The position numbers were made by a program, and so were the translations under genes. 64,000 bases of DNA from Alphaproteobacteria bacterium (lineage in GTDB: Bacteria; Pseudomonadota; Alphaproteobacteria; ATCC43930; CGMCC-115725), in assembly GCA_021325525.1 (NCBI GenBank), contig JAJPHB010000081.1, positions 1 to 64,000 on the forward strand, given 5' to 3'. Under the pieces are notes generated by a model, which saw only the letters and a list, made by a program, of their open reading frames with translations, searched no databases and was not told the DNA's origin. Positions 1 through 64,000 of the stretch are shown piece after piece (position 1 is the stretch's first letter; every line of letters starts with the position of its first letter).

Positions 1-188
1 CCCCGGCTGCCGACGACGAGGAAGGGCAGCAGCGGAAAGAAGGCGCGGTGCTGCTCCGGCAGGAAGTCGCGGATGACGCGGCGTCCGGTCGCCTCGATTC
101 GCTCGCGCGTGCCGGCGCGCTCCTGCGCCTCGCGCTCGCCGCGGTGAAACGGCGAGGTCTCGAACGGCCATCCGGGCAGCGCATTCAT
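1..188 (-). CDS. PNPOx-like flavin-binding protein (N-terminal part, runs off the window)
   Basis: Only the first 62 or so codons are present; the gene continues beyond base 1. The translation begins MNALPGWPFETSPFHRGE and runs through a RRVIRDFLPEQHRAFF stretch to a LLPFLVVGSRG segment. That order (SPFH..GE, RDF.P.QHR.FF, PFLVVGS) is what I know from the N-terminus of pyridoxamine-5'-phosphate-oxidase-fold proteins, some fused to ferredoxin-NADP reductase modules. Whether this one carries the reductase part cannot be seen. The start is taken at the ATG complementary to 186-188; a second in-frame start is not obvious. It is transcribed in the same direction as the GST gene, 64 bases downstream of that gene's stop. 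Confidence 0.55.
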   Translation of the reverse strand, partial: MNALPGWPFETSPFHRGEREAQERAGTRERIEATGRRVIRDFLPEQHRAFFPLLPFLVVGSR

Positions 189-252
189 CGCGCATCTCCA
201 GGCGAGAGGAAGGGGCGGCGAACCGCATCGCCGCCCCGGAAAGCCAAGACGC

Positions 253-864
253 TTACTTCAGCAGCCCCTCGGCCTTCATCGCTTCCTGGACCTTCGGGCG
301 CGCCGCGACGCGATCCATGAAGGCCTTGAGGTTCGGCCATTGGGCAAGGTCGATCGCGTGGTACTTCGACCAGCCGACGACCGTGAAGCAATAGGCGTCG
401 GCGACGGTGAACTTGTCGCCGAGGAGGTACTGGCGGCCGGCGAGATGCTTGTCGAGATGGGCAAAGCGCGCGGCAAGCGTCTCCTTGGCGATCGCCTTGT
501 AGGCTTCGGGCGTGTTGGGCTTGAAGAGCGGCGTGAAGTTCTTGTGCAGCTCCGAGGTGACGAAGTTCAGCCACTCCTGCAGATGGTAGCGGGCAATCGT
601 GCCGTTGGCCGGCGCAAGACCGCTCGCCGGCGCCTGGTCGGCGATGTACTGCACGATGGCGGGGCCTTCGGTCAGCGCCTCGCCGTCCTCGAGGCGAAGC
701 ACCGGCACCTGGCCCTTCGGGTTGATCTTGAGAAAGTCGGCGCCGGCTTTCGTCTTTTTCGTGGCGAGGTCGACCTGTTCGAGAGAGAAGGGCAATCCGG
801 CCTCGCGCAGCGCGATATGCGGCGAGAGGGAACAGGCGCCGGGGCTGAAATAAAGAGTCGTCAT
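253..864 (-). CDS. Glutathione S-transferase, beta class
   Basis: A 203-residue cytosolic glutathione S-transferase. The thioredoxin-like N-terminal domain (about residues 1-80) opens with YFSPGACSLSPH, which places a cysteine at position 11 as in the E. coli GstA-type beta class, where this Cys contacts glutathione. An ITKNP-like loop (INPKGQVPVL) and the acidic-serine pair near EALTEGPAIVQY follow. The all-alpha domain carries the DKFTVADAY N-capping box. Length is normal. I chose the internal ATG at 862-864, because the upstream extension of the frame matches nothing in the family. The next gene upstream is an Rrf2 regulator in the same direction, and a shared palindrome (892-904) lies directly in front of this gene, so Rrf2 control is likely. 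Confidence 0.93.
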   Translation of the reverse strand: MTTLYFSPGACSLSPHIALREAGLPFSLEQVDLATKKTKAGADFLKINPKGQVPVLRLEDGEALTEGPAIVQYIADQAPASGLAPANGTIARYHLQEWLNFVTSELHKNFTPLFKPNTPEAYKAIAKETLAARFAHLDKHLAGRQYLLGDKFTVADAYCFTVVGWSKYHAIDLAQWPNLKAFMDRVAARPKVQEAMKAEGLLK

Positions 865-891
865 TTCATCATCTCCTGTGCTAAGTGTTTC

Positions 892-904
892 TGTATCCAA
901 TACA
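892..904. promoter_or_regulatory. Putative Rrf2 operator upstream of the GST gene
   Basis: TGTATCCAATACA has matching TGTAT/ATACA arms around three bases. A near-identical, fully symmetric copy precedes the Rrf2 gene itself at 1372-1384. Being 28 bases in front of the GST start, it is well placed for repression. Confidence 0.6.
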
Positions 905-926
905 AGTACATACCGAGGCAAGCAGA

Positions 927-1358
927 TCACGCGACTTGCGCCGCGATGAGGCGGAAGACGTCGCTGAGCTTGCGACGGCCAAGCTCGGCTTCGAAGGCCT
1001 CTTCCGCCGCCCCAACCACCTCTTGGAGCGCGCCTTGGATGCGGCGCCCGACGAAGCAGGCGGGGTTTGCCGAGCGGTGGATGGCAAGGCGGCTCTCGCC
1101 CTCCATGCCGACCGCCCGGTAAATCTCGAGCAACGTGATCGCGTCCGCCGGCCGCGCCAGCTCCGCCCCCGCGATGCCGGCCGACGACCGCACGATCCCG
1201 GCGCGCGCCAACATCGAGAGGACGCGCCGAACGAAGCTCGCATTGGTCCCGACGCTGCCCGCGATCGCTTCCGAGGTCAGCCGGCTTCCGCAGCCGCCTG
1301 GATGCTCGATCAGAGCGAGGGCATGCAGCGCCACCGAAAAACGTGTCGCACGGCTCAT
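927..1358 (-). CDS. Rrf2 family transcriptional regulator
   Basis: A 143-residue winged-helix regulator. The N-terminus MSRATRFSVALHALALIEH and the GTNASFVRRVLSMLARAGIV recognition region are typical of Rrf2 proteins. The C-terminal part (NPACFVGRRIQGALQEVV) is the arrangement of the YwnA-like branch. Only one cysteine is visible in the region where IscR/NsrR carry three, so an Fe-S cluster is unlikely and a cysteine or ligand-sensing mode is more plausible. It sits 62 bases upstream of the GST gene in the same direction, and both have the same TGTAT-N3-ATACA palindrome in front. I infer an autoregulated repressor of the GST, probably responsive to an electrophile or oxidant. Confidence 0.88.
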   Translation of the reverse strand: MSRATRFSVALHALALIEHPGGCGSRLTSEAIAGSVGTNASFVRRVLSMLARAGIVRSSAGIAGAELARPADAITLLEIYRAVGMEGESRLAIHRSANPACFVGRRIQGALQEVVGAAEEAFEAELGRRKLSDVFRLIAAQVA

Positions 1359-1371
1359 GAGCTAATGTATT

Positions 1372-1384
1372 TGTATCTGATACA
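1372..1384. promoter_or_regulatory. Putative Rrf2 autoregulatory operator
   Basis: TGTATCTGATACA is a perfect palindrome around its central base, 13 bases in front of the Rrf2 start codon. It is the symmetric version of the site at 892-904. A further TGTAT half-site overlaps just downstream (1367-1371). Confidence 0.6.
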
Positions 1385-1515
1385 GAAACGTTGTCAAGCG
1401 CCTTTTGCGCCGGCGCGCCGCCGCGAGTTGCGGCGGAATGCCCCGGACGGCCCTATCGTTGCCCCAGAGAGGACAAGCAAGTTGACGCGAATACAGCAGC
1501 TTGGAGGTCGATTTT

Positions 1516-2006
1516 ATGAAAGTAAAAGAAATCATGACACGCGATGTCGAAATCGCCAATCCGGACGATACGCTCGAGACCGCAGCGAAGACGATGTGCG
1601 ATATCGATGCCGGAGTGCTGCGGTCGGCGAGAATGACCGCCTCGTCGGCGTCGTCACCGATCGCGACATCGTCGTGCGCGGCGTCGCCGAGGCGCTCGAT
1701 CCGAAAACGGCGACACTGCGGGACGTGATGACGGACGCGATCCGGTATTGCTTCGAGGATGACGAGATCGAGGCGGTCGCGGCCAAGATGAGCGAATGGC
1801 AGGTGCGTCGGATCCCGATCCTCAACCGGGAAAAGCGCCTGGTCGGAATCGTCTCGCTCGGCGACATCGCCGCGCACTCGCCGGAGAAGGAGCACGCCAA
1901 GAGCGCGCTCGAAGGCGTCTCGCGGTCGACGGCCGAGCATGCCTATGCGGGCAGCAAACCCGGCGCAGCCGCGACGCGGCGTCAAGACAGCACCAAGATC
2001 GGCTGA
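1516..2006 (+). pseudogene. CBS-domain protein, interrupted by a -1 frameshift
   Basis: The reading frame starts at an ATG with a good GGAGGT site 7 bases upstream and begins MKVKEIMTRDVEIANPDD, the usual opening of tandem-CBS stress proteins. After DIDAGVL, at about 1620, the frame breaks. The family continuation (VGENDRLVGVVTDRDIVVRG) resumes in the +1-offset frame and then reads through the second CBS motif (RDVMTDAIRYCFEDD...VRRIPILNREKRLVGIVSLGDIA) to the stop. Inserting one C to give a CCG codon would restore a protein of about 163 residues. Such proteins bind adenosyl ligands and act in stress responses. Either a true inactivating deletion or a sequencing error explains the break; the downstream half shows no further damage. 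Confidence 0.8.
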
Positions 2007-2140
2007 AGCGCGGGACAGCGCATGCGGCGGGCGGCCGCGGCCAGCCGCCCTTCGCATCGGCCGGGTTTCACGGGATTTTCATTTCTCCCGCATTTCATTT
2101 ACTGCTGCCGCCTGGCATCTCCGCGGCAGCGAGGAACGAC

Positions 2141-2323
2141 GTGGATCTGGGACTCTTCAACAAGCACACCGCTGCCGCCTTCGGGCTTCTCATCGGCATC
2201 ATCATCGGCGCGCTCATTTTCGATGTCGTCGGCGCCGATCTGCGCGGCAATATGTCGACCAGCCAGGCGATTTCCGTCGCCCGTTGCGCCGCGAGCCGGA
2301 TCGGGGTGGCGCCAGGCGGCTGA
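2141..2323 (+). CDS. Small predicted membrane protein (60 aa)
   Basis: A 61-codon frame with a GTG start preceded by an AGCGAGGA site. It encodes a hydrophilic N-terminus (VDLGLFNKHT) and one convincing hydrophobic helix (AAFGLLIGIIIGALIF) followed by a short polar tail containing a cysteine. No family is recognised. It lies between the broken CBS gene and the 3' end of the FCD regulator, in a gap that would otherwise be empty. The single-helix design makes a small inner-membrane protein plausible, but the support is composition and a ribosome-binding site only. Confidence 0.35.
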   Translation: MDLGLFNKHTAAAFGLLIGIIIGALIFDVVGADLRGNMSTSQAISVARCAASRIGVAPGG

Positions 2324-2382
2324 CTCGACGGAGAGTGCGGGCGGGCCCGATTTCCGGGACGGGCGCCGCCTCAACGGAACTT

Positions 2383-3156
2383 TCAGCGCTTCCCCCGCAT
2401 GAGCTGCCGATATCGCTGGCTGCTGCGCATGAGATGCTCGCGCATGGCGGCGCGCGCGGCGGCGGGGTCGCCCGCGGCAATGGCCGCATGGATGGCGCGG
2501 TGCTCGCGCTGGAAGGTGTCGAGATAGATGCGGCGGTCGTCGATGCGGCCGCGATCGAGCGGAACGCTCTGCCGCGGAATGATGAAGCGGCCGAGATATT
2601 CGAGAAAGCGGGTGAATTGCTGATTGCCGGTCGCCGCGGCGATGGCGCGGTGAAAGGCGAAATCCTCCTCGATCGCCGCCTCGCCGCGGGCGATCGCCGC
2701 ATCCATCGCGGCGAGCGCCCGGCCGATGATGCGGATTTGCCGCGCGGTGCCGCGCTCGGCGGCGAGGCCCGCCGTCTCGACCTCGACGGCGAGGCGCAGC
2801 TCCATGACGTCGATGATGTCGGCGATCGACCGTCGATCGTCGAGATCGATGCGGAAGGGGCGGCGCCGCGCATCGCTGGCGACGAAGGCGCCGAGGCCCT
2901 GGCGCGTCTCGACCAGCCCCTCGGCGCGGAGCGCCGCGACCGCCTCGCGCACCACGGTTCGGCTGACTCCGAACCCGGCCATCATCTCCTGCTCGGTCGG
3001 CAGGCGCGCGCCCTTGGCAAGGCGTCCGCCGGTGATCTCGCTGGCGAGCCGCTCGATCACCTCGGCGGTGCGGTGCCGTGGCGGCGCGAGCCGGCGCAGG
3101 ATGCCGGCGGGTGCGGCTCTTCTTGACAAGCGTGCGCCCGGGTGATGTATGGTCAT
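2383..3156 (-). CDS. FadR/FCD-type GntR transcriptional regulator
   Basis: A regulator of up to 257 residues. The winged helix-turn-helix (about residues 30-95) has the GntR pattern RLPTEQEMMAGFGVSRTVVREAVAALRAEGLVETRQGLGAFV, shown here only as a family signature. The C-terminal FCD domain supplies the metal-site pattern DFAFH, then EHRAIH and MREH. FCD proteins usually sense carboxylic acids. It is divergent from the TRAP transporter, so it most likely controls that transporter. The annotated start (ATG at 3154-3156) lies inside the probable operator/promoter of the TRAP genes; a TTG nine codons downstream is an alternative start, since the first 25 residues do not look conserved. Confidence 0.88.
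   Translation of the reverse strand: MTIHHPGARLSRRAAPAGILRRLAPPRHRTAEVIERLASEITGGRLAKGARLPTEQEMMAGFGVSRTVVREAVAALRAEGLVETRQGLGAFVASDARRRPFRIDLDDRRSIADIIDVMELRLAVEVETAGLAAERGTARQIRIIGRALAAMDAAIARGEAAIEEDFAFHRAIAAATGNQQFTRFLEYLGRFIIPRQSVPLDRGRIDDRRIYLDTFQREHRAIHAAIAAGDPAAARAAMREHLMRSSQRYRQLMRGKR
3123..3151 (+). promoter_or_regulatory. Promoter of the TRAP operon (-35 TTGACA, -10 TGTATG)
   Basis: TTGACA at 3123-3128 is separated by 17 bases from TGTATG at 3146-3151, a good sigma-70 layout about 90 bases before dctP. The -10 element lies inside the palindrome at 3146-3162. Confidence 0.5.
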
Positions 3157-3162
3157 CGTACA
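3146..3162. promoter_or_regulatory. Putative FCD-regulator operator
   Basis: TGTATGGTCATCGTACA has outer arms TGTAyG/CrTACA and overlaps both the -10 box of the TRAP promoter and the first codons of the divergent regulator gene. Binding there would block both genes, which fits negative autoregulation plus repression of dctPQM. Confidence 0.5.
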
Positions 3163-3242
3163 AGTTCGTAGGCGATGCCGGAGCGCAAGTCAACTCCGGG
3201 CCGGTCGCGGGCGAGCCGACAGCAGTGCGGGGAGGAGACGAG

Positions 3243-4247
3243 ATGAGGCGGCGTGAATTCTTGCGCGGCGGAGCCGCGGCGGCGGCATTCGGTGCGGCCG
3301 GCCTCGGCCTCGGGCCGAGCGCCTTCGCCGACACCAAGATGGTGTTCAAGGCCTCGGACGTGCATCCCGAAGGCTATCCGACGGTGGTTGCCGTCGAGAA
3401 TATGGGCAAGAAGCTCGAACAGGCGACGGGCGGCCGCCTCAGCATACAGATGTTCGCCTCGATGCAGCTGGGCGGCGAGAAGGAAGCGATCGAGCAGGCG
3501 CAGGTCGGCGCCATCCAGCTCGCGCGCGTCAGCGTCGGTCCGCTGGGGCCGGTGATCGACGACCTCAACGTCTTCAACCTGCCCTTCCTCTTCCGCAGCA
3601 CCGCGCATATGGAGAAGGTGATCGACGGGCCGATCGGGCAGGAGCTGCTCGACAAGGTCACCAACAACCCCAAGGCGGGGCTCGTCGGGTTGTGCTGGAT
3701 GGATGCCGGCGCCCGCAACATGTACGACACCAAGAAGCCGATCAAGAGCATCGCCGATCTCAAAGGCCTCAAGGTCCGCGTCATGGGCAATCCCATGTTC
3801 GTCGACATGATGAACGATCTCGGCGGCAACGGCATCGCCGTGGGCTACGACCAGGTCTTCAGCGCGCTGCAGACCGGCGTCATCGACGGGGCGGAGAACA
3901 ACCCGCCGAGCTTTTATTTCGACAACCACTATCAGGTCGCCAAATATTACACCCTGACCGAGCACCTCATCGTTCCGGAGATGCTGGTCTTCTCGAAGAA
4001 GACTTGGACGACGCTCTCCAAGGCGGACCAGGATCTGCTCGTCAAGTTCTCGCGCGAGGCTCAGCTCGAGGAGCGCGCCCTCTGGAACAAGAAGGAGGAG
4101 GACGCCATGGCCAAGATGAAGGCCGCCGGCATCCAGATCATCCCGATCGCCGACAAGAAGCCCTTCCAGGATGCGGTGAAGCCGGTCTGGGACAAATACG
4201 GCACCAAATACGCCGACATCATCAAGCGCATCGAGGCGGTAGAGTAG
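3243..4247 (+). CDS. dctP: TRAP transporter solute-binding protein (DctP family)
   Basis: A 334-residue periplasmic receptor. The N-terminus MRRREFLRGGAAAAAFG is a twin-arginine signal with a cleavage site after SAFA (about residue 29). The mature part follows the DctP pattern, with VFKASDVHPEGYPTV near the start, a central conserved arginine region (KGLKVRVMGNPMFVDMM) and the ALQTGVIDGAENNPPS loop that closes over a carboxylate ligand. An AGGAG site precedes the ATG. It is the first gene of a dctP-dctQ-dctM operon divergent from an FCD regulator. The ligand is probably a small organic acid; this cannot be specified from sequence. Confidence 0.93.
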   Translation: MRRREFLRGGAAAAAFGAAGLGLGPSAFADTKMVFKASDVHPEGYPTVVAVENMGKKLEQATGGRLSIQMFASMQLGGEKEAIEQAQVGAIQLARVSVGPLGPVIDDLNVFNLPFLFRSTAHMEKVIDGPIGQELLDKVTNNPKAGLVGLCWMDAGARNMYDTKKPIKSIADLKGLKVRVMGNPMFVDMMNDLGGNGIAVGYDQVFSALQTGVIDGAENNPPSFYFDNHYQVAKYYTLTEHLIVPEMLVFSKKTWTTLSKADQDLLVKFSREAQLEERALWNKKEEDAMAKMKAAGIQIIPIADKKPFQDAVKPVWDKYGTKYADIIKRIEAVE

Positions 4248-4267
4248 GGCTGCGCGCGGCGCGGTGC

Positions 4268-4377
4268 ATCCTTCGAGACGCGCTCTGCGAGCGCTCCTCA
4301 GGATGAGGCCGATGGTGAGTGCCAATCACCGATCTTCCTCATCCTGAGGAGCCGCCGGAGGCGGCGTCGCGAAGGAC
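4268..4377. repeat. Imperfect inverted repeat (two 41-bp arms) inside the TRAP operon
   Basis: Arms at 4268-4308 and 4337-4377 are reverse complements with few mismatches. The left arm ends CTCCTCAGGATGAGG and the right begins CCTCATCCTGAGGAG. The element lies between dctP and dctQ. It resembles the CCTCATCCTGAGGAG...GCGAAGGA palindromes common in alphaproteobacterial genomes. In RNA it would form a long hairpin that could protect the dctP message. Confidence 0.85.
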
Positions 4378-4422
4378 GCACAGCGCCAGCGCAGCGCCCA
4401 TTTACTTTCGACGGCGAGCTCG

Positions 4423-4962
4423 ATGCCAGGCATGCCGCATCTCTTCCGCAGGGCCATGGACGCGCTCTACTGGGCCTGCGCCGTGCTGGCCGGCGCCTCG
4501 CTCGTCCTCGTCTCGGCCGTCATCCCCTACAGCGTCTATACGCGCTATGTCCTCAACCACGCCGCCTCCTGGCCCGAGCCGGCGGCGGTGCTTCTCACCA
4601 TCGTCCTCACCTTCTTCGGCGCGCCCGTCTGTTATCGCGACAGCATCCACATGCGCGTCATGTTCTTCATCGGCTTCATGCCGCCGCTGGCGCGGCGCCT
4701 CTGCGATTTCCTCGCCGAGGGGCTGGTGGCGCTCGTCGCCCTCTTCATGGCGAATTGGGGCTACGGCCTCTGCGCCGCCACCTGGTTTTCCTCGATCGAC
4801 GAGTTTCCCTGGCTCTCGGTCGGCGTGACCTACCTGCCGATTCCGCTGGGCGGCATCGTGACGCTGCTCTTCGTCATCGAGCGCCTGACGATCGGCGCTC
4901 CGCCGCAGCGCCTGCCCGCGCATGAGGCAGCCGCGGAAGAGAGCGCGCCATGGACATCCTGA
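4423..4962 (+). CDS. dctQ: TRAP transporter small permease (DctQ family)
   Basis: A 179-residue membrane protein with four hydrophobic helices (about residues 14-38, 53-68, 88-112 and 135-155). The conserved small-permease motif region YSVYTRYVLNHAASWPEPAAVLL is recognisable. It pairs with the large permease DctM to form the membrane part of a sodium-driven tripartite carboxylate transporter. Its 3' end overlaps the start of dctM by 13 bases, indicating translational coupling. The ribosome-binding site is weak, and an ATG three codons further on is possible. Confidence 0.9.
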   Translation: MPGMPHLFRRAMDALYWACAVLAGASLVLVSAVIPYSVYTRYVLNHAASWPEPAAVLLTIVLTFFGAPVCYRDSIHMRVMFFIGFMPPLARRLCDFLAEGLVALVALFMANWGYGLCAATWFSSIDEFPWLSVGVTYLPIPLGGIVTLLFVIERLTIGAPPQRLPAHEAAAEESAPWTS

Positions 4963-6239
4963 TCGTCGTCGCCGTCCTCCTCGGCAGCTTCGTCATCGGC
5001 ATTCCGATCGCTTATGGCCTCGGCCTCGCCGCGCTCTTCGCCGCCTATCGGACGGGCATCCCCTATGAAGCGGTGATGCTGCAGATCTCGCACGGCGTCG
5101 GCAAGGTGGCGATGCTGACCATCCCGTTCTTCGTTCTCGCCGGCGCCATCATGGCCGAAGGCGGCATGGCGCGGCGGCTCGTCGCCTTCGCCGATGTGCT
5201 GGTCGGGGTCATTCGCGTGCGCGGCGGCCTCTCGGTCGTCAATATCTTGGCGACCACCTTCCTCTCCGGCATCTCCGGCTCCTCGGTCGCCGACACCTCG
5301 GCGATCGGCTCGGTCATGATCCCGCAGATGGAGAAGGTCGGCTATTCGCGGGTCTTCGCCACCAACGTCACGATCAGCGCCTCCGTCCAGGCGCTGCTCG
5401 TGCCGCCGAGCCACAACGCCGTCATCTATTCGCTGGCGACGGGCGGCGCCATCTCGGTCATCAGCCTCTTCATGGCCGGCGTCGTGCCGGGGCTGCTGCT
5501 CGGCTTCTCGCTCGTCATTCTCGTGCTGGTGATGGGCTACCGCCAGGATCATCCGCGCGGCCAGGCGGTGCCGTGGCGCGATGCGCTACGCATCACCTTC
5601 GAGGCGATGTGGGGCCTCGTCACCCTCGTCATCATCCTGGGCGGCATCCTGGGTGGCGTCTTCACGGCGATCGAGGCGGGCGCCGTCGCCTGCGTCTATG
5701 CCTTCTTCGTCACCATGTTCGTCTATCGCGACTACAAATGGCGCGACCTGCCGCTCCTCGTCCATCGCACGATGAAGACGGTGGCGATGGTGATGACGCT
5801 CATCGCCTTCGCCGCGGCCGTCGGCTACATGATGGCGCTGATGCAGGTGCCGGCGAAGATCACGGCCTTCTTCCTGACGCTCTCGCACGACAAGCACGTC
5901 ATCCTCTTCCTCATCAACATCCTGCTGCTCGTCCTCGGCTGCCTCATCGACATGGCGCCGAACATCCTCATTTGCACGCCGATCCTGCTGCCCGTGATGG
6001 CCAATTTCGGCGTCGATCCGGTGCATTTCGGCATGATCATGATGCTCAATCTCGGGATCGGCCTCTGCCACCCGCCGGTCGGGTCGATCATTTTCGTCGG
6101 CTGCGCCGTCGGCAAGGTCACGATGGAAGAGGTCGTGCGCAAGATGCTGCCCTTCTACGGCGTCATGTTCCTCGTCCTGATGCTGGTCACCTACATTCCC
6201 GACATCTCGCTCTGGCTGCCGCATCTCCTCCATCTTTGA
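4950..6239 (+). CDS. dctM: TRAP transporter large permease (DctM family)
   Basis: A 429-residue polytopic membrane protein with about twelve hydrophobic segments. Signatures include FFVLAGAIMAEGGMARRLV, the SGISGSSVADTSAIGSVMIPQM loop, and LGIGLCHPPVGSIIFV near the end, all characteristic of DctM-like subunits. Length matches the family (about 425-430). It completes a dctPQM operon and overlaps dctQ. With the DctP receptor it should import an organic acid using the sodium gradient. Confidence 0.95.
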   Translation: MDILIVVAVLLGSFVIGIPIAYGLGLAALFAAYRTGIPYEAVMLQISHGVGKVAMLTIPFFVLAGAIMAEGGMARRLVAFADVLVGVIRVRGGLSVVNILATTFLSGISGSSVADTSAIGSVMIPQMEKVGYSRVFATNVTISASVQALLVPPSHNAVIYSLATGGAISVISLFMAGVVPGLLLGFSLVILVLVMGYRQDHPRGQAVPWRDALRITFEAMWGLVTLVIILGGILGGVFTAIEAGAVACVYAFFVTMFVYRDYKWRDLPLLVHRTMKTVAMVMTLIAFAAAVGYMMALMQVPAKITAFFLTLSHDKHVILFLINILLLVLGCLIDMAPNILICTPILLPVMANFGVDPVHFGMIMMLNLGIGLCHPPVGSIIFVGCAVGKVTMEEVVRKMLPFYGVMFLVLMLVTYIPDISLWLPHLLHL

Positions 6240-6249
6240 GCCGGGCGGG

Positions 6250-6281
6250 GCGGGATGTGCCCTGCCGGAGGCGCATCCCGC
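6250..6281. terminator. Hairpin between converging dctM and DUF3309 genes
   Basis: GCGGGATGTGCC (6250-6261) pairs with GGCGCATCCCGC (6270-6281) with one mismatch. It lies 10 bases after dctM and 13 bases after the opposing gene's stop. There is no T run, so it may act as a processing or stability hairpin rather than a classic intrinsic terminator. Confidence 0.45.
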
Positions 6282-6294
6282 GGCCGCCGTCAGG

Positions 6295-6450
6295 CTATAT
6301 TCGTCCCGCGACCAGGAGAACGACGACGATCAGCAATAGGACGCCAAAACCGCCGGTCGGGTAATAACCCCAGCCGGCGCTGTATGGCCAAGTCGGCAAT
6401 GCGCCGATCAAGAGAATGATGAGGATGATGAGCAGGATCGTTCCGAGCAT
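6295..6450 (-). CDS. DUF3309 family membrane microprotein (51 aa)
   Basis: A 52-codon frame. The product starts MLGTILLIILIILLIGALP, continues through TWPYSAGWGYYPTGG and ends in a second hydrophobic stretch (FGVLLLIVVVLLVAGRI). This two-helix, Tyr/Gly-rich-loop layout is the DUF3309 pattern, widespread in alphaproteobacteria and of unknown function. It converges with dctM. A 13-codon frame (6454-6495) with a strong GGAGG site ends three bases before this ATG and could be a leader peptide feeding translation. Confidence 0.85.
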   Translation of the reverse strand: MLGTILLIILIILLIGALPTWPYSAGWGYYPTGGFGVLLLIVVVLLVAGRI

Positions 6451-6567
6451 GGCCTAGCTCCGCCCGCGAATTCGAGCGCTGCGTTCCTTCGACATGATTG
6501 GTTCCTCCGAAACGGGATTGCTTTGAGGAGCAACGCCTCTCCGACAATTCCCGTTCCGCGCTTTTCC

Positions 6568-6764
6568 TCACCAGCCGGCCGCGTCGGAAGGGCGGCGCGG
6601 ATCGGCGCCGGCCGAAAGGAGGCGCCGCTCGCGATCGGCGAGGATCGCGCAGACGCTGCCGGCGAGCCACACCCAATCGGGCCACCATTCGAGCTTGTGG
6701 CCCGTGGCCGCGAGGGCGGCGCCCGTCTCGCGCGGGATGCGACCCTCGAGATTGAGGCGGCCCG
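6568..6764 (-). pseudogene. Gamma-glutamyltransferase, C-terminal remnant
   Basis: About 65 codons survive, ending in a stop at 6568-6570. The translated tail contains LNLEGRIPRETGAALAATGH and then WPDWVWLAGSVCAILAD and SAGADPRRPSDAAGW, the C-terminal end of gamma-glutamyltransferase-like proteins. It aligns in kind with the LEGRMPAETAAELRRRGH segment of the intact gene at 10976-12787. The N-terminal 85-90 percent, including the catalytic threonine, is missing. Homology stops where an opposing GMC-oxidoreductase remnant begins. Confidence 0.8.
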
Positions 6765-7045
6765 CGATCAAATTCATGCGCCAGGCCCTCGAAGCGGCAG
6801 GCGGCCGCGACCTCTGGCACGAGAGCGGCACCGCGCATCTCCTCGGCACCTGCCGCATGGGGACGGATCCGCGCCACAGCGTCACCAATGCCGAGGGGCG
6901 CTGCTGGGACATTCCCAATCTCTGGATCTGCGACGGCTCGCTCTTCCCGACGAGCGGCGGCGTCAACCCGTCGCTCCCCATCCAGGCGCTCGCCTGCCGC
7001 ATCGGCGACCGCATCACGGCGATGGTGCGCCGCGGCGAGCTCTGA
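6765..7045 (+). pseudogene. GMC oxidoreductase, C-terminal remnant
   Basis: From about 6767 the plus-strand frame reads IKFMRQALEAAGGRDLW, then ESGTAHLLGTCRMGTDP and NLWICDGSLFPTSGGVNPS, the conserved C-terminal substrate/FAD region of GMC (choline dehydrogenase-like) flavoenzymes, ending in a normal stop. Roughly 92 of an expected 530 or more residues remain. The frame is open upstream to 6695, but those codons are antisense to the GGT remnant and show no GMC similarity. It cannot be a functional enzyme, as the FAD-binding GxGxxG domain is absent. Confidence 0.82.
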
Positions 7046-7054
7046 GTCGGGCAC

Positions 7055-8212
7055 TCACCCGTTCATTTTGAGGATCGTCAGGGCCAGCGCCTGGGCGCGG
7101 GGGACGATGGTGTCGAGGCGGCACCATTCATCGTCGCGATGCGGATTGCCGCCGACGGGGCCGGTGCCGCAGAGCGTGGTGGCGCCGCAGGCGGCGGTGA
7201 AGCCGCTATCGGCCGAGCCGCCCGTCGCTTCGCCGGCGACGGCGAAGCCGAGATCGGAGGCGCTCGATGCATAGAGATCGAGGAGCTCCTTGCTCGCCGC
7301 CGAGGGCGTCAGCGGCAGGAAGCGCCCCTCATGGAGAATGCGGCCACGGCTGCCCGGCAGTTCCTCGGCGGTGCAGATCCGCTGCACGCGCGCCAGAACC
7401 TCCTCCATGATGGCGAGCGACTGATAGCGGATATCGACCTCTCCCGTCGCCTCGGCTGCCACCGTATTGACGGCGGTGCCGCCCTTGACGAGGCCGACAT
7501 TGACCGTCGTCCCGGCCTCGTAGTCGGTGAGGGCGTGAAGGCGCTGCACCTTGCGGCAGAGCGCCTCGATGGCGCTGATGCCGCCGCGATGATCGACGCC
7601 CGAATGCGTCGCCTTGCCGGTGACCTCGAAGCGGATGAAGGCGGCGCCCTTGCGCTGCGTCACGACATTGCCGCTCGGCCGCCCGGGCTCGGCGTTGAAG
7701 ACGGCGCGCGAGCGCCGCGCCTCGGCCTCGATGATGGGCCGCGAGGAGGGCGAGGCGATCTCTTCATCGGCGGTATAGAGCCCGACGAGCGGGCAGGGGG
7801 CGCCGCCGAAGCGCTTGAAGGCGGCGAGCACGAAGCTGTTCATGACGAGCCCGGCCTTCATATCGGCGACGCCGGGACCGGTGGCGCGGTCGCCCTCGAT
7901 GCGGAACGGGCGGGCGGCCGCCGTTCCGTCCGGGAAGACGGTGTCGCGATGTCCCATCAGCAGAATCTGCCCGTTCCCCGGCCCGCCCGGTACGGCGGCG
8001 CGCAGGCAGTCGCCGTAGGTGTCGTTGGGGATCGTCTCGCAGAGGATGCCCTCGCTTTCGAGATGCTGGCGCAGCCGCGCTCCCACGGCATCGACGCCGG
8101 CCTTGTTGTAGCTGCCGGAATCGATGTTCACGAGCTCGGCGAGGAGAGCCACCATCGCTTCCTTCTGGCCGGCGAGGAACTGCATGATCTCGTTGGTCGG
8201 CTGCTCTGCCAT
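7055..8212 (-). CDS. M20 family metallopeptidase (glutamate carboxypeptidase-like)
   Basis: A 385-residue zinc hydrolase without a signal peptide, so cytoplasmic. Metal and catalytic signatures of the M20 (CPG2/ArgE/DapE) family are visible: GHRDTVFPDG (first His and catalytic Asp), GPGVADMKAG (bridging Asp), YTADEEIASPSS (general-base Glu) and a late GGNPHRDDEW segment carrying the last His. The dimerisation domain begins near ATHSGVDHRGG. Members remove C-terminal glutamate or other amino acids from acyl or peptide conjugates. It lies next to an acetamidase/formamidase and a FAD oxidase, consistent with amide and amino-acid scavenging. Confidence 0.9.
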   Translation of the reverse strand: MAEQPTNEIMQFLAGQKEAMVALLAELVNIDSGSYNKAGVDAVGARLRQHLESEGILCETIPNDTYGDCLRAAVPGGPGNGQILLMGHRDTVFPDGTAAARPFRIEGDRATGPGVADMKAGLVMNSFVLAAFKRFGGAPCPLVGLYTADEEIASPSSRPIIEAEARRSRAVFNAEPGRPSGNVVTQRKGAAFIRFEVTGKATHSGVDHRGGISAIEALCRKVQRLHALTDYEAGTTVNVGLVKGGTAVNTVAAEATGEVDIRYQSLAIMEEVLARVQRICTAEELPGSRGRILHEGRFLPLTPSAASKELLDLYASSASDLGFAVAGEATGGSADSGFTAACGATTLCGTGPVGGNPHRDDEWCRLDTIVPRAQALALTILKMNG

Positions 8213-8246
8213 GGTGGTCCCGTCCTCTTACCCGCGGTGCATCGCG

Positions 8247-9470
8247 CTAATCTTTGAAGACGTCCTTCGGGATCATGCCGTGGATGCCCTTGACGCCGTC
8301 CACGACCTGCGTCACCTCGAAATCGACGGCGATGCTGGCGAGGGCATAGGCGTCCTCGCGCGAGAGGCCCTTTTCCGCGCCGAGGAAGTCGATCGTCTCG
8401 CGGATCGCCATCTTCATCGCCTCCTCGAGGTTCTCGTGGAGGCCGAGCGTGATCCAGTGCGTCGGCGTCTCGGCCCGCGGCCAGGCGAGCGGCCGCCCCT
8501 TTAAGAGATCGAAGCGGAAGGTGCCGGTGAGCGAGGTCTCGATCGCCGTCAGATCGACCTCGCCATCGCCCTGCGCCGCATGGCCGTCGCCGCACATGAA
8601 GAGCGCGCCCGGCACATGGACGGGCAAATAGAGCGTGGTGCCGGCGACGAGGTCCTTGAGGTCGATATTGCCGCCGAACGGCCCGGGCGGGCCCGAGCTG
8701 ATCTTGCCGAGGCTGCGCGCCGGCCCCGTCGCCATGATGCCGAAGAAGGGGCGGAGCGGCACCTCGATCTTCGGCGCGAAGCGGGCGATCCCGCGCTCGA
8801 GGTCGAAGGGGATGACGACGCTGCGGTTCAAGGTGAAGTCGCCCGGCAGGCCGCCGCGGTTCATGCGCATCGTGTTGACGCCGTAGGGCGTGCGCGGCCG
8901 TACCTCGAGGATGCGCACGGCGAGCACGTCGCCGGGTTCGGCGCCTTCGACGTAGATGGGGCCGGAGACGATATGCCCGCCGAGCCCGCTGTGCTGCACC
9001 TTCGTGTAGACGGCGACAGCGTCGGCGAGCACCGCCTCGCGCGAGATGCCGAAGCGCGCGAAGAAGCTCACGGGATCTCCCTGATCGGCGAGGATGCCCT
9101 CATGCGACAGGGTGTCGATCGTCACCTCTGCGCCGGGCTTGACGATCGCGATCGGCGAGGCGGCGCCCCAGAGATAGCCCCAATGCACCGTCTCCGGTCC
9201 GACGCCGATGACCGTCCGCCCGCCTTCCTGGCGCACCAGCCCCGCCGCCGCCGCTTTGCGCGCGGCTTCGTCCGAATATCTGATGCCGGCGGAGCTGGGC
9301 TTGGCGATCTTGCTGGTGTCGAGAGCGCCGGCCGCCGCAAGGCCGCGGCGCAGGAAGTCGCGCCTCTCGGCATCGACGAGGCCGAGGCGGAAGAGCTCGT
9401 CGACGAAGGCGAGATAGGGAGCGCGCGCCGACTGGATTGCCGCGCCCGGGTGATGGTTGTCCGCTGCCAT
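8247..9470 (-). CDS. Acetamidase/formamidase family protein
   Basis: A 407-residue amidohydrolase of the FmdA/AmdA family. Recognisable segments are VHWGYLWGAASPIAIVKPGA, the KVQHSGLGGHIVSGPIYVEGAEPGD region and the acidic metal-binding part near GALFMCGDGHAAQGDGEVD. FmdA-type enzymes hydrolyse short aliphatic amides to carboxylate plus ammonia. The start is set at the ATG complementary to 9468-9470, preceded by a GAGGAA site; an upstream extension runs into a repeat palindrome. It is followed by the M20 peptidase gene in the same direction after a 34-base gap, so the two probably form an operon. Confidence 0.92.
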   Translation of the reverse strand: MAADNHHPGAAIQSARAPYLAFVDELFRLGLVDAERRDFLRRGLAAAGALDTSKIAKPSSAGIRYSDEAARKAAAAGLVRQEGGRTVIGVGPETVHWGYLWGAASPIAIVKPGAEVTIDTLSHEGILADQGDPVSFFARFGISREAVLADAVAVYTKVQHSGLGGHIVSGPIYVEGAEPGDVLAVRILEVRPRTPYGVNTMRMNRGGLPGDFTLNRSVVIPFDLERGIARFAPKIEVPLRPFFGIMATGPARSLGKISSGPPGPFGGNIDLKDLVAGTTLYLPVHVPGALFMCGDGHAAQGDGEVDLTAIETSLTGTFRFDLLKGRPLAWPRAETPTHWITLGLHENLEEAMKMAIRETIDFLGAEKGLSREDAYALASIAVDFEVTQVVDGVKGIHGMIPKDVFKD

Positions 9471-9541
9471 GGCGTTCCTCCGGCTTTTCCGAAGACGCAT
9501 ACGCGAGGCCGCCAAGGATGGCAATGAGGTGGCAGGAAGAA

Positions 9542-9574
9542 CCCTCTCCCGCGAGCGCGCCAGCGGGAGAGGGG
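9542..9574. repeat. Intergenic palindromic repeat (CTCTCCCGC family)
   Basis: CCCTCTCCCGC and GCGGGAGAGGGG form an inverted pair in the divergent gap 9471-9694. The same unit recurs at 14398-14467, 25558-25702, 27151-27270 and 33838-33981. Confidence 0.85.
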
Positions 9575-9694
9575 GATTTCCAGCGGCGGGAGCGGGCAAT
9601 TGGGTGCGGGAGCAAGCGAAATCGTCGCGGGTCGCTTGACCTGAGGTTCATCCTCATGCGATCTCGCGGGCGGGTTCGACCGGGAGCGCGCGGG

Positions 9695-10873
9695 ATGGAG
9701 CGGAGCTATGATGTGGTGATCGTCGGCGGCGGCGTCATGGGCTGCTCCGTCGCCTATTGGCTCGCCGCCAACCCGGATTTCACCGGCCGCATCGCCATCA
9801 TCGAGCGCGATCCGACCTATGCGACGGCGACGACGGCGCTCTCCGTCGGCTCGATCCGGCAGCAATTCTCGACGCCGGAGAACGTCCAGATGTCGCTCTT
9901 CGGCGCCGAGTTCCTGGCCGGCGTCGGCGAGAGGCTCGCGGTCGATGGCGACCGCCCGTCGGTGTCGCTCGTCTCCGGCGGCTATCTCTTCCTCGCGACC
10001 GAGGCGGGCCGCGCCGTGCTCGAAGCCAATCACCGCATCCAGCGTCCGCTCGGCGCCGAGAACGTCCTCCTCTCGGCGGCCGAGCTCGCCGAGCGCTTCC
10101 CCTGGCTCAACACCGAGGGGCTCGCCATGGGTTCGCTCGGGCTCCGCCATGAGGGCTGGCTCGATCCCTACGGACTCCTCCATGCCTTCCGGCGCAAGGC
10201 GATGTCGCTCGGCGCCGCCTATCTCAAGGACCGTGTCGTCGCGATGCGGCGCGAGGGCGGCCGGATCGCCGCCGTCACCCTCGCCGAAGGCGGCGAGATC
10301 GCCTGCGGCATGGTCATCGATGCGGCGGGCCCGCAGGCGGGCGCCGTCGCCGCTCTCGCCGGGATCGAGCTGCCGGTGCGGCCGCGCAAGCGCTTCGTCT
10401 TCGTCGTCGATTGCCGCACCCCGATCGCCTGCAATCAGCTGGTCATCGATCCGAGCGGCGTCTATTTCCGCCCCGAAGGGCGCAACTATCTCTGCGGCCT
10501 GTCGCCGCCCGAGGACCAGGACCCCGATTGCGAGGATTTCACCATCGACTATTCCTGGTTCGACGACGAGGTCTGGCCGGTGCTGGCGCACCGGGTCCCG
10601 GCTTTCGCCGAGCTCAAGATGCTGCGCGCCTGGGCCGGGCTCTACGAGTACAACACCTTCGACCAGAACGCGATTCTGGGCCCGCATCCGGAGGTCGCCA
10701 ATTTCCATTTCATCAACGGCTTCAGCGGCCATGGCGTGCAGCAATCCCCGGCGGCGGGGCGGGCGGTGAGCGAGCTCGTCATTTATGGCGGCTTCCGCAC
10801 GCTCGATCTCGGCCGCTTCTCCTTCGCGCGCATCGCCGCCAACGCACCTATCCGGGAATTGAACGTCGTCTGA
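9695..10873 (+). CDS. FAD-dependent amino-acid/amine oxidoreductase (DAO family)
   Basis: A 392-residue flavoenzyme. The N-terminal Rossmann motif YDVVIVGGGVMGCSVAYWLA (GxGxxG) binds FAD. SVGSIRQQFSTPENVQMS, GLRHEGWLDPYGLL and the C-terminal FHFINGFSGHGVQQSPAAGRA (second FAD contact) mark the DadA/glycine-oxidase/FOXRED1-like branch. Such enzymes oxidise D-amino acids, sarcosine-like N-methyl amino acids or glycine. The start used is the ATG directly before the Rossmann strand; an ATG 13 codons upstream is also possible. It is divergent from the amidase gene and precedes the gamma-glutamyltransferase gene, with a hairpin terminator in between. Confidence 0.9.
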   Translation: MERSYDVVIVGGGVMGCSVAYWLAANPDFTGRIAIIERDPTYATATTALSVGSIRQQFSTPENVQMSLFGAEFLAGVGERLAVDGDRPSVSLVSGGYLFLATEAGRAVLEANHRIQRPLGAENVLLSAAELAERFPWLNTEGLAMGSLGLRHEGWLDPYGLLHAFRRKAMSLGAAYLKDRVVAMRREGGRIAAVTLAEGGEIACGMVIDAAGPQAGAVAALAGIELPVRPRKRFVFVVDCRTPIACNQLVIDPSGVYFRPEGRNYLCGLSPPEDQDPDCEDFTIDYSWFDDEVWPVLAHRVPAFAELKMLRAWAGLYEYNTFDQNAILGPHPEVANFHFINGFSGHGVQQSPAAGRAVSELVIYGGFRTLDLGRFSFARIAANAPIRELNVV

Positions 10874-10889
10874 GCGCGCCGCCATTGCC

Positions 10890-10914
10890 GCGGGGTTCGA
10901 TCCCCGCTAGTTTT
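10890..10914 (+). terminator. Intrinsic terminator after the FAD oxidoreductase
   Basis: GCGGGG-TTCGAT-CCCCGC forms a 6-bp GC stem with a 6-base loop, followed by TAGTTTT. It starts 17 bases after the stop codon. The T tract is short, so strength is uncertain. Confidence 0.5.
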
Positions 10915-10975
10915 CGGCGGGCGCGCCACAACCGCCGACCAGCGCTTTGCGCTTCGGCAGCGAGGGTATCACCGC

Positions 10976-12787
10976 ATGTTCACGACCCGTCCTGAATTGC
11001 GCGGCACCTTCGGCGTCGTCGCCTCGACCCATTGGCTCGCCTCGGCCGTCGGGATGAGCATCCTCGAACGCGGCGGCAATGCCTTCGATGCGGCGACGGC
11101 GACCGCCTTCGTGCTGCAGGTGGTCGAGCCGCATTTGAACGGGCCGGGCGGCGAGGTGCCGATGCTGCTCTGGAGCCAGAAGGCGCGCCGGCTCGAAGCG
11201 CTTTGCGGGCAGGGCGTGACGCCGGAAGCGGCGAGCGTCGCCAAATATCGCGAGCTCGGGCTCGACATGGTGCCCGGCACGGGGCTTCTCGCAGCGACGG
11301 TGCCGGGCGCCTTCGGGGGCTGGATGCGCCTCTTGCGCGATTACGGCACGATGCGGCCCGCCGATGTGCTGACGCCGGCGATCGCCTACGCCGCCAATGG
11401 CTATCCGCTCGTCTTCCGCATTCCCGCCGCGATCGAGATGGTGAAGGAGCTGTTCCTGCGGGATTGGCCGAGTTCGGCGGCGGTCTATCTGCCGGGCGGG
11501 AACGTGCCCGAGACCGGGAGGCTCTTCCGCAATCCCGGCCTCGCCGCCACCTACCGCCGCATCCTCGCCGAGGCCGAGGCGGCGGGCGGCGACCGCGAGG
11601 CGCAGATCGAGGCGGCGCGGCGCGCCTGGTATCAAGGCTTCGTGGCCGAGGCGATCGACCGCTTCTGCCGCAACGAGGCGGTGCTCGACACTTCGGGCCG
11701 CCGGCACAAGGGCCTCCTCACGGGCGACGACATGGCGCGCTGGGAGGCGACGGTCGAGGCGCCGCTCACTTACGATTATCACGGCTACACCGTGGCGAAA
11801 TGCGGACCCTGGTCGCAGGGCCCGATCCTGCTTCAGCAGCTTGCGCTCCTGAAAGGCTTCGATCTCGCGGCCATGGACCCGCTCGGCGCGCCCTTCATCC
11901 ACACCGTCGTCGAATGCGCGAAGCTCGCCTTCGCCGATCGCGAAGCCTGGTTCGGCGATCCCGATTTCGTCGATGTGCCGATGGGAACGCTGCTCGCCGA
12001 CGCCTATATCGACGGCCGCCGCCGGCTCGTCGGCGACACCGCCTCGCACGAACTGCGGCCGGGCAGCCCCGACGGGCGGAGCCCGCGCCTCTTCGCCGGA
12101 CCGGGTCATGTGGCGGCGGGCGTCACCGCCGGGATCGGCGAGCCGACCATGAGCCGCGCCGGCGAGGCGCTGGTGCTGGCGAATGGCGAGCAGCGCGGCG
12201 ACACCTGCCATGTCGACGTCATCGACCGCTGGGGCAACATGATCTCGGCGACGCCGAGCGGCGGCTGGCTGCAGAGCTCGCCGGTCATCCCCGGGCTCGG
12301 CTTCGGCCTCAACACGCGGGCGCAGATGTTCTGGATCGCCGACGGGCTGCCGACGAGCATGGCGCCGGGGCGGCGGCCGCGGACGACGCTTTCTCCCTCC
12401 TTCGCCCTCAAGGACGGCGAGCCTTACATGCCCTTCGGCACACCGGGCGGCGACCAGCAGGATCAGTGGTCGACGATCTTCTTCCTGCGCCATGTCCATC
12501 ACGGCATGAACCTCCAGGAAGCGATCGACGCGCCGTCCTTCCATACCGAGCACATGCCGAGTTCCTTCTATCCCCGCGCGGCGCGGCCCGGCGTCGTCGT
12601 CCTCGAAGGCCGCATGCCCGCCGAGACGGCGGCGGAGCTGCGGCGGCGCGGGCACAAGGTCGAGATCGGCGAACCGTGGTCGGAAGGGCGGCTCTCGGCC
12701 TGCGCCCTGGAGAGGACAGCGGAGGGGACGATCCTCAAAGCCGCTGCCAATCCGCGCGGCATGCAGGGCTACGCGATCGGGCGCTGA
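10976..12787 (+). CDS. Gamma-glutamyltransferase family protein (cytoplasmic type)
   Basis: A 603-residue Ntn-hydrolase. The family start THWLASAVGMSILERGGNAF, the ATVPGAFGGW segment and the autocleavage site RGDTCHVDVID (nucleophile Thr at about 410) are intact, as is the downstream SATPSGG oxyanion region. No signal peptide is present, unlike periplasmic E. coli Ggt, so processing would yield a cytoplasmic two-chain enzyme. It begins a plus-strand series with a PEBP protein, a DUF1028 protein and a peptide ABC importer, suggesting the substrate is an imported gamma-glutamyl peptide or glutathione-like compound. Members of this branch can also act on other gamma-glutamyl amides or cephalosporins. 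Confidence 0.9.
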   Translation: MFTTRPELRGTFGVVASTHWLASAVGMSILERGGNAFDAATATAFVLQVVEPHLNGPGGEVPMLLWSQKARRLEALCGQGVTPEAASVAKYRELGLDMVPGTGLLAATVPGAFGGWMRLLRDYGTMRPADVLTPAIAYAANGYPLVFRIPAAIEMVKELFLRDWPSSAAVYLPGGNVPETGRLFRNPGLAATYRRILAEAEAAGGDREAQIEAARRAWYQGFVAEAIDRFCRNEAVLDTSGRRHKGLLTGDDMARWEATVEAPLTYDYHGYTVAKCGPWSQGPILLQQLALLKGFDLAAMDPLGAPFIHTVVECAKLAFADREAWFGDPDFVDVPMGTLLADAYIDGRRRLVGDTASHELRPGSPDGRSPRLFAGPGHVAAGVTAGIGEPTMSRAGEALVLANGEQRGDTCHVDVIDRWGNMISATPSGGWLQSSPVIPGLGFGLNTRAQMFWIADGLPTSMAPGRRPRTTLSPSFALKDGEPYMPFGTPGGDQQDQWSTIFFLRHVHHGMNLQEAIDAPSFHTEHMPSSFYPRAARPGVVVLEGRMPAETAAELRRRGHKVEIGEPWSEGRLSACALERTAEGTILKAAANPRGMQGYAIGR

Positions 12788-12875
12788 AGGCGCCGCGCTA
12801 CGCCCCTCGCGCGCAGAGCCGGGCCGTGATAGGTTTCGTAAAAATCATCGATAAAGAACAGAGGAGGAAAGTGAA

Positions 12876-13631
12876 ATGGCGGCATTGCCGCGGCGCGGAG
12901 GCCGTTTCTCCACATTGCCCGCCGTGATCGCCGGCGTCGCACTTTTTGCCTGCACCGCGGATCGCCCGGCGACTGCGGCCGTGCCGCGGCTGACCGTGAC
13001 GAGCGCGAGCTTCAAGAACGGTGCGCAAATACCGGGCGAATATGCCTTTTGCATTCCGGCGAAACAGGGGCACTTCGCCCTCGGACCCGATAAGAGCCCG
13101 GCGCTCCAATGGTCGGCAGGGCCAGCCGGCACGCGATCTTATGCGATCATCGCCAGCGATACCGATGTCCCCTCGGTGGGTGATGATGTCAACAAGGAGG
13201 GCAAGACCATTCCGCGCTCGCTGAAGCGCGCGACCTTCTATCATTGGGTGCTCTTCGACATTCCGGCGAGCACGACCTCGCTCGCCGCCGGTGCCGATTC
13301 GGAGGGCGTGACGCCGCACGGCAAATCGGCCTCTTCCGCGAAGCTCGGCACACGCGGCATCAATGACTACACGGGCTGGTTCGCCAGCGACCCCAACATG
13401 AAGGGCGATTACGCCGGCTATGACGGGCCGTGCCCGCCCTGGAACGACTCGCTCGTCCACCATTACCACTTTGCCGTCTATGCGCTGGATGTGCCGACGC
13501 TCGGTCTCAAGGGCCGCGTCAACGGCGAGGAGGCGATGGCAGCGATCGCAAAGCACACCCTTGCCAAGGGCGAGATCGTCGGCACCTATACGCTCAACCC
13601 TGCGCTCGGCAAGAAGGCGAGCTCGCCTTAG
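12876..13631 (+). CDS. YbhB/YbcL-type PEBP (Raf-kinase-inhibitor-like) lipoprotein
   Basis: A 251-residue protein. The N-terminus has a basic start, a hydrophobic stretch (PAVIAGVALFAC) and a cysteine at position 26 in a lipobox-like LFAC context, so export and lipidation are likely. The PEBP fold signatures are SPALQWSAGPAGTRSYAIIASDTD, FYHWVLFDIP and the GPCPPWNDSLVHHYHFAVYALD ligand-pocket motif, with a histidine pair. The role of bacterial PEBPs is not settled. A strong GAGGAGG site precedes the ATG. The gene lies 88 bases after the gamma-glutamyltransferase gene and 12 bases before the DUF1028 gene. Confidence 0.88.
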   Translation: MAALPRRGGRFSTLPAVIAGVALFACTADRPATAAVPRLTVTSASFKNGAQIPGEYAFCIPAKQGHFALGPDKSPALQWSAGPAGTRSYAIIASDTDVPSVGDDVNKEGKTIPRSLKRATFYHWVLFDIPASTTSLAAGADSEGVTPHGKSASSAKLGTRGINDYTGWFASDPNMKGDYAGYDGPCPPWNDSLVHHYHFAVYALDVPTLGLKGRVNGEEAMAAIAKHTLAKGEIVGTYTLNPALGKKASSP

Positions 13632-13643
13632 GGGGGGCGGGAG

Positions 13644-14354
13644 ATGACCTGGTCGATCGTCGCGCGCGATCCCGCCACCGGCGCCTTCGGGGTGGCCGTC
13701 ACCTCGAAATTCTTCGCCGTCGGCGCGGTCTGCTCGCATGCTCGCAGCGGCGTCGGGGCACTCTCGACGCAGGCGCTCGTCAACCCGACTTACGGCGCGC
13801 GCGGGCTGCGCCTTCTCGGCGAGGGCGTGCCGGCACCCGAGGCGATGCGCATCCTCCTCGAAGCCGATGCCGGGCGCGAGACGCGGCAGCTCCACATGAT
13901 CGATGCCGCGGGCCGCGGCGCCGCCCATACCGGCCGGGACTGCGTCGGCTGGTGCGGCCATGTCCTCCGCGAGGGTTTCTCGGTCGCCGGAAACATGCTG
14001 GCGGGCCCCGCGGTCGTTGAGCGGACGGCGGCAGTCTTCGCCGAGACCGCCGCGCATCCTTTCGCCGAGCGCTTTCTCGCCGCGCTCGATGCCGGTCAGG
14101 CGGTCGGCGGCGACAAGCGCGGCAAGCAATCGGCAGTGCTCCTCGTCTATGCCGGCGAAGAGTATCCGGCGCTCGACCTGCGCGTCGACGACCATGCCGA
14201 GCCGCTCCTCGAGCTGCGCCGCCTCTATGGCGTGGCACAGGAGCACTTCGTGCATTTCATGCGCTTCATGCCGACCCGGCAGTCGCCGACCGGGACCTAT
14301 GACCGCGACCTCATCAACGCCGAGATCGCCCGCATCCAGGCGGAGCGGCGGTGA
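13644..14354 (+). CDS. DUF1028 family Ntn-hydrolase-like protein
   Basis: A 236-residue protein starting MTWSIVARDPATGAFGVAVTSK, followed by FFAVGAVCSHARSGVGALSTQA and VNPTYGARGLRLL, the diagnostic opening of DUF1028. These proteins have an Ntn-hydrolase fold and are repeatedly found beside peptide transporters and gamma-glutamyltransferases, which is also the case here. The activity is not established; peptide or amide hydrolysis is a reasonable inference. A GGGAG site sits directly before the ATG, 12 bases after the PEBP stop. Confidence 0.9.
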   Translation: MTWSIVARDPATGAFGVAVTSKFFAVGAVCSHARSGVGALSTQALVNPTYGARGLRLLGEGVPAPEAMRILLEADAGRETRQLHMIDAAGRGAAHTGRDCVGWCGHVLREGFSVAGNMLAGPAVVERTAAVFAETAAHPFAERFLAALDAGQAVGGDKRGKQSAVLLVYAGEEYPALDLRVDDHAEPLLELRRLYGVAQEHFVHFMRFMPTRQSPTGTYDRDLINAEIARIQAERR

Positions 14355-14397
14355 GCGGACGGACGGTGAAAAAAGGTGCTGGATTGCTTGAGAGAAA

Positions 14398-14467
14398 CCC
14401 TCTCCAGCTTGCGGAAGCCTTGCAAATTTCCCTCTCCCGCCTCCGGGAGAGGGTTAGGGTGAGGGCG
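14398..14467. repeat. Intergenic palindromic repeat (CTCTCCCGC family)
   Basis: The core CCCTCTCCCG-CCT-CCGGGAGAGGG at 14430-14453, with the flanking GGTGAGGG tail, separates the DUF1028 gene from the first ABC gene. A degenerate partner (ACCCTCTCCAGCTTGCGG) lies at 14398-14414. Confidence 0.85.
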
Positions 14468-14508
14468 GACGCCGTAAACGGGAGAGGGAGAATGGGCAGC
14501 GGTCGTCG

Positions 14509-15543
14509 ATGACCGTCGACGAGACGGCCACGCGCATCCCTGCCTCGGCCGCGACTTCCGGACGCCCGCTCCTCGATGTCCGCGAGCTACGCACCCATTT
14601 CGCGACGGATGAAGGAGAGTTCCGCGCCGTCGACGGCGTCAGCTTCTCTCTCGCCGCCGGCCAGACGCTCGGCATCGTCGGGGAATCGGGTTGCGGCAAG
14701 AGCGTCACCTCGCTCAGCATCATGGGGCTGGTGCCGCAGCCGCCGGGGCGCATCGCCGGCGGCGAAATCATTTTCGAAGGCACCGACCTTCTGCGCCTGC
14801 CGCGCGCCGAGCTGCGCGAGCTGCGCGGCAACAAGATCTCGATGATCTTCCAGGAGCCGATGACCTCGCTCAACCCGGCTTTCACCATCGGCGACCAGAT
14901 CGTCGAGGTGATCCTGCGCCACCGCGCGGTCGGCCGGCGCGAGGCGCGCGAGCGGGCCGTCGAGATGCTGCGCCGCGTGCGCATCCCGGCGCCCGAGCAG
15001 CGCTTCGACGACTATCCGCACAAGCTCTCGGGCGGCATGCGCCAGCGCGCGATGATCGCGATGGCGCTCGCCTGCGGGCCGCAGCTCCTCATCGCGGACG
15101 AGCCGACGACCGCGCTCGACGTGACCGTCCAGGCGCAGATTCTCGACCTCATGCGGTCGCTGCGCGACGAGACCGGCGCCGCCATCATGCTCATCACCCA
15201 TGATCTCGGCGTCATCGCCGAGCTGGCGCAGGACGTCATCGTCATGTATGCCGGCAAGGTGGTCGAGCGCGCCGCCGTCGAGACGCTCTTCACCGACCCG
15301 CAGCATCCTTACACGGTGGGCCTCCTGGGCTCGATCCCGAAGCTCCATGCCGAGCAGCAGCTTCTGACGACGATCGAAGGCGTCGTCCCAAACCCGCTCG
15401 CCCTGCCGCGCGGCTGCCGCTTTCACCCGCGCTGCCCCTTCGCCATCGACCACTGTCGCGCCGAGGAGCCGCCTCTGGCGCCGGTGAGGGCGGGCCATCT
15501 CTCCGCCTGCTGGCGGGCGCCGCTGGAGCGCAACGTCCTGTGA
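14509..15543 (+). CDS. Oligopeptide/dipeptide ABC transporter ATP-binding protein (OppD/DppD)
   Basis: A 344-residue ATPase. Walker [12 protein letters not shown], the Q-loop region [14 protein letters not shown], the signature [15 protein letters not shown], Walker [13 protein letters not shown] and the H-loop THDLGV are all intact. The C-terminal peptide-transporter extension with the [16 protein letters not shown] cysteine motif identifies the Opp/Dpp subfamily, in which it may hold an Fe-S cluster or structural site. The GTG start of the next ATPase overlaps its stop, so the two are translated together and form the usual heterodimer. Confidence 0.95.
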
Positions 15544-16673
15544 ACGACGCGACCTCGCATGCGGCAGCGACGGTACATGGCGCCGGGGCGCCGCCGCTGC
15601 TTCGGGTCGAGCGGCTCGTCAAGCACTTCCCGGTCAAGACCGGCTTCTTCGGCCGCAGCAAGGGCACGGTCAAGGCGGTGGATGGGGTCGATTTCACCGT
15701 GGCCGCCGGCGAGACCCTAGCGCTTGTCGGCGAGAGCGGCTGCGGCAAATCGACGACGGGCCGGCTCGTCCTCCGCCTCATCGAGCCGAGCGCCGGCGCG
15801 GTCTATTTCGAGGGGCGCGACATCTTCACCCTCTCGGGCGACGCCATGCGCGGCCTGCGCCGCTCCCTCCAGATCGTTTTCCAGGACCCCTACGCCTCGC
15901 TCAATCCGCGCATGACCGTGGGGGAGATGCTGGCGGAGCCGCTGGCGCTGCACGGGCTTGCCGCGGGGGCGGCGCGGACGGCGCGCGTCGAGGAGCTGAT
16001 GTCGCTCGTCGGCCTCGCCCGCCATCATATTCGCCGCTATCCGCACGAATTCTCCGGCGGGCAGCGCCAGCGCATCGGCATCGCCCGGGCGCTCGCCGTC
16101 GAGCCGCGCCTCATCGTCTGCGACGAGCCGGTCTCGGCGCTCGACGTCTCGATCCAGGCGCAGGTCATCAACCTCTTGCAGGCGCTGCAGCGCCGCTTCG
16201 GCATGGGCTACATCTTCATCGCCCACGACCTCGCGGTGGTGAAGCACATCGCCGACCGCGTCGCCGTCATGTATCTCGGCAAGATCGTGGAGATCGCCGA
16301 GAAGAGGCGCCTCTTCTCCGAGCCGCGCCATCCCTACACGCAGGCGCTCCTGTCGGCGATTCCGTTGCCCGAGCCGGCCCTGAAGCGCCAGCGCATGATC
16401 CTCCAAGGCGACGTGCCGAGCCCGCTCAATCCACCGGCCGGCTGCCGCTTCCACACGCGCTGCCCCTATGCGCGCGAGCGCTGCCGCAAGGAGGAGCCGG
16501 AACTCGCCGATGACGGGCAGGGACATCGCACGGCCTGCCATTTCTGGCGCGAGATCGCGCCGCCCGCACGGCTCATTCCGGAGGTCGGCGAATTGACACC
16601 CAATCCGCATCTGGCGAAGCTGCAAGCCTTCTTCAGCAAGCGCGAGGCGGAGGCCGCCGAAGCGGGAAGCTAG
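15540..16673 (+). CDS. Oligopeptide/dipeptide ABC transporter ATP-binding protein (OppF/DppF)
   Basis: A 377-residue second ATPase of the peptide importer. It has Walker [13 protein letters not shown], the Q-loop [13 protein letters not shown], the signature [15 protein letters not shown], Walker [13 protein letters not shown] and the C-terminal cysteine motif [15 protein letters not shown]. The start is GTG, embedded in the GTGA that ends the preceding gene, a 4-base overlap showing translational coupling. It energises uptake through the OppB/OppC-like permeases at 18480-20314. Confidence 0.95.
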
Positions 16674-16738
16674 GTCGGGGGACCCCGCGAAAATTCGGGC
16701 CGATATCGCCCGGCAACGATGACGGGAGGAAACGAAGC

Positions 16739-18247
16739 ATGCGAGGGTACAGGACACTCATTTTGGCCGGCGCGATCGCGGCGTGGACCGGCGCCGCCGC
16801 AGCGGAGACGACGCTGCATATCGGGCTTGCCGAGGATCCCGACATTCTCGACCCGACGCTGGCGCGTACCTTCGTCGGCCGCATCGTCTTCGCCGGGTTC
16901 TGCGACAAGCTCTTCGACATCGCTCCGGATTTGAAGCTCGTGCCGCAGCTCGCGACCGAATACAAATGGTCGCCGGACAACAAGGCCCTGACCTTGACCC
17001 TGCGCCAAGGCGTCAAGTTCCAGGACGGCACGCCCTTCAATGCCGAGGCCGCGAAGTTCAGCCTCGATCGTCACCTCACCATGAAGGGCTCGAACCGCAA
17101 GAACGAGATCAGCGCCGTGGCGAAGGTCGAGGTCGTCGACGACCACACGATCAAGCTCGACTTGTCCGAGCCCTTCGCGCCGCTCATCGCCCAGCTCACC
17201 GACCGCGCCGGGATGATGGTGTCGCCCAAGGCGGCCAAGGAGCTCGGCGATAAATTCGGCACGCATCCCGTCTGCGCCGGCCCCTATAAATTCGCTGAGC
17301 GCGTCGCGCAGGACCACATCACGCTGGAGAGATTCGCCGATTATTGGGACAAGGCGAACGTCCATTTGGACAAGGTCGAATACCGGATCATTCCGGATTC
17401 GACCGTGCGCCTTGCCAATCTCCGCTCGGGCCAGCTCGATCTCATCGAGCGCGTTGCCGCGACCGACGTCGCCGGGATCAAGCAGGACAAGAGCCTCAAA
17501 CTCGCCTCGATCGTCAGCCTCGCCTATCAAGGGATCACGATCAACGTCAACAACGGGCCTCTGTCGAAGAATCCGCTCGGCCAGGACGCCCGCGTGCGTA
17601 AGGCGCTCGAACTCTCGATCGACCGCGACGCCATCAACCAGGTCGTCTTCAACGGCGAGTTCCTGCCGGGCAATCAATGGGTCTCGCCGGAGAATCCGTA
17701 TTACGCGAAATCGGTGCCGATCCCGAAGCGCGACATCGCCAAGGCGAAGGAGCTGCTCAAAGAGGCGGGGCAACCCAATCCCTCCTTCACCTTGATGCTG
17801 CCCGTCGGGCCGGAGAACGAGCAGGTCTCGCAGGTCATCCAGTCGATGGCGAAGGAAGCGGGCTTCGACATCAAGCTCCAGGCGACCGAGTTCGCGCGCT
17901 CTCTCGACCTCTCGGAGCAAGGCCAGATGCAGGCCTTCGACATCGGCTGGAGCGGCCGCACCGATCCCGACGGCAACATCTATGCCCTCATTTCCTGCAA
18001 GGGGACGCTGAATGACGGGCATTACTGCAACGAGACGGTCGACAAGGAGCTGAACCTCGCCCGGACGACGAGCGATCCCGCCGAGCGCCTCAAGCACTAC
18101 ACGGCCGTCGCCGAGCAGCTCGCGAAGGACGATCCCATCATCTATCTCTACCATCGCAAATGGATCTACGCCTTTTCTCCCAAGGTCACGGGCTTCGTCC
18201 CGGTGCCGGACGGCCTCATCCGGGTGAAGGGCGTGTCGTTCAAGTGA
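16739..18247 (+). CDS. Peptide ABC transporter substrate-binding protein (family 5)
   Basis: A 502-residue periplasmic receptor with a signal peptide (LILAGAIAAWTGAAAA, cleaved before ETT). Family-5 SBP features are GLAEDPDILDPTLARTF at the mature N-terminus, LTLTLRQGVKFQDGTPFNAEAAKFSLDR, and the late DIGWSGRTDPDGN segment. Such proteins bind di- and oligopeptides, glutathione or opines. The neighbouring gamma-glutamyltransferase and DUF1028 genes favour a gamma-glutamyl peptide. A GGGAGGA site precedes the ATG. Confidence 0.93.
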   Translation: MRGYRTLILAGAIAAWTGAAAAETTLHIGLAEDPDILDPTLARTFVGRIVFAGFCDKLFDIAPDLKLVPQLATEYKWSPDNKALTLTLRQGVKFQDGTPFNAEAAKFSLDRHLTMKGSNRKNEISAVAKVEVVDDHTIKLDLSEPFAPLIAQLTDRAGMMVSPKAAKELGDKFGTHPVCAGPYKFAERVAQDHITLERFADYWDKANVHLDKVEYRIIPDSTVRLANLRSGQLDLIERVAATDVAGIKQDKSLKLASIVSLAYQGITINVNNGPLSKNPLGQDARVRKALELSIDRDAINQVVFNGEFLPGNQWVSPENPYYAKSVPIPKRDIAKAKELLKEAGQPNPSFTLMLPVGPENEQVSQVIQSMAKEAGFDIKLQATEFARSLDLSEQGQMQAFDIGWSGRTDPDGNIYALISCKGTLNDGHYCNETVDKELNLARTTSDPAERLKHYTAVAEQLAKDDPIIYLYHRKWIYAFSPKVTGFVPVPDGLIRVKGVSFK

Positions 18248-18288
18248 TCTTGGCGTGGTTCTCATGAACGACTGCCGCCGGCGTTGCC

Positions 18289-18452
18289 TTCCTCTCCCCT
18301 TGTGGGAGAGGACGGGGCCCGCGGCGGAGCCGCGGGAGGGTGAGGGGGCTGAGGCCATACGCTCGGCCCTCCCGGCGACGAGAGCGGAAAAATCCCCCTC
18401 TCCCTCCCATTGCTTCGCAATGGGTCCGTCCCTCTCCCACAAGGGGAGAGCT
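18289..18452. repeat. Large palindromic repeat between binding protein and permease genes
   Basis: CTCTCCCCTTGTGGGAGAG (18292-18310) and CTCTCCCACAAGGGGAGAG (18432-18450) are reverse complements 120 bases apart, each also a hairpin by itself. The interior holds two shorter palindromes (CGCGGCGGAGCCGCG near 18320, and CCATTGCTTCGCAATGG near 18408). It sits inside the transporter operon and would separate the abundant binding-protein message from the permease message. Confidence 0.85.
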
Positions 18453-18479
18453 GGTCGGACCGAGTGGCGGAGATAGCCG

Positions 18480-19421
18480 ATGCTGGCCTATCTCCTCCGC
18501 CGCCTCGCGCTCATCGTGCCGACGCTGTTCTTCGTCTCCGTCATCATCTTCGGGCTGCAGCAGCTGCTGCCGGGCGATCCCGCCCTCGCCATGGCCGGCG
18601 AGGAGCGCGACCCGCAGGTCATCGCCTTCATCCGGCACAAATACCATCTCGATCAGCCCTTGCCGGTGCGCTACGGCCTCTGGGTCGCAGGCGTCCTCCA
18701 TGGCGATCTCGGCGAATCGATCCGCATCAACCGGCCTGTGCTCGACCTCATTCTCGAGAAGCTGCCGGTGACGGCGGAGCTCGCCGGGCTTGCGATGTGC
18801 TTTGCCCTCCTCATCGGCATTCCGGCGGGCGTGCTCTCGGCGGTCAAGAATGGGACGGTCTGGGATTACGGCGCCAATGTCTTCGCTCTCTGGGGGCTGT
18901 CGACGCCGAATTTCTGGCTGGGCTTCCTCATGATCCTCTTGTTCTCGGTGCAGCTCGGCCTGCTGCCCGCCTCGGGCTTCGTCAGTCCCTTCGAGGATCT
19001 GCGGCAGAATCTCGGCGCCATGATCATGCCGGCCTTCGTGCTCGGCAACGCCATCGCCGCCGTCATGATGCGCCATACGCGGAGCGCCATGCTCCAGGTG
19101 ATGAGCACCGACTACATCCGCACGGCGCGGGCGAAGGGCCTCGTCGAGCGCATCGTCGTGCTGAAGCACGGGCTGCGCAACGCGCTGGTGCCGGTCGTGA
19201 CCCTGGGCGCCCTCGAATTCGGCCAGCTCCTTTCCGGCGCCGTCCTCACCGAGCAGGTCTTCACCATACCGGGCTTCGGCAAGCTCATCGTCGATGCCGT
19301 CTTCAACCGCGACTATGCGGTGGTGCAGGGCGTCGTGCTCTTCACCGCGACCGCCTATATCGTGCTCAACCTCCTCGCCGACATCGCCTATTTCCTCGTC
19401 AACCCGCGTCTGCGCGCGTGA
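18480..19421 (+). CDS. Peptide ABC transporter permease (OppB/DppB)
   Basis: A 313-residue membrane protein with six predicted helices. The first helix is MLAYLLRRLALIVPTLFFVSVIIF, followed by the family's LLPGDPA motif. The cytoplasmic EAA-like loop reads YIRTARAKGLVERIVVLKHGLRNALVPV and contacts the ATPases. The C-terminal IPGFGKLIVDAVFNRDYAVVQG is typical of OppB-type subunits. It follows the substrate-binding protein after a repeat-filled gap and is followed eight bases later by its OppC partner. Confidence 0.95.
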   Translation: MLAYLLRRLALIVPTLFFVSVIIFGLQQLLPGDPALAMAGEERDPQVIAFIRHKYHLDQPLPVRYGLWVAGVLHGDLGESIRINRPVLDLILEKLPVTAELAGLAMCFALLIGIPAGVLSAVKNGTVWDYGANVFALWGLSTPNFWLGFLMILLFSVQLGLLPASGFVSPFEDLRQNLGAMIMPAFVLGNAIAAVMMRHTRSAMLQVMSTDYIRTARAKGLVERIVVLKHGLRNALVPVVTLGALEFGQLLSGAVLTEQVFTIPGFGKLIVDAVFNRDYAVVQGVVLFTATAYIVLNLLADIAYFLVNPRLRA

Positions 19422-19429
19422 GAAGCCCG

Positions 19430-20314
19430 ATGGCCGCCATCACCCTCGACCGCACGACCACCGAGCCCGCCGAAACGAAGCCGTGGCGGCGCGCCTTGGG
19501 CCGGCTCGTTAAGCGGCGCGGCGCCATGGTCGGGCTGTTCGTCGTCCTCTTCTTCATCGCCGTCGCCATCCTGGCGCCGCTCATCAGCCCCTATGACCCG
19601 GTCGCCACGAATTGGGGCCTCGTCCGCAAGCCGCCGAGCGCCGCCCATTGGTTCGGGACCGACGAGATCGGCCGTGACGTGCTGGCGCGCGTCAGCTGGG
19701 GGGCGCGCGCCTCGCTCCTCGCCGGCGTCGTCTCGGTCTGCATCTCGCTCGCCTGCGGCGTGCCGATCGGCCTTGTTTCGGGCTATGTCGGCGGCTTTCT
19801 CGACGGGCTCTTGATGCGCATCACCGATGCCATGCTGGCCTGCCCCTTCCTCATCCTCGCCATCGCGCTTGCCGCCTTTCTCGGACCAAATCTGACGAAT
19901 GCGATGATCGCCATCGGCATCTCGGCCATGCCGGCCTTCATCCGCCTGACGCGGGCGCAGGTGCTGAATGCCAAGGTCGAGGACTATGTCGAGGCGGCGC
20001 GCGCCGTCGGCAATCCGCATCTGCGGATCGTCCTGCGCCATATTCTGCCGAACATCGTGGCGCCCATCATGGTGCAGGCGACGCTCGCCATCGCCGCCGC
20101 CATCATCGCCGAGGCGAGCCTGTCCTTCCTCGGCCTCGGCCAGCAGCCGCCGGCGCCCTCCTGGGGCAGCATGCTGAACACCGCCAAGAACTTCTTGAGT
20201 CAGGCGCCGTGGATGGCGGTGTGGCCGGGCCTCGCGATTTTCTGCGTCGTCCTCGCCTTCAACCTGCTGGGCGACGGGCTGCGCGACGCGCTCGACCCGC
20301 GCCATCGCGCCTGA
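19430..20314 (+). CDS. Peptide ABC transporter permease (OppC/DppC)
   Basis: A 294-residue permease. The OppC N-terminal domain (LVKRRGAMVGLFVVLFFIAVAILAPLISPYDP, written here as the family signature) is followed by HWFGTDEIGRDVLARVSWGAR and the ATPase-contact loop YVEAARAVGNPHLRIVLRHILPN. The end, LSFLGLGQQPPAPSWGSML, is diagnostic. The start is the ATG at 19430, eight bases after the OppB stop. It closes the five-gene importer, and no terminator hairpin is obvious before the convergent FlhF-like gene. Confidence 0.95.
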   Translation: MAAITLDRTTTEPAETKPWRRALGRLVKRRGAMVGLFVVLFFIAVAILAPLISPYDPVATNWGLVRKPPSAAHWFGTDEIGRDVLARVSWGARASLLAGVVSVCISLACGVPIGLVSGYVGGFLDGLLMRITDAMLACPFLILAIALAAFLGPNLTNAMIAIGISAMPAFIRLTRAQVLNAKVEDYVEAARAVGNPHLRIVLRHILPNIVAPIMVQATLAIAAAIIAEASLSFLGLGQQPPAPSWGSMLNTAKNFLSQAPWMAVWPGLAIFCVVLAFNLLGDGLRDALDPRHRA

Positions 20315-20323
20315 GAGACGATC

Positions 20324-21211
20324 TCAGCCGATCTGCCAACGCCGCGCGTCGAGCGCCGCCGATAAGAGGCGCCGCGCCAGGACGGTCGGGGTGAGCGGGC
20401 GCAAACCGAAGGCGAAATGCGGCGTCACGCTGGCGCCGGCAATGTCGCAGCCGCCGGCCTCGACCGCGGCGAGGAGCCCGCCGAGGCGGCGCACGGTGTC
20501 GAGCCGCGTCGCGACGAGGCGGCGGATCGGCAGCGCGCGGAAGGCCTTGGCGAGAGCGTCCCCCTGCTGCGGGCCGAGATCGGCCGGCAGCACGAGGATC
20601 GGCTCGGCGCGCGCGGCCGCGAGGAGGCGCTTGAGGTCCGCCAGCGCTTGCCCGTCGAAGGGGTTGATGCCGCCCGTATCGAGGATGATGCGGTGGCTGC
20701 GGCCGCGCAGCGAGCGCGCCAGCGCCTCGGCCGTCTCGGCGGATTCGACGCCGATGCCCAGCACCTCCGCATATTCGGCAAGCTGCGCCGGCGCGCCCGC
20801 ACGCGCTCCATCGGCGTTGAGGAGGATCGGGCGGCCCCGCCGTGCCCGCGCCGCGAGCTTCGCCGCGAGCGTCGTCTTGCCGGCGCCGGGCGGTCCGACG
20901 AGCGCGACCGAGCCGCCGCCCCATAACCCGGCAAAGGCGGCGAAGGAGAGGCAGGCCGCGAGCCCGCCCGCCAAATCGGCGACCGGGTTGCCGACGGGAC
21001 GGTCCTGCGCCTCGCTGATGGCGACGACGATCCGCTCCGCGAGGGCGGGCGGCACCTGATGCAGCGCCAAGACATCGGTGATGAGGGCCTCGGGCTCGTC
21101 GCGCCAATCCGGCGGACCGAAGCCGTTTGCCGGCTCATCGTCCCTGTCGAGGACGAGGTAGCCAGTCTCCGGCGCCAAGTCAGGATGATGTGACCGCGGA
21201 GTTCCGCTCAC
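20324..21211 (-). CDS. FlhF-like SRP-family GTPase
   Basis: A 295-residue P-loop GTPase. The NG-domain elements are a four-helix N part (about residues 40-100), P-loop GPPGAGKTT (106-114), a DTGG element within RIILDTGGINPFDG (G3-like), and VATRLDTVRRLGG carrying the TRLD base-recognition motif (TKxD-type G4). The closing segment GASVTPHFAFGLRPLTP resembles the SRP54/FlhF C-terminal portion. FlhF places flagella at the pole. No flagellar gene is nearby, so its function here is open. It converges with the peptide transporter operon and lies upstream of the hemerythrin gene's 3' end. Confidence 0.75.
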   Translation of the reverse strand: MSGTPRSHHPDLAPETGYLVLDRDDEPANGFGPPDWRDEPEALITDVLALHQVPPALAERIVVAISEAQDRPVGNPVADLAGGLAACLSFAAFAGLWGGGSVALVGPPGAGKTTLAAKLAARARRGRPILLNADGARAGAPAQLAEYAEVLGIGVESAETAEALARSLRGRSHRIILDTGGINPFDGQALADLKRLLAAARAEPILVLPADLGPQQGDALAKAFRALPIRRLVATRLDTVRRLGGLLAAVEAGGCDIAGASVTPHFAFGLRPLTPTVLARRLLSAALDARRWQIG

Positions 21212-21283
21212 TGTCGCCTCCCGCGCGGGAGGCTCATCGAAAAAGCTTAAATTTCCGTGGCTCGCGCCTTTTTTCTCAGAGGG

Positions 21284-21721
21284 TCAGGAGACGAGGCGTT
21301 CCTTCTGCGCCTGCATCTCGGCCCCGATCTTCTCGGCCTGCTCGTCGGTGAGGAGCTCGCGCGCGCGGGCGAAGATCTCGTTCTCTTCCTCTCCGACATG
21401 GTGCTCGACCTCTTCGCGCAGCTCGGCGAGCTGGGCCATGAAGGTCTCGCTGTCGCTCTCGATCTCGTCCATCTCCTGCAGCAGCTCGTCGATGTCGACA
21501 TGCTCCTCGAGCGCTTCCTCGATGCGGTCGCTGATCTCGGGCAGGGTGCTGAGCGCCGCGTAGAAGGTGGCTTCCTCGGCTTCCTTGTGCATGCTCAGCT
21601 CGCGCTTCAAACTGTCGTAGAGGCGGGCCTTCGCCTCGCCTGTGGCCTCTTCCGATTCGAGCTTCCGGAACAACTCCTTGACGCGCTGGTGGTCCTGTCT
21701 GATGAGGGCATAGATGTCCAC
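21284..21721 (-). CDS. Hemerythrin-domain protein
   Basis: A 145-residue four-helix-bundle protein. Iron-ligand positions are visible in order: IRQDHQRVKELF, SMHKEAEEATFY, EEHVDIDELL and VEHHVGEEENEIF. This matches the HHE type that binds a diiron centre and senses or buffers oxygen or nitric oxide. The start is GTG at 21719-21721, backed by AGGAAGGAG seven bases upstream; reading further upstream gives arginine-rich sequence antisense to the next gene. It is highly acidic. It is transcribed in the same direction as deoB, 79 bases downstream of that gene's stop. Confidence 0.88.
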   Translation of the reverse strand: MDIYALIRQDHQRVKELFRKLESEEATGEAKARLYDSLKRELSMHKEAEEATFYAALSTLPEISDRIEEALEEHVDIDELLQEMDEIESDSETFMAQLAELREEVEHHVGEEENEIFARARELLTDEQAEKIGAEMQAQKERLVS

Positions 21722-21800
21722 GGCGCGGCTCCTTCCTGGGGCTCCGAACTCTGACTGAACGCAGTGCCCGCGAGGCGGTTCCCTGCGATCGCGGCATGGT

Positions 21801-22997
21801 TCAGAGAAAGGCGGCGCCGTGGGCGAGAGGCGCAAGGCCGAGATGGCGCGCCAGCGTCTGGCCGATATCGGCGAAGCTCTCACGCCGGCCGAGCGCGCGC
21901 GGCGCGATGCCGGGACCGAAAGCGAGGACCGGCACGTGCTCGCGCGTGTGATCGGTGCCGTGCCAGGCCGGATCGCAGCCGTGATCGGCCGAGATCACCG
22001 CGAGATCGCTTTGGTGCAGCGCGGCGGCGAATTGCGGGAGCCGCCGATCGAAGGCTTCGAGCGCGGCGGCATAGCCGGCAATGTCGCGGCGATGGCCGTA
22101 GAGCGTGTCGAAATCATTGAAATTGGCGAGGATGAGCGCGTCTCCGGGCGCCTCGCGGGCGAGATCGAGGAGGCGGTCGAACGTCGCCGAATTGTCGGAA
22201 GCGGCGCAGGCGGCGGTGACGCCGCGCCCGGCGAAGATGTCGGGAATTTTGCCGATGCCGTAGACGGCGCCACCCGCCGCCGCGACTTGGTCGAGGAGCG
22301 TCGGCCCGTGCGGCGGCACGGCGTAGTCGCGGCGGTTCGGCGTGCGCCGGAAAGCGCCGGGGCGGCCGATGAAAGGCCGGGCGATCACCCGGCCGATATT
22401 GTAGGGATCGGCGAGCTCGCGCGCGAGGCGGCAGAGCGCGTAGAGGCGGTCGAGGCCGAAGGCGGTCTCGTGCGCCGCGATCTGCAGGACGCTGTCGGCG
22501 GAGGTGTAGAGCATGGGCTTGCCGGTCTCGAGATGCTCCGCCCCGAGCTCCTCGATGATCTGCGTGCCCGAGGCGCGGCGGTCGCCGAGGATGCCGGGCA
22601 GGCCGCCGCGCTCGATGAGCGCCCGCGTCAGCGCCTCGGGAAAGCTCGGCGGGCCGGGCGGAAAATAGGCCCAGTCGAAGGTGACGGGGAGCCCGGCCAT
22701 TTCCCAATGGCCGCTCGGCGTGTCCTTGCCGCGGCTCCGCTCGACCGCGTAGCCCCAAGCGGCGGAGATCGGCGGCGCCGCGGCGAAACCCGCGGGCCAG
22801 CGCCCGGTGCTGGCCTCTGCGGCGGCGCCAAGGCCCAAGCTTTCGAGAGCCGGCAGGCGCAGCGGGCCGCGCCCGGCGGCGGCGCAGAATTCGGCGATAT
22901 GGCCCAACGTGTCGGCGCCGGCATCGCCATAGGCCGCGGCATCCTCGGCGCCGCCGATCCCGAAGGAGTCCATGACCAGAAGAAAAGCGCGCGCCAT
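21801..22997 (-). CDS. deoB: Phosphopentomutase
   Basis: A 398-residue alkaline-phosphatase-superfamily enzyme that interconverts (deoxy)ribose 1-phosphate and 5-phosphate in nucleoside salvage. The N-terminal metal site [17 protein letters not shown], the [10 protein letters not shown] segment, DKTSGHWEM-like [14 protein letters not shown] (catalytic Thr region), [14 protein letters not shown] and the C-terminal [26 protein letters not shown] metal-ligand run are all complete. Length is typical. The gene is isolated from other nucleoside-salvage genes here. Confidence 0.96.
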
Positions 22998-23208
22998 CTC
23001 GCCTCCGCTGCCGCCCGATCATGCGGCAAACAGCGCGCGCCTGCCTAGTCTCGCCGGCGAACGCGGCAGCCCGCGCGGCAGCGCCGCGCTCTGCGGCAGC
23101 ACAAGTAAATCCGGAAGCTCCGACTTCGGGATTATTCTGGTGACCGCGTGTTTTCCTTGCAGGACGGCGCCGCGCCAGGGCGACGCCGCCGCAGGAAGGA
23201 CCAACGTC

Positions 23209-23664
23209 ATGGCCGAGCACGAGAAATCCGCGCCGTCTCACGACGAACTTTTGCGCATGGTGACCGACATCGTCTCCAGCTATGTGCGGCACACGAAGGT
23301 GTCCTCGCAGCAACTTCCCGAGATCATCACCTCGGTCTACGAAAGCCTCGATCAGCCGGGCCGCGCCGCCGCCGAGCGGCAGGAGCCGGCCGTGCCGATC
23401 CGCAAATCCGTCACCCCCGACTATTTGATCTGCCTCGAAGACGGCAAGCAGCTGAAGATGCTGAAGCGGTATTTGATGACGAATTACGGAATGACGCCAC
23501 AGCAATACCGCGAGAAATGGGGCTTGCCGAAGGATTACCCGATGGTCGCGCCGAACTATGCGAAGCACCGCTCTTCGCTCGCGAAGGAAAGCGGGCTCGG
23601 GCGGCGCTTTCAATCGCCCGGGGCGGGGCGGCGCGGCGGGCGCGCCGCGCGCTCGGCCGGCTGA
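23209..23664 (+). CDS. mucR: MucR/Ros family regulator with degenerate zinc finger
   Basis: A 151-residue homologue of MucR/Ros, global repressors of exopolysaccharide, motility and symbiosis or virulence genes in Hyphomicrobiales. The diagnostic segments IVSSYVRHTKVSSQQLPEII, PDYLICLEDGKQLKMLKR and TPQQYREKWGLPKDYPMVAPNYA are intact. In the canonical finger a cysteine (C75 here) and two histidines bind zinc (HLRTH). Here those histidines are Y88 and N92 (YLMTN), so the zinc site is lost although the flanking core is conserved. The C-terminus is Arg/Gly-rich. The 211-base region upstream is gene-free and presumably carries its promoter. Confidence 0.88.
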   Translation: MAEHEKSAPSHDELLRMVTDIVSSYVRHTKVSSQQLPEIITSVYESLDQPGRAAAERQEPAVPIRKSVTPDYLICLEDGKQLKMLKRYLMTNYGMTPQQYREKWGLPKDYPMVAPNYAKHRSSLAKESGLGRRFQSPGAGRRGGRAARSAG

Positions 23665-23666
23665 GC

Positions 23667-24680
23667 TCAGCCTGCCAGCAACTCGGCCACGGCGGCTTTG
23701 AGGAAGGCGAAATCCTCCGGGTTCTGGGCCGGATTGCCCGCCCGGTGGCCCCAGATCGACGGGATCGGGCGCAGCTCGGCATTCGGCATCAGCGCCACCT
23801 CGCGGCGATTGTCCTCGACGCGGAAATAGAGATCGGTCTCGGACGGCATGACGAGCGCGCGGGCGCGGATGGCGCCGAGCGCCTTCTTGAGGTCGCCGCG
23901 ATAGAGCTCGTTGGCGCTGATATCGGCATGCTGCCAGGTCCACAGCATGGCGAGAAGGTCGTTGGCGTCGCGCCGGCCGAAGCTGCCCTCCCAATTGGCG
24001 ATGAGGAAGTCCTCGAGCGAGGAATAGCCGATCTTGCGCCACAGCTCCTCGCGGTAGAAATCCTGCGACAGGCCCCAGCCGGCATAAACGCGCCCCATGG
24101 CGCGCAGGCCGCGCACCGGCTTCGTCGCGAACCACCCGTCCTGCCAGGCGGGATCGGCGGTGAGCGCCGCCTTGACGCCTTCGAGGAAGACGAAATTGTG
24201 CGGCGAGGTCTTGGCCGAGCCGCAGACCGGGGCGATGCGCTCCACCATCTCGGGGAAGAGCGCGCCCCAATGGAAGGCCTGCTGCGCTCCCATCGAGAAG
24301 CCGTAGACGAGCGCCACCTTGGTGATGCCGAAGACCTCGCGCAAGAGCCGCTGCTGGATGCGGACATTGTCGGTGACGGTGAAATGCGGATAGCGGCCGC
24401 GGTCGAACGGGGCCGGCGTGTTGCTGGGCGAGGAGGAGAGGCCGTTGCCGAACTTGTTCGGGATGATGATGAAGTATTTGCGCGGATCGAGGATCTTGTC
24501 GGGCCCGATCAGCCACTCCGTGTCGTAATGCTGCGCCCCGTAGGAGGTGGGATAGACGATGACGTTCGACTTGTCGGCAGCGAGCTCGCCATAGGTCTTG
24601 TAGGCGAGCCGCGCGCCGCGGTAGGTGAGCCCCGATTGCAGCACGACATCGCCCGCCTCGAAAATCTGGTAGTCGGTCAT
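23667..24680 (-). CDS. Alpha/beta hydrolase, homoserine O-acetyltransferase (MetX)-like
   Basis: A 337-residue protein of the MetX superfamily. The strand-nucleophile-helix elbow is [14 protein letters not shown], with Ser129 as nucleophile. An acidic residue in MPSETDLYF and a histidine in IWGHRAGNP complete a catalytic triad. [23 protein letters not shown] and the [13 protein letters not shown] loop are typical of the family's hydrolase-like members, so acyl transfer to homoserine is not certain. No other methionine-pathway gene is adjacent. It converges with mucR, the two stops being two bases apart. Confidence 0.85.
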
Positions 24681-24747
24681 GATCGCGATTTCCTGGACGG
24701 CAGAGCGACTTTTGACGGCTGCACTATCGCACGCGGAGTCCTGATCG

Positions 24748-25023
24748 TCAGTTCATAAAGCCGAGCGATCGGATCGACGCGATCACTCGATGAAGCTGAG
24801 CCTCATCGCCGCGTAAACCCATATGCTCGGTCTCCGCCCAGCGCAGGTAACGGAGCAGATCGTCATCGGAGGCGGCTTCTCGGAGCATCGCGGTGAGTTT
24901 TCCCACATAAGTGTCGTACTCGTCAGTAACATCCTGTGCGATCCCGAGCGGATCCCACTCGGAATTCAGGATATCGCGAATCTGACGACGCCATCGCCGC
25001 GACGCCTCCTTATCGATCGCCAT
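24748..25023 (-). CDS. Hypothetical protein (91 aa, DUF1871-like)
   Basis: A small soluble acidic protein. It begins [19 protein letters not shown], then has a [19 protein letters not shown] segment, the WDPIGV...DEYDxY pattern I associate with a family of small proteins of unknown function, some encoded beside toxins as immunity proteins. No toxin gene is visible here. It is transcribed toward the hydrolase gene but separated from it by 67 bases. GC content is lower than in its neighbours. Confidence 0.6.
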
Positions 25024-25095
25024 TTCCCATCATCCAGCTTCGGATCGGCGCCTCTCTACTCGCATTTCGAGCATCGTCTGGGATTTTGCCAGCAA

Positions 25096-25133
25096 CGTCA
25101 TCGCGAGGAGCGGAGCGACGTGGCGATCAGATC
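25096..25133. repeat. Short repeat (CGTCATCGCGAGGAGCGGAG type)
   Basis: A single-arm copy of the widespread 'GTCATTGCGAGGAGCGAAGCGAC' repeat of alphaproteobacteria. A two-armed copy occurs at 37243-37325. Confidence 0.6.
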
Positions 25134-25245
25134 TTACCGCGTTCAGCCGTTTGCATTTTGCAGAGAAGGGGCGAAATGGGCAATCTAGCCGAGATAAACT
25201 CGGACGTGTACTCTACCGCGGAGGAAGAGGCCAGGAGCTCTGAAT

Positions 25246-25542
25246 ATGCTCGTGCCATTGGCAGGTCTGGCGATCTTCTTCGCGGGCTTCCTCATCATCA
25301 TGGCGATCGACGCCTATCGCTTCCGCGAGATTGGGCGTTTGTGGCGTCTGGCACGTCTGGCCGCGCTAGCCACAGGGTTAAGCGGCGTCGCCGTCTGGCT
25401 TGCCGCCACCCGTCCAGATCGGCCGCCAACTTGGCAGAGCAACGGTTTCTCTGCTCCGGGCTGGCGGTGCGAGCCGGTACCCTATGCGAAAGTTTGCTTT
25501 CGGGAGCCGACAAGCAAGCTCAACGAGACCGTCGCCTCCTAG
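25246..25542 (+). CDS. Hypothetical membrane protein (98 aa)
   Basis: A small protein with an N-terminal hydrophobic helix (MLVPLAGLAIFFAGFLIIMA), a basic loop (RFREIGRLWRLARL) and a second helix (AALATGLSGVAVWLAA). A roughly 45-residue tail with two cysteines (WRCEPVPYAKVCF) could form a disulfide if periplasmic. An AGGAGC site lies six bases before the ATG. No family is recognised. It stands alone between the DUF1871-like gene and a repeat cluster. Confidence 0.5.
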   Translation: MLVPLAGLAIFFAGFLIIMAIDAYRFREIGRLWRLARLAALATGLSGVAVWLAATRPDRPPTWQSNGFSAPGWRCEPVPYAKVCFREPTSKLNETVAS

Positions 25543-25557
25543 TCGAACGAGGCGAAT

Positions 25558-25702
25558 AACCCTCTCCCGCTTGCGGGAGAGGGCAGGGTGAGGGCGAGCT
25601 CGTTGTGTTCCAATAGCTTCAGTCCGTTGCGGCACCCCTCACCCTTCCCTCTCCCCGGAGGGGAGAGGGTCTTGAGAAGGACTCGCAAGCGGGAGAGGGA
25701 GG
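25558..25702. repeat. Cluster of CTCTCCCGC-type palindromes
   Basis: Contains CCCTCTCCCGC-TT-GCGGGAGAGGG with a GGTGAGGG tail (25560-25592), CTCTCCCC-GGA-GGGGAGAG in the middle (25650-25668) and a GCAAGCGGGAGAGGGA half at the right. It fills the gap between two converging genes. Confidence 0.85.
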
Positions 25703-25725
25703 TGTTAGCCGGAATTGGCGCGCGG

Positions 25726-27036
25726 CTACCGCAGCAGGTTGCCGCGGACGGTGACGAATTCCTCGAAGGCGGCGGCAAGGGCGTCCGTTTCCGTTTTGCC
25801 GATCGGCAGCGACAGGTTCAGCATGCCGCGGCGGGCGACATAGAGGCCGCGCTCCAGAAGGTCGAAGAAGAAGAGGCCGGCGAGGTCGGGGTCGACATGC
25901 TTCACATCAGCCTTGCGGCGGATGGGATGGCGCGTGAAGTGAATGTTCATCATCGACCCGCGGCCGGTGAATTGCACATTCGCTTCATGCTTTTGCGCGA
26001 TGTCGTTGAGCCGTGATCTCAACGTCTCGCCCATCTCGTTCAGGGCCTTCGCCGCAGCCGGCGTATAGACCTCGCTGAGGCCGGCGAGGCCGGCCGCCAT
26101 CGTCATGACATTGTTGTTGAAGGTGCCGGCATGGGGCAGGAAGTTCGGCTTGCGCGGGTCGAAGAGCGACATGATCGCCTCCTTGCCGCCGAAGGCGCCG
26201 AAGCTCATGCCGCCGCCGATATATTTGCCGAGCGTCGTCATATCGGGGATGACGCCGGTCGCCTCTTGCAGCCCGCCCGGCGCGAGGCGCGAAGTCATCA
26301 CCTCGTCGAAAATGAGGACGATGCCGTGCCGGCTCGCGAGCTCGCGCAGCCCGCGCAGGAAGTCGAGCTCGGCTGGGATGCAGCCGGCGCCGCCCTGCAT
26401 CGGCTCGAGGATGATGGCGGCGAGGCGGTCCTTCTCCGCCTCGACGGTCCGGCGCGTCGCCGCGAGGTCGTTGTAGGGCGCCGTCACGATCGGGAAGGGG
26501 ACGTTGATGGCGGCGATGCCGGCGCCGAAATTGAGGACGCCGCCGTGATAGGCGCCCTCGAAGACGAGGATCGCCTCGCGCTTCGTTGCCGCGCGCGCCG
26601 CGGTCAGCGCCATGAGATTGGCCTCGGTTCCGGAATTGGTGAAGCGCACGAGCTCGATCGACGGGAAGCGGGCGCAGACGAGCGATGCGAGCTTGCCTTC
26701 GAGCGCGGTGTGGCCGCCGAAATTGAGCCCGTCATCGAGCACCCGGCGCAGCCGCTCCTGGATGACGGGATGCGAGTGGCCGTAGAGCCCCGCCGTGTAT
26801 TCGCCGAGGAAGTCGATAAATTCGTTGCCATCGACATCCCAGAGCCGGCAGCCCGCGCCGCGGGCGAACATGACCGGGAAGGGGTCGAAGAAGAGGACGC
26901 TCCGCGTGTTGCCGCCAGGCAGCGACCGGCATGCCGCCTCGTGGAGGCTCGCGCTCTCTCTGTGGCGAGCGGCGTAGCGCTCCTTGGCTTCGGCAAGGGC
27001 GGCGGCAGCGCTGGTGTTGACGCGTGTGTCGGGCAT
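25726..27036 (-). CDS. Class III PLP aminotransferase (glutamate-1-semialdehyde aminomutase-like)
   Basis: A 436-residue PLP enzyme. NSGTEANLMALTAAR (phosphate-binding), VFEGAYHGGVLNFG, LIFDEVMTSR (PLP-ring Asp) and TLGKYIGGGMSFGAFGG (Schiff-base Lys) follow the HemL/class-III order. The substrate differs from that of housekeeping HemL, since the active-site surroundings and N-terminus (ESASLHEAACRSLPGGNTRSVLFFDPFP) match the aminotransferase branch often tied to amino-acid or amine catabolism. The start is the ATG at 27034-27036 with a GAGGAG site; an upstream extension runs into a repeat. Confidence 0.9.
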   Translation of the reverse strand: MPDTRVNTSAAAALAEAKERYAARHRESASLHEAACRSLPGGNTRSVLFFDPFPVMFARGAGCRLWDVDGNEFIDFLGEYTAGLYGHSHPVIQERLRRVLDDGLNFGGHTALEGKLASLVCARFPSIELVRFTNSGTEANLMALTAARAATKREAILVFEGAYHGGVLNFGAGIAAINVPFPIVTAPYNDLAATRRTVEAEKDRLAAIILEPMQGGAGCIPAELDFLRGLRELASRHGIVLIFDEVMTSRLAPGGLQEATGVIPDMTTLGKYIGGGMSFGAFGGKEAIMSLFDPRKPNFLPHAGTFNNNVMTMAAGLAGLSEVYTPAAAKALNEMGETLRSRLNDIAQKHEANVQFTGRGSMMNIHFTRHPIRRKADVKHVDPDLAGLFFFDLLERGLYVARRGMLNLSLPIGKTETDALAAAFEEFVTVRGNLLR

Positions 27037-27150
27037 GCGGGCTCTCCTCGCGGCACGAGACGCCAGCGATGATGGCAAGAGGACGGAGGCGCCGCAAGGA
27101 TGCGCGCACGGCCGAGCCGCCGTGACGCTCTCCCCTTCGGACGCCTTCAA

Positions 27151-27270
27151 AACCCTCTCCCCTCCGGGGAGAGGGCAGGGTGAGGGTGTCGCAAACGCAC
27201 TTAAGCCATTGGATCAACACGCAATTCGCCCTCACCCCAACCCCTCTCCCGCAAGCGGGAGAGGGGTTGA
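27151..27270. repeat. Pair of CTCTCCCGC-type palindromes
   Basis: CCTCTCCCCTCCGGGGAGAGGG (27153-27174) with a GGTGAGGG tail, then, in the opposite sense, CCTCACCCCAACCCCTCTCCCGCAAGCGGGAGAGGGG (27231-27266, described by its core CTCTCCCGC/GCGGGAGAG). The two units face each other between the aminotransferase and cysE genes. Confidence 0.85.
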
Positions 27271-27289
27271 ATGGCGGCGAGAGCGCGCC

Positions 27290-28141
27290 TTACCCGTCCT
27301 TCTGCTCGGGCAGGCTCTGATCCATGGCGAGGGCGGGCATCGATTCACGGCACCAGCCGACGATCTTCGCCGGCACGCCAGCGACCGTGGCGCAAGGCGG
27401 CACGGAGCTGAGGACGACGCTGCCGGCGCCGACCTTGGCGCTGCGTCCGATCTCGATGTTGCCCAGCACCTTGGCGCCGGCCGAGAGAAGGACGCCGTCG
27501 CGCACCTTCGGGTGGCGGTCGCCGCGCTCCTTGCCGGTGCCGCCGAGGGTCACCTCCTGCAGGATCGAGACGTCGTTGCCGATGACGCTCGTCTCGCCGA
27601 CGACAAGGCCGGTGCCATGATCGATGAAGACGCCCTTGCCGACCGGCACCGCGGGATGGATGTCGACGGCGAAGACTTCCGAGACGCGGCTTTGCAGGAA
27701 GAAGGCGATGTCGCGGCGGCGGCGGCGCCACAACCAGTGGCTGACGCGGTGCCATTCGAGGGCATGGAAGCCCTTGAAATAGAGGAATGGCGTGACGTAG
27801 CTCTCCGCCGCCGGGTCGCGCGTGCGCGTGGCGACGAGGTCGGCGACGGCAGCGGCGATGATTTCGGGGTCGTCCGCCATCGCCGTCGCGGCGAGTTCGG
27901 CCAGCCGCTCGGCCGGCATGATGCCCTCGCCGAGCTTGCGCGAGAGCAGCGCCGCCAGCGCCGGGGCGAAGCCGGCATAGCGCAGCACCGCGAGATCGAG
28001 GAAGCTCCGCAGCATCTCCTCGCGCGCCGCGACGCGCACGGCTTCGAGGCGCAGGATCTCCCAGAGCTCGGCGTCGTTGCGGGGCAGGGATTGTTCCTGC
28101 GCCGAGCCGAGATCCTGCGTCGAGAGATCGATGTCGTTCAT
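27290..28141 (-). CDS. cysE: Serine O-acetyltransferase
   Basis: A 283-residue enzyme that acetylates serine with acetyl-CoA, the committed step of cysteine synthesis. The N-terminal helical domain (EILRLEAVRVAAREEMLRSFL...) precedes a left-handed beta helix with hexapeptide repeats. Catalytic and CoA residues lie in FAVDIHPAVPVGKGVFIDHGTGLVVGETSVIG, and GGTGKERGDRHPKV is the substrate loop. The C-terminus GVPAKIVGWC retains the region that normally mediates cysteine feedback and CysK docking, but extends further (about 20 residues). It stands alone, downstream of the LysR gene. Confidence 0.95.
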   Translation of the reverse strand: MNDIDLSTQDLGSAQEQSLPRNDAELWEILRLEAVRVAAREEMLRSFLDLAVLRYAGFAPALAALLSRKLGEGIMPAERLAELAATAMADDPEIIAAAVADLVATRTRDPAAESYVTPFLYFKGFHALEWHRVSHWLWRRRRRDIAFFLQSRVSEVFAVDIHPAVPVGKGVFIDHGTGLVVGETSVIGNDVSILQEVTLGGTGKERGDRHPKVRDGVLLSAGAKVLGNIEIGRSAKVGAGSVVLSSVPPCATVAGVPAKIVGWCRESMPALAMDQSLPEQKDG

Positions 28142-28243
28142 GACGCGTTACTCCTCGCGGGGAGCCTAACATGCCGGAGCCGGCGAGGCGACAAGAGGAG
28201 TTCTAATCGCAGCTATTGGAACTTCTCATATCCCATCGCCGGC

Positions 28244-29140
28244 TCAGCCGCTCCCTTCTTGGCGAACCGCCGCGGTCTCCGCGGCGATCCAATCGCGGAA
28301 CGCCTTGATCTTCGGCCGCTCGGCCGTCGCCTCGGGGGCGACGAGCCAATAGGATTTGCCGTTGGGGACGGTGAGAGCGAAGGGCTGGAACAGCCGGCCC
28401 ACGGCGAGGTCGTCGGCGAAAAGCGAAGGCTGCGCCATGACGATGCCGAGCCCGTCGACCGCGGCCTCGGCCGCGACCTTCGTCGAATCGAAAATGGGGC
28501 CGCGGCGCAGCGCGAAGCCGTCGAGCCCGGCGGCGGCGAGCCAGAGCGGCCACTCCGTCTCCTCCGTCGTGCGCAGCAGCGGCACGCTGCGCAGGTCCGC
28601 GGGCTCGCGGAGCAGGTCCTTGAAGCGGCGGCCGCAGAGCGGCGTCAGGAAGTCATCGAACATCTTCTGCGCGCGCAGTCCCGCCCAGCCGCCTTCGCCA
28701 TAGCGGATCGCGACATCGATATCCTCATGCGCGAAATCGACGAGGCGCTGCGTCGTCAGGATGCGGACGTCGATCTCGGGATGCGCCGCCTGGAAGCGCG
28801 GCAGGCGCGGCACCAGCCAGGTCATGGCGATCGTCGTCATGGTGCCGACGGTGAGGGTTCCGCCGCGCGGGCGCGCGGCAATGCGCTCGACGGCCTGCCC
28901 CATCCGCGCGAAGGCGTCGCGCAGCTCGGGCAGAAGCGCCTGCCCCTCATCCGTCAAGAGCAGCCGGCGCGGAAGGCGGCGGAAGAGGGGAACGCCGAGA
29001 AAGGCTTCGAGGCCCTTGATCTGATGACTCACCGCCGCCTGCGTCACATGCAGCTCCTCCGCGGCGCGGGTGAAGCTGAGATGGCGCGCGGCGGCCTCGA
29101 AGGCGCGCAGAGCGTTCAGGGGCGGGAGGGCGCGAGTCAT
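28244..29140 (-). CDS. LysR family regulator, GcvA-like
   Basis: A 298-residue activator/repressor. The helix-turn-helix (LNALRAFEAAARHLSFTRAAEELHVTQAAVSHQIKGLE, family signature) is the GcvA/AmpR type. The effector domain opens LTVGTMTTIAMTWLVPRLPRF and contains the DVAIRYGEGGW motif. A TTAG-N5-CTAA palindrome nine bases before its start codon fits autoregulation. It is divergent from the DMT exporter/ureohydrolase genes, which are its most likely targets. Confidence 0.92.
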   Translation of the reverse strand: MTRALPPLNALRAFEAAARHLSFTRAAEELHVTQAAVSHQIKGLEAFLGVPLFRRLPRRLLLTDEGQALLPELRDAFARMGQAVERIAARPRGGTLTVGTMTTIAMTWLVPRLPRFQAAHPEIDVRILTTQRLVDFAHEDIDVAIRYGEGGWAGLRAQKMFDDFLTPLCGRRFKDLLREPADLRSVPLLRTTEETEWPLWLAAAGLDGFALRRGPIFDSTKVAAEAAVDGLGIVMAQPSLFADDLAVGRLFQPFALTVPNGKSYWLVAPEATAERPKIKAFRDWIAAETAAVRQEGSG

Positions 29141-29149
29141 CGTTATGAA

Positions 29150-29162
29150 TTAGGAAATCTAA
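29150..29162. promoter_or_regulatory. Putative GcvA-type LysR operator
   Basis: TTAGGAAATCTAA, a perfect TTAG-N5-CTAA inverted repeat in the 158-base divergent gap. GcvA/AmpR relatives bind CTAAT-like half sites, so this fits the adjacent regulator. Confidence 0.5.
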
Positions 29163-29298
29163 GGCATCATACGAGAGAAGGTCGTTTGATCTCAACGGCA
29201 GGAAGCGGCAATTTCGCGCGGCCGTCGCATAAAGGAGATTTGTTCATGGACGGGTCGCGGAGCGGCCGCCGGGCGCCGAGCGCAGAACGAGAGCAGCA

Positions 29299-30318
29299 AT
29301 GAGCGATTGGGCAGCTGCTCTCCGCCGCATTCGCGGAGAGCTTCTCTTTCGCCTGCTCGGGATGGGCCGCGCCGGGCTGGCGCCGGCCGGTCCGCTGCCG
29401 CGCGCGGCGACGATGCCGGCGCTCACGGCCGAACGCTCGGAGCAGCCGCTCGCCGCCATCGGCATGGTGCTGTTGGCGATGTTTCTCTTCAGCGGGATGG
29501 ACGGGCTCTCGAAGCTCGTGACCGCCGATTATCATCCGGCCGAAATCGCGGCGCTGCGCTTTCTCTTTACGATCCCGGCGCTGCTGCCCTTTGCGCTCCG
29601 CGCCGAGTTTCCGCCCTGGCGGACGCCGGTGCCGCTGCTGCAAATCGGCCGGGGCGTCGCCATGGTGGCGTCCTCGATCCTTTTCATCTTCGGCCTGGCG
29701 CAGCTGCCGATCGCCGATGCGACGGCGATCGGCTTCGTGACGCCGCTGCTCGTCACCGCTCTCTCGATCCCGCTCCTCGGCGAGACGGTGGGCGTGCGGC
29801 GCTGGGCCGCGGTGGTGATCGGCTTCATCGGCGTCCTCATCGTCATGCGCCCAGGAACCGGCGCCTTCAACCCCGCCGCCCTCTACCCGCTGCTGTCGGC
29901 GGCGAGCTGGGCCCTTGGCATGATCCTGACGCGGCGGATGCGCAGCATCGACCGGGTGCTGACGACGATGCTCTATTCGGCGGTGGTCGGCTTCGCGGTG
30001 AGCGCGCTCGCCCTGCCTTTCGTCTGGCGCATGCCGAGCCCCATGGCCTGGGGGCTTTTCGCGCTCATGGGCGCGCTCAACGCCAGCGGCCAATCGCTGC
30101 TCGCCGCCGCCTTCAACCGCGCCGGCGCGTCGCTCCTCGCTCCCTTCTCCTACAGCCAGATGGTGTGGTCGAGCTTGATCGGCTATTTCGTCTTCGCGAC
30201 AATCCCGGACGGCGCGACTTGGACCGGCGCCGCCATCGTGATCGCGACCGGGCTCTACACGCTGCATCGCGAGCGCGTCGTGGCGCAACAACGCCGGAGC
30301 CGGGGCGCGCGCCTCTGA
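29299..30318 (+). CDS. DMT (EamA) family transporter
   Basis: A protein of up to 339 residues with ten hydrophobic helices in two EamA repeats (GMVLLAMFLFSGMDGLSKLV... and LYPLLSAASWALGMILTRRM...). EamA proteins export amino acids, amines or metabolites. The first 40 residues are not typical of the family, and the real start may be the ATG of MPALTAERSEQP further down, as no clear ribosome-binding site precedes 29299. The ureohydrolase-like gene follows after 14 bases, so the two are probably co-transcribed and divergent from a GcvA-like regulator. Confidence 0.88.
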   Translation: MSDWAAALRRIRGELLFRLLGMGRAGLAPAGPLPRAATMPALTAERSEQPLAAIGMVLLAMFLFSGMDGLSKLVTADYHPAEIAALRFLFTIPALLPFALRAEFPPWRTPVPLLQIGRGVAMVASSILFIFGLAQLPIADATAIGFVTPLLVTALSIPLLGETVGVRRWAAVVIGFIGVLIVMRPGTGAFNPAALYPLLSAASWALGMILTRRMRSIDRVLTTMLYSAVVGFAVSALALPFVWRMPSPMAWGLFALMGALNASGQSLLAAAFNRAGASLLAPFSYSQMVWSSLIGYFVFATIPDGATWTGAAIVIATGLYTLHRERVVAQQRRSRGARL

Positions 30319-30332
30319 AGGAAGTCCGCCCC

Positions 30333-31277
30333 ATGCCGCCGAGCCGCCACGCCGCCGATGCCACGGCCTTCGCCGCGCCGCCCTCCTTCATGGGCGTGCC
30401 CTTCTCGCGCGACCTCGCGAAGAGCAAGGCCGCCATTCTCGGCATCCCCTTCGATTGCGGGACCCACCCGGTTCGGATCGGCTCGCGCCTCGGACCGCAG
30501 GCCATCCGCGAGCAATCGGCGCTGGTTCGCCCCTACGAGCCGCCGCTGCAGGATTACAACCCGATCGAGCGGCTCGGCCTCGTCGATTGCGGCAATGCGC
30601 GGGTCGTGCCGGGCAATGTCGATGTCTCCTATCCCGCGATCGAGGAGGCGGTCTCGCATATCGTCTTCGCCGGCGCCGTGCCGGTGACGATGGGCGGCGA
30701 CGGAGCCGTGACCTTGCCGCAGCTCCGCGCCCTGCACCGCAAGCACGACGACCTCGTCCTCCTCCATATCGACGCCCACACCGATACCTATCCGGGCGAG
30801 GGGCGCGATCGCTACAACACGGCGACGACATTCACGCGCGCCTCCGAGGAGGGGCTGCTCGACACGCGGTCCTCCTTCCATATCGGCGCCCGCGGCCCCG
30901 TCTACATGCCGGAGGTGTTCGAGCATACGCGCCAGCACGGCTATCGCCTCATTCCAGGCGTCGACCTTGCCGCGCGCGGTATTCCGGCGGTGCTGGAGGA
31001 GGTGCGGCAGACGCTCGCAGGGCGGCCCGTCTATCTCTGCTTCGATATGGATTTCTTCGACCCCTCCTGCGCGCCCGGCGTCTGCACGCCCGCCTGGGGC
31101 GGCGCCAGCGCGCGCGAGGGGCTGGCGCTGCTGCAGGGCCTCGCCGGGCTCCGCATCGTCGCCTGCGACGTCAACACGGTGAGCCCGCCGCATGATGTCG
31201 GCGGCATGACCGCCTTTCTTGCGGCGACGGTGATGCTGGAGTGCCTCTTCCTGATCTGCCAGGCGCCGGCGGGCTGA
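30333..31277 (+). CDS. Ureohydrolase-fold protein (agmatinase-like) lacking canonical residues
   Basis: A 314-residue protein of the arginase/agmatinase superfamily. Three metal-binding elements can be compared. MGGDGAVTLPQ (121-124) has glycine 124 where the family has the ligand histidine of GGDHS. HIDAHTDTY (D147, H149, D151) and CFDMDFFDP (D238, D240) are intact. In the guanidinium-binding segment VNTVSPPHD, threonine 282 replaces the usual glutamate of VVEVSPPYD. One metal ligand and the substrate-binding Glu are thus missing. It may use a different metal arrangement or substrate, or be a non-catalytic partner. It follows the DMT exporter gene by 14 bases. Confidence 0.85.
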   Translation: MPPSRHAADATAFAAPPSFMGVPFSRDLAKSKAAILGIPFDCGTHPVRIGSRLGPQAIREQSALVRPYEPPLQDYNPIERLGLVDCGNARVVPGNVDVSYPAIEEAVSHIVFAGAVPVTMGGDGAVTLPQLRALHRKHDDLVLLHIDAHTDTYPGEGRDRYNTATTFTRASEEGLLDTRSSFHIGARGPVYMPEVFEHTRQHGYRLIPGVDLAARGIPAVLEEVRQTLAGRPVYLCFDMDFFDPSCAPGVCTPAWGGASAREGLALLQGLAGLRIVACDVNTVSPPHDVGGMTAFLAATVMLECLFLICQAPAG

Positions 31278-31284
31278 GGGGCGC

Positions 31285-32163
31285 TTATCCCAGCGTAATC
31301 CCGGTCGGCGTGATCGTCGCCAGCGCCCGGCGCGCCGAGTGGCATTGGATGTTGACGGCGACCGGATTCATGGTGATGTGCGTCGCGGCCGTCTCGACAT
31401 GGACGGCGAAGGCGGTGGAGTCGCCGCCGAGACCCTGCGGGCCGATGCCGAGCGCGTTGACGGCGGCGCTGAGCTCCGCTTCGAGCTTCGCTCCTTCGGG
31501 ATCGGCGCAAGCCGAGCCCAAGGGCCGCGTCGCCGCGAGCTTGGCGAGATGCATGCAGAGATCGGAGGTCCCGCCGATGCCGACCCCGACGATGGTGGGC
31601 GGGCAGACCTTGCCGCCCGCCTCGATGACGCGGTCGATGACGAAGGTCTTGACCGCGTCGACGCCCTCGGCGGGGATGCACATTTTGAGGAAGGAGCCGT
31701 TCTCCGAGCCCGAGCCCTTGGGGATCATCTCGATCCGCAGCGTCTCGGGCTCGGGGATGAAGTCGATATTGATGACCGGCACGTGGCGGCCGCCCGAGGT
31801 ATGCTCGTTGACCCGCGTCAGCGGATGCACGACCGAGGAGCGGAGCGGATGCTCGCGCGTCGCACGGGTGCAGCCGCGCCGGATCGCCTCCTTGAGCGCC
31901 ATGCCGTCGCAGGCGACGTCGCGGCCGATCGCGACGTTGTAGATCGGAATCCCGGTGTCCTGGCAAAGGAGGTTGTCGCTCCTCTCGGCGACCGCGATGT
32001 TCTCTCGCATCGTCGCGAGGATCGCCTGCGCGGTGGCGTTGCTCTCGGTGGCGGCGAGGCGCACGAACCCCTCCTTGATGTCGTCGGGCAGGGTCTTGAG
32101 CGCGCGGATGTAGAGGAGCTTCGCGGTCTCCTCGACGACCGCCATGTCGAGGGCGAGGGTCAT
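31285..32163 (-). CDS. Class-I fumarase/tartrate dehydratase alpha subunit, stand-alone
   Basis: A 292-residue homologue of the TtdA/FumA N-terminal (iron-sulfur) module. Cluster-ligand cysteines are expected in LLCQDTGIPIYNVAIG, SFLKMCIPAEG and GTSDLCMHLAK, all present. SENGSFLKM and CPPTIVGVGIGGTSD are family signatures. Class-I hydratases need a beta module (TtdB/FumA C-terminal); none is encoded in this window. ATGA overlap with the upstream permease gene makes it the last gene of the long minus-strand train starting at 38846. Fumarate/malate, tartrate or a sulfonated analogue are possible substrates. Confidence 0.9.
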   Translation of the reverse strand: MTLALDMAVVEETAKLLYIRALKTLPDDIKEGFVRLAATESNATAQAILATMRENIAVAERSDNLLCQDTGIPIYNVAIGRDVACDGMALKEAIRRGCTRATREHPLRSSVVHPLTRVNEHTSGGRHVPVINIDFIPEPETLRIEMIPKGSGSENGSFLKMCIPAEGVDAVKTFVIDRVIEAGGKVCPPTIVGVGIGGTSDLCMHLAKLAATRPLGSACADPEGAKLEAELSAAVNALGIGPQGLGGDSTAFAVHVETAATHITMNPVAVNIQCHSARRALATITPTGITLG

Positions 32164-33041
32164 CGCTGCATTCCCCATTTGCGGATCGTGTGGGCCTCGA
32201 TCGTGCGGAAGACGACGCTCTCGACGACGAGCCCTATGATGATGACGGTGATGAGGCCGGCGAAGACGTTGGCGACTTCGAGCTCGTTGCGATTCTCGAA
32301 GATGAACCAGCCGAGCCCGCCCGAGCCCGAGGAGACGCCGAAGACGAGCTCCGCCGCGATGAGCGTCCGCCAGGCGAAGGCCCAGCCGATCTTGAGGCCG
32401 GTCAAGATCGAGGGGAAGGCGGCGGGGACGAGGATCTTCATGACGTAGCGAATGCCGGTGAGGCCGTAATTGTTGCCGGCCATGCGCAGCGTCTCCGAGA
32501 CGCTGAGGAAGCCCGAATGCGTGTTGAGCGAGACTGCCCACAGCACCGAATGGATGAGGACGAAGACGAGGCTCGGATTGCCGAGGCCGAACCAGAGGAG
32601 CGCCAGCGGCAGCAAGGCGATCGCCGGCAGCGGATTGAACATCGCCGTCAGCGTCGACAGGAAATCGGTGCCGATCCGCGTCGAGACGGCGAAGGTCGTC
32701 AGCACCGCGGCGAGGCCGACGCCGGCGGCGTAGCCCATGAGCAGGACTTTGATCGAGGTCAGGATCCGCGCCGGCAATTCGCCGTTGATCGTCTCCTTCC
32801 AGAGCGCCGCCATGACGTCGCTGAAGGTCGGGAAGATGAGCGGGTTGTCGAGCGGCACCGTATAGGCCTGCCAGAGCGCCGCCAGCAGGACGAGAATGAA
32901 GATCCGCCGCACCGCGGTGATGTTGGTCAGCCGCTCCCAGGCCGAGAGCGGCCGGACGATCTCGCCGACATTGCTCGCATCCAGCGTCTTGCGGACGAAT
33001 TCGGGCCGCACCGGCGGCAGAATGGCGGTCCGCTCGGACAT
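32160..33041 (-). CDS. NitT/TauT-type ABC transporter permease (SsuC/TauC-like)
   Basis: A 293-residue permease with six helices. The cytoplasmic contact loop reads ETLRMAGNNYGLTGIRYVMKILVPAAFPSILTGLKIG, given as the family signature, and AWRTLIAAELVFGVSSGSGGLGW follows. The start codon overlaps the ATPase stop (ATGA at 33041), and its own stop overlaps the hydratase start the same way. Substrates of this class include sulfonates, taurine, nitrate and bicarbonate. The neighbouring sulfo-lyase-like genes favour a sulfonate. Confidence 0.92.
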   Translation of the reverse strand: MSERTAILPPVRPEFVRKTLDASNVGEIVRPLSAWERLTNITAVRRIFILVLLAALWQAYTVPLDNPLIFPTFSDVMAALWKETINGELPARILTSIKVLLMGYAAGVGLAAVLTTFAVSTRIGTDFLSTLTAMFNPLPAIALLPLALLWFGLGNPSLVFVLIHSVLWAVSLNTHSGFLSVSETLRMAGNNYGLTGIRYVMKILVPAAFPSILTGLKIGWAFAWRTLIAAELVFGVSSGSGGLGWFIFENRNELEVANVFAGLITVIIIGLVVESVVFRTIEAHTIRKWGMQR

Positions 33042-33811
33042 CAGTCGGCCAGCGCCTTCTCGATGCGCTCGGCGAAGAGCATGTCGTGAATGCGGCTCTG
33101 CAGCGCAACGAGGCCGTCGCCGCCGCCGGCCTCGCCCCGTGAGTTGAGCTCGGCCTTGACCTGGCCCGGATGCGGCGACAGCACGAGGATGCGGTTGCCG
33201 ACAATGACCGCCTCCTCGATCGAATGCGTGACGAAGAGGACGGTGAAGCGGATCTCCTCCCAGAGCTGCAGCAGCTCCTCCTGCATCTTGCGCCGCGTCA
33301 GCGCGTCGAGCGCCGCAAAGGGCTCGTCCATCAGGAGGATGTCCGGCTCCATCGCCATCGCACGGGCGATCGCGACGCGCTGCTTCATGCCGCCCGACAG
33401 CATATGCGGGAAGATGTCGGCGAACTTGCCGAGCCCGACCTTGGCGATGAAGGCGAGCGCCCGCTGCTCGGCCTCGCGGCGGCCGAACTTGCCGCTCGTT
33501 AGCATCGGGAACATGACGTTCTGCTTCACCGTCTTCCACGGCAGAAGCTGATCGAATTCCTGAAAGACCATCATGCGGTCCGGACCAGGCCGCTCTATCG
33601 CCTTGCCGTTGAGGCGGATGCTGCCCTCGACCGGCTTCAGGAAGCCGGCGACGCCCTTCAGCAAGGTCGATTTACCGCAGCCCGACGGCCCGAGAAGGAT
33701 GAAGCGGTCGCCGCGATGGACCTCGAAGCCGACGCGGTAGGTCGCGGTGACGAGATGCTGCTTCGTCTTGTATTGCAGCGTCACGCCGTCGACTTCGAGC
33801 AGAGGTGTCAT
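33041..33811 (-). CDS. NitT/TauT-type ABC transporter ATP-binding protein (SsuB/TauB-like)
   Basis: A 256-residue ATPase. Walker [15 protein letters not shown]-loop MMVFQEFDQLLPWKTV (the FDQLLPW form is typical of SsuB/TauB), signature LSGGMKQRVAIARAM, Walker B ILLMDEPFAALD and H-loop VTHSIEEA are complete. The start is the ATG at 33809-33811. The 200-base gap to the upstream binding-protein gene is filled by palindromic repeats. It is translationally coupled to the permease by an ATGA overlap. Confidence 0.93.
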   Translation of the reverse strand: MTPLLEVDGVTLQYKTKQHLVTATYRVGFEVHRGDRFILLGPSGCGKSTLLKGVAGFLKPVEGSIRLNGKAIERPGPDRMMVFQEFDQLLPWKTVKQNVMFPMLTSGKFGRREAEQRALAFIAKVGLGKFADIFPHMLSGGMKQRVAIARAMAMEPDILLMDEPFAALDALTRRKMQEELLQLWEEIRFTVLFVTHSIEEAVIVGNRILVLSPHPGQVKAELNSRGEAGGGDGLVALQSRIHDMLFAERIEKALAD

Positions 33812-33837
33812 CCCGCCCTCTCCCCGACCTCGATCAG

Positions 33838-33981
33838 CCCTCTCCCGCCGAGATCGGTAAATCCTCTCCCGCTTGCGGGAGAGGGCAGGGTGAGGGCATT
33901 CGCGTTCCGATGAATGTCGGGAAAATCGCCGCACCGAGCCGCTCTCACCCCAACCCTCTCCCGCAAGCGGCAGAGGGGATC
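33838..33981. repeat. CTCTCCCGC-type palindromes between binding protein and ATPase genes
   Basis: Two units: CCTCTCCCGC-TT-GCGGGAGAGG with a GGTGAGGG tail (33863-33897) and, facing it, CTCACCCCAACCCTCTCCC/GCAAGCGGCAGAGGGG (33944-33978). They split the high-demand receptor gene from the ATPase and permease genes. Confidence 0.85.
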
Positions 33982-34011
33982 GGCGAGGGTGGTTGCGTGC
34001 GGTGTCATCCC

Positions 34012-35046
34012 TCAACTCCCCTTGGCACCGTGGATGTCGGGGAAGAAGAAATCCGTCCAGGCCATGGGCTTGTTCTCGATGGCGCCGATTTTGTGCATGA
34101 ACTCGGCGTATTTCATCATCCGCTGCGGCGTCGTCGTGAAGACGTTCTCGGGATCGCGGATCATCTTCTCGACGAAGTCGACCGGCAGCTTCGAGTGCTC
34201 CATCCCGATATAGATCTGCGCCGCGCGGTGCGGGTCCTTCTTGATGAAGGCCATGGCGTCCTCGAGGGCGGCGAGGAAGGCGGCATAGACCTTGGGATTG
34301 TCGTCGCGGAACTTCTTCAGCGTCCAGACGACGTTGAAGGTCGCGGGTCCGCCCAGCACGTCGTAGGAGTTGACGAGGCGGTGGACGCGCTTGTCTTCGA
34401 GCTCCTGATACTGGAAGGGCGGGCTGCCGAAATGGCCGATGATCTCGGAATGGCCCGACAGCATCGCCGCCATGGCGTCGGGATGCTTCATCGAGACGGT
34501 GAGCGGGTCGAGCTTGTTGTAATGCTCCTCGCCGAAGGCCTGCGCCGCCGCCATCTCCAGCGTCACCGCCTGGATCGACACCTTGACCGCGGGCAGCGCG
34601 ATCTTGTCCTCCGGCTTCAGATCCTTCAGCGTCTTGATCTCGGGCTTGATGACGTTGAGGTAGAGCGGCATCGAGTTGAGCGCAGCCACCGCCTTCACAT
34701 CCTGCCGCCCCTTGGTCTTGCTCCAGATGGTGAGGAGCGGTCCGACGCCGCCCGAGGCGAAGTCGAGGTTGCCCGAGAGCAGCGCCTCGTTCATGGCGTT
34801 GCCGGCGCCGAACTGCTTCCAGCTCGATTTGAGATCGGCGATCCCCGCGCGCTTCGCCGCCGCTTCGAGCAGCTTCTCGTGATTCATGACGGTGAGCGGC
34901 AGGTAGCTGATGCCGTATTGCTGCGCGATGCGGACTTCGCTTACCTCGGCGCGGCTGGCGCCGGCGGCGTCGAAGAACAGCGTCGCCGCGGCGACGATGA
35001 CGGCGGCGGGCCGGGCGTACCGGCGAATGGCGGCTCTAGCGATCAT
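34012..35046 (-). CDS. NitT/TauT-type ABC transporter substrate-binding protein
   Basis: A 344-residue periplasmic receptor with a signal peptide ending at about ASRA (residue 33). The mature start EVSEVRIAQQYGISYLPLTVM and the segments LDFASGGVGPLLTIWSK and KDLKPEDKIALPAVKVSIQA are the SsuA/TauA/THI5-like pattern. It binds the transported solute for the permease and ATPase genes that follow. It lies between a TauE/SafE exporter gene (34 bases upstream) and a repeat-filled gap. The ligand is inferred from context to be an organosulfonate or related acid. Confidence 0.9.
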   Translation of the reverse strand: MIARAAIRRYARPAAVIVAAATLFFDAAGASRAEVSEVRIAQQYGISYLPLTVMNHEKLLEAAAKRAGIADLKSSWKQFGAGNAMNEALLSGNLDFASGGVGPLLTIWSKTKGRQDVKAVAALNSMPLYLNVIKPEIKTLKDLKPEDKIALPAVKVSIQAVTLEMAAAQAFGEEHYNKLDPLTVSMKHPDAMAAMLSGHSEIIGHFGSPPFQYQELEDKRVHRLVNSYDVLGGPATFNVVWTLKKFRDDNPKVYAAFLAALEDAMAFIKKDPHRAAQIYIGMEHSKLPVDFVEKMIRDPENVFTTTPQRMMKYAEFMHKIGAIENKPMAWTDFFFPDIHGAKGS

Positions 35047-35080
35047 CTCTCCTCCCTATGGCTCCGGTTCTCCCGCCATC

Positions 35081-35803
35081 CTACACGAGGAGGGCGGCGC
35101 CGGAGATCAGCAACAGCACCAGCAGAATGCGGCGGAATTGCATCGGATCGACGCGGTCGTAAAGGCGAAATCCGAGCATGGCGCCGAGGGCGATGGCCGG
35201 CAACGCCGCGAGGAAGAGCTTCATCTCGCGGACGCCGATTCCGCCGGACAGCGCCAGTGACACCATGACGAGGCTCTGAATGACGAGAATGTAGCTCTGA
35301 TAGACGCCGCGCTGCGCGTCCTTCGGCCAGCCGCGCAGATCGCACCAGATGGTCGGGAGAACGCCGGAGAGGCCGGCGAGGCCGCCGAGGACGCCGCCGG
35401 CGGCGCCGACGCAGCCATCGACGAGGCGTCCGCCCGCCGCCACTGCCGGCATCGGCGGGCGCAGCAGCATGAAGCCCGCATAGGTCACGAGGAACAGCCC
35501 GACCCCGATGCGAAAGGCGGCTGGATCGGCATGGCGAAGCGCCAGCGTGCCGAGCGGGATGCCGATGATGCCGCCGAGAAGGAAGGGCCAGAGCGCGCGC
35601 CAGCGCAGCGCGTTGCGGAAGCGCCAGATCGAGAAGACGTGAATGGCGAGGCCGCAGCCGGCAATGAGCGGCACGGCCTCGTGCGGCGTCAGCACATGGA
35701 GCCAGAGCCCCGAGGCGATGAGGCCGAAGGCGAAGCCGGCGAGGCCGGCGGCGAGCGCCGCGAAGAAGGCGCCGAGCACGAAGAAGGCGAGGTCGCTCGA
35801 CAT
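35081..35803 (-). CDS. TauE/SafE family anion exporter
   Basis: A 240-residue membrane protein with about eight hydrophobic helices. The two half-repeats typical of TauE/SafE are visible (FFAALAAGLAGFAFGLIASG near the start and GAAGGVLGGLAGLSGVLPTIWCDLRG in the middle). Members export sulfite, sulfoacetate or related anions. In sulfolactate and taurine degraders such a protein relieves sulfite stress after desulfonation, which fits the suyAB-like genes upstream. The start is the ATG at 35801-35803, four bases after the preceding anchor-subunit gene. Confidence 0.88.
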   Translation of the reverse strand: MSSDLAFFVLGAFFAALAAGLAGFAFGLIASGLWLHVLTPHEAVPLIAGCGLAIHVFSIWRFRNALRWRALWPFLLGGIIGIPLGTLALRHADPAAFRIGVGLFLVTYAGFMLLRPPMPAVAAGGRLVDGCVGAAGGVLGGLAGLSGVLPTIWCDLRGWPKDAQRGVYQSYILVIQSLVMVSLALSGGIGVREMKLFLAALPAIALGAMLGFRLYDRVDPMQFRRILLVLLLISGAALLV

Positions 35804-35807
35804 CGGC

Positions 35808-36158
35808 TCAGAAGACATTGAGCAGATAGCAGAGCCCGAGCGCGAGGCTCGCCCCGGCCGAGAGCGCGATCGCGGTCTTTTGGCGATCGCGCCAGGCGAG
35901 GAATTCGAGGGCGAGAATGCGCAAACCACCCGCGAGATGCGCGGCGAGCAGGATCACGAGAACCGTCTCGGCGAGGCGGACCAGCGGATTTTCCGTCCAG
36001 CGCAGGAAGCTTTCGAGCCGCGCCTCGCCCTCGATCGCGCGCGCGAGCGCCCAGAAATGCGCCGGCAGGAAGAGAGCCAGCAGAATTCCGGAGACGCGAT
36101 GGACGAGCGCCGCCCACCAGGCCGGGTGATTGCGCGCCCGCCAATCGATCCGGTTCAT
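35808..36158 (-). CDS. Succinate-dehydrogenase-type membrane anchor subunit (second)
   Basis: A 116-residue three-helix protein. WWAALVHRVSGILLALFLPAHFWALARA contains the HRVSG and histidine spacing of SdhC-like cytochrome-b anchors (one axial heme ligand candidate), and ILLAAHLAGGLRIL offers another histidine. It starts at an ATG overlapping the stop of the preceding anchor gene (ATGA). Together with the first anchor and the Fe-S subunit it should form a quinone-reactive membrane domain. Confidence 0.85.
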   Translation of the reverse strand: MNRIDWRARNHPAWWAALVHRVSGILLALFLPAHFWALARAIEGEARLESFLRWTENPLVRLAETVLVILLAAHLAGGLRILALEFLAWRDRQKTAIALSAGASLALGLCYLLNVF

Positions 36159-36493
36159 GCAAAGAGCGCCGCCGCGGCGCGCCATCCCGCTAGCGTCGCG
36201 AGCACGATGAAGGCCGCCGTCGCGAGGTCGAGGCTGCGGTCTCGCCAGGCTGTCGCCTCGCGAATGACCGTGCGCAGCCCAATCCCGCCATGGAGCGCCG
36301 CGGCGGCGGCGAAGACGAGGTAGAAGGCGAGCCAGGCGGCATTGCCCCGCGTCCGCGCCAGGATGGCGGCGGCGCTCAACCCCCGATGGACGGCATAGAG
36401 GATGGTTGCAAGATGTACCGCCACGGCGAGCGCCAGCAGGATCCCGGCCGCGCGCTGCGCCAGCCAGAGCCGGGCCTCGCCGCGCGCCGTCAC
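36155..36493 (-). CDS. Succinate-dehydrogenase-type membrane anchor subunit (first)
   Basis: A 112-residue three-helix protein: RLWLAQRAAGILLALAVAVHLATILYAV, AAWLAFYLVFAAAAALHGGIGLRTVI and a C-terminal hydrophobic stretch. Histidines in AVAVHLA and AALHGGIGLR sit where heme-b ligands lie in SdhC/SdhD. It overlaps the Fe-S subunit gene by 4 bases and the second anchor by 4 bases. Similarity is by architecture and short motif rather than long identity, so exact orthology to SdhC or SdhD is not claimed. Confidence 0.82.
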   Translation of the reverse strand: MTARGEARLWLAQRAAGILLALAVAVHLATILYAVHRGLSAAAILARTRGNAAWLAFYLVFAAAAALHGGIGLRTVIREATAWRDRSLDLATAAFIVLATLAGWRAAAALFA

Positions 36494-37209
36494 AGCTCGC
36501 CTCGGAGCGTCGCGCGCGCCGCAACGCGCTTCAAGCCGGCAATCGAGGCGGTCGGGTCGAGCGCCTTCGGGCAGCGCAGGGCGCAGCTCTGATGGCTGTG
36601 GCAGGCATGGCAGCCGGCATCGCCGGCGACGGCGCGCAGGCGGTCGCTGTTGCCGCCATCGCGCACATCATTGACGAGCGTCCAGGCGCGGTTGAGCGCC
36701 GCCGGGCCGAGATAATCGGGATCCCAGGCGACGACGTCGCAGGAGGCGTAGCAGACGCCGCAGCCGATGCACTCGATGCCGGCATCGGCGGCGCGCCGCT
36801 CGCGGCTCGCCGGCGGCACTTTCGCGAAATCGCGCGCCGGCGTCGTGGCCGGCACGAAGCGCCCCTCGGCCCGCCGCCATTTCTCGAAGAACGGCGTCAT
36901 GTCGGTCACGAGGTCGCGAATGACTTGGAGGTTGGCGAGCGGTCGGATCTCGATGGCGCTGTTCTTCGCGACGCGCTCGACATGCGTCCGGCAAGTCCAG
37001 CGCGCGATCCCGTTCACGGTCATGGCGCAGGAGCCGCACATGCCGACGCGGCAGGCGAAGCGGTAGGCGAGGCTGGGATCGAGGCGCCGCTGGATATAGG
37101 TGACGACGTCGAGCACCGTCTGGCTCGGCCGCGCCGGCACCTCATAGGCGACGAGGCGCCCTTCATCGGCGCCGCGCCACACCGATACGCGGAGGAGCTG
37201 ATCACGCAT
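36490..37209 (-). CDS. Succinate dehydrogenase/fumarate reductase-type iron-sulfur subunit
   Basis: A 239-residue SdhB/FrdB homologue. The [2Fe-2S] motif CRVGMCGSCAMTVNG...WTC, the [4Fe-4S] motif CIGCGVCYASC and the [3Fe-4S]-type motif CHACHSHQSC...CPKALDP are all present, so all three clusters could form. The segment after the second cluster (DVVAWDPDYLGPAALNRAW) is the usual quinone-site region. In known complexes the flavoprotein SdhA/FrdA donates electrons to this subunit. No such gene is in the window, and the expected position upstream is filled by a repeat. Coupled genes follow: two anchors and TauE. Confidence 0.9.
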   Translation of the reverse strand: MRDQLLRVSVWRGADEGRLVAYEVPARPSQTVLDVVTYIQRRLDPSLAYRFACRVGMCGSCAMTVNGIARWTCRTHVERVAKNSAIEIRPLANLQVIRDLVTDMTPFFEKWRRAEGRFVPATTPARDFAKVPPASRERRAADAGIECIGCGVCYASCDVVAWDPDYLGPAALNRAWTLVNDVRDGGNSDRLRAVAGDAGCHACHSHQSCALRCPKALDPTASIAGLKRVAARATLRGEL

Positions 37210-37242
37210 GTCAGCCGGACCCGCGTCTCATTTCGCCGCCGC

Positions 37243-37325
37243 CGTCATGGCGAGCGGAGCGAAGCCATCCAGATTCTCGCCGCCGGCTTCCGGATCGCCG
37301 CGTCGCTCTGCTCCTCGCGGCGACG
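37243..37325. repeat. Two-armed palindromic repeat upstream of the Fe-S subunit gene
   Basis: The left arm (37243-37270, CGTCATGGCGAGCGGAGCGA...) and the right arm (37292-37325, ...GCTCCTCGCGGCGACG) are imperfect reverse complements of the 'GTCATTGCGAGCGAAGCGAAGCAATCC' family found across alphaproteobacteria. It occupies the 171-base gap between suyB-like and sdhB-like genes, where a flavoprotein gene might be expected. Confidence 0.8.
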
Positions 37326-37380
37326 GCGTGAGAGGCGGCGACAACGATATCCTCCGCTGTCGGTTGTCACCCGATGGCCC

Positions 37381-38559
37381 TTAGGCGCTTGGATAGAGCT
37401 TCGTCATGACGAATTCGCGATGCCCCAGCGCCTCCGCCGCGGTGAGGCGGCCATTGCAGGTGCGGAGCATGATGTCGATGAGCCGGTCGCCCGCCTCGTC
37501 GAGGGTCATCTCGCGCTTGAGGATGCCCGAGACGTCGAGGTCGATATGCTCGGACATCTCGCGCGCCGTCTTCGGGTTGGCGGTGAGCTTGATGACGGGC
37601 TCGATCGGATTGCCGATGACGTTGCCCTGCCCGGTCGGGAAGAGATGGACGACGAAGCCCGCCGCCGCCTGCAAGGTGACGCATTCGGCGGCAGCCGAGG
37701 AGGTGTCCATGAAATAGAGGCCCGGCCCCTTCGCCGGCGCCTCGGCCGGCTTCAGCACGTCGATGAATTTCGTCTTCTTGCCGATCTTCTGGAGATTGCC
37801 GAAGGCCTTCTCCTCGATCGTCGTGAGGCCGCCCGCGATGTTCCCCTTGGTCGGCTGCGATTCGGAGAGATCGCTCGTCTTGTGGCGCTCGATCATCTCC
37901 TGATAGGCCATGAAGGTCTTCATGAACTTCTCGGCCACCTCCTTGCTGGCGGCGCGGCTCGCGCAAACCTTTTCGGCGCCGGTGATCTCCGAGGTCTCGC
38001 CGAAGCAGGTGGTGACGCCGAGTGGGTCGAGCTTGTCGATGAGGTTGCCGACGGTCGGGCACGAGGCGAGGCCCGAAGTCGTGTCGCTCTCGCCGCATTT
38101 CGTCGAGACGAAGAGCTCCGCGATGCCGCAGGTCTCGCGCTGCTTCTCGGAGGCCCAGTGCAGGAACTCCTTCGCCTGGCGCGAGGCGTGGGCGATGGTC
38201 ATGAGATCGCCGTTGCCTTCGATGGCGAAGCCGGCAACGGGCTTGCCGGTCTTTTTGATGCCGTCGACGACGCGTCCCGTCCAGCCCGGCTCGATGCCGA
38301 TGACGACGCAGGCGGCGACGTTGGGGCTGGAGCCGGTGCCGATGAGCGTCCGGAAATGCAGCTCCAGATCCTCGCCGAATTGCAGCCGGCCATAGGCATG
38401 CGGCAGCGCCAGCGTGCCCTTGATGTTGTTGGCCACCGCCTCGGCCGCCGCGTTCGACAGATCGTCGAGCGGCAGGATGATGACGTGGTTGCGGATGCCG
38501 ACGCGACCGTTCTCGCGGCGGTAGCCCTGGAATTTCAGATTGCCGTTCCTGAGCGCCAT
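37381..38559 (-). CDS. suyB: Sulfolactate sulfo-lyase beta subunit-like (UxaA family large subunit)
   Basis: A 392-residue protein of the altronate/galactarate-dehydratase family. Signatures are [19 protein letters not shown] at the start, [21 protein letters not shown] in the middle, [19 protein letters not shown] and the end [20 protein letters not shown]. The [22 protein letters not shown] and [21 protein letters not shown] stretches match my memory of SuyB, which with SuyA splits (R)-sulfolactate into pyruvate and sulfite using iron. A sugar-acid dehydratase is the alternative. The start is the ATG at 38557-38559 with AGGTGG just upstream, two bases after the suyA stop; a GTG three codons earlier is possible. 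Confidence 0.75.
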
Positions 38560-38561
38560 GC

Positions 38562-38846
38562 TCACCACCTCTTGGTCTTGACGTTGTGGACGTGGGCGTG
38601 GCGCCCCTTGCCGATCGCCGCCACCGCCTTGCCGATATCGTCGCCGTATTTGATCAAGGTGTCGCCGGCGGCGATGTCCTTCAAGGCGACCTTGTGCCCG
38701 AGCGGCACCGCGTCCTTGGCTTCGAGCTTGATCGTCTCGTCGGTTTCCATGATCCAGCCCGTCAGCTCCATGCCGGGCTTCACATCCTCGACGACAACGA
38801 CACCGACCGTGTCCTTCTTGTCGTGGACGATGAAATGGGTGGTCAT
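38562..38846 (-). CDS. suyA: Sulfolactate sulfo-lyase alpha subunit-like (UxaA family SAF domain)
   Basis: A 94-residue SAF-domain protein, [25 protein letters not shown] at the N-terminus and [27 protein letters not shown] in the middle. The HKVAL and KYG...IG residues are typical of the small subunit of UxaA-type lyases and dehydratases. Size and separate coding match SuyA. It is the first gene of the minus-strand train reaching to 31285, with a GGGAG site before the ATG and a promoter/operator region shared with the divergent GntR gene. Confidence 0.75.
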
Positions 38847-38904
38847 CTCGGCTCCCGCTCGACGCTGTGTGAGGAGGAGGAAGGCTGAAGCCGAGCTCGC
38901 GGCT

Positions 38905-38932
38905 TTGTCAATGGAAATATATCTTATATAAG
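38905..38932 (+). promoter_or_regulatory. Promoter of the GntR/ThDP gene pair
   Basis: TTGTCA (38905-38910) and TATAAG (38927-38932) are 16 bases apart, followed by the GntR start at 38977. The -10 box overlaps the palindrome at 38922-38933. Confidence 0.45.
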
Positions 38933-38933
38933 A
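38922..38933. promoter_or_regulatory. AT-rich palindrome in the suyA/GntR divergent promoter
   Basis: TCTTATATAAGA is a perfect 12-base palindrome in an otherwise GC-rich region, 76 bases from suyA and 44 from the GntR gene. It is the best candidate operator for the GntR protein. Confidence 0.55.
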
Positions 38934-38976
38934 GTATCGGTCGAACCGACCGGAGCTGCCAGCCGAGGGAGCGCGG

Positions 38977-39717
38977 ATGAACGACAGCGGCGCCGTTTCC
39001 GGCCCGGATTTCCGGCCGCTCTACGCGCAAGTGCGCGAGCTCATCATCGGCCGCATGCTGCGCGGCGACTGGCGCCCCGGCGACATCCTGCCGAGCGAGG
39101 GGCGGCTCGCCGCCGAGTTCGGCGTCAGCCAGGGCACCGTGCGCAAGGCGCTCGACGAGATGGCGGCGCAGAATCTCGTCGTGCGCCGGCAGGGGCTCGG
39201 CACCTTCATCGCCCGCCACAGCCAACAGCACGCGCTCTTCCACTTCTTCCACATTCGCGACGAGCGCGGCGTCAAGGAGCTGCCGACCGGGCGCGTGCTG
39301 CAGCTCCGCCAGCGCAAGGCCGAGCGGGCGGAGGCGCGGCGCCTCGACCTGCCGCCGCGCAGCGCCGTCTGGGCGATGCGGCGGCTGCGTGCCCTGCGCG
39401 GCAAGCCGGTCATCCTCGAGCGGATCGCGCTGCCGGCGGCACTCTTTCCGGGGCTCGAACTGCCGCTCGGGCGCGACCTGCCGGACGAGCTCTATGTCCT
39501 CTATCAGCAGCGCTTCGGGATCACGGTCGTCCGCGCCGAAGAGAAGCTGCGAGCCGTCGCCGCCGATGCGCTCGATGCCAAATCGCTGGGGGTCGCCGAG
39601 GGAACGCCGCTGCTCGAGATCGACCGCCTCGCCCGCGGCCTCGACGGCCGGCCGGTCGAGTGGCGTCTCTCGCGCTGCAACAGCGCGCATCACCACTATT
39701 ACAGCGAGATCGAATAG
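38977..39717 (+). CDS. GntR family regulator, HutC/UTRA type
   Basis: A 246-residue regulator. The winged helix-turn-helix (LYAQVRELIIGRMLRGDWRPGD...LPSEGRLAAEFGVSQGTVRKALDEMAAQNLV) occupies residues 15-80. The remaining part is a UTRA effector domain ending WRLSRCNSAHHHYYSEIE, a typical HutC-branch closing. UTRA domains bind small carboxylates, amino acids or sugar phosphates. It is divergent from suyAB and overlaps the next (ThDP enzyme) gene by one base. I infer that it senses a substrate of the sulfonate/acid pathway and represses both divergent units. Confidence 0.92.
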   Translation: MNDSGAVSGPDFRPLYAQVRELIIGRMLRGDWRPGDILPSEGRLAAEFGVSQGTVRKALDEMAAQNLVVRRQGLGTFIARHSQQHALFHFFHIRDERGVKELPTGRVLQLRQRKAERAEARRLDLPPRSAVWAMRRLRALRGKPVILERIALPAALFPGLELPLGRDLPDELYVLYQQRFGITVVRAEEKLRAVAADALDAKSLGVAEGTPLLEIDRLARGLDGRPVEWRLSRCNSAHHHYYSEIE

Positions 39718-41330
39718 TGCGTGTCGCCGACGCCATTGCCCGTACCCTTGCCGCTTATGGCGTCCGCCACGCCTTCGGCATTCCCGGCAATGACGTGCTG
39801 GAGACGATCCGCGCCTGCGAGGAGGCGGGGATCGGCTTCGTGCTGGCAAAGAGCGAGCCCGCCGCCGCCTTCATGGCCGATGCCGTCTATCACCTGACCC
39901 GCAAGCCGGCGCTTCTCGTCCCGGCGCTCGGCCCGGGCCTCGCCAATGCCGTCGCGGGCATCGCCGGCGCCTTCATGGAGCGCTCGGCCGTCATCGTCCT
40001 CGGCGGCCAAATGGCAAGCGGCCAGCAGGGCATCTATACCCACCAAGTCTTCGATCACCTCGCCGCCATCCGGCCCGTGACGAAATGGGCGGCGGCGCTC
40101 AACCCGGCGCGGGCGGCGCAACAGGTCGCGAAGGCCCTCGACATTGCGCTCGCCTATCCGGCGGGACCGGTCTTCCTCGACATGCCCGCCGATTGGGTCC
40201 GCGCCGAGAGCGCTGAAGAGGCGCGCCCGGTGCCGCCGCTCCTCGCCGAGACGCAGCTCGCGGAGGGTGTCGGCGCCGAGCTGCGGCGCATGCTCGCTGC
40301 GGCCAGCCGACCGATTGCGCTCATCGGGCTTGGCGCGCTCGTCGGCGGCGCTGCGGTCGCCGCTCGCGACTTCGTGCGCTCGTGGCGGCTCCCGATTCTC
40401 GCCTCCTATAAAGCAAAGGGCGTCGTCGACGAGCAGGACGAGCTGGCGCTCGGCGCCGTCGGCCTCAGCCCCGTCATCGACGCCGAGGCGCTGGCGCTGC
40501 TGCGCGAGGCCGATCTGCTGGTTCTCATCGGTTTCGATCCCATCGAGCTGCGCGACGCGTGGCTCGATGCGTGGCCGGCGGAGCGTCCCTGCCTTGCCAT
40601 CGATTGGAGCCATGCTTCGCACCGCGTCTTTCCGCTGGGTCGTCAAGTCGCGGGCAGCGTGCCGGCGATTCTGCGGCAGCTTCGGCATGCCGGCGAGGGC
40701 CTCGCCGGGGCATGGCCGCCCGGTCGGCTCGCGAGGCTGCGTCAACGCGTCGGCGAGATCGTGCGGCCGCGCGAGCCGGGTCGCGGCATCAGCCCGGCGG
40801 CGCTTTTCGCCGAGGTCTCGGCACAGGCGACGGCAGAGTGGGTGATGAGCGTCGATGTCGGCGCGCACCGCATCCTCGCCAATCACATCATCCGCTGCCG
40901 TGTCCCGGGCCAGCTCCTGCAATCGAACGGCCTCGGCTGCATGGGCTATGCCGTGCCGGCGGCGATCGCGGCGCAGCTCGTCTATCCCGGCCGGCCGATC
41001 GTGGCGCTCGTCGGCGACGGCTGCATGCTGATGACGCAGGGCGAGCTGGCGCTTGCGGCAGAGCTCGGCCTCCCGATCGTCGTCATCGTGCTCAATGACG
41101 GCGCCTTGAGCCTCATCAAGCTGAAGCAGGCGAAGCTGCGCATGGCGCCGCGCGCCGTCGATTTCGTCTCGCCGCGCTTCGACCGGATCGGGGAGGGCTT
41201 CGGCGCCGCGGTCCGCCGCGTCGAGACTCTCGCCGAGTTCACCGTGGCGTTGCGCGACGCCGTCGCATCCCGCCGCTTCACCGTCATAGACGCGCTCATC
41301 GATCCGTCCGAATATGCGGAGCAGATGTAG
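39717..41330 (+). CDS. ThDP-dependent enzyme, acetolactate synthase-like
   Basis: A 537-residue three-domain enzyme. The activating glutamate lies in VLAKSEPAAAFMADA (E47), FGIPGNDVLETI is the N-terminal pyrimidine-domain opening, and VALVGDGCMLMTQGELALAAELGLPIVVIVLND is the ThDP/Mg motif (GDG...N, family signature). It is not recognisably Xsc, sulfopyruvate decarboxylase, benzoylformate decarboxylase or IlvB, so the substrate (a 2-oxo acid) is open. The start is GTG at 39717, sharing one base with the GntR stop. Co-transcription with that regulator suggests a role in the same catabolic programme, perhaps on a 2-oxo acid product. Confidence 0.85.
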   Translation: MRVADAIARTLAAYGVRHAFGIPGNDVLETIRACEEAGIGFVLAKSEPAAAFMADAVYHLTRKPALLVPALGPGLANAVAGIAGAFMERSAVIVLGGQMASGQQGIYTHQVFDHLAAIRPVTKWAAALNPARAAQQVAKALDIALAYPAGPVFLDMPADWVRAESAEEARPVPPLLAETQLAEGVGAELRRMLAAASRPIALIGLGALVGGAAVAARDFVRSWRLPILASYKAKGVVDEQDELALGAVGLSPVIDAEALALLREADLLVLIGFDPIELRDAWLDAWPAERPCLAIDWSHASHRVFPLGRQVAGSVPAILRQLRHAGEGLAGAWPPGRLARLRQRVGEIVRPREPGRGISPAALFAEVSAQATAEWVMSVDVGAHRILANHIIRCRVPGQLLQSNGLGCMGYAVPAAIAAQLVYPGRPIVALVGDGCMLMTQGELALAAELGLPIVVIVLNDGALSLIKLKQAKLRMAPRAVDFVSPRFDRIGEGFGAAVRRVETLAEFTVALRDAVASRRFTVIDALIDPSEYAEQM

Positions 41331-41347
41331 CCAGCACGGAGGCGAGC

Positions 41348-41749
41348 ATGGCGGAAGCGTTCGAAGGCGGCTGTCTCTGCGGCGCGGTGCGCTATCGCGC
41401 GAGCGAGATCCGCGGGGCCGGCTATTGTCACTGCCGGATGTGCCAGCGGGCGAGCGGGGCGCCCGTCGTCGCCTGGTGCGGCGCGCCGCTCGGCGCCTTC
41501 GCCTGGACGAAAGGCGCTCCCAAATCCTATCGCTCCTCGCCGAAGGCGAGCCGTCTCTTTTGCGCCGAATGCGGCGCGCAGCTCGGCTTTCTTCCGAACG
41601 AGGGGGCGACCGAGATGGAGCTCAACCTCGCGACGCTCGACCATCCCGAGCGCGTCGCCCCGCGCTACCACATCTACACGACGACGCAGATGCCCTGGCT
41701 CCATCTCGAAGACGGCCTGCCGCGCTACCCGGCCGATCGTCCGAAATGA
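41348..41749 (+). CDS. GFA family protein (CENP-V/GFA zinc-binding)
   Basis: A 133-residue protein with the four-cysteine zinc sites of the GFA fold: EGGCLCGAVRY, YCHCRMCQRASGAP and FCAECGAQLGF. The related Gfa enzyme was named for S-hydroxymethyl-glutathione formation, but most members are uncharacterised and glutathione-related chemistry is only inferred. It starts 17 bases after the ThDP gene, so it may be the third gene of that unit. Confidence 0.9.
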   Translation: MAEAFEGGCLCGAVRYRASEIRGAGYCHCRMCQRASGAPVVAWCGAPLGAFAWTKGAPKSYRSSPKASRLFCAECGAQLGFLPNEGATEMELNLATLDHPERVAPRYHIYTTTQMPWLHLEDGLPRYPADRPK

Positions 41750-41762
41750 CGATCGGCGACTT

Positions 41763-41829
41763 GACCACCAAGGACACCAAGAGCACCAAGGACCGGAATG
41801 CCTTGGTGTCTCTGGTGTCCTTGGTGGTC
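41763..41829. repeat. Perfect-arm inverted repeat after the GFA gene
   Basis: The arms at 41763-41791 (starting GACCACCAAGGACACCA) and 41801-41829 are near-exact reverse complements around a 9-base loop. Each arm is itself built of ACCAAGGA-like units. It lies between converging GFA and formyltransferase-like genes and could serve as a bidirectional hairpin terminator. Confidence 0.8.
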
Positions 41830-41845
41830 GAATCTTCGAGGCGAC

Positions 41846-42769
41846 TCAGCTTCCGAGCATCGTCCCGGCGGTGATGCCGGCCTCGTTGGCGGCGACCTTC
41901 TTGCCATCGCCGCGGCGGCAGCGCAGCACCTCGATGAAGCCGCCGCCGGCGAGCACGGTGAAGCTCTTCGGTCCCGCCTCGACGACCTGGCCGATCTTCT
42001 TGCCCCTGACCTCGCCGAAGGTGCGGGCGATGCGCTTGCGCGCGTCGAAGATCTGGAGCTTCTCGCCGCCTACGGTCGTCCAGGCACCGGGCGCCGGATT
42101 GGCGGCGCGGATCAAATTGTAGACGATCTCGACGCTGTTCGCCCAGTTGATCCGCGCTTCGGCATCGCGGAACCAGCCCTCATAGCTCGCCTGCGATTCA
42201 TCCTGGATCGTCTCCTGCGCCTTGCCGGCGAGAACGAGATCGGCGGCTTCGAGGAGGGCGGCGACGCCGGCTGGGAAGATCTTGTCGAAATAGACGGTGC
42301 CTAGCGTGTCGTCCGGACCGATCGCCACCTCCTTCTGGAGCACGACCGGGCCCTCGTCGAGCCCGTCGGTCGGGCGGAAGATGGTGAGCCCGGTCTTGCT
42401 CCGCCCCATCGCGATCGGCCAATTGATCGAGGAGGGGCCGCGATGACGCGGCAGCAGCGACGGGTGGAACTGGATCGTGCCGTGCTTCGGAATGGTGACG
42501 AAGGCCTGCGGCGCGAACAGCAGGACATAGGCCATGATGCCGATATCGACGGCGAGCGCGCGCAGCGCCTCTTGCGCCTCGGCCGCGGAATAGCTCGGAA
42601 ACTGATAGAGGCGCAGGCCCTTCTCGGCGGCGGCAAGGCGCAGCGGGTCGGGGCGGGCGCCCGGCTTCTCCGGCGCGCAGAAGACGCCCGCGACCTCGTC
42701 GCCGCGGGCGAGAAACGCCTCCAGCACGGCTTTGCCGAACTCCTGCTGACCGATGATCGCGACGCGCAT
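41846..42769 (-). CDS. Formyltransferase-fold protein (10-formyl-THF hydrolase/FDH-like)
   Basis: A 307-residue protein of the methionyl-tRNA formyltransferase fold. IIGQQEFGKAVLEAFLARGDEVAGVF is the nucleotide-like N-terminus. FHPSLLPRHRGPSSINWPI carries the catalytic His of the HPSLLP motif, and DGLDEGPVVLQ the catalytic Asp. The residue two before the His is Gln, not the Asn of bona fide Fmt, and the sequence resembles the hydrolase domain of formyl-THF dehydrogenase. It is therefore probably not the initiator tRNA enzyme. A GAGGAG site precedes the ATG. It is downstream of an amidase gene in the same direction. Confidence 0.88.
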   Translation of the reverse strand: MRVAIIGQQEFGKAVLEAFLARGDEVAGVFCAPEKPGARPDPLRLAAAEKGLRLYQFPSYSAAEAQEALRALAVDIGIMAYVLLFAPQAFVTIPKHGTIQFHPSLLPRHRGPSSINWPIAMGRSKTGLTIFRPTDGLDEGPVVLQKEVAIGPDDTLGTVYFDKIFPAGVAALLEAADLVLAGKAQETIQDESQASYEGWFRDAEARINWANSVEIVYNLIRAANPAPGAWTTVGGEKLQIFDARKRIARTFGEVRGKKIGQVVEAGPKSFTVLAGGGFIEVLRCRRGDGKKVAANEAGITAGTMLGS

Positions 42770-42846
42770 GACGGCTCCTCGTTGAAAGAGGAGCGAGAAT
42801 GCAACAGAAGCTGTCGCCGGCGCGAGCCGAATCTCGCGGCGATGCG

Positions 42847-44280
42847 CTATCGCGCCAGCTTCGCCAGATCGGGGAGAGGGCGCGCGGTCTGCGGGTCGCG
42901 CGCGAGATGCTGCTCCAGCGCGTGCGCCGCGTCCAGCAGGAATTTGTCGCCGCGCGCCGGGCCGCAAAGTTGCAGCGCGAAGGGCGTTCCGGTCGGCTCC
43001 AAGCCGCAAGGCAGTGACAGGGAAGGATGGCCGGTGAGGCTGAGCGCATAGGTCGGCGCCAGCCAGGAGAAGTAGGTCGGCAGCTTTCGCCCGTCGATCT
43101 CCGCCATGTAGCGCTGCTCCAAGGGGAAGGGCGGGACCGGGACGGTCGGCGTGACGAGGAGGTCGAATTCGCGGAAGAACTCCTGGAAGTCGCGATAGAT
43201 CCTGGTCGCCTGCGCCTGGCCGCGCGCCGCGTCGGCGAGCGACATCGAAAGCCCCTGCTCGACATTGGCGATGATGTTGGGGCCGAGCTTGTCGCGGTGT
43301 TTCTCGTAGCGCTCCTTATGCGCCGCGAGGAAGCTCATCGCCCGCAGGATCGCGAAGGCTTCGTCGGCGTCCGCCATTTCGGGATGGCGCCATTCGCATG
43401 ATTTGAACACCGGACGGATGCGCTCGATGCGCTCGCGGAAGGTGGCGCGGATGCGCGGGTCGAGCGGGATGAAGCCGAGATCGTCCGAGACGGCGACGCG
43501 CAAGCTGCCGAGATCGACGGGCGCCACCGCCCGGAAGGCCGCAGGATCGACGGGCGCCGCCAGCGGATCGCGGCTGTCGGCCGAGACCTGCGCCTGGAGC
43601 AGAAGCAGGGTGTCGGCGACGTTCCGGCCCATCGGCCCTTGCGTCGTGATCGGCGTCCAGCCGATGAGCCGGCGCTCGCTCGCGACCAGGCCGACGGAGG
43701 GCCGAAAGCCGACAATGCCGCAGAACGCCGCGGGAATGCGGAGCGAGCCGCCCGTATCCGAGCCCGTGCAGAGCGGCAGCATCGAGGTCGCAAGCGCCAC
43801 CGCCGAACCGCCCGAGGAGCCGCCGCAGATGCGCTTCGGGTCGAAGGGGTTGCCGGTCGGGCCGTAGACGGGATTATTGGTGTTGGCGCCGGCGCCGAAT
43901 TCCGGCGTGTTGGTCTTGCCGACAATGATGGCGCCCGCCCGCCGCACCGCGGCCACCATCCGCTCGTCCTTGGCCGGCACGTAGTCGGCATAGAGGGGCG
44001 AGCCCCAGGTCGTGCGCAGCCCTTCCGTCTCGTTCAGATCCTTGATGCCGATCGGCAGTCCGTGCAACGGGCCGAGCGCGTCGCCGGCGAGCGCCGCCTT
44101 CTCCGCCGCCTTCGCCTCGGCCTTGGCGCGCTCGATGCAGGTCGCGGTAATCGCGTTGAGGGCCGGGTTCACGCGCTCGATCCGCTCGAGGCAGGATTGC
44201 AGCAGCTCGACCGGCGAAATCTCCTTGGCGCCGATCATGCGGCGGAGCTCGACGGCGGCGATATCGCAGAGTTCTGTCAT
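42847..44280 (-). CDS. Amidase (amidase signature family)
   Basis: A 477-residue amidohydrolase with the Ser-cisSer-Lys triad: Lys80 in GLPIGIKDLNETEG, Ser155 in ICGGSSGGSAVALA and Ser179 in GSDTGGSLRIPAAF. The spacing of 75 and 24 residues equals that of known family members. Substrates range from simple amides to glutamyl-tRNA; the neighbouring formyltransferase-like gene hints at an amide or formyl compound rather than GatA function. No signal peptide. The MFS transporter gene lies immediately upstream in the same direction. Confidence 0.92.
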   Translation of the reverse strand: MTELCDIAAVELRRMIGAKEISPVELLQSCLERIERVNPALNAITATCIERAKAEAKAAEKAALAGDALGPLHGLPIGIKDLNETEGLRTTWGSPLYADYVPAKDERMVAAVRRAGAIIVGKTNTPEFGAGANTNNPVYGPTGNPFDPKRICGGSSGGSAVALATSMLPLCTGSDTGGSLRIPAAFCGIVGFRPSVGLVASERRLIGWTPITTQGPMGRNVADTLLLLQAQVSADSRDPLAAPVDPAAFRAVAPVDLGSLRVAVSDDLGFIPLDPRIRATFRERIERIRPVFKSCEWRHPEMADADEAFAILRAMSFLAAHKERYEKHRDKLGPNIIANVEQGLSMSLADAARGQAQATRIYRDFQEFFREFDLLVTPTVPVPPFPLEQRYMAEIDGRKLPTYFSWLAPTYALSLTGHPSLSLPCGLEPTGTPFALQLCGPARGDKFLLDAAHALEQHLARDPQTARPLPDLAKLAR

Positions 44281-44307
44281 GTCCGATCTTCGCCTTGCGG
44301 GGGTGGG

Positions 44308-45549
44308 TCAGGGCGATGCCGTCGCCGGGCGCGGCTGCCCGGCGAGGTTCAGCGCCGAGATGATGACGAGGAGGAGAGAGGTCGCGATCACCGGCATCAC
44401 CCATTGCGTCAGACCCCGGTCGAGGAGGAAGCCGAGGCAGGGCGGCGCCAGGGCCGAGCCGAGATCGAAGCCGGAATAGGCGAAGCCGAAGACCTTTCCG
44501 GTGGCGCTCGCCGCCGCCGCCGCGCGGACGAGCATGTCGCGCGACGGCGTGGCGATGCCGGCGGAGCAGCCGGCGACGGCGAGCACGGCGCCGAGCGCCA
44601 GCGGCGGGAACCCGACGAGGCCGACGGCGAGGAAGAGGGCGGCGGAGCAGGCGACGCTCGCCATCACGATCCGCTCATGCCGCCGCATCCGGTCGGCGAG
44701 GACGCCGCCCAGCAGCACGCCGAGCGCGCTCCCGGCGAGGTAAGCCGTGAGGGCCGCGGCCGTCGTCGCGATCGGCGTCGCGAAGAGGCGCTGCAGCACC
44801 GTCGCGAGGAAGCCCGACATGCCGACCGACGGCACCGCCATCAGCAGGAAGAAGCTGAAGCAGAGAAGCACCGCCGGCTGCCGCAAGGCAGCGAAGGCGG
44901 AGACATGGGTGGCGGCGCTGCCGCTTACGGCCCGCGCTCTCGCGGGCGCGTCGCCGCGCAGCAGCTTCTGCCGTGCGACGACGACGAGACAGGCGGCGCC
45001 GCCGGCGAGTGCCCCGGTAAGCAGCGCCCAATGCCAGGAGGTCGCCTCCGCGAGGCTTACCATGGCGACCGGCGCCGCGGCATAGCCGAGCGTGCCGCTG
45101 ACGGCGTGGACGGCGAAGGCCTTGCCGACGCGGCCGGCACCGATGCGATGGCTCATGATGCTGTAATCGGCCGGGTGGAAGACGCTGTTGCCGATGCCGG
45201 CGAGCGCCGCCGCCGGAAACATCATCCAGAAGGCGGGAACGAGGGCGACGGCCGCCATGCTTGCGGCCAGCAATCCGAGACCGCCGGCGAGAATGCGCGG
45301 CGGACCCAGCCGGTCGACGAGGAACCCGGCCGCCGTCTGCGCCAGGCCCGAACAGCCGTAGAAGATGGTGACGAGGAGGCCCAGCTCGGCGAAGTCCACG
45401 CCGTATTCAGCGCGAATGAGCGGAAACAGGAAGGGCAGGGAGAATTGATAGAAGTGACTGAAGAAATGCGCGAGGCTGATCGTGCCGACGACCTGGATGT
45501 CGCGCGCCAGATCGCTGCTCTCCTGCCCCGTTGCGGCTGCGATACTCAT
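44308..45549 (-). CDS. MFS transporter
   Basis: A 413-residue protein with about twelve helices. The N-terminal half has the loop RLGPPRILAGGLGLLAAS after helix 2 (MFS motif A region GFLVDRLG), and the second half repeats it as LADRMRRHERIVMAS. It is divergent from an AraC-type regulator of the NimR branch, an arrangement often used for drug or metabolite efflux pumps, and is followed after 27 bases by the amidase gene. The substrate may be the amide that the amidase hydrolyses, or its product. Confidence 0.88.
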   Translation of the reverse strand: MSIAAATGQESSDLARDIQVVGTISLAHFFSHFYQFSLPFLFPLIRAEYGVDFAELGLLVTIFYGCSGLAQTAAGFLVDRLGPPRILAGGLGLLAASMAAVALVPAFWMMFPAAALAGIGNSVFHPADYSIMSHRIGAGRVGKAFAVHAVSGTLGYAAAPVAMVSLAEATSWHWALLTGALAGGAACLVVVARQKLLRGDAPARARAVSGSAATHVSAFAALRQPAVLLCFSFFLLMAVPSVGMSGFLATVLQRLFATPIATTAAALTAYLAGSALGVLLGGVLADRMRRHERIVMASVACSAALFLAVGLVGFPPLALGAVLAVAGCSAGIATPSRDMLVRAAAAASATGKVFGFAYSGFDLGSALAPPCLGFLLDRGLTQWVMPVIATSLLLVIISALNLAGQPRPATASP

Positions 45550-45665
45550 CCTTGCGCTCCTCTTCGCACCTTATCACGGCCGGATGCTCGCGCCACGCGC
45601 GGCTTGCGCTAGCGGCGTCGCCACTATAAAGCTGGCGCCTTCGCCATATCACGCCAACAAATGTC

Positions 45666-46484
45666 GTGATCGCGCCAACACCAGCCACTCGCCCGCGAAG
45701 CACGAATCCCGAGGATTATCAGGCCGTGCGGCGCCCCGTCGCGGCGATGGCGAAGGAGTTTCCGGACGGCGCGTATGTCGCGCCGCACAGCCATCCGCGG
45801 GCGCAGCTCCTCTTCGCGGCGCGCGGCGTCATGCGGCTGGCGACGCCGGCGGAAGCCTGGATCGTTCCGCCGCTCCGCGCCGTCGTCATCCCAGCCGGCA
45901 CGGAGCATGAGATCCGGATGTCGGGTCGCGTCGCCATGCGGACGCTCTACATCGCCCGCGAGGCCGCACCCTGGCTGCCCGAGCGCTGCGCCGTGATCGA
46001 GGTTTCGCCGCTGCTGCGCGAGCTCATCCTCGTGGCCGTCGAGGAGCCGGTCGAGTACGAGCGCGGCAGCCGCGGCGAGCTCGTCATGGAGCTCATCTTG
46101 CGGGAGGTGCGGGCGGCGGCTTCCGTGCCGCTGCATCTGCCGCTGCCGCGCGAGCCGCGGCTGCGCGCGCTGTGCGCGGCCTTGCTCGCCGATCCGGCGT
46201 CGCCGGGCACGCTGGACGAGTGGGCCGCGCGCGTCGGCGCCAGCAGCCGCACGCTGGTTCGCCTGTTTCGCCGCGAAACCGGCCTCAGCTTCGCGCTCTG
46301 GCGGCAGCAGCTCCGCCTCGCCGAAGCGGTCTCGCAGCTCGCCTGCGGGCGCGCCGTCGGGCTCGTCGCCGAAGAGCTGGGCTACCGCAGCGCCAGCGCC
46401 TTCGCGGCGATGTTCCGCCGCGCGCTCGGCACGACACCGAAGCGCTATCTGGCGCCGGCCGGCCCGCCGTCCCGCAGAGATTGA
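45666..46484 (+). CDS. AraC family transcriptional regulator (NimR-like)
   Basis: A 272-residue regulator. An N-terminal cupin-like sensor (APHSHPRAQLLFAARGVMRLAT) is followed by the double helix-turn-helix (DEWAARVGASSRTLVRLFRRETGLSFALWRQQLRLAEA and VAEELGYRSASAFAAMFRRALGTTPKRYL, family signatures). The start is GTG, as the upstream ATG is closed by a TGA. It is divergent from the MFS gene and most likely controls it. An ATCACG-N11-CGTGAT pair (45648-45670) spans its start. Confidence 0.9.
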   Translation: MIAPTPATRPRSTNPEDYQAVRRPVAAMAKEFPDGAYVAPHSHPRAQLLFAARGVMRLATPAEAWIVPPLRAVVIPAGTEHEIRMSGRVAMRTLYIAREAAPWLPERCAVIEVSPLLRELILVAVEEPVEYERGSRGELVMELILREVRAAASVPLHLPLPREPRLRALCAALLADPASPGTLDEWAARVGASSRTLVRLFRRETGLSFALWRQQLRLAEAVSQLACGRAVGLVAEELGYRSASAFAAMFRRALGTTPKRYLAPAGPPSRRD

Positions 46485-46575
46485 CGCCGATCGCATTTGC
46501 GTGAGCGGGCGTTGGCGCCGCGCGGGGTCATGCTATGTTCCCTCTCGGCCGGGGGCCGTCGCCAGCGAGGAACCG

Positions 46576-47142
46576 ATGTCACCATCAGCACGCGCGAAAT
46601 CCGTACTCGCCGTTGCCGCCGCGGCCATGCTCGCGGGATGCAGCGGCGCCGTCATCGGCCACGACTATCACGATTACGGCTATGGGCCGGGAGAGTGGAG
46701 CGGGAACGACATGCCGATGCTGGTGCGCGGCACGCCTTTCGCCGCGCCGCAAGCCGAGATCGACCAGGCGGTCGCCGATGCCATGCAGGGGACGACGTTC
46801 GGCGTTCCCACCCGCTTCGTGCCGGCGGCGCCCGGCGCCTCGCCGGCTTACCGCGTCGTCATGGTCTTCGGCCCGCCGCCGGGGCTCGACGGCTACGCGC
46901 TTTGCGCCGTGCGCCCGGAGCCGCCCAACGCCCTCTTCGGCGCGCCGCCGGCAGCCCGGGTAGAGCTGCTGGCCGCTTTCTGCCGCGGCGACCGCACCAT
47001 CACTTCCGCCGATGGCACCGTGCCGACGGGCAGCGGCCCGGGCGGCGCGGAGTTCCGCCAGGCGATCGCGCAATTCGCCTACACGCTCTTTCCGGGACAC
47101 ATGTTCGACAAGCCCGGAAACGACAAGCCGACCCACACCTGA
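46576..47142 (+). CDS. Predicted lipoprotein of unknown function (188 aa)
   Basis: The N-terminus MSPSARAKSVLAVAAAAMLAGC ends in a lipobox (LAGC, Cys22), so the mature protein is anchored to a membrane. After a Tyr/Gly/His-rich segment (HDYHDYGYGPGEW) comes a compact domain with ALCAVRPEP and LLAAFCRGDRT, whose two cysteines may pair, and the C-terminal FAYTLFPGHMFDKPG. This layout occurs in alphaproteobacterial proteins of unknown role. The ATG follows an AGCGAGGA site. It stands alone between AraC and the sugar transporter. Confidence 0.75.
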   Translation: MSPSARAKSVLAVAAAAMLAGCSGAVIGHDYHDYGYGPGEWSGNDMPMLVRGTPFAAPQAEIDQAVADAMQGTTFGVPTRFVPAAPGASPAYRVVMVFGPPPGLDGYALCAVRPEPPNALFGAPPAARVELLAAFCRGDRTITSADGTVPTGSGPGGAEFRQAIAQFAYTLFPGHMFDKPGNDKPTHT

Positions 47143-47231
47143 CTGCACGCGGGTTGCGGCGGCGAGCGCGCGCCGCGCATCGCCGCTCCCGCTTGCGATG
47201 CTTGTGCTGGGGAGAGGGTGAGGGGCTATCG

Positions 47232-48404
47232 TTAGCCGACGCCGCGGCGCAAGGCCGTGGCGTCGGCGCTCGGCTGCGCATTGCCGCGGCTTGCGACCGG
47301 CACTTCGATGACCTGGTTCGTCGTCGGATCGATGAGATGCATGTGCCGCAAATCGGCGAGGAGGTTCACCGTCGCGCCAGGCGAGGCCGGTGTTTCGGGG
47401 CTGACGCGGGCGCAGATCTGCGTGCCGCTCATGGCGAAATAGAGCATAGTCTCCATGCCCATCGGCTCGACCACATCGACGGGAACCGCGAATTCGGCCG
47501 TTCCCGGCTCGGCATGGGGGTGCGCTTCGGTGATGTGCTCGGGACGGAGACCCAGGATCAGCTCCTTGCCGAGATGCGCGCGATAGGAAGCGGTGCGGCC
47601 GGACGGCACCGGGAGAACGAGCCCATCGCCGACGCGCACGGTGAGACCGCCGCCGCCGCTCTCCTCGAGCCGGCACGGGATGAAGTTCATCGCGGGCGAG
47701 CCGATGAAGCCGGCGACGAATTTGGTGCGCGGGCTGTGATAGAGCTCGTTCGGCGGCCCCACCTGCTCGATCCGGCCGGCATTCATGACGACGACGCGGT
47801 CGGCGAGGGTCATTGCCTCGACCTGGTCATGCGTCACATAGACGGTCGTCGTATTGACCTTCTGATGCACCTTCTTGATCTCGGTGCGCATCTGCACGCG
47901 CAGCTTGGCGTCGAGGTTCGAAAGCGGCTCGTCGAAAAGGAAGACCTTGGGGTGGCGCACGATGGCGCGGCCCATGGCAACGCGCTGCCGCTGTCCGCCG
48001 GAGAGCTGGCGCGGCTTGCGCTGGAGGAGCTCGGTGATGTCGAGAATGCGCGCCGCTTGTTCGACGCGCTCCTTGATCTCGGCCTTCGGGAACTTCTTGA
48101 GGCGCAGCCCGAAGGACATGTTCTCGAACACCGTCATATGCGGGTAGAGCGCGTAGTTCTGGAACACCATCGCGATGTCGCGATCCTTGGGCGGCAGATC
48201 GTTGACGAGCTCGCCGCCGATGAGGATCTCGCCCGCGCTCGCATCTTCGAGCCCGGCGATCATGCGCAGGGTCGTCGACTTGCCGCAGCCCGAGGGGCCG
48301 ACGAGGACGACGAACTCGGTATCGGCGATGTCGAGGTCGATGCCGCGCACCGCCTCGGTGCGGTCGAATCTCTTGACGAGGCTGCGGAGTGTGACCTGGG
48401 CCAT
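47232..48404 (-). CDS. Sugar/polyol ABC transporter ATP-binding protein (MalK/UgpC-like)
   Basis: A 390-residue ATPase. Walker [17 protein letters not shown]-loop [21 protein letters not shown], signature [15 protein letters not shown], Walker [17 protein letters not shown] and H-loop [15 protein letters not shown] are complete. A C-terminal TOBE/OB domain (about 240-390) is the regulatory part of MalK-type proteins. It is the last gene of an SBP-permease-permease-ATPase operon. The same ATPase could serve the ATPase-less importer at 59205-62276, though the two are unlinked. Confidence 0.94.
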
Positions 48405-48417
48405 GCGCGCTTCCTGC

Positions 48418-49326
48418 CTATCCCTTTGTTGCGCCCGCCGTGAGGCCGGCGATGTAGTAGTCCATGAGGAATGCGTAGATGATGAGGGGCGGGGCCGCGC
48501 AGATCAACGAGCCGGCCATGATCTGCCCCCAATTGTAGACATCGCCCTTGATGAGCGTCGTGACGATGCCGACCGGCAGGACGAGCTGATCCGCCGATGT
48601 CGTGAAGGCGAGCGGGTAGAGGAAATCCGCCCAGGCCACGGTGAAGGCGAAAATCGTCGCGGCGATGATTCCGGGCAGCGCCACCGGGATGAAGATCTTG
48701 GTCAGCATCTGGATGTAGCCGGCGCCGTCGATGAGGGCCGCCTCGTCGAGCTCCTTCGGAATGCTGGCGAAATAGCTGATCAGGATCCAGGTGCAGAACG
48801 GGACGCTCAGCGTCGGGTAGACGATGATGAGCACCCACCAATGATTGAGGAATTCGATCCCGGTGATATCGCGCAGGAAGGCGAAGATGCGGAAGAAGGG
48901 GATGAAGAGCAGCGATTCCGGGATGAGATAGGTCAGGAACACCCCGGTCGCCAGCGTCGCCGATCCCCAGAATTTCATGCGGGCGAGGGCGAAGGCGGCG
49001 GGCACGCTGATCAGCATCGAGATGGCGACGACGCAGAGCGAGACGACGGCCGAGTTACGGAAGAAGGTGACGAAATTCGGCTCCGTCAGCAGCCCGAGGT
49101 AATTTTCGAGCGTCGGATGGAACACCCACCAGGGGTTGACCTGCGCCGAGATCTCGCCGCTCGACTTCAGCGAGGTGATGAGCATGTAGAAGGGCGGCGC
49201 CAGGAAGATGACGACGAAGAGGACGAGGAAGAAATACGACCAGAACAGCGCCTTGCGGCGGCTGCCCCTGATGCTGCCGCGGCGCGCGGCGCGGATGTGC
49301 GATGCGGTTTCGACGGCTGCGGCCAT
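48418..49326 (-). CDS. Sugar/polyol ABC transporter permease (MalG-like)
   Basis: A 302-residue permease. The EAA loop [32 protein letters not shown] and the C-terminal helix ([14 protein letters not shown]) are typical MalG/UgpE-type features, with six helices overall. It lies between the other permease gene (start 3 bases after that gene's stop) and the MalK-like ATPase gene. Confidence 0.93.
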
Positions 49327-49329
49327 GGC

Positions 49330-50259
49330 TCAGATCTCTTGGCTGCGCCGGCGGACGCCGCGCAGGATGAAGTAGGCGGAGACACCGAGGATCGGGAACA
49401 TGAAGAGCGAGACCGAGGCGCCGAGCGGAATGTCGTTCCCCTGGATGCCGACCTGGAAGGCCCAGGTCGCGAAGATCTGCGTCTGATCAACGGGCCCGCC
49501 ATTGGTGAGAATGCGGACGATGTCGAAATTGGCGAAGGTGACGATGAGCGAGAAGAGGACGGTGATCGAGATGATGTTGCGCATCATCGGCAGCGTCACG
49601 TACCAGAGCCGCTGCCACCAATTCGCGCCGTCGATCGCCGCCGCCTCGTAAAGCTGCTCCGGGACCGATTTCAGCGCGGCGAGATACATGATCATGAAGA
49701 AGGGCGTGCCCGCCCAGATGTTGACGAGAATGACGCAGAAGCGCGCCCACAACGGCTCTCCGAGCCAGGGGATGGGCGCCGTTCCGAAGAATTTCGCCAG
49801 GAGCCAGTTGAAGGCGCTGTAGGAGGGGTCGAAGAGCCAGAACCAGGTGATCGAGCTGATCGCCGTCGGGATGACCCACGACACCATCAGCATGCCGCGC
49901 CACTTGCGCTGTCCCTTCGTTGGGATGGTGTGGACGAAGTTCGCGAGGAAGATGCCGATCAGGGTTTTGAAGAAGACGGCGGTGCAGGCGAAGATCACCG
50001 ACTGCTTCACCACCATCCAGAAGGTGTCGCGCTTGAAGAGGAAGAGGAAGTTTCCGAAGCCGACGAACCGCTTCATCGAGCGGTTGAGAGTGGCGAGGTG
50101 AATGGAGTAGAGCGCCGGATAGACGACGAGGAGGAGGATGAGGAGGATCAGCGGCAAGGCCATCATAAAGGCGATCATCGGCTTGCGCCGCGCGATCGCG
50201 CGCAACGATGACCGCCGGGCGGCGGGCGCCCGAACTCCGCTCATTACGGCTTCCGCCAT
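49330..50259 (-). CDS. Sugar/polyol ABC transporter permease (MalF-like)
   Basis: A 309-residue permease with six helices. The ATPase-contact loop VPEQLYEAAAIDGANWWQRLWYVTLPMMRNII fits the EAA motif, and NGGPVDQTQIFATW near the C-terminus is a MalF/UgpA hallmark. Its start is the ATG at 50257-50259. A long GC hairpin at 50354-50394 separates it from the binding-protein gene, as in mal operons. Confidence 0.93.
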   Translation of the reverse strand: MAEAVMSGVRAPAARRSSLRAIARRKPMIAFMMALPLILLILLLVVYPALYSIHLATLNRSMKRFVGFGNFLFLFKRDTFWMVVKQSVIFACTAVFFKTLIGIFLANFVHTIPTKGQRKWRGMLMVSWVIPTAISSITWFWLFDPSYSAFNWLLAKFFGTAPIPWLGEPLWARFCVILVNIWAGTPFFMIMYLAALKSVPEQLYEAAAIDGANWWQRLWYVTLPMMRNIISITVLFSLIVTFANFDIVRILTNGGPVDQTQIFATWAFQVGIQGNDIPLGASVSLFMFPILGVSAYFILRGVRRRSQEI

Positions 50260-50353
50260 TAACGACTCTCCCTCGTGCGTCGCTCCGCCCGGCGCTTAGC
50301 CGGGCTTTGCGGTCCGTCCCCTGTTCGCATCACATCGTTCTTGTCTTATGCAG

Positions 50354-50394
50354 CCGCGGCAGGGCCGCTTCCCCGTGAAGCGACCCCGCCGCGG
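50354..50394 (-). promoter_or_regulatory. Intercistronic stem-loop between binding protein and permease genes
   Basis: CCGCGG (50354-50359) pairs with CCGCGG (50389-50394), extended inward by GGG/CCC and CGCTT/AAGCG around a CCCCGTG loop. It is likely to stabilise the binding-protein transcript or attenuate read-through. Confidence 0.6.
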
Positions 50395-50408
50395 CGAAGG
50401 CGCGCGGC

Positions 50409-51764
50409 TCAGGTCCGCATGAAGCCTTCGAGCTCGGAGGACGCCCAATCGATCGCCGCGGCGACCGATTGCCCGCCCTGCGTGCATTTGTTGATCATCT
50501 TCGTCATCGTCGCCTGGACGTAGATCTGCACGGCGATCTTGGGCGGCGCCGGGGCCGCGGCGATCGACTCGATCGTGCCGAAGCGCGGCGGATAATTGTA
50601 GACGACGCCCTTCGGCGGCTCGACCGTCTTCCAGGTATCGAAGTCGAGGAGGTTGGCGAAAGCCGGAATGTCGTAGCCGACGCTGGCCGCCACGAGCTGC
50701 TCGATCGAGGAGCGCGACGAGATGTAGCGGATGAGGCTCTTGGCCGCGGATTTGTTCGGCGAGAACTTCCAGACCGTCTGGAAATAGGGCTGCGAGGGCG
50801 CGAAGCGGCCCTTCGGGCCCGACGGCGCCTGGATCGTCCAGCAATCCGCCGCGACTTTGGGATTGTCGCGCTTGGCGACCGCCCAGGCCGAGGGCGGGTT
50901 CATGATCAGCGCGCCGTTGTCGCCGATCAGCCATTTGTTGTTGGAGGCGTCGTCATAGGCGAAGACATCGGGCGGCAGGACCTTGACCAGCTTCTGGAAA
51001 AACTCCAGGACCTGCTTCGTCGCATCGGATTTGACGGTGATGTCGCCTTTCTCGTTGACCAGCACGGCACCATAGGCGCTGAAGACGGAGCCGACAAAGT
51101 CGACCGAGTCGCTGGTCTGGCCAAGTCCGAGGCCGAACGGCTTGCCGCCCTTGAAGCACTTCTCGGCCGCGGCCAGCAGCGCCTCCCAGGTCCATTTGTC
51201 GGCGAGCTCCTTGTCGGGAGGCGCGCCCAGCGGGTACATCTTCTGCACATCGATCCCCGCCATCTCCTTCATGTAGGAGATGCGCGTCAGCGGCGGCTTG
51301 ACCTGGCTGCCCGAAGCCTGCGGCACGCCGACCCACTGCCCGTCGAGATTGCCGAGATAGGTTGCGGCGGCGCTGACCTTGCCGTTCTCGGCGATCAGGT
51401 CCTTCATCACGTCGTCCATCGATTCCAGCTCGTCCGCTTTGTCGAGCGGCTGCCAAGCCGGCATCTGAAGGCTGTCATGACCCGATTTCGCCTGGTATTC
51501 GGCGGCGGCCGTCAGGATGTCCTTGTTGCCCTGCGAGGTGATGTAGTCGATCTTGATGTCGACCTTTTCCTTCTTCGCCCATTCGTTGCAGAGCTTGGTC
51601 ATGGTATCGTTGGCGCCGGGGACCCAATGGTCCCAGAACCCGACCGATAGCGAGCCGGCGGCGTAGACGCCGTGAACATACGGCGCGGCGATCGCCGCCG
51701 TCGTCGCGAGCGCGGTATTCGCGAGGAAACGGCGACGCGACAGGGGCTTCATTGTCATCGACAC
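50409..51764 (-). CDS. Sugar/polyol ABC transporter substrate-binding protein (family 1)
   Basis: A 451-residue periplasmic receptor with a twin-arginine-like start (SRRRFLANTALATTAAIAAPYVHG). The mature region SVGFWDHWVPGANDTMTKLCNEWAKKEKVDI is the MalE/UgpB-type opening. The ligand is probably a sugar, polyol or glycerol-phosphate-like compound. It begins the four-gene importer operon. A glutamine-synthetase-family gene diverges from it across a 281-base promoter region that contains an ATACCA-N10-TGGTAT palindrome. Confidence 0.92.
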   Translation of the reverse strand: MSMTMKPLSRRRFLANTALATTAAIAAPYVHGVYAAGSLSVGFWDHWVPGANDTMTKLCNEWAKKEKVDIKIDYITSQGNKDILTAAAEYQAKSGHDSLQMPAWQPLDKADELESMDDVMKDLIAENGKVSAAATYLGNLDGQWVGVPQASGSQVKPPLTRISYMKEMAGIDVQKMYPLGAPPDKELADKWTWEALLAAAEKCFKGGKPFGLGLGQTSDSVDFVGSVFSAYGAVLVNEKGDITVKSDATKQVLEFFQKLVKVLPPDVFAYDDASNNKWLIGDNGALIMNPPSAWAVAKRDNPKVAADCWTIQAPSGPKGRFAPSQPYFQTVWKFSPNKSAAKSLIRYISSRSSIEQLVAASVGYDIPAFANLLDFDTWKTVEPPKGVVYNYPPRFGTIESIAAAPAPPKIAVQIYVQATMTKMINKCTQGGQSVAAAIDWASSELEGFMRT

Positions 51765-51851
51765 ACTCCTCCCTTAAGGGTTGTTCCCGTTGCTTGCACT
51801 GGTGAGCCGCCGCCGAATCTGCTGCCCGGCTAGCCCGCTGGGATCGAAACT

Positions 51852-51873
51852 ATACCAACGGCTTCAATGGTAT
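51852..51873. promoter_or_regulatory. Palindrome in the SBP/glutamine-synthetase divergent promoter
   Basis: ATACCA and TGGTAT arms separated by 10 bases, between genes starting at 51764 (minus) and 52046 (plus). No regulator gene is adjacent, so the binding factor is unknown. Confidence 0.4.
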
Positions 51874-52045
51874 CGCTAATCCGGCCATGGGGTCCACAGG
51901 AATGTTTGCCGGGAGGGGCGCGAGGCCTCGAGCCGCCAAGCCGTGACCCTCCTGTCCCTTCAAGACCATGCGCCGCCGTTTCCCATTCCCTTCACGTCAA
52001 TTTGATGCTTCGATCCCGCGCGCCAGTTTCATCGAGGGAGGGGTA

Positions 52046-53413
52046 ATGAAGACGCGAGAGGTCCGGACCGCCGCCGATGCGCGACGCATCGTCGAGGAAC
52101 GCGGCATTCGTCACGTCAAGCTCGGCCTCGTCGATGTCGACGGCGTCATGCGCGGAAAATACGTCTCGCGCGAGAAGTTCTTTTCGGCGCTGGAAGGCGG
52201 CTTCGGCTTCTGCGACGTGGTGCTGGGCTGGGATTCGAACGACCAGCTCGTCGACAATCTCGCCTATACCGGCTGGCATACCGCCTATCCCGACGCCCCG
52301 GCGCGCATCCTCCCGGAGAGCTGCCGCGAGATCCCCTTCGAGAGCGATGCCCTCTTCTTCCTCGCGGAATTCGCGCCGCCCGCCGAGGCGATCTGTCCGC
52401 GCGGCCTGCTCCGCCGGATCATCGCACGGGCGCGCGAGATCGGGTTCGAGCCCTACAGCGCCCTCGAATACGAGTTCTTCCTCTTCGAGGAGACGGCGCA
52501 TTCGGTGCGCGAAAAGAATTACCGCAACCTGAAGCCGATCACCCCAGGCTATTTCGGCTATTCGGTGCTCCGCAACTCGGTCTTTGCCGAGTTCTATCAT
52601 GAGCTTCTCGGCCTCTGCGAGGCGATGGACATGCCGATCGAGGGCCTCCATACCGAGACCGGCGCCGGCGTCCTCGAAGCCGCGATCGCCGTCGACAAAT
52701 CGCTCGAATCCGCCGACAAGGCGGCGCTCTTCAAGACCTTCACCAAGGTGCTGGCGCAGCGCCGCGGCTGGATCGCGACCTTCATGGCGAAATGGTCGCT
52801 GCAATGGCCGGGCCAGAGCGGCCATCTGCACCTTTCGCTGAAGGACCGCGACGGGAGGGGGGCCTTCCACGATCCCGAGAAGGCGCACGCGATGAGCGAC
52901 ACCATGCGCCATTTCCTTGCCGGCCAGCAGGCGCTGATGCCCGAGCTTCTGGCGATGATCGCGCCGACGGTGAACTCCTACACCCGCCTCATCCCCGGCT
53001 ATTGGGCGCCCACCCACGCGACCTGGGGCATCGAGAACCGGACCTGCGCCTTGCGCGTCATCCCGGGCTCGGCGAAGTCGCAGCGCATCGAATACCGCGT
53101 CGCCGCCGCCGACGGGAACCCCTATCTCGTCATCGCCGCGGCCCTGGGCTCCGGGCTCTGGGGCATCGAGAAGAAGCTGGAGCCGCTGCCGGCCGTCGCC
53201 GGCAATTCCTACGAGAAGCGCCATCCGGGGAAGCTGGCGCTGCCGGCGACGCTGTGGGAGGCGGCGCAGCGCCTCAAGGCGTCGAAGGCGGCGCGCGCGC
53301 TCTTCGGCGACGCCTTCGTCGAGCACTACGCGGCGACGCGCGAATGGGAGGAGCGCGAGGCGCGCAAATACATCACCGACTGGCAGCTCCAGCGCTATTT
53401 CGAGATCATCTGA
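52046..53413 (+). CDS. Glutamine synthetase family protein (gamma-glutamylpolyamine synthetase-like)
   Basis: A 455-residue GlnA-superfamily ligase. EYEFFLFEE (metal Glu), the GLHTETGAGVLEAAI and WPGQSGHLHLSL regions (Glu/His ligands) and NSYTRLIPGYWAPTHATWGIENRTCALRVI (ATP and glutamate binding) are intact. The adenylylation-site region and hexamer features of housekeeping GlnA are not evident, so an amine ligase such as PuuA/GlnA3-type is more likely. It attaches glutamate to an amine at ATP cost. The start is the ATG at 52046 with a GGGAGGGG site. Amine or gamma-glutamyl catabolic genes elsewhere in the window agree. Confidence 0.88.
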   Translation: MKTREVRTAADARRIVEERGIRHVKLGLVDVDGVMRGKYVSREKFFSALEGGFGFCDVVLGWDSNDQLVDNLAYTGWHTAYPDAPARILPESCREIPFESDALFFLAEFAPPAEAICPRGLLRRIIARAREIGFEPYSALEYEFFLFEETAHSVREKNYRNLKPITPGYFGYSVLRNSVFAEFYHELLGLCEAMDMPIEGLHTETGAGVLEAAIAVDKSLESADKAALFKTFTKVLAQRRGWIATFMAKWSLQWPGQSGHLHLSLKDRDGRGAFHDPEKAHAMSDTMRHFLAGQQALMPELLAMIAPTVNSYTRLIPGYWAPTHATWGIENRTCALRVIPGSAKSQRIEYRVAAADGNPYLVIAAALGSGLWGIEKKLEPLPAVAGNSYEKRHPGKLALPATLWEAAQRLKASKAARALFGDAFVEHYAATREWEEREARKYITDWQLQRYFEII

Positions 53414-53566
53414 GCGGCGCCCATCGGGCGAAGAGCGTCTGTGCGCTTCATCACAGGCGTGCATCGTTGCGCTTGCCGCGCGCATCGAACCCGCCTTACG
53501 CTCCTGCCGCGAGAGAAGGCCGCCCGCTTTCGCCTGGAGCGGGTCAGGTGAAGGGAGAGACAAGCG

Positions 53567-55228
53567 ATGGACGTGAAGCAAGCCTTTCAAGCGATGAAGT
53601 CGAAGCCGGTGCGGTTCTGGTTCTGCGCCCAGGACGAGAAAGGCAAACCCCGCCTTCTCTTCCATCCGACCCAAGTGCCGCAGACCGAGATCGACAAGGT
53701 CCTGAAGACGGCGAAGAACAAGACCGTCGCGAACGGCATGATGAAGCTGGAGAAGACGGGCGAGCTCAGCGTCATCACCAAGACGGCGGCGCCGCCTGCC
53801 CTCGCCAAGGGCGTGCAGGTCGTGGCGCGCGAAAGCAACGTCATGCCGAAGGCGATCAATCTCGTGACCCAGGCGATGCTCGAGAGCAAGGAGCTGGGCG
53901 AGCATTACAAGGGCGAGGACAAAAAGGCCGGCTGGCGTGCCGATGCAATGCGGCCCAAGGAGGGCGAATCCAAGGAGGAATTCGCCAAGCGGCAGAAGGA
54001 GGTGCGCGAGAGCGACGTCGTTACGACGAAATACTTCAACGAGGCCGAGCGAAAGAAGGCCGAGGTCATCTTTGACAAGGGCATCGCCAAGGACGCGAAG
54101 GGCCGGGCGCTCGATGATGGGCAGCGCGGCTTCGTCATGGATCCGAAGACCGGCAAGACCTACACCTTCGACGGCTCGCACCCGCACATGACGGCCGACG
54201 GCAAGAAGCAATGGGAGCACCATTCGAGCCCGCTGGGGGGCAAGGCGGTGGGCGGCGCCGGGATGATGAAGACAGATTTCCGCGGCAGCGTCACCGAGAT
54301 CAGCGATCAGAGCGGCCACTACAAGCCCAATGCCGAGCTGACTCATCAGGCGGTGAAGCATCTCGATGAGCAAGGCGCGCTCGACACGCCGATGCTCGAC
54401 GGCCATCGCGAGGCCAAGGTGCGTCTCCTCGACAAGAACGCCGCCATCACCGATGAGCAATGGCAAACGGTGAAGGGCGACAAGGCGGCGATCGAGCAGC
54501 AAGTGAAGCTCAACCAGCTCAAGGGGCCGCTCGGCGAGCAGGCCTTCGCCGAGCTGCAGCAGAAGCGGCCGGAGGAGCTGAAGAAGCTGCTCGCCTCAGG
54601 CAAGTACAAGACGATCGGCGATCTGAAGGCGGCGCTCGGCGCCACCGCGCTCAAGAAGCTGGAGGAGGAGGTCAAGAAGGACTCCTCGAAACTCGAAGCC
54701 AAGGCGAAGGAGCTCTATGCCAAGGCGCCCGGCGTCAAGGTGCCGGAGAACCAGGTCAACGCCCAGGCCTATATCAATTTGCTCGCCGGCGATGCCAATG
54801 CCAGCGTCACCAGGAAGAGCCAGTTCATTCAGTCCGAAGGCAACGAGGCGCAAATGAGGAACAAGGACCGCCTCAACCGCGAGCTCGAGGAGAAGCAGGC
54901 GAAAAAGCGCGAAACGCTCGATACTCTCGCCGAGAAGCGCGCCGCGGTCCATGATGCGCGGATCAAGAAGGAGCAAGCGAAGCAGGCGAATGCAAACTCC
55001 GCGAGCGCAACTGGCGACGTGCAGAACAGGCCGGGTAGCTATGCCGACGTGACGAATCTCCAGCCGCAGACGGATGAGGAGCAGGGGGAAGGCCAGCCCC
55101 TCAAGGCCGCAAGGTCGGGCGGCTACATCACTCCCGATGGCGCGCCCAAGAAATCCGGCAAAGAGACGATGAAGAAAGGGAAACCCATCGAGATGATGAA
55201 GCGCGGCCCCGACGGCTATATGTCCTAG
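53567..55228 (+). CDS. Lysine-rich protein with HHSS...SGHYKP module, function unknown
   Basis: A 553-residue protein unlike its neighbours: rich in lysine, with lower GC. Residues 1-95 form a compact domain (MDVKQAFQAMKSKPVRFWFC, VARESNVMPKAINL). Around residue 185 comes RGFVMDPKTGKTYTFDGSHP, then HHSS at 218-221, GGKAVGGAG, and ISDQSGHYKPN (SGHYKP at 249-254). An HHSS-AG-SGHYxP arrangement recurs in secreted or effector-like bacterial proteins, whose role I cannot name. The C-terminal 250 residues are charged helices with likely coiled coils (KKLEEEVKK..., NRELEEKQAKKRETL). No signal peptide or membrane helix. A terminator follows. Confidence 0.7.
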   Translation: MDVKQAFQAMKSKPVRFWFCAQDEKGKPRLLFHPTQVPQTEIDKVLKTAKNKTVANGMMKLEKTGELSVITKTAAPPALAKGVQVVARESNVMPKAINLVTQAMLESKELGEHYKGEDKKAGWRADAMRPKEGESKEEFAKRQKEVRESDVVTTKYFNEAERKKAEVIFDKGIAKDAKGRALDDGQRGFVMDPKTGKTYTFDGSHPHMTADGKKQWEHHSSPLGGKAVGGAGMMKTDFRGSVTEISDQSGHYKPNAELTHQAVKHLDEQGALDTPMLDGHREAKVRLLDKNAAITDEQWQTVKGDKAAIEQQVKLNQLKGPLGEQAFAELQQKRPEELKKLLASGKYKTIGDLKAALGATALKKLEEEVKKDSSKLEAKAKELYAKAPGVKVPENQVNAQAYINLLAGDANASVTRKSQFIQSEGNEAQMRNKDRLNRELEEKQAKKRETLDTLAEKRAAVHDARIKKEQAKQANANSASATGDVQNRPGSYADVTNLQPQTDEEQGEGQPLKAARSGGYITPDGAPKKSGKETMKKGKPIEMMKRGPDGYMS

Positions 55229-55248
55229 AACAGCCGGGCAGCCGGGGG

Positions 55249-55285
55249 AGAGGGCGGCGTCGCGAATCGCGCCGCCCTCTTTCTC
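55249..55285 (+). terminator. Intrinsic terminator after the lysine-rich protein gene
   Basis: AGAGGGCGGCG (55249-55259) pairs perfectly with CGCCGCCCTCT (55270-55280) around a 10-base loop and is followed by TTCTC. It begins 20 bases after the stop codon. Confidence 0.7.
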
Positions 55286-55366
55286 GCCGCGAGAATCACC
55301 TGACAGGGCGGGGCGCGGCGATCTATAAAAACCGCCATTTCACTCCGTGGCGGGACACTCACCGAC

Positions 55367-56758
55367 ATGCCCGAGACCTTGCGCACCCATTCGCCCGGCG
55401 ACGGCCGCCTCTATGTCGAGCGGCCGCTCGCGACGGCGGCCGAGATCGACCGGGCGCTCGCCGCGGCGCGCCGCGCGCAGCGCCTGTGGCGGAGCGTTCC
55501 GGTCGGCGAGCGCGTCGCCCTCATCCGCCGCTTCGTCGATGCCTTCGAGAGCAAGGCGGATGCCATCGCCGAGGAGATCTCGCGCCAGATGGGGCGTCCC
55601 GTCAAATACAGCCCTGGCGAGGTGCGCGGCCTCGCCGAGCGCGCGCGCTACATGGCCGGGATCGCCGAGGAAGAGCTCGCCGATCTGCGCATCGAGCCCA
55701 AGGACGGCTTCACCCGCTTCATTCGCCACGAGCCTCTCGGCACCGTCTTCGTCCTCGCACCCTGGAACTACCCCTATCTCACCGCCGTCAACGCCATCGT
55801 CCCGGCGCTTCTCGCCGGCAACGCCGTCATCCTGAAGCATTCGCACCAGACGCCGCTTTGCGCGGAGCGCTTTGCCGAAGCCTTCGCCGCGGCCGGCCTG
55901 CCCGACGGTGTCTTCCAGTATCTTCATCTCGGGCACGCCGATGCCGAGCGCATCATCGCCGGCGATGCCGTCGATTTCGTCGCCTTCACCGGCTCGGTGC
56001 CGGGCGGCCATGCGGTGGTGCGGGCGGCCGCCGGACGCTTCATCGGCACCGGCCTCGAGCTCGGCGGCAAGGATCCGGCCTATGTGCGCCCCGACGCCGA
56101 TCTGACACATGCCGTCGAGAACCTCGTCGACGGCGCCTTCTTCAACAGCGGCCAGTCCTGCTGCGGCATCGAGCGCATCTATGTCCATGGCGCGGTCTAT
56201 GATCGCTTCGTCGAGGCCTATGCGGCACTGACGCGGCAATACCGTTTGGGCGATCCGCTCGATCCGGCGACGACGCTGGGTCCCATGGTGCGCGCGGCGG
56301 CGGCCGACTTCGTCCGCGGCCAGATCGCCGAGGCGCTGCGCGGCGGCGCCCGCGCTCTCATCGACGAAGCGGCGTTTCCCGCCTCGCGCCCGGGCACGCC
56401 CTATCTCGCGCCGCAGGTCCTGGTCGGCGTCGATCACGGCATGCGGGTCATGACCGAGGAGAGCTTCGGCCCGGTCGTCGGCATCATGAAGGTCGCCTCC
56501 GACGAGGAGGCGGTGCAGCTCATGAATGACAGCCGCTACGGCCTCACCGCCGCCATCTGGACGTCCGACGAGGAAGCCGCGATCGCCATCGGCGACAAGG
56601 TCGAGACCGGCACCTGGTTCATGAACCGCTGCGATTATCTCGATCCCGCCTTGGCCTGGACGGGCGTCAAGGATTCGGGCCGCGGCTGCACCTTGTCGCG
56701 CCTCGGCTTCGCGGCGCTGACGCGTCCCAAATCCTTCCATCTGCGGGTGACGACATGA
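55367..56758 (+). CDS. Aldehyde dehydrogenase family protein
   Basis: A 463-residue NAD(P)-dependent enzyme. LAPWNYPYLTAVNAI and ILKHSHQTPL (cofactor site), FTGSVPGG, the general-base Glu231 in GLELGGKDPAYV and the catalytic Cys265 in NSGQSCCGIERIY are present. The end, WTGVKDSGRGCTLSRLGF, is family-typical. The substrate is unknown; an aminoaldehyde or gamma-glutamyl aldehyde is possible, given the GS-like ligase two genes upstream. The stop overlaps the start of a small lipoprotein gene (ATGA). Confidence 0.93.
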   Translation: MPETLRTHSPGDGRLYVERPLATAAEIDRALAAARRAQRLWRSVPVGERVALIRRFVDAFESKADAIAEEISRQMGRPVKYSPGEVRGLAERARYMAGIAEEELADLRIEPKDGFTRFIRHEPLGTVFVLAPWNYPYLTAVNAIVPALLAGNAVILKHSHQTPLCAERFAEAFAAAGLPDGVFQYLHLGHADAERIIAGDAVDFVAFTGSVPGGHAVVRAAAGRFIGTGLELGGKDPAYVRPDADLTHAVENLVDGAFFNSGQSCCGIERIYVHGAVYDRFVEAYAALTRQYRLGDPLDPATTLGPMVRAAAADFVRGQIAEALRGGARALIDEAAFPASRPGTPYLAPQVLVGVDHGMRVMTEESFGPVVGIMKVASDEEAVQLMNDSRYGLTAAIWTSDEEAAIAIGDKVETGTWFMNRCDYLDPALAWTGVKDSGRGCTLSRLGFAALTRPKSFHLRVTT

Positions 56759-56892
56759 ACTCGACGATGCGGCCGCTCTCGCGCCTGTCGCTGGTCCTGC
56801 TCGGAATGCTGACGGTCGCCGCCTGCTCGGGATTGACGATCGGGCCAGTTCCCGATTTCACCTGCCCGCCCCGCTGCCATCCCGGCCAGTAG
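56755..56892 (+). CDS. Small predicted lipoprotein (45 aa)
   Basis: A 46-codon gene. MNSTMRPLSRLSLVLLGMLTVAAC is a lipoprotein signal peptide with lipobox VAAC (Cys24); the mature part is only about 22 residues, Pro/Cys-rich (CPPRCHPG). Its ATG overlaps the aldehyde dehydrogenase stop, so it is translationally coupled. It resembles the tiny lipoproteins of unknown role common in this group. Confidence 0.7.
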   Translation: MNSTMRPLSRLSLVLLGMLTVAACSGLTIGPVPDFTCPPRCHPGQ

Positions 56893-56907
56893 GGGCCGGC
56901 CGCGGCG

Positions 56908-57336
56908 TCAGCCCGGCCGTCTTCGGCGCTCGCGCGCCTTGACCAGCAGCCGCACCTGGCCGATGGCGAGCGCCAGATCCTCGTCCGAGAGCGCGCGGGC
57001 GAGCTGGCGCAGATCCGCCTCGCGGCGGCGGCGTTTTTCCGCCGCGTTCGGCCTCTCGGCGCGCGTGACGACGGTCATGCCGGGGACGCTTGCGGCCGGC
57101 GCGAAGCCGGTTCGTCCGGCGATGTAGTCGCGCATCCACTGCGTCGCCGAGGCGCGGGCGCCCGGTACGCCGCGCTCCGGGTCCGGCAGATCCGACCACG
57201 CCGGCGGTGCCAATCCCGGCCGTCGCAGCAGCTCCGAGCCGAGCGCCGCCCGCCGCCGCGCCGTGGTGCAGCCGCGCGGCGCCGGTTTTAGCGCCAGCAG
57301 CGGCGCTTCCTTCGGGATGAGACGCGCAAATTGCAT
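56908..57336 (-). CDS. Hypothetical protein (142 aa), Arg-rich
   Basis: A basic protein opening MQFARLIPKEAPLLALKPAP with a GGGAG site eight bases before the ATG. The C-terminal half is helical and charged (AERPNAAEKRRRREADLRQLARALSDEDLALAIGQ). No family is recognised and no membrane segment is present. It converges with the small lipoprotein gene and is divergent from the alcohol dehydrogenase. Codon use matches the neighbourhood, so it is probably real. Confidence 0.5.
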   Translation of the reverse strand: MQFARLIPKEAPLLALKPAPRGCTTARRRAALGSELLRRPGLAPPAWSDLPDPERGVPGARASATQWMRDYIAGRTGFAPAASVPGMTVVTRAERPNAAEKRRRREADLRQLARALSDEDLALAIGQVRLLVKARERRRRPG

Positions 57337-57412
57337 GGAAAGTGCTCCCGGTTTTTGTCCCGCCTATGAGGAATCTTTAGCTAAAACGCCGGAGGACGGA
57401 CAGAGATTTACT

Positions 57413-57435
57413 TTCAAATACGGTTTTCATTTGAA
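57413..57435. promoter_or_regulatory. AT-rich inverted repeat upstream of the alcohol dehydrogenase
   Basis: TTCAAAT (57413-57419) and ATTTGAA (57429-57435) are perfect arms around nine bases in an unusually AT-rich 213-base gap. A binding site or promoter element is likely for the alcohol dehydrogenase or the divergent hypothetical gene. Confidence 0.45.
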
Positions 57436-57549
57436 GCAAATCTGCGGAAAATGCCGGAGGATGCGGCGATGTTGACTCGCGCCCCGCGCTCTGGCGGATT
57501 GTCGCCGCCGAACGGAGCCGGCCCTCACTCCCTGACACGGAAGGCATCG

Positions 57550-58728
57550 ATGACCCCGTCACCCGCCAGCCTGCGCGCCAATTGGAACTACCCGACGAGC
57601 GTGCGCTTCGGCACCGGCCGCATCGCCGAGCTCGCCGATTGCTGCAAGGCGGCGGGGATCGCGCGCCCGCTCCTCGTGACCGATCCCGGCCTCGCCGGCT
57701 CCGCCATGGTCCGCGAGGCGGTGGCGGCGAACGAGAAGGCGGGGCTGCCGACCGCCGTCTTCAGCGAGCTCAAGAGCAACCCGGTGGCGCAGAACGTGAC
57801 CGACGGCATCGCCGCCTTTCGCCGCGGCCGGCACGACGGCGTCATCGGCTTCGGCGGCGGCAGCGCCCTCGACACAGGCAAGGTCATCGCCTTCATGCAG
57901 GGCCAGACGAGGCCGATCTGGGATTTCGAGGACATCGGCGATTGGTGGACGCGCGCCGATCCGAAGGGCATCGCCCCCGTCATCGCCGTTGCCACCACCG
58001 CCGGCACCGGCTCCGAGGTCGGCCGCTCCGGCGTCATCACCGACGAGGCGACGCATACCAAGAAGATCATCTTCCATCCGAAGATGATGCCGGTCATCGT
58101 CATCATCGACCCGGCGCTGATGGTGGGCCTGCCGCCGCATCTGACCGCGGCGACCGGCATGGACGCGCTCGCCCACAATCTCGAAGCCTATCTCGCGCCC
58201 GCCTATCACCCGATGGCGGACGGCATCGGCCTCGAAGGCATCCGCCTCATCAAGGAGTTCCTGCCGCGCGCCGTCGCCGACGGCAAGGATCTGGAAGCGC
58301 GGGCGCAGATGGCGGTCGCCGCCAGCATGGGCGCCACCGCCTTCCAGAAGGGCTTGGGCGCCATCCATTCGCTGAGCCATCCCGTGGGCGCGCTCTACGA
58401 CGCCCATCACGGCCTCACCAACGCCGTCTTCATGCCCTATGTGCTGGCCTTCAACCGGCCCGCCATCGCCGAGAAGGCGGCGCGCATCGCCCGCTATCTC
58501 GGCCTCGCCCGGGCGGACCTGACCGGCCTTATCGATTGGGTGCTGGAGCTGCGGCAGACGATCGGCATTCCGCATACGCTCGGCGGACTCAAAGTCGGGC
58601 CCGAGCGCTTCGCCGAGATGGCGGAGATGGCGGCGGTCGATCCGACGGCGAGCAGCAACCCGGTCAAGGTCGGGCCGGCCGAGCTGCGCCGTCTCTACGA
58701 GGACGCGCTTGAGGGACGCCTCGCCTGA
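57550..58728 (+). CDS. Iron-containing alcohol dehydrogenase
   Basis: A 392-residue group-III dehydrogenase. The NAD-binding GFGGGSALDTGKVIAFM motif and TTAGTGSEVGRSGVITDE are intact, and the metal-ligand set lies in ATGMDALAHNLEAYLAP (Asp, His) and HSLSHPVGALYDAHHGLTNA (two His). A short-chain alcohol or hydroxy acid is the expected substrate. I chose the ATG at 57550 with GGAAGG upstream, because the 33 residues before it do not fit the family. Its 3' end overlaps the GNAT gene by 20 bases. Confidence 0.93.
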   Translation: MTPSPASLRANWNYPTSVRFGTGRIAELADCCKAAGIARPLLVTDPGLAGSAMVREAVAANEKAGLPTAVFSELKSNPVAQNVTDGIAAFRRGRHDGVIGFGGGSALDTGKVIAFMQGQTRPIWDFEDIGDWWTRADPKGIAPVIAVATTAGTGSEVGRSGVITDEATHTKKIIFHPKMMPVIVIIDPALMVGLPPHLTAATGMDALAHNLEAYLAPAYHPMADGIGLEGIRLIKEFLPRAVADGKDLEARAQMAVAASMGATAFQKGLGAIHSLSHPVGALYDAHHGLTNAVFMPYVLAFNRPAIAEKAARIARYLGLARADLTGLIDWVLELRQTIGIPHTLGGLKVGPERFAEMAEMAAVDPTASSNPVKVGPAELRRLYEDALEGRLA

Positions 58729-59218
58729 GGCGCGGCTGCGCCGCGCCGGGCAGGCGGACGCCGCCGCCATCCTCGCCGTCCTCCGCGCCGCCTTTTCCGA
58801 GCACGAAGGCAGGCTCGCCCCACCGTCCGGGGCGCTGAGCGAGAGCGTGGCGACCATCGAGCGCCGCCTCGAAACCGAGACATGCCTCGTCGCCGAGCGG
58901 GACGGGCGGCTCGTCGCCGCTGTCTTCTACAAGGATCACGGCGACCACCTCTATTTCGGCCGCCTCTCGGTGCGCCCGGAATGGCGTGGGCGCGGCCTCG
59001 CGCGGCGGATGATTGCTGCGATCGAGGCGGCGGCGCGCGCCGCCGGCATCGACAGGGTGGCGCTCAATGTCCGGATCGCGCTGCCGGGCAACATCGCCTT
59101 CTTCGTGTGGCTCGGCTACCGCGAGGTCGCGCGCGAGACGCATGCCGGCTTCAGCGCGCCGACCTCGCTGCGCCTCGAAAAGCGCCTCGGCCGGGGCGTC
59201 GGGCTCAGCCGCCCTTGA
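58709..59218 (+). CDS. GNAT family N-acetyltransferase
   Basis: A 169-residue acetyltransferase. ARLRRAGQADAAAILAVLRAAF is the N-terminal strand-helix, LSVRPEWRGRGLARRMIAAIE the acetyl-CoA motif (R-G-x-G) and LNVRIALPGNIAFFVWLGYREVARE the C-terminal motif B region. The start is TTG inside the alcohol dehydrogenase coding region, a 20-base overlap typical of operon partners. The acceptor (amine, amino acid or protein) is unknown. It converges with an ABC permease gene, the 3' ends overlapping by 14 bases. Confidence 0.87.
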   Translation: MRDASPEARLRRAGQADAAAILAVLRAAFSEHEGRLAPPSGALSESVATIERRLETETCLVAERDGRLVAAVFYKDHGDHLYFGRLSVRPEWRGRGLARRMIAAIEAAARAAGIDRVALNVRIALPGNIAFFVWLGYREVARETHAGFSAPTSLRLEKRLGRGVGLSRP

Positions 59219-60047
59219 CGCCCCCCGCGGTGAGGCCGGCCACGATCTCCTTCTGCGCCAGCAGGGTGAGCAGCAGCACGGGTGCGGTCACGACGAGGGC
59301 GGCGGCGGCGAGCGGGCCCCAGCTCACCTGCTCGAAGGTCAGCACATTGTAGACGGCGACGGGCAGCGTCCGCGTCGTCCGACCCGCGAGGACGATGCCG
59401 AAGAGGAAGTTGTTCCAGCTGAAGATAAAGGCGAGGATGGTCGCCACCGTGACGCCGGGCCGCGCCAGCGGCAGCGCGACATGGCGGAAGGCCTGCCAGA
59501 TCGTGGCGCCGTCGACGAGCGCCGCCTCTTCGAGCTCGCGCGGCAGCCCCTCGAAGAAGCCGATCATGACCCAGACGACGATGGGCACGGTGATGACGAG
59601 ATGGGTGATGACGATCGGCGTCAGCGTGCCGAGGAGGCCGAGCCACTGGAAGAGCAGGAAGAGCGGAATGAGGTAGGAGAGGCCGGGCGTAATGCGGGCG
59701 ATGAGGATCAGCATCGCCGCCCGCGCCGCGCGCGCCTTGGCGATGCCGTAGCCGGCCGGCACGCCGATGGCGAGGGCGAGCGCCGTCGCGCTGAAGGAGA
59801 CGATGCAGGAATTGACGGTGTAGCGCAGGAAGTCGTTCTCGGCGAAGACCTTGACGAAATTGGCGAAGGTCGGCGGATGCGGAACGAAGACCGGCGGAAA
59901 GGCCATGTTGTCGACCTCGTTCTTGAGCGAGAGCGACAGCATCCAGAGGAAGACGAACGCCGCCGGCGAGACCAGCGCCAGCACCGAGAGGCCGAGCCCG
60001 GCGCGCTTTGCGAGGCGCGCGGCCTTGCTGCGGCGCCTCACTGCCAT
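59205..60047 (-). CDS. ABC transporter permease (MalG/UgpE-like)
   Basis: A 280-residue permease with six helices. The EAA loop GLPRELEEAALVDGATIWQAFRHVALPLARPG and the SWNNFLFGIVLAG C-terminal segment identify the carbohydrate-type MalG branch. It is the third gene of an SBP-permease-permease unit and overlaps the preceding permease by 10 bases. No ATPase gene follows; the opposite-strand GNAT gene lies at its 3' end. Confidence 0.92.
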   Translation of the reverse strand: MAVRRRSKAARLAKRAGLGLSVLALVSPAAFVFLWMLSLSLKNEVDNMAFPPVFVPHPPTFANFVKVFAENDFLRYTVNSCIVSFSATALALAIGVPAGYGIAKARAARAAMLILIARITPGLSYLIPLFLLFQWLGLLGTLTPIVITHLVITVPIVVWVMIGFFEGLPRELEEAALVDGATIWQAFRHVALPLARPGVTVATILAFIFSWNNFLFGIVLAGRTTRTLPVAVYNVLTFEQVSWGPLAAAALVVTAPVLLLTLLAQKEIVAGLTAGGVKGG

Positions 60048-60955
60048 TTCGCGCGCTGCCGCATGGCGAGCAGGACGAGGCTGACGGCGATGATGAGGAT
60101 GAAGAAGACGACCGTGACGGCGCCGGCATATCCCAGGTGGTAATAGGCGAAGGCCTGCTGATAGAGGAAGATGTTGATGGTCTCGCTGGCGGTGCCGGGC
60201 CCGCCCTGCGTGATGACGTAAATGACGTCGAAGGATTTGAGGGCGTCGATGGTGCGGATGACGCCGGCGACGACGATGAAGGGCCAGATGAGCGGCAGGG
60301 TGATGTGGCGGAAGGTCTGCCAGGCGCCGGCGCCGTCGAGGAGCGCCGCTTCGTAAGGATCGCGCGGCAGGCTGGCGAGGCCGCCCAGAACGATCAGCAT
60401 GACGAGCGGTGTCCATTGCCAGGTCTCGACCAGGGCGAGGGTCGGGATCACCGTGTCGGCGCTGTAGGTCCAGCTTGCGGGCGGCAGGCCGAGCGCGCTC
60501 AGGAGGTAGTTGAGGACGCCGAGCTGGGGATGGAACATCATCGACCAGACCAGGGCGATCGCGACGGGCGTCGCCATCATCGGCAGGATGAAGACCGTGC
60601 GGGCGAGGCCGCGCAGGGGAAAACGCTCGTTGAAGGCGAGCGCCGCGGCGACGCCGAGGATGACCGGCGCGGCGACGGCAAGGGCGGCGAAATAGAGCGT
60701 GCGCAGGATCGCCCAGGCGAAGCGCGCGTCCGCGGCGAGCTTCAGATAGTTGCCGAGCCCCATAAAGAGGGCGCCGCCCGAAGGCTCCCACTCGTGCACC
60801 GACATGTAGAGGGTGAAGAGCCAGGGGAAGACGATGACCGCGAGCACGATGGCGGCGGCGGGCAGGGCGAAGGCCCAGTAGCGCCGCCGATAATGGGCGC
60901 GGCGTCCCGCCGCGGCGCGCGCCGCGCCCGTCGCCCGGGTCAGCGCCTCGGCCAC
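60038..60955 (-). CDS. ABC transporter permease (MalF/UgpA-like)
   Basis: A 305-residue permease with six helices. The contact loop LPRDPYEAALLDGAGAWQTFRHITLPLIWPFI is the EAA motif, and ITQGGPGTASETINIFLYQQAF is a MalF/UgpA-type C-terminal hallmark. It starts one base after the binding-protein stop (60957), overlaps the next permease, and serves the same importer. Confidence 0.92.
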   Translation of the reverse strand: MAEALTRATGAARAAAGRRAHYRRRYWAFALPAAAIVLAVIVFPWLFTLYMSVHEWEPSGGALFMGLGNYLKLAADARFAWAILRTLYFAALAVAAPVILGVAAALAFNERFPLRGLARTVFILPMMATPVAIALVWSMMFHPQLGVLNYLLSALGLPPASWTYSADTVIPTLALVETWQWTPLVMLIVLGGLASLPRDPYEAALLDGAGAWQTFRHITLPLIWPFIVVAGVIRTIDALKSFDVIYVITQGGPGTASETINIFLYQQAFAYYHLGYAGAVTVVFFILIIAVSLVLLAMRQRAKWQ

Positions 60956-60956
60956 C

Positions 60957-62276
60957 TCACGCGTTCGACTTGTCGAGCACCGGTTGGAAGGCCTGCGTTG
61001 CCTTCTTCAGCTCGGCGGCGGGATCGGCGCCGGTGATCATGTTGGTGAGGGCGACGCCGAAGGTGTCGCGGAACTCGGTCACCGGCACGATCTCGGGCAG
61101 CCCCGGCGCCGAGATTTTCTGGCTCTCCATGACGGCGTCGAGCCACTCCTTGCCGAATTTGTTCTCCCGGACGACCTGCGGATCGCTATAGACGGAGAGC
61201 CGCGCCGGCGTGCCCGATCCCGTGCGCAGGATTTCGGCCATGATCTTCTTGCTCGTCGCCCATTGGCAATAAAGATAGGCGGCGCCCTTGTTCTTGCCGG
61301 CGGCGGGGATGCCCATGCTGTCGACGAAGCTCGCCGAATGCTGCGCCTTCGGCCCCTTCGGCACGACGGCGAAGCCGACCGTATCGACGACTTTCGAGGA
61401 TTTCCGATCGAGAAGCGGCGCCGAGAAGCCGACCCCGTCGAGCCACATCGCGATCTTCCCCTGCGAGAAGCTGGTCTGGCATTCGTTCCAGTTGAAGCCG
61501 ATGCTGCCCGGTGGCGCGCAGTCGCGCATGAGATCGCGGTAGAGCTGCGCCGCCCAGACCGCATCGGGCGTGTCGGTCAGGAGCTTCTTGCCGTCCGCCG
61601 TCACGGTATAGGCGTTCTCGCCGAGGAGCCAGCTCGTCCACACCGGGACATTGGCGTTCTTGAGGCCGCGGCCGACGAAGCCGTAGGTCCCCTTGCTCTT
61701 GTCGGTGAGCTTCCGCGCGGTCTCCAGCAGCTCGCTCATGCTGCTCGGAAAGGCGAGGCCCTTCTCCTTGAAGAGCTGCTTGTTCCAGAAGACGATCCAG
61801 AGATCGGGGTTGAGCGGCAGCGAATCCATGCGGCCATCGGGCTGCGTCGCCGTCTTGACCGCGCCCGGCCCCATATCGGCGAAGTCGTAATCGGGGGCGG
61901 TGAGCTGCGGGTTGGCGAGGTAGGGCTTCAGGTCTTCGAGCCATTTGGCGCGGCCGAAGAGACGCTTCGAGACGTGCAGCGAGACCATCAGCACATCGAA
62001 GCTGGGGCGCCCCGAAGCGAGCTCGATCGCCGCCTTCGGCCGCTGCTGCTGCTCCGGGATCTGCTCGGAGCCGACCGTGATGCCGGTCAGCTCCTCGAAT
62101 TCCTTCTGGTGCTTCTGCAGCACGTCGCTACGCGGATTCTTGGAGAGGCTGACCTCGATATGCGTGCCCTTGAACTGCTTCCAGTCGAAGCCCGATGCGG
62201 CGCGGGCACGCCCGATGATCGCGGGCATCGCGAGCAGCGCAACCGAGCCCTTGAGCACGGATCGGCGACGGATCAT
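60957..62276 (-). CDS. ABC transporter substrate-binding protein (family 1, carbohydrate type)
   Basis: A 439-residue periplasmic receptor. The N-terminus MIRRRSVLKGSVALLAMPAIIGRARA is a twin-arginine signal. TVGSEQIPEQQQRPKAAIELASG and DSLPLNPDLWIVFWNKQLFKEKGL are family-1 features. The start is the ATG at 62274-62276. It lies divergent from a DapA-type aldolase gene, so its ligand may be a sugar acid or related compound that the aldolase cleaves. Confidence 0.92.
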   Translation of the reverse strand: MIRRRSVLKGSVALLAMPAIIGRARAASGFDWKQFKGTHIEVSLSKNPRSDVLQKHQKEFEELTGITVGSEQIPEQQQRPKAAIELASGRPSFDVLMVSLHVSKRLFGRAKWLEDLKPYLANPQLTAPDYDFADMGPGAVKTATQPDGRMDSLPLNPDLWIVFWNKQLFKEKGLAFPSSMSELLETARKLTDKSKGTYGFVGRGLKNANVPVWTSWLLGENAYTVTADGKKLLTDTPDAVWAAQLYRDLMRDCAPPGSIGFNWNECQTSFSQGKIAMWLDGVGFSAPLLDRKSSKVVDTVGFAVVPKGPKAQHSASFVDSMGIPAAGKNKGAAYLYCQWATSKKIMAEILRTGSGTPARLSVYSDPQVVRENKFGKEWLDAVMESQKISAPGLPEIVPVTEFRDTFGVALTNMITGADPAAELKKATQAFQPVLDKSNA

Positions 62277-62470
62277 TCTTTTCCTCCCCTGGCTTCCCGG
62301 AATTCCGCGGCGGGAGCAGCCGCCCGCGCCGCCGGCCTTCACCAGCCTAGCCGCCGCCCGCTCCGCGTGCAATCGACCGCCCGACACTTGAGCGGCGCGG
62401 CCCTTTGCCGACCGCTTGCGGCGTGCTAAACCGCGTGAAGCCTGTTTGCGCAGCCCGTGGAGATCCGATC

Positions 62471-63418
62471 ATGGCCTCGCCCGCTTCCAGCCAGCCGCGT
62501 GGCGTCTATGCCGCCGTCCTGACGCCCCTCAGCGCCAGCTACGAGCCGGACACGGCGCTCTTCGTCCGGCAATGCCGCTGGCTCCTCGACAATGGCTGCG
62601 ACGGGCTCGCGCCGCTCGGGACGACGGGCGAAGCCAATTCGCTCTCGGTCGAGCAGCGCATCCGCCTCATCGAGGCGGCCGCGGGATCCGGCATTCCGAT
62701 GGCGAAGTTCGTTCCGGGCGCCGGCTCCTGCGCTCTTGCCGATGCGGTCAAGGTGACGAAGGCGGCGGTCGCGGCAGGCGCCGCCGGGGCGCTGCTGCTG
62801 CCGCCCTTCTACTACAAGAACCCGTCCGAGGACGGGCTCTTCGCCTTCTTCTCCGAGGTCATCCAGCGCGTCGGCGATGCGAGGCTGCGGCTTTACCTCT
62901 ATCATTTCCCGCAGCTCTCGACCGTGCCGATCACGGCGGGCCTCATCGCGCGGCTCATGAAGGCTTATCCCGACGGCACCATCGCCGGCCTCAAGGACAG
63001 CTCGGGCGATTGGGCGAACACGGCGCGGCTCCTCAAGGAGTTTCCCGGCTTCGGCGTGTTCTCGGGCTCGGAGGAGTTCCTCCTCGCCAATCTGCGCGCG
63101 GGCGGGGTCGGCTGCATTTCCGCGAGCACCAACGTGACGGCGCCGCTGGCGCGCCCGGTCTACCTCGCTTGGCAGGAGAAGAGCGCGGACGAGCTCCAGA
63201 AGGCGCTGACCGAGGTCCGCCTCGTCCTCCAGAGCTATCCGATGCAGGCGGCGCTGAAGCAGGTCTGCGCCGCGATCCATGGCGAGCCCGCCTGGCTCAA
63301 CATTCTGCCGCCCAACCGGCCGCTGCCGCCGGCGCAGGCGAGCGAGATCATGGCGCGCCTCTCCGCCCTGCCGCAGATGAAGGCTCTGCTCGGCAAGGCG
63401 GCAACGAAGGCGGCGTGA
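62471..63418 (+). CDS. Dihydrodipicolinate synthase/N-acetylneuraminate lyase family aldolase
   Basis: A 315-residue class-I aldolase. The Schiff-base Lys175 in GTIAGLKDSSGD, the catalytic Tyr144 in LRLYLYHFPQ and the GTTGE motif (about 50-54) are present. Substrates in this family are 2-oxo acids with an aldehyde, for example pyruvate with aspartate semialdehyde, or sugar-acid intermediates. The absence of lysine-pathway neighbours and the divergent transporter argue for a catabolic enzyme. The start is the ATG at 62471 with GGAG upstream. Confidence 0.93.
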   Translation: MASPASSQPRGVYAAVLTPLSASYEPDTALFVRQCRWLLDNGCDGLAPLGTTGEANSLSVEQRIRLIEAAAGSGIPMAKFVPGAGSCALADAVKVTKAAVAAGAAGALLLPPFYYKNPSEDGLFAFFSEVIQRVGDARLRLYLYHFPQLSTVPITAGLIARLMKAYPDGTIAGLKDSSGDWANTARLLKEFPGFGVFSGSEEFLLANLRAGGVGCISASTNVTAPLARPVYLAWQEKSADELQKALTEVRLVLQSYPMQAALKQVCAAIHGEPAWLNILPPNRPLPPAQASEIMARLSALPQMKALLGKAATKAA

Positions 63419-63422
63419 GCGG

Positions 63423-63668
63423 CTACTGAGTGAGCGGCGCGCCGCTCACCGGCCCTTCCTGGCGCAGGATCGAGGAGCCGGAGGCGGCGTTCGAAGCCGA
63501 GCCCGATTGCGGCGAGTTGGTCATGCCGGAGGTGCCTTCGGGGCCGAGCGTCGCGGCGCCGCTCGGCGGCGCGACCCGGGCGGGACGCGCATTCTGCTGG
63601 TTGGCCGAGCAGGCGGCGAGGGCGAGGCCGGCGGCGAGGGCGATGAGCCATAAGGGGTTGCGAGGCAT
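63423..63668 (-). CDS. Small lipoprotein (81 aa)
   Basis: A lipoprotein with signal MPRNPLWLIALAAGLALAAC (lipobox LAAC, Cys20) and a low-complexity Ala/Ser/Pro/Gly-rich mature part of about 60 residues. The start used has AGGAGA upstream; an ATG six codons earlier is an alternative. It converges with the aldolase gene, its stop four bases after that gene's stop. Function unknown. Confidence 0.6.
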   Translation of the reverse strand: MPRNPLWLIALAAGLALAACSANQQNARPARVAPPSGAATLGPEGTSGMTNSPQSGSASNAASGSSILRQEGPVSGAPLTQ

Positions 63669-63770
63669 CTCGTTCTCCTGACGCATTCGGGCTACACTCG
63701 GGAAACGGCGAAATCGCGCCTCCGGCTCCGCTCAGGCGAGCGGGTGGGCGGCGCGCATACCGGGTGGAAG

Positions 63771-64000
63771 ATGAACGAGAGCAAGCGGCCGGGAACGGGT
63801 GAGGCGGTGCTGGTCACCGGCTTCGTGCCCTATGGCGGACGCGGCCGCAACCCGGCGGCCGAAATCGCGAAGGCGCTCGACGGCACCACGGTCGAAGGGT
63901 ATCCCGTCATCGGGCGCTCTCTGCCCGTCTCCTATCGGGAATTGGCGCCGCGCCTCGAAGCCCTTCTCGACGAGATCCGGCCGGTGGTCGCGATCGCCCT
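63771..64000 (+). CDS. pcp: Pyroglutamyl-peptidase I (N-terminal part, runs off the window)
   Basis: The first 76 codons of a C15 cysteine peptidase. VLVTGFVPYGGRGRNPAAEIAKALDG and SLPVSYRELAPRLEALLDEIRP match the N-terminal half of Pcp, which removes N-terminal pyroglutamate from peptides. The catalytic Glu/Cys/His residues lie further on, outside the window. A GTGGAAG site precedes the ATG. The role fits the peptide and gamma-glutamyl recycling theme of the window. Confidence 0.88.
   Translation, partial: MNESKRPGTGEAVLVTGFVPYGGRGRNPAAEIAKALDGTTVEGYPVIGRSLPVSYRELAPRLEALLDEIRPVVAIA

Follow-up and report, generated by a model that had tools for sequence, protein, structure and literature searches.

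Alignments and a phylogenetic tree of the ureohydrolase (agmatinase) family showed that the gene at 30333..31277 (+) of the window (the whole stretch of 64,000 nucleotides analysed here) belongs to a conserved clade, which is set apart by one branch and in which the active site was rebuilt by coupled changes and kept under selection. The catalysis, the number of metals and the substrate class of this clade are what we infer from the protein sequences. The reading that we favour, with about an even chance, is that the gene product, as a member of a distinct clade within the family, is a working metallohydrolase that cleaves an amide or ureido bond instead of a guanidine. By analogy with the histone deacetylases (HDACs), it would probably hold one metal at site B.

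The ureohydrolase gene and its flanking genes

The ORF of this ureohydrolase-fold gene of the GGDG/T subfamily encodes 314 residues plus a stop codon, and its translation contains no internal stop. The protein matched the Pfam Arginase family (PF00491) with 255.6 bits against a cut-off of 22 bits. Arginase was the sole Pfam family matched at E 0.001, and no deacetylase family of Pfam was matched. The cut-offs of the NCBIfam agmatinase models TIGR01230 (162 vs 174.3 bits) and NF002564 (232.2 vs 302 bits) were not reached. The nearest solved relatives by sequence were guanidinopropionase (E 7.7e-57), guanidinobutyrase (1e-56) and proclavaminate amidinohydrolase (6.6e-49).

The first-pass annotation had placed the gene with a DMT exporter under a GcvA-like regulator, and both neighbours proved to be real. 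The DMT transporter gene (29299..30318, +) was identified as EamA by Pfam, and its stop at 30318 is 14 bp upstream of the ureohydrolase ATG; from this spacing, the two genes are probably in the same operon. The LysR-type regulator gene (28244..29140, -) is transcribed divergently, and scored above the NCBIfam GcvA cut-off (363.8 vs 288 bits).

The whole genome (G000, 4.8 Mb) contains nine ureohydrolase-family genes; the window's 68 kb contig carries no other, and eight lie elsewhere. Beside one of these (L005, G000:C16, about 2714-3592) is a DMT transporter 40% identical to that of the window. Another contig (L153, G000:C168, +) carries two family genes, 1240-2205 and 3952-5013, about 1.7 kb apart and followed by an M20 peptidase gene. 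One of the pair is canonical (GGDHS, FVEVNP), and the other is very divergent (79 bits to Pfam Arginase); by eye, the latter has GQNS for GGDH and FICIPP without the Glu, and keeps DTHWD and DMD. This is a candidate for a heteromeric pair, or for parallel loss of the same residues.

Active-site residues

The motifs MGGDGAV, DAHTD, DMDFFD and VNTVSPPHD, quoted in the first-pass annotation, were all found in the window protein. The annotation had read a metal-ligand His and the guanidinium-binding Glu as replaced, and the alignments bear out both readings. Gly124 (codon 30702..30704, +) is aligned opposite the ligand His of GGDH in guanidinopropionase, guanidinobutyrase and proclavaminate amidinohydrolase, with no gap within the motifs. 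It occurs in 100/100 distinct subfamily rows. Asn281-Thr282 (31173..31178, +) replace the Val-Glu pair of which the Glu holds the guanidinium; Thr282 stands opposite the Glu of VEV in the alignments to the solved relatives, where the motif is ungapped. Asn is found at 281 in 100/100 and Thr at 282 in 99/100 distinct rows. The remaining ligand motifs are intact, as had also been stated: DAHTD (30771..30785, +) supplies Asp147, His149 and Asp151, and the DMD of DMDFFD (31044..31052, +) supplies Asp238 and Asp240, these five ligands being invariant in 100/100 distinct rows. We take Asp147, His149, Asp238 and Asp240 to be the ligands of site B, an assignment carried over from arginase, in which the counterparts of Asp151 and Asp238 also serve metal A.

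A third change was absent from the earlier note. The catalytic His of the HGT motif, equivalent to His163 of SpeB (numbering mapped through shared motifs), is replaced by Thr163 (codon 30819..30821, +); His occupies this position in 0/108 subfamily rows vs 41/44 canonical rows.

Two other histidines distinguish the subfamily. His45 (codon 30465..30467, +) lies in a loop that is one residue longer than in the canonical homologues. It is His in 93 of the 98 distinct rows with a letter at this position, which is a gap in 38/38 canonical rows of an alignment of 125 homologues. His183 (codon 30879..30881, +) is found in 97/100 distinct rows; in canonical rows, position 183 is Gln (43/44) or Tyr, and position 45 is empty. 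His287 is less common, with 73/100 distinct rows. Supply of the lost ligand His by a neighbouring residue was considered and rejected. In the window protein, the ten residues on either side of position 124 include no His, and comparison of 108 subfamily rows with 44 canonical rows revealed no subfamily-specific conserved position nearby except 124 itself.

Signature and distribution of the clade

None of the 108 subfamily or 44 canonical rows was mixed for positions 124 and 282. The subfamily set excludes the copies L004, L104 and L123, retains partial sequences (e.g. L011 and L136), and was merged to 100 distinct proteins at 99.5% identity; the canonical set includes at least one duplicate (L001 = L034). 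Besides the five kept ligands, Gly124 and Asn281 are invariant among the 100 distinct proteins. The one departure from Thr282 is Ala in L086 (Thr in 107/108 rows before merging). Position 163 varies in the distinct rows (T 51, P 16, V 14, A 11, N 6, S 2). Glu282 is found in 0/108 subfamily rows and 44/44 canonical rows, the canonical set being defined by His124 and Glu282. His163 is also missing from 3/44 canonical rows, so this loss, taken singly, also occurs outside the clade. Across these rows, the combination of Gly124, Asn281-Thr282 and no His163 is a fixed signature of the clade, not an oddity of one protein.

Matches at E 1e-30 or better were found in 25 of 39 genomes of the same family (its own included), and close relatives in just two other genomes of the 39, with 54% and 65% identity, the second being partial. 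Contigs were also scanned with the patterns YLCFDMD and LG[IV]PFDCG, drawn from the clade. The best 80 of 217 relatives were taken, and these come from Alpha-, Beta- and Gammaproteobacteria. Three further relatives are located on plasmids of Caballeronia, Bosea and Methylobacterium. The 125 aligned homologues comprised 87 with the GGDG/T signature and 38 canonical ones, copies counted.

A profile search of 385 alphaproteobacterial genomes, with a clade model and at most five candidates scored per genome, gave a bimodal distribution: 26 matches in 24 genomes scored at least 364 bits, and the next match scored 285 bits. Twenty-four of the high-scoring loci were examined (second copies in G159 and G374 were left out), and all 24 have Gly124, Asn281, Thr282 and no His163; the six loci examined below the gap are all canonical. 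Intermediate forms may be missed, because both the patterns and the model were derived from the clade. Three annotated members carry the label 'arginase family protein' and nothing more specific. No characterised member or report of the substitution was found in open-licence PMC papers, which is weak evidence of absence. We know of no assay of any clade member.

Phylogenetic analysis and selection

The phylogeny of GGDG proteins that the first-pass annotation had proposed was reconstructed by maximum likelihood from 115 rows. All 76 GGDG rows fell on one side of a single branch with support 100/100. The GGDG state amounts to one change, on a branch present in 100% of 200 bootstrap trees and with a length of 1.3 changes per column. 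The tree was midpoint-rooted for drawing only, and some canonical rows and L146 were kept in as long branches. The canonical state would be ancestral, because of its spread.

The median dN/dS was 0.119 for the 69 of 103 pairs with dS <1.5, which share branches and are not independent. The clade is under purifying selection, and therefore its genes are not decaying. That the changes in the window protein come from a sequencing error or a decaying gene is hardly conceivable: the ORF is intact, the same signature occurs in 100 distinct proteins, and dN/dS is low, as a clade-wide figure.

Predicted structure and metal site

An AlphaFold2 model of the window protein, built with 47 rows from a structure alignment of 46 relatives (close, partial or odd-length ones were left out), had a mean pLDDT of 92.4 and a pTM of 0.91. 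The best PDB matches in Foldseek were guanidinopropionase, proclavaminate amidinohydrolase and E. coli agmatinase, and the chains of metformin hydrolase ranked lower. The model confidently predicts a ureohydrolase fold. Modelling of the metal site had been suggested in the first-pass annotation; the fold comes from this model, and the metal geometry discussed below is deduced from the sequence alone.

A reference for the metal site is E. coli agmatinase. The SpeB ligands are H126, H151, D149, D153, D230 and D232, and the guanidinium is contacted by H163, E274 and T244 (available text of PMC8049259). His151 binds a strongly held Mn and His126 a weakly held one, and the minimum for activity is one Mn per active site (available text of PMC8125230). 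The same part of that paper reports that H163F leaves 3-5% of the activity with KM unchanged, and that E274A leaves 1-2%, with KM for agmatine and Ki for guanidine increased and Ki for putrescine not. Moreover, the Mn B site of arginase has been conserved in HDACs, where it binds Zn (available text of PMC5454378). Given the weak-Mn role of His126, the one-Mn minimum and the B site of HDACs, a protein without the GGDH His could still catalyse at the other site. The loss of the Glu and the catalytic His removes features needed for guanidines, and the invariance of five ligands in 100 proteins argues for a kept metal and kept catalysis.

As regards an HDAC-like mononuclear mechanism, the site B ligands are invariant and the GGDH His is lost, yet Asp151 and Asp238 are kept. 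The suggestion of an altered, possibly mononuclear hydrolase is supported as a reading, by the five invariant ligands and the role of His126 as the weak-metal ligand. The protein may also be inactive, since any of the three losses costs SpeB most of its activity or one metal.

The invariance of Asp151 and Asp238 argues for some metal at site A, and there would be room for one with changed ligands. The site might then still be binuclear, with His183, His45, His287 or water in place of the lost ligand, and the enzyme would act on an amide or a different nitrogen compound. The clade retains all four Asp ligands, and His183, His45 and His287 are common in it and could be replacement ligands or acid-base residues. 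DcsB, with its Cys at this ligand position, would be a parallel. None of the candidate histidines is invariant, however, and the model gives the His45 loop low confidence (mean pLDDT 67 over residues 41-50). We consider a binuclear site rather unlikely, and keep it as an alternative.

In the proposed mechanism with a single site B metal, the GGDH His, the catalytic His and the guanidinium-binding Glu would all have been lost at the base of the clade. The metal held by Asp147, His149, Asp238 and Asp240, perhaps alone, would activate water. A pocket lacking the Glu and the His would no longer suit a guanidinium group; the substrate would more likely carry a neutral amide, formamide or ureido group, attached to a molecule that resembles an amine or an amino acid. 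Cleavage of that group might be part of a scavenging pathway. In the genome that contains the window, the probable operon also includes the DMT transporter gene.

Comparison with metformin hydrolase

The first-pass annotation had also raised the possibility of a non-catalytic partner as in metformin hydrolase. Such partners do have a precedent in that enzyme, and the clade lacks a metal ligand together with the catalytic His and the Glu that binds the substrate. In MetCaCb, five of the six ligands are changed in MetCb and three to five in its clade; no metal was seen in MetCb, and metCa and metCb form an adjacent gene pair (available text of PMC11271267). Similarly, the MefH beta subunit has other residues at 4/6 ligand positions (available text of PMC11399263). 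The present clade has lost 1/6, and the other five are unchanged in every distinct row, in contrast to the three to five changes of the MetCb clade. The gene does not adjoin one for a catalytic ureohydrolase on the window's contig, and a second ureohydrolase was found in the examined flanks of 2/83 loci (L040 and L079). This search covered ORFs of at least 100 aa at E up to 1e-5, so that very divergent ones could be missed, and the flanks of many of the 83 loci were cut by contig ends. A partner might be encoded elsewhere, because the genome has eight other family members. Overall, ligand count and gene neighbourhood disfavour the comparison, and we regard it as improbable that the protein is a pseudoenzyme with a regulatory role or an inactive partner of the kind seen in the small subunit of metformin hydrolase.

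Gene neighbourhoods and the possible substrate

Neighbouring genes were counted in 82 loci; L104, a copy of L010, was excluded, the window was included, and L121 was missed by the gene caller. Gene clusters were named from one representative scanned with Pfam and NCBIfam or from record annotation, and two labels in L091 were assigned manually; individual genes may therefore carry a wrong label. Importer genes lie in the same run (same strand, gaps <120 bp) as the subfamily gene in 33/82 loci: 22 of the polar amino acid type, five with an SBP_bac_8 binding protein, to which we assigned the label 'polyamine-type' independently of the scan, and six with LIV-type, TRAP or TctC parts. Within six genes, the 82 loci contain genes for SDR (13 loci), ThDP enzyme (12), Rieske oxygenase (10), 2-hydroxyacid dehydrogenase (9), Amidohydro_2 (7), RidA (7), gamma-glutamyltransferase (7) and M20 (7). 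The M20 cluster in these seven loci is DapE/ArgE-like, below cut-off; the representative of a second M20 cluster, in three loci, scored above a hydantoinase/carbamoylase cut-off.

Aminotransferase clusters were found within six genes in 6 and 4 of the 82 loci. The window itself has an aminotransferase-like gene (25726-27150, -) that matched glutamate-1-semialdehyde aminomutase families below cut-off, and its cluster is near the subfamily gene in 6/82 loci, the window counted.

Amidohydro_2 and 2-hydroxyacid dehydrogenase genes occur together in 7/82 loci; RidA joins them in six, and in two there is also a Rieske gene within six genes. The combination appears in three parts of the tree (L096 with L039 and L116; L089 and L114 with L115; L052). 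One shared pathway could not be derived from the neighbours, as most loci lack this combination. The neighbouring genes are too varied to indicate a single substrate. At one further locus (L124/L154), tblastn at 1e-20, in which distant transporters would be missed, detected a DMT gene immediately upstream of the subfamily member; this suggests that the DMT partner is not typical of the clade.

On the Bosea plasmid (L040, 4795-9885), the subfamily gene adjoins a flavin reductase gene, and a divergent NtaA/DmoA-type monooxygenase gene and an AtzE-family amidase gene are nearby. A stretch of the window (42925-44211, -) is 32% identical to this amidase, as a tblastn match alone.

Two loci have neighbours that would suit, as the substrate, an amine- or amino-acid-like molecule bearing an amide or ureido group, each as a single case. 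In L059, an agmatine deiminase-like gene (2056-3012, below the NCBIfam cut-off) is located directly upstream of the subfamily gene. In L050 (3858-11145), the subfamily gene shares one run with ABC importer genes, a Rieske oxygenase gene and a urea transporter gene, the last lying downstream. The binding protein encoded beside the gene in L096 resembles, with scores under the cut-offs, the lysine/arginine/ornithine and cystine binding-protein families, and this weak likeness to the former would suit a guanidino compound too.

The enzyme might still hydrolyse a guanidino compound in a rearranged pocket, for example a substituted guanidine. Guanidinopropionase and guanidinobutyrase are its best solved relatives, and Thr252, the motif equivalent of the guanidinium-contacting Thr244 described for SpeB, is kept in 99/108 subfamily rows. 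The equivalents of Glu282 and His163 are missing in 108/108 rows, however, and the corresponding SpeB mutants E274A and H163F keep little activity (available text of PMC8125230); the score against TIGR01230 also stays below its agmatinase cut-off. A guanidino substrate appears unlikely to us on these grounds.

Relationship to known enzymes

The clade shares with E. coli SpeB and with P. aeruginosa GbuA and GpuA the fold, the Pfam family, 5/6 metal ligands and Thr252. It differs in having Gly for the His of GGDH, T/P/V/A/N/S for the catalytic His and Thr (once Ala) for the Glu, and the GGDG proteins form a separate clade. The beta proteins of metformin hydrolase (MetCb, MfmB and MefH beta) likewise have a ureohydrolase fold in which the metal site is altered; whereas in MetCb and MefH beta, as far as the available texts describe them, four to five of the six ligands are replaced and no metal is bound, only one is lost here. 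The histone and polyamine deacetylases offer a functional parallel, in that their Zn site corresponds to the Mn B site of arginase, as the available text on that site has it; the window protein, in contrast, has no deacetylase Pfam match and keeps the Asp residues that in arginase serve metal A. DcsB, an N-hydroxyarginine hydrolase, also has a replaced metal A ligand, with Cys at the position of the GGDH His; in the present clade the replacement is Gly, and the Glu and the catalytic His are lost as well.

The clade is a widespread, uncharacterised branch of a well-known family of urea-releasing enzymes. It is present in 24/385 sampled alphaproteobacterial genomes, yet the features that suit agmatinase to guanidines are gone. 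Tentatively, and with somewhat less than even expectation, we propose that a one-metal hydrolase of amides or ureido compounds arose independently in this clade, by the same step as that between arginase and the HDACs, and serves an unrecognised nitrogen-scavenging route of Proteobacteria. If active, these enzymes would show how a two-metal guanidinium hydrolase can be turned into a different hydrolase by a few coupled changes. Their study could correct annotations and reveal a common route of nitrogen uptake.
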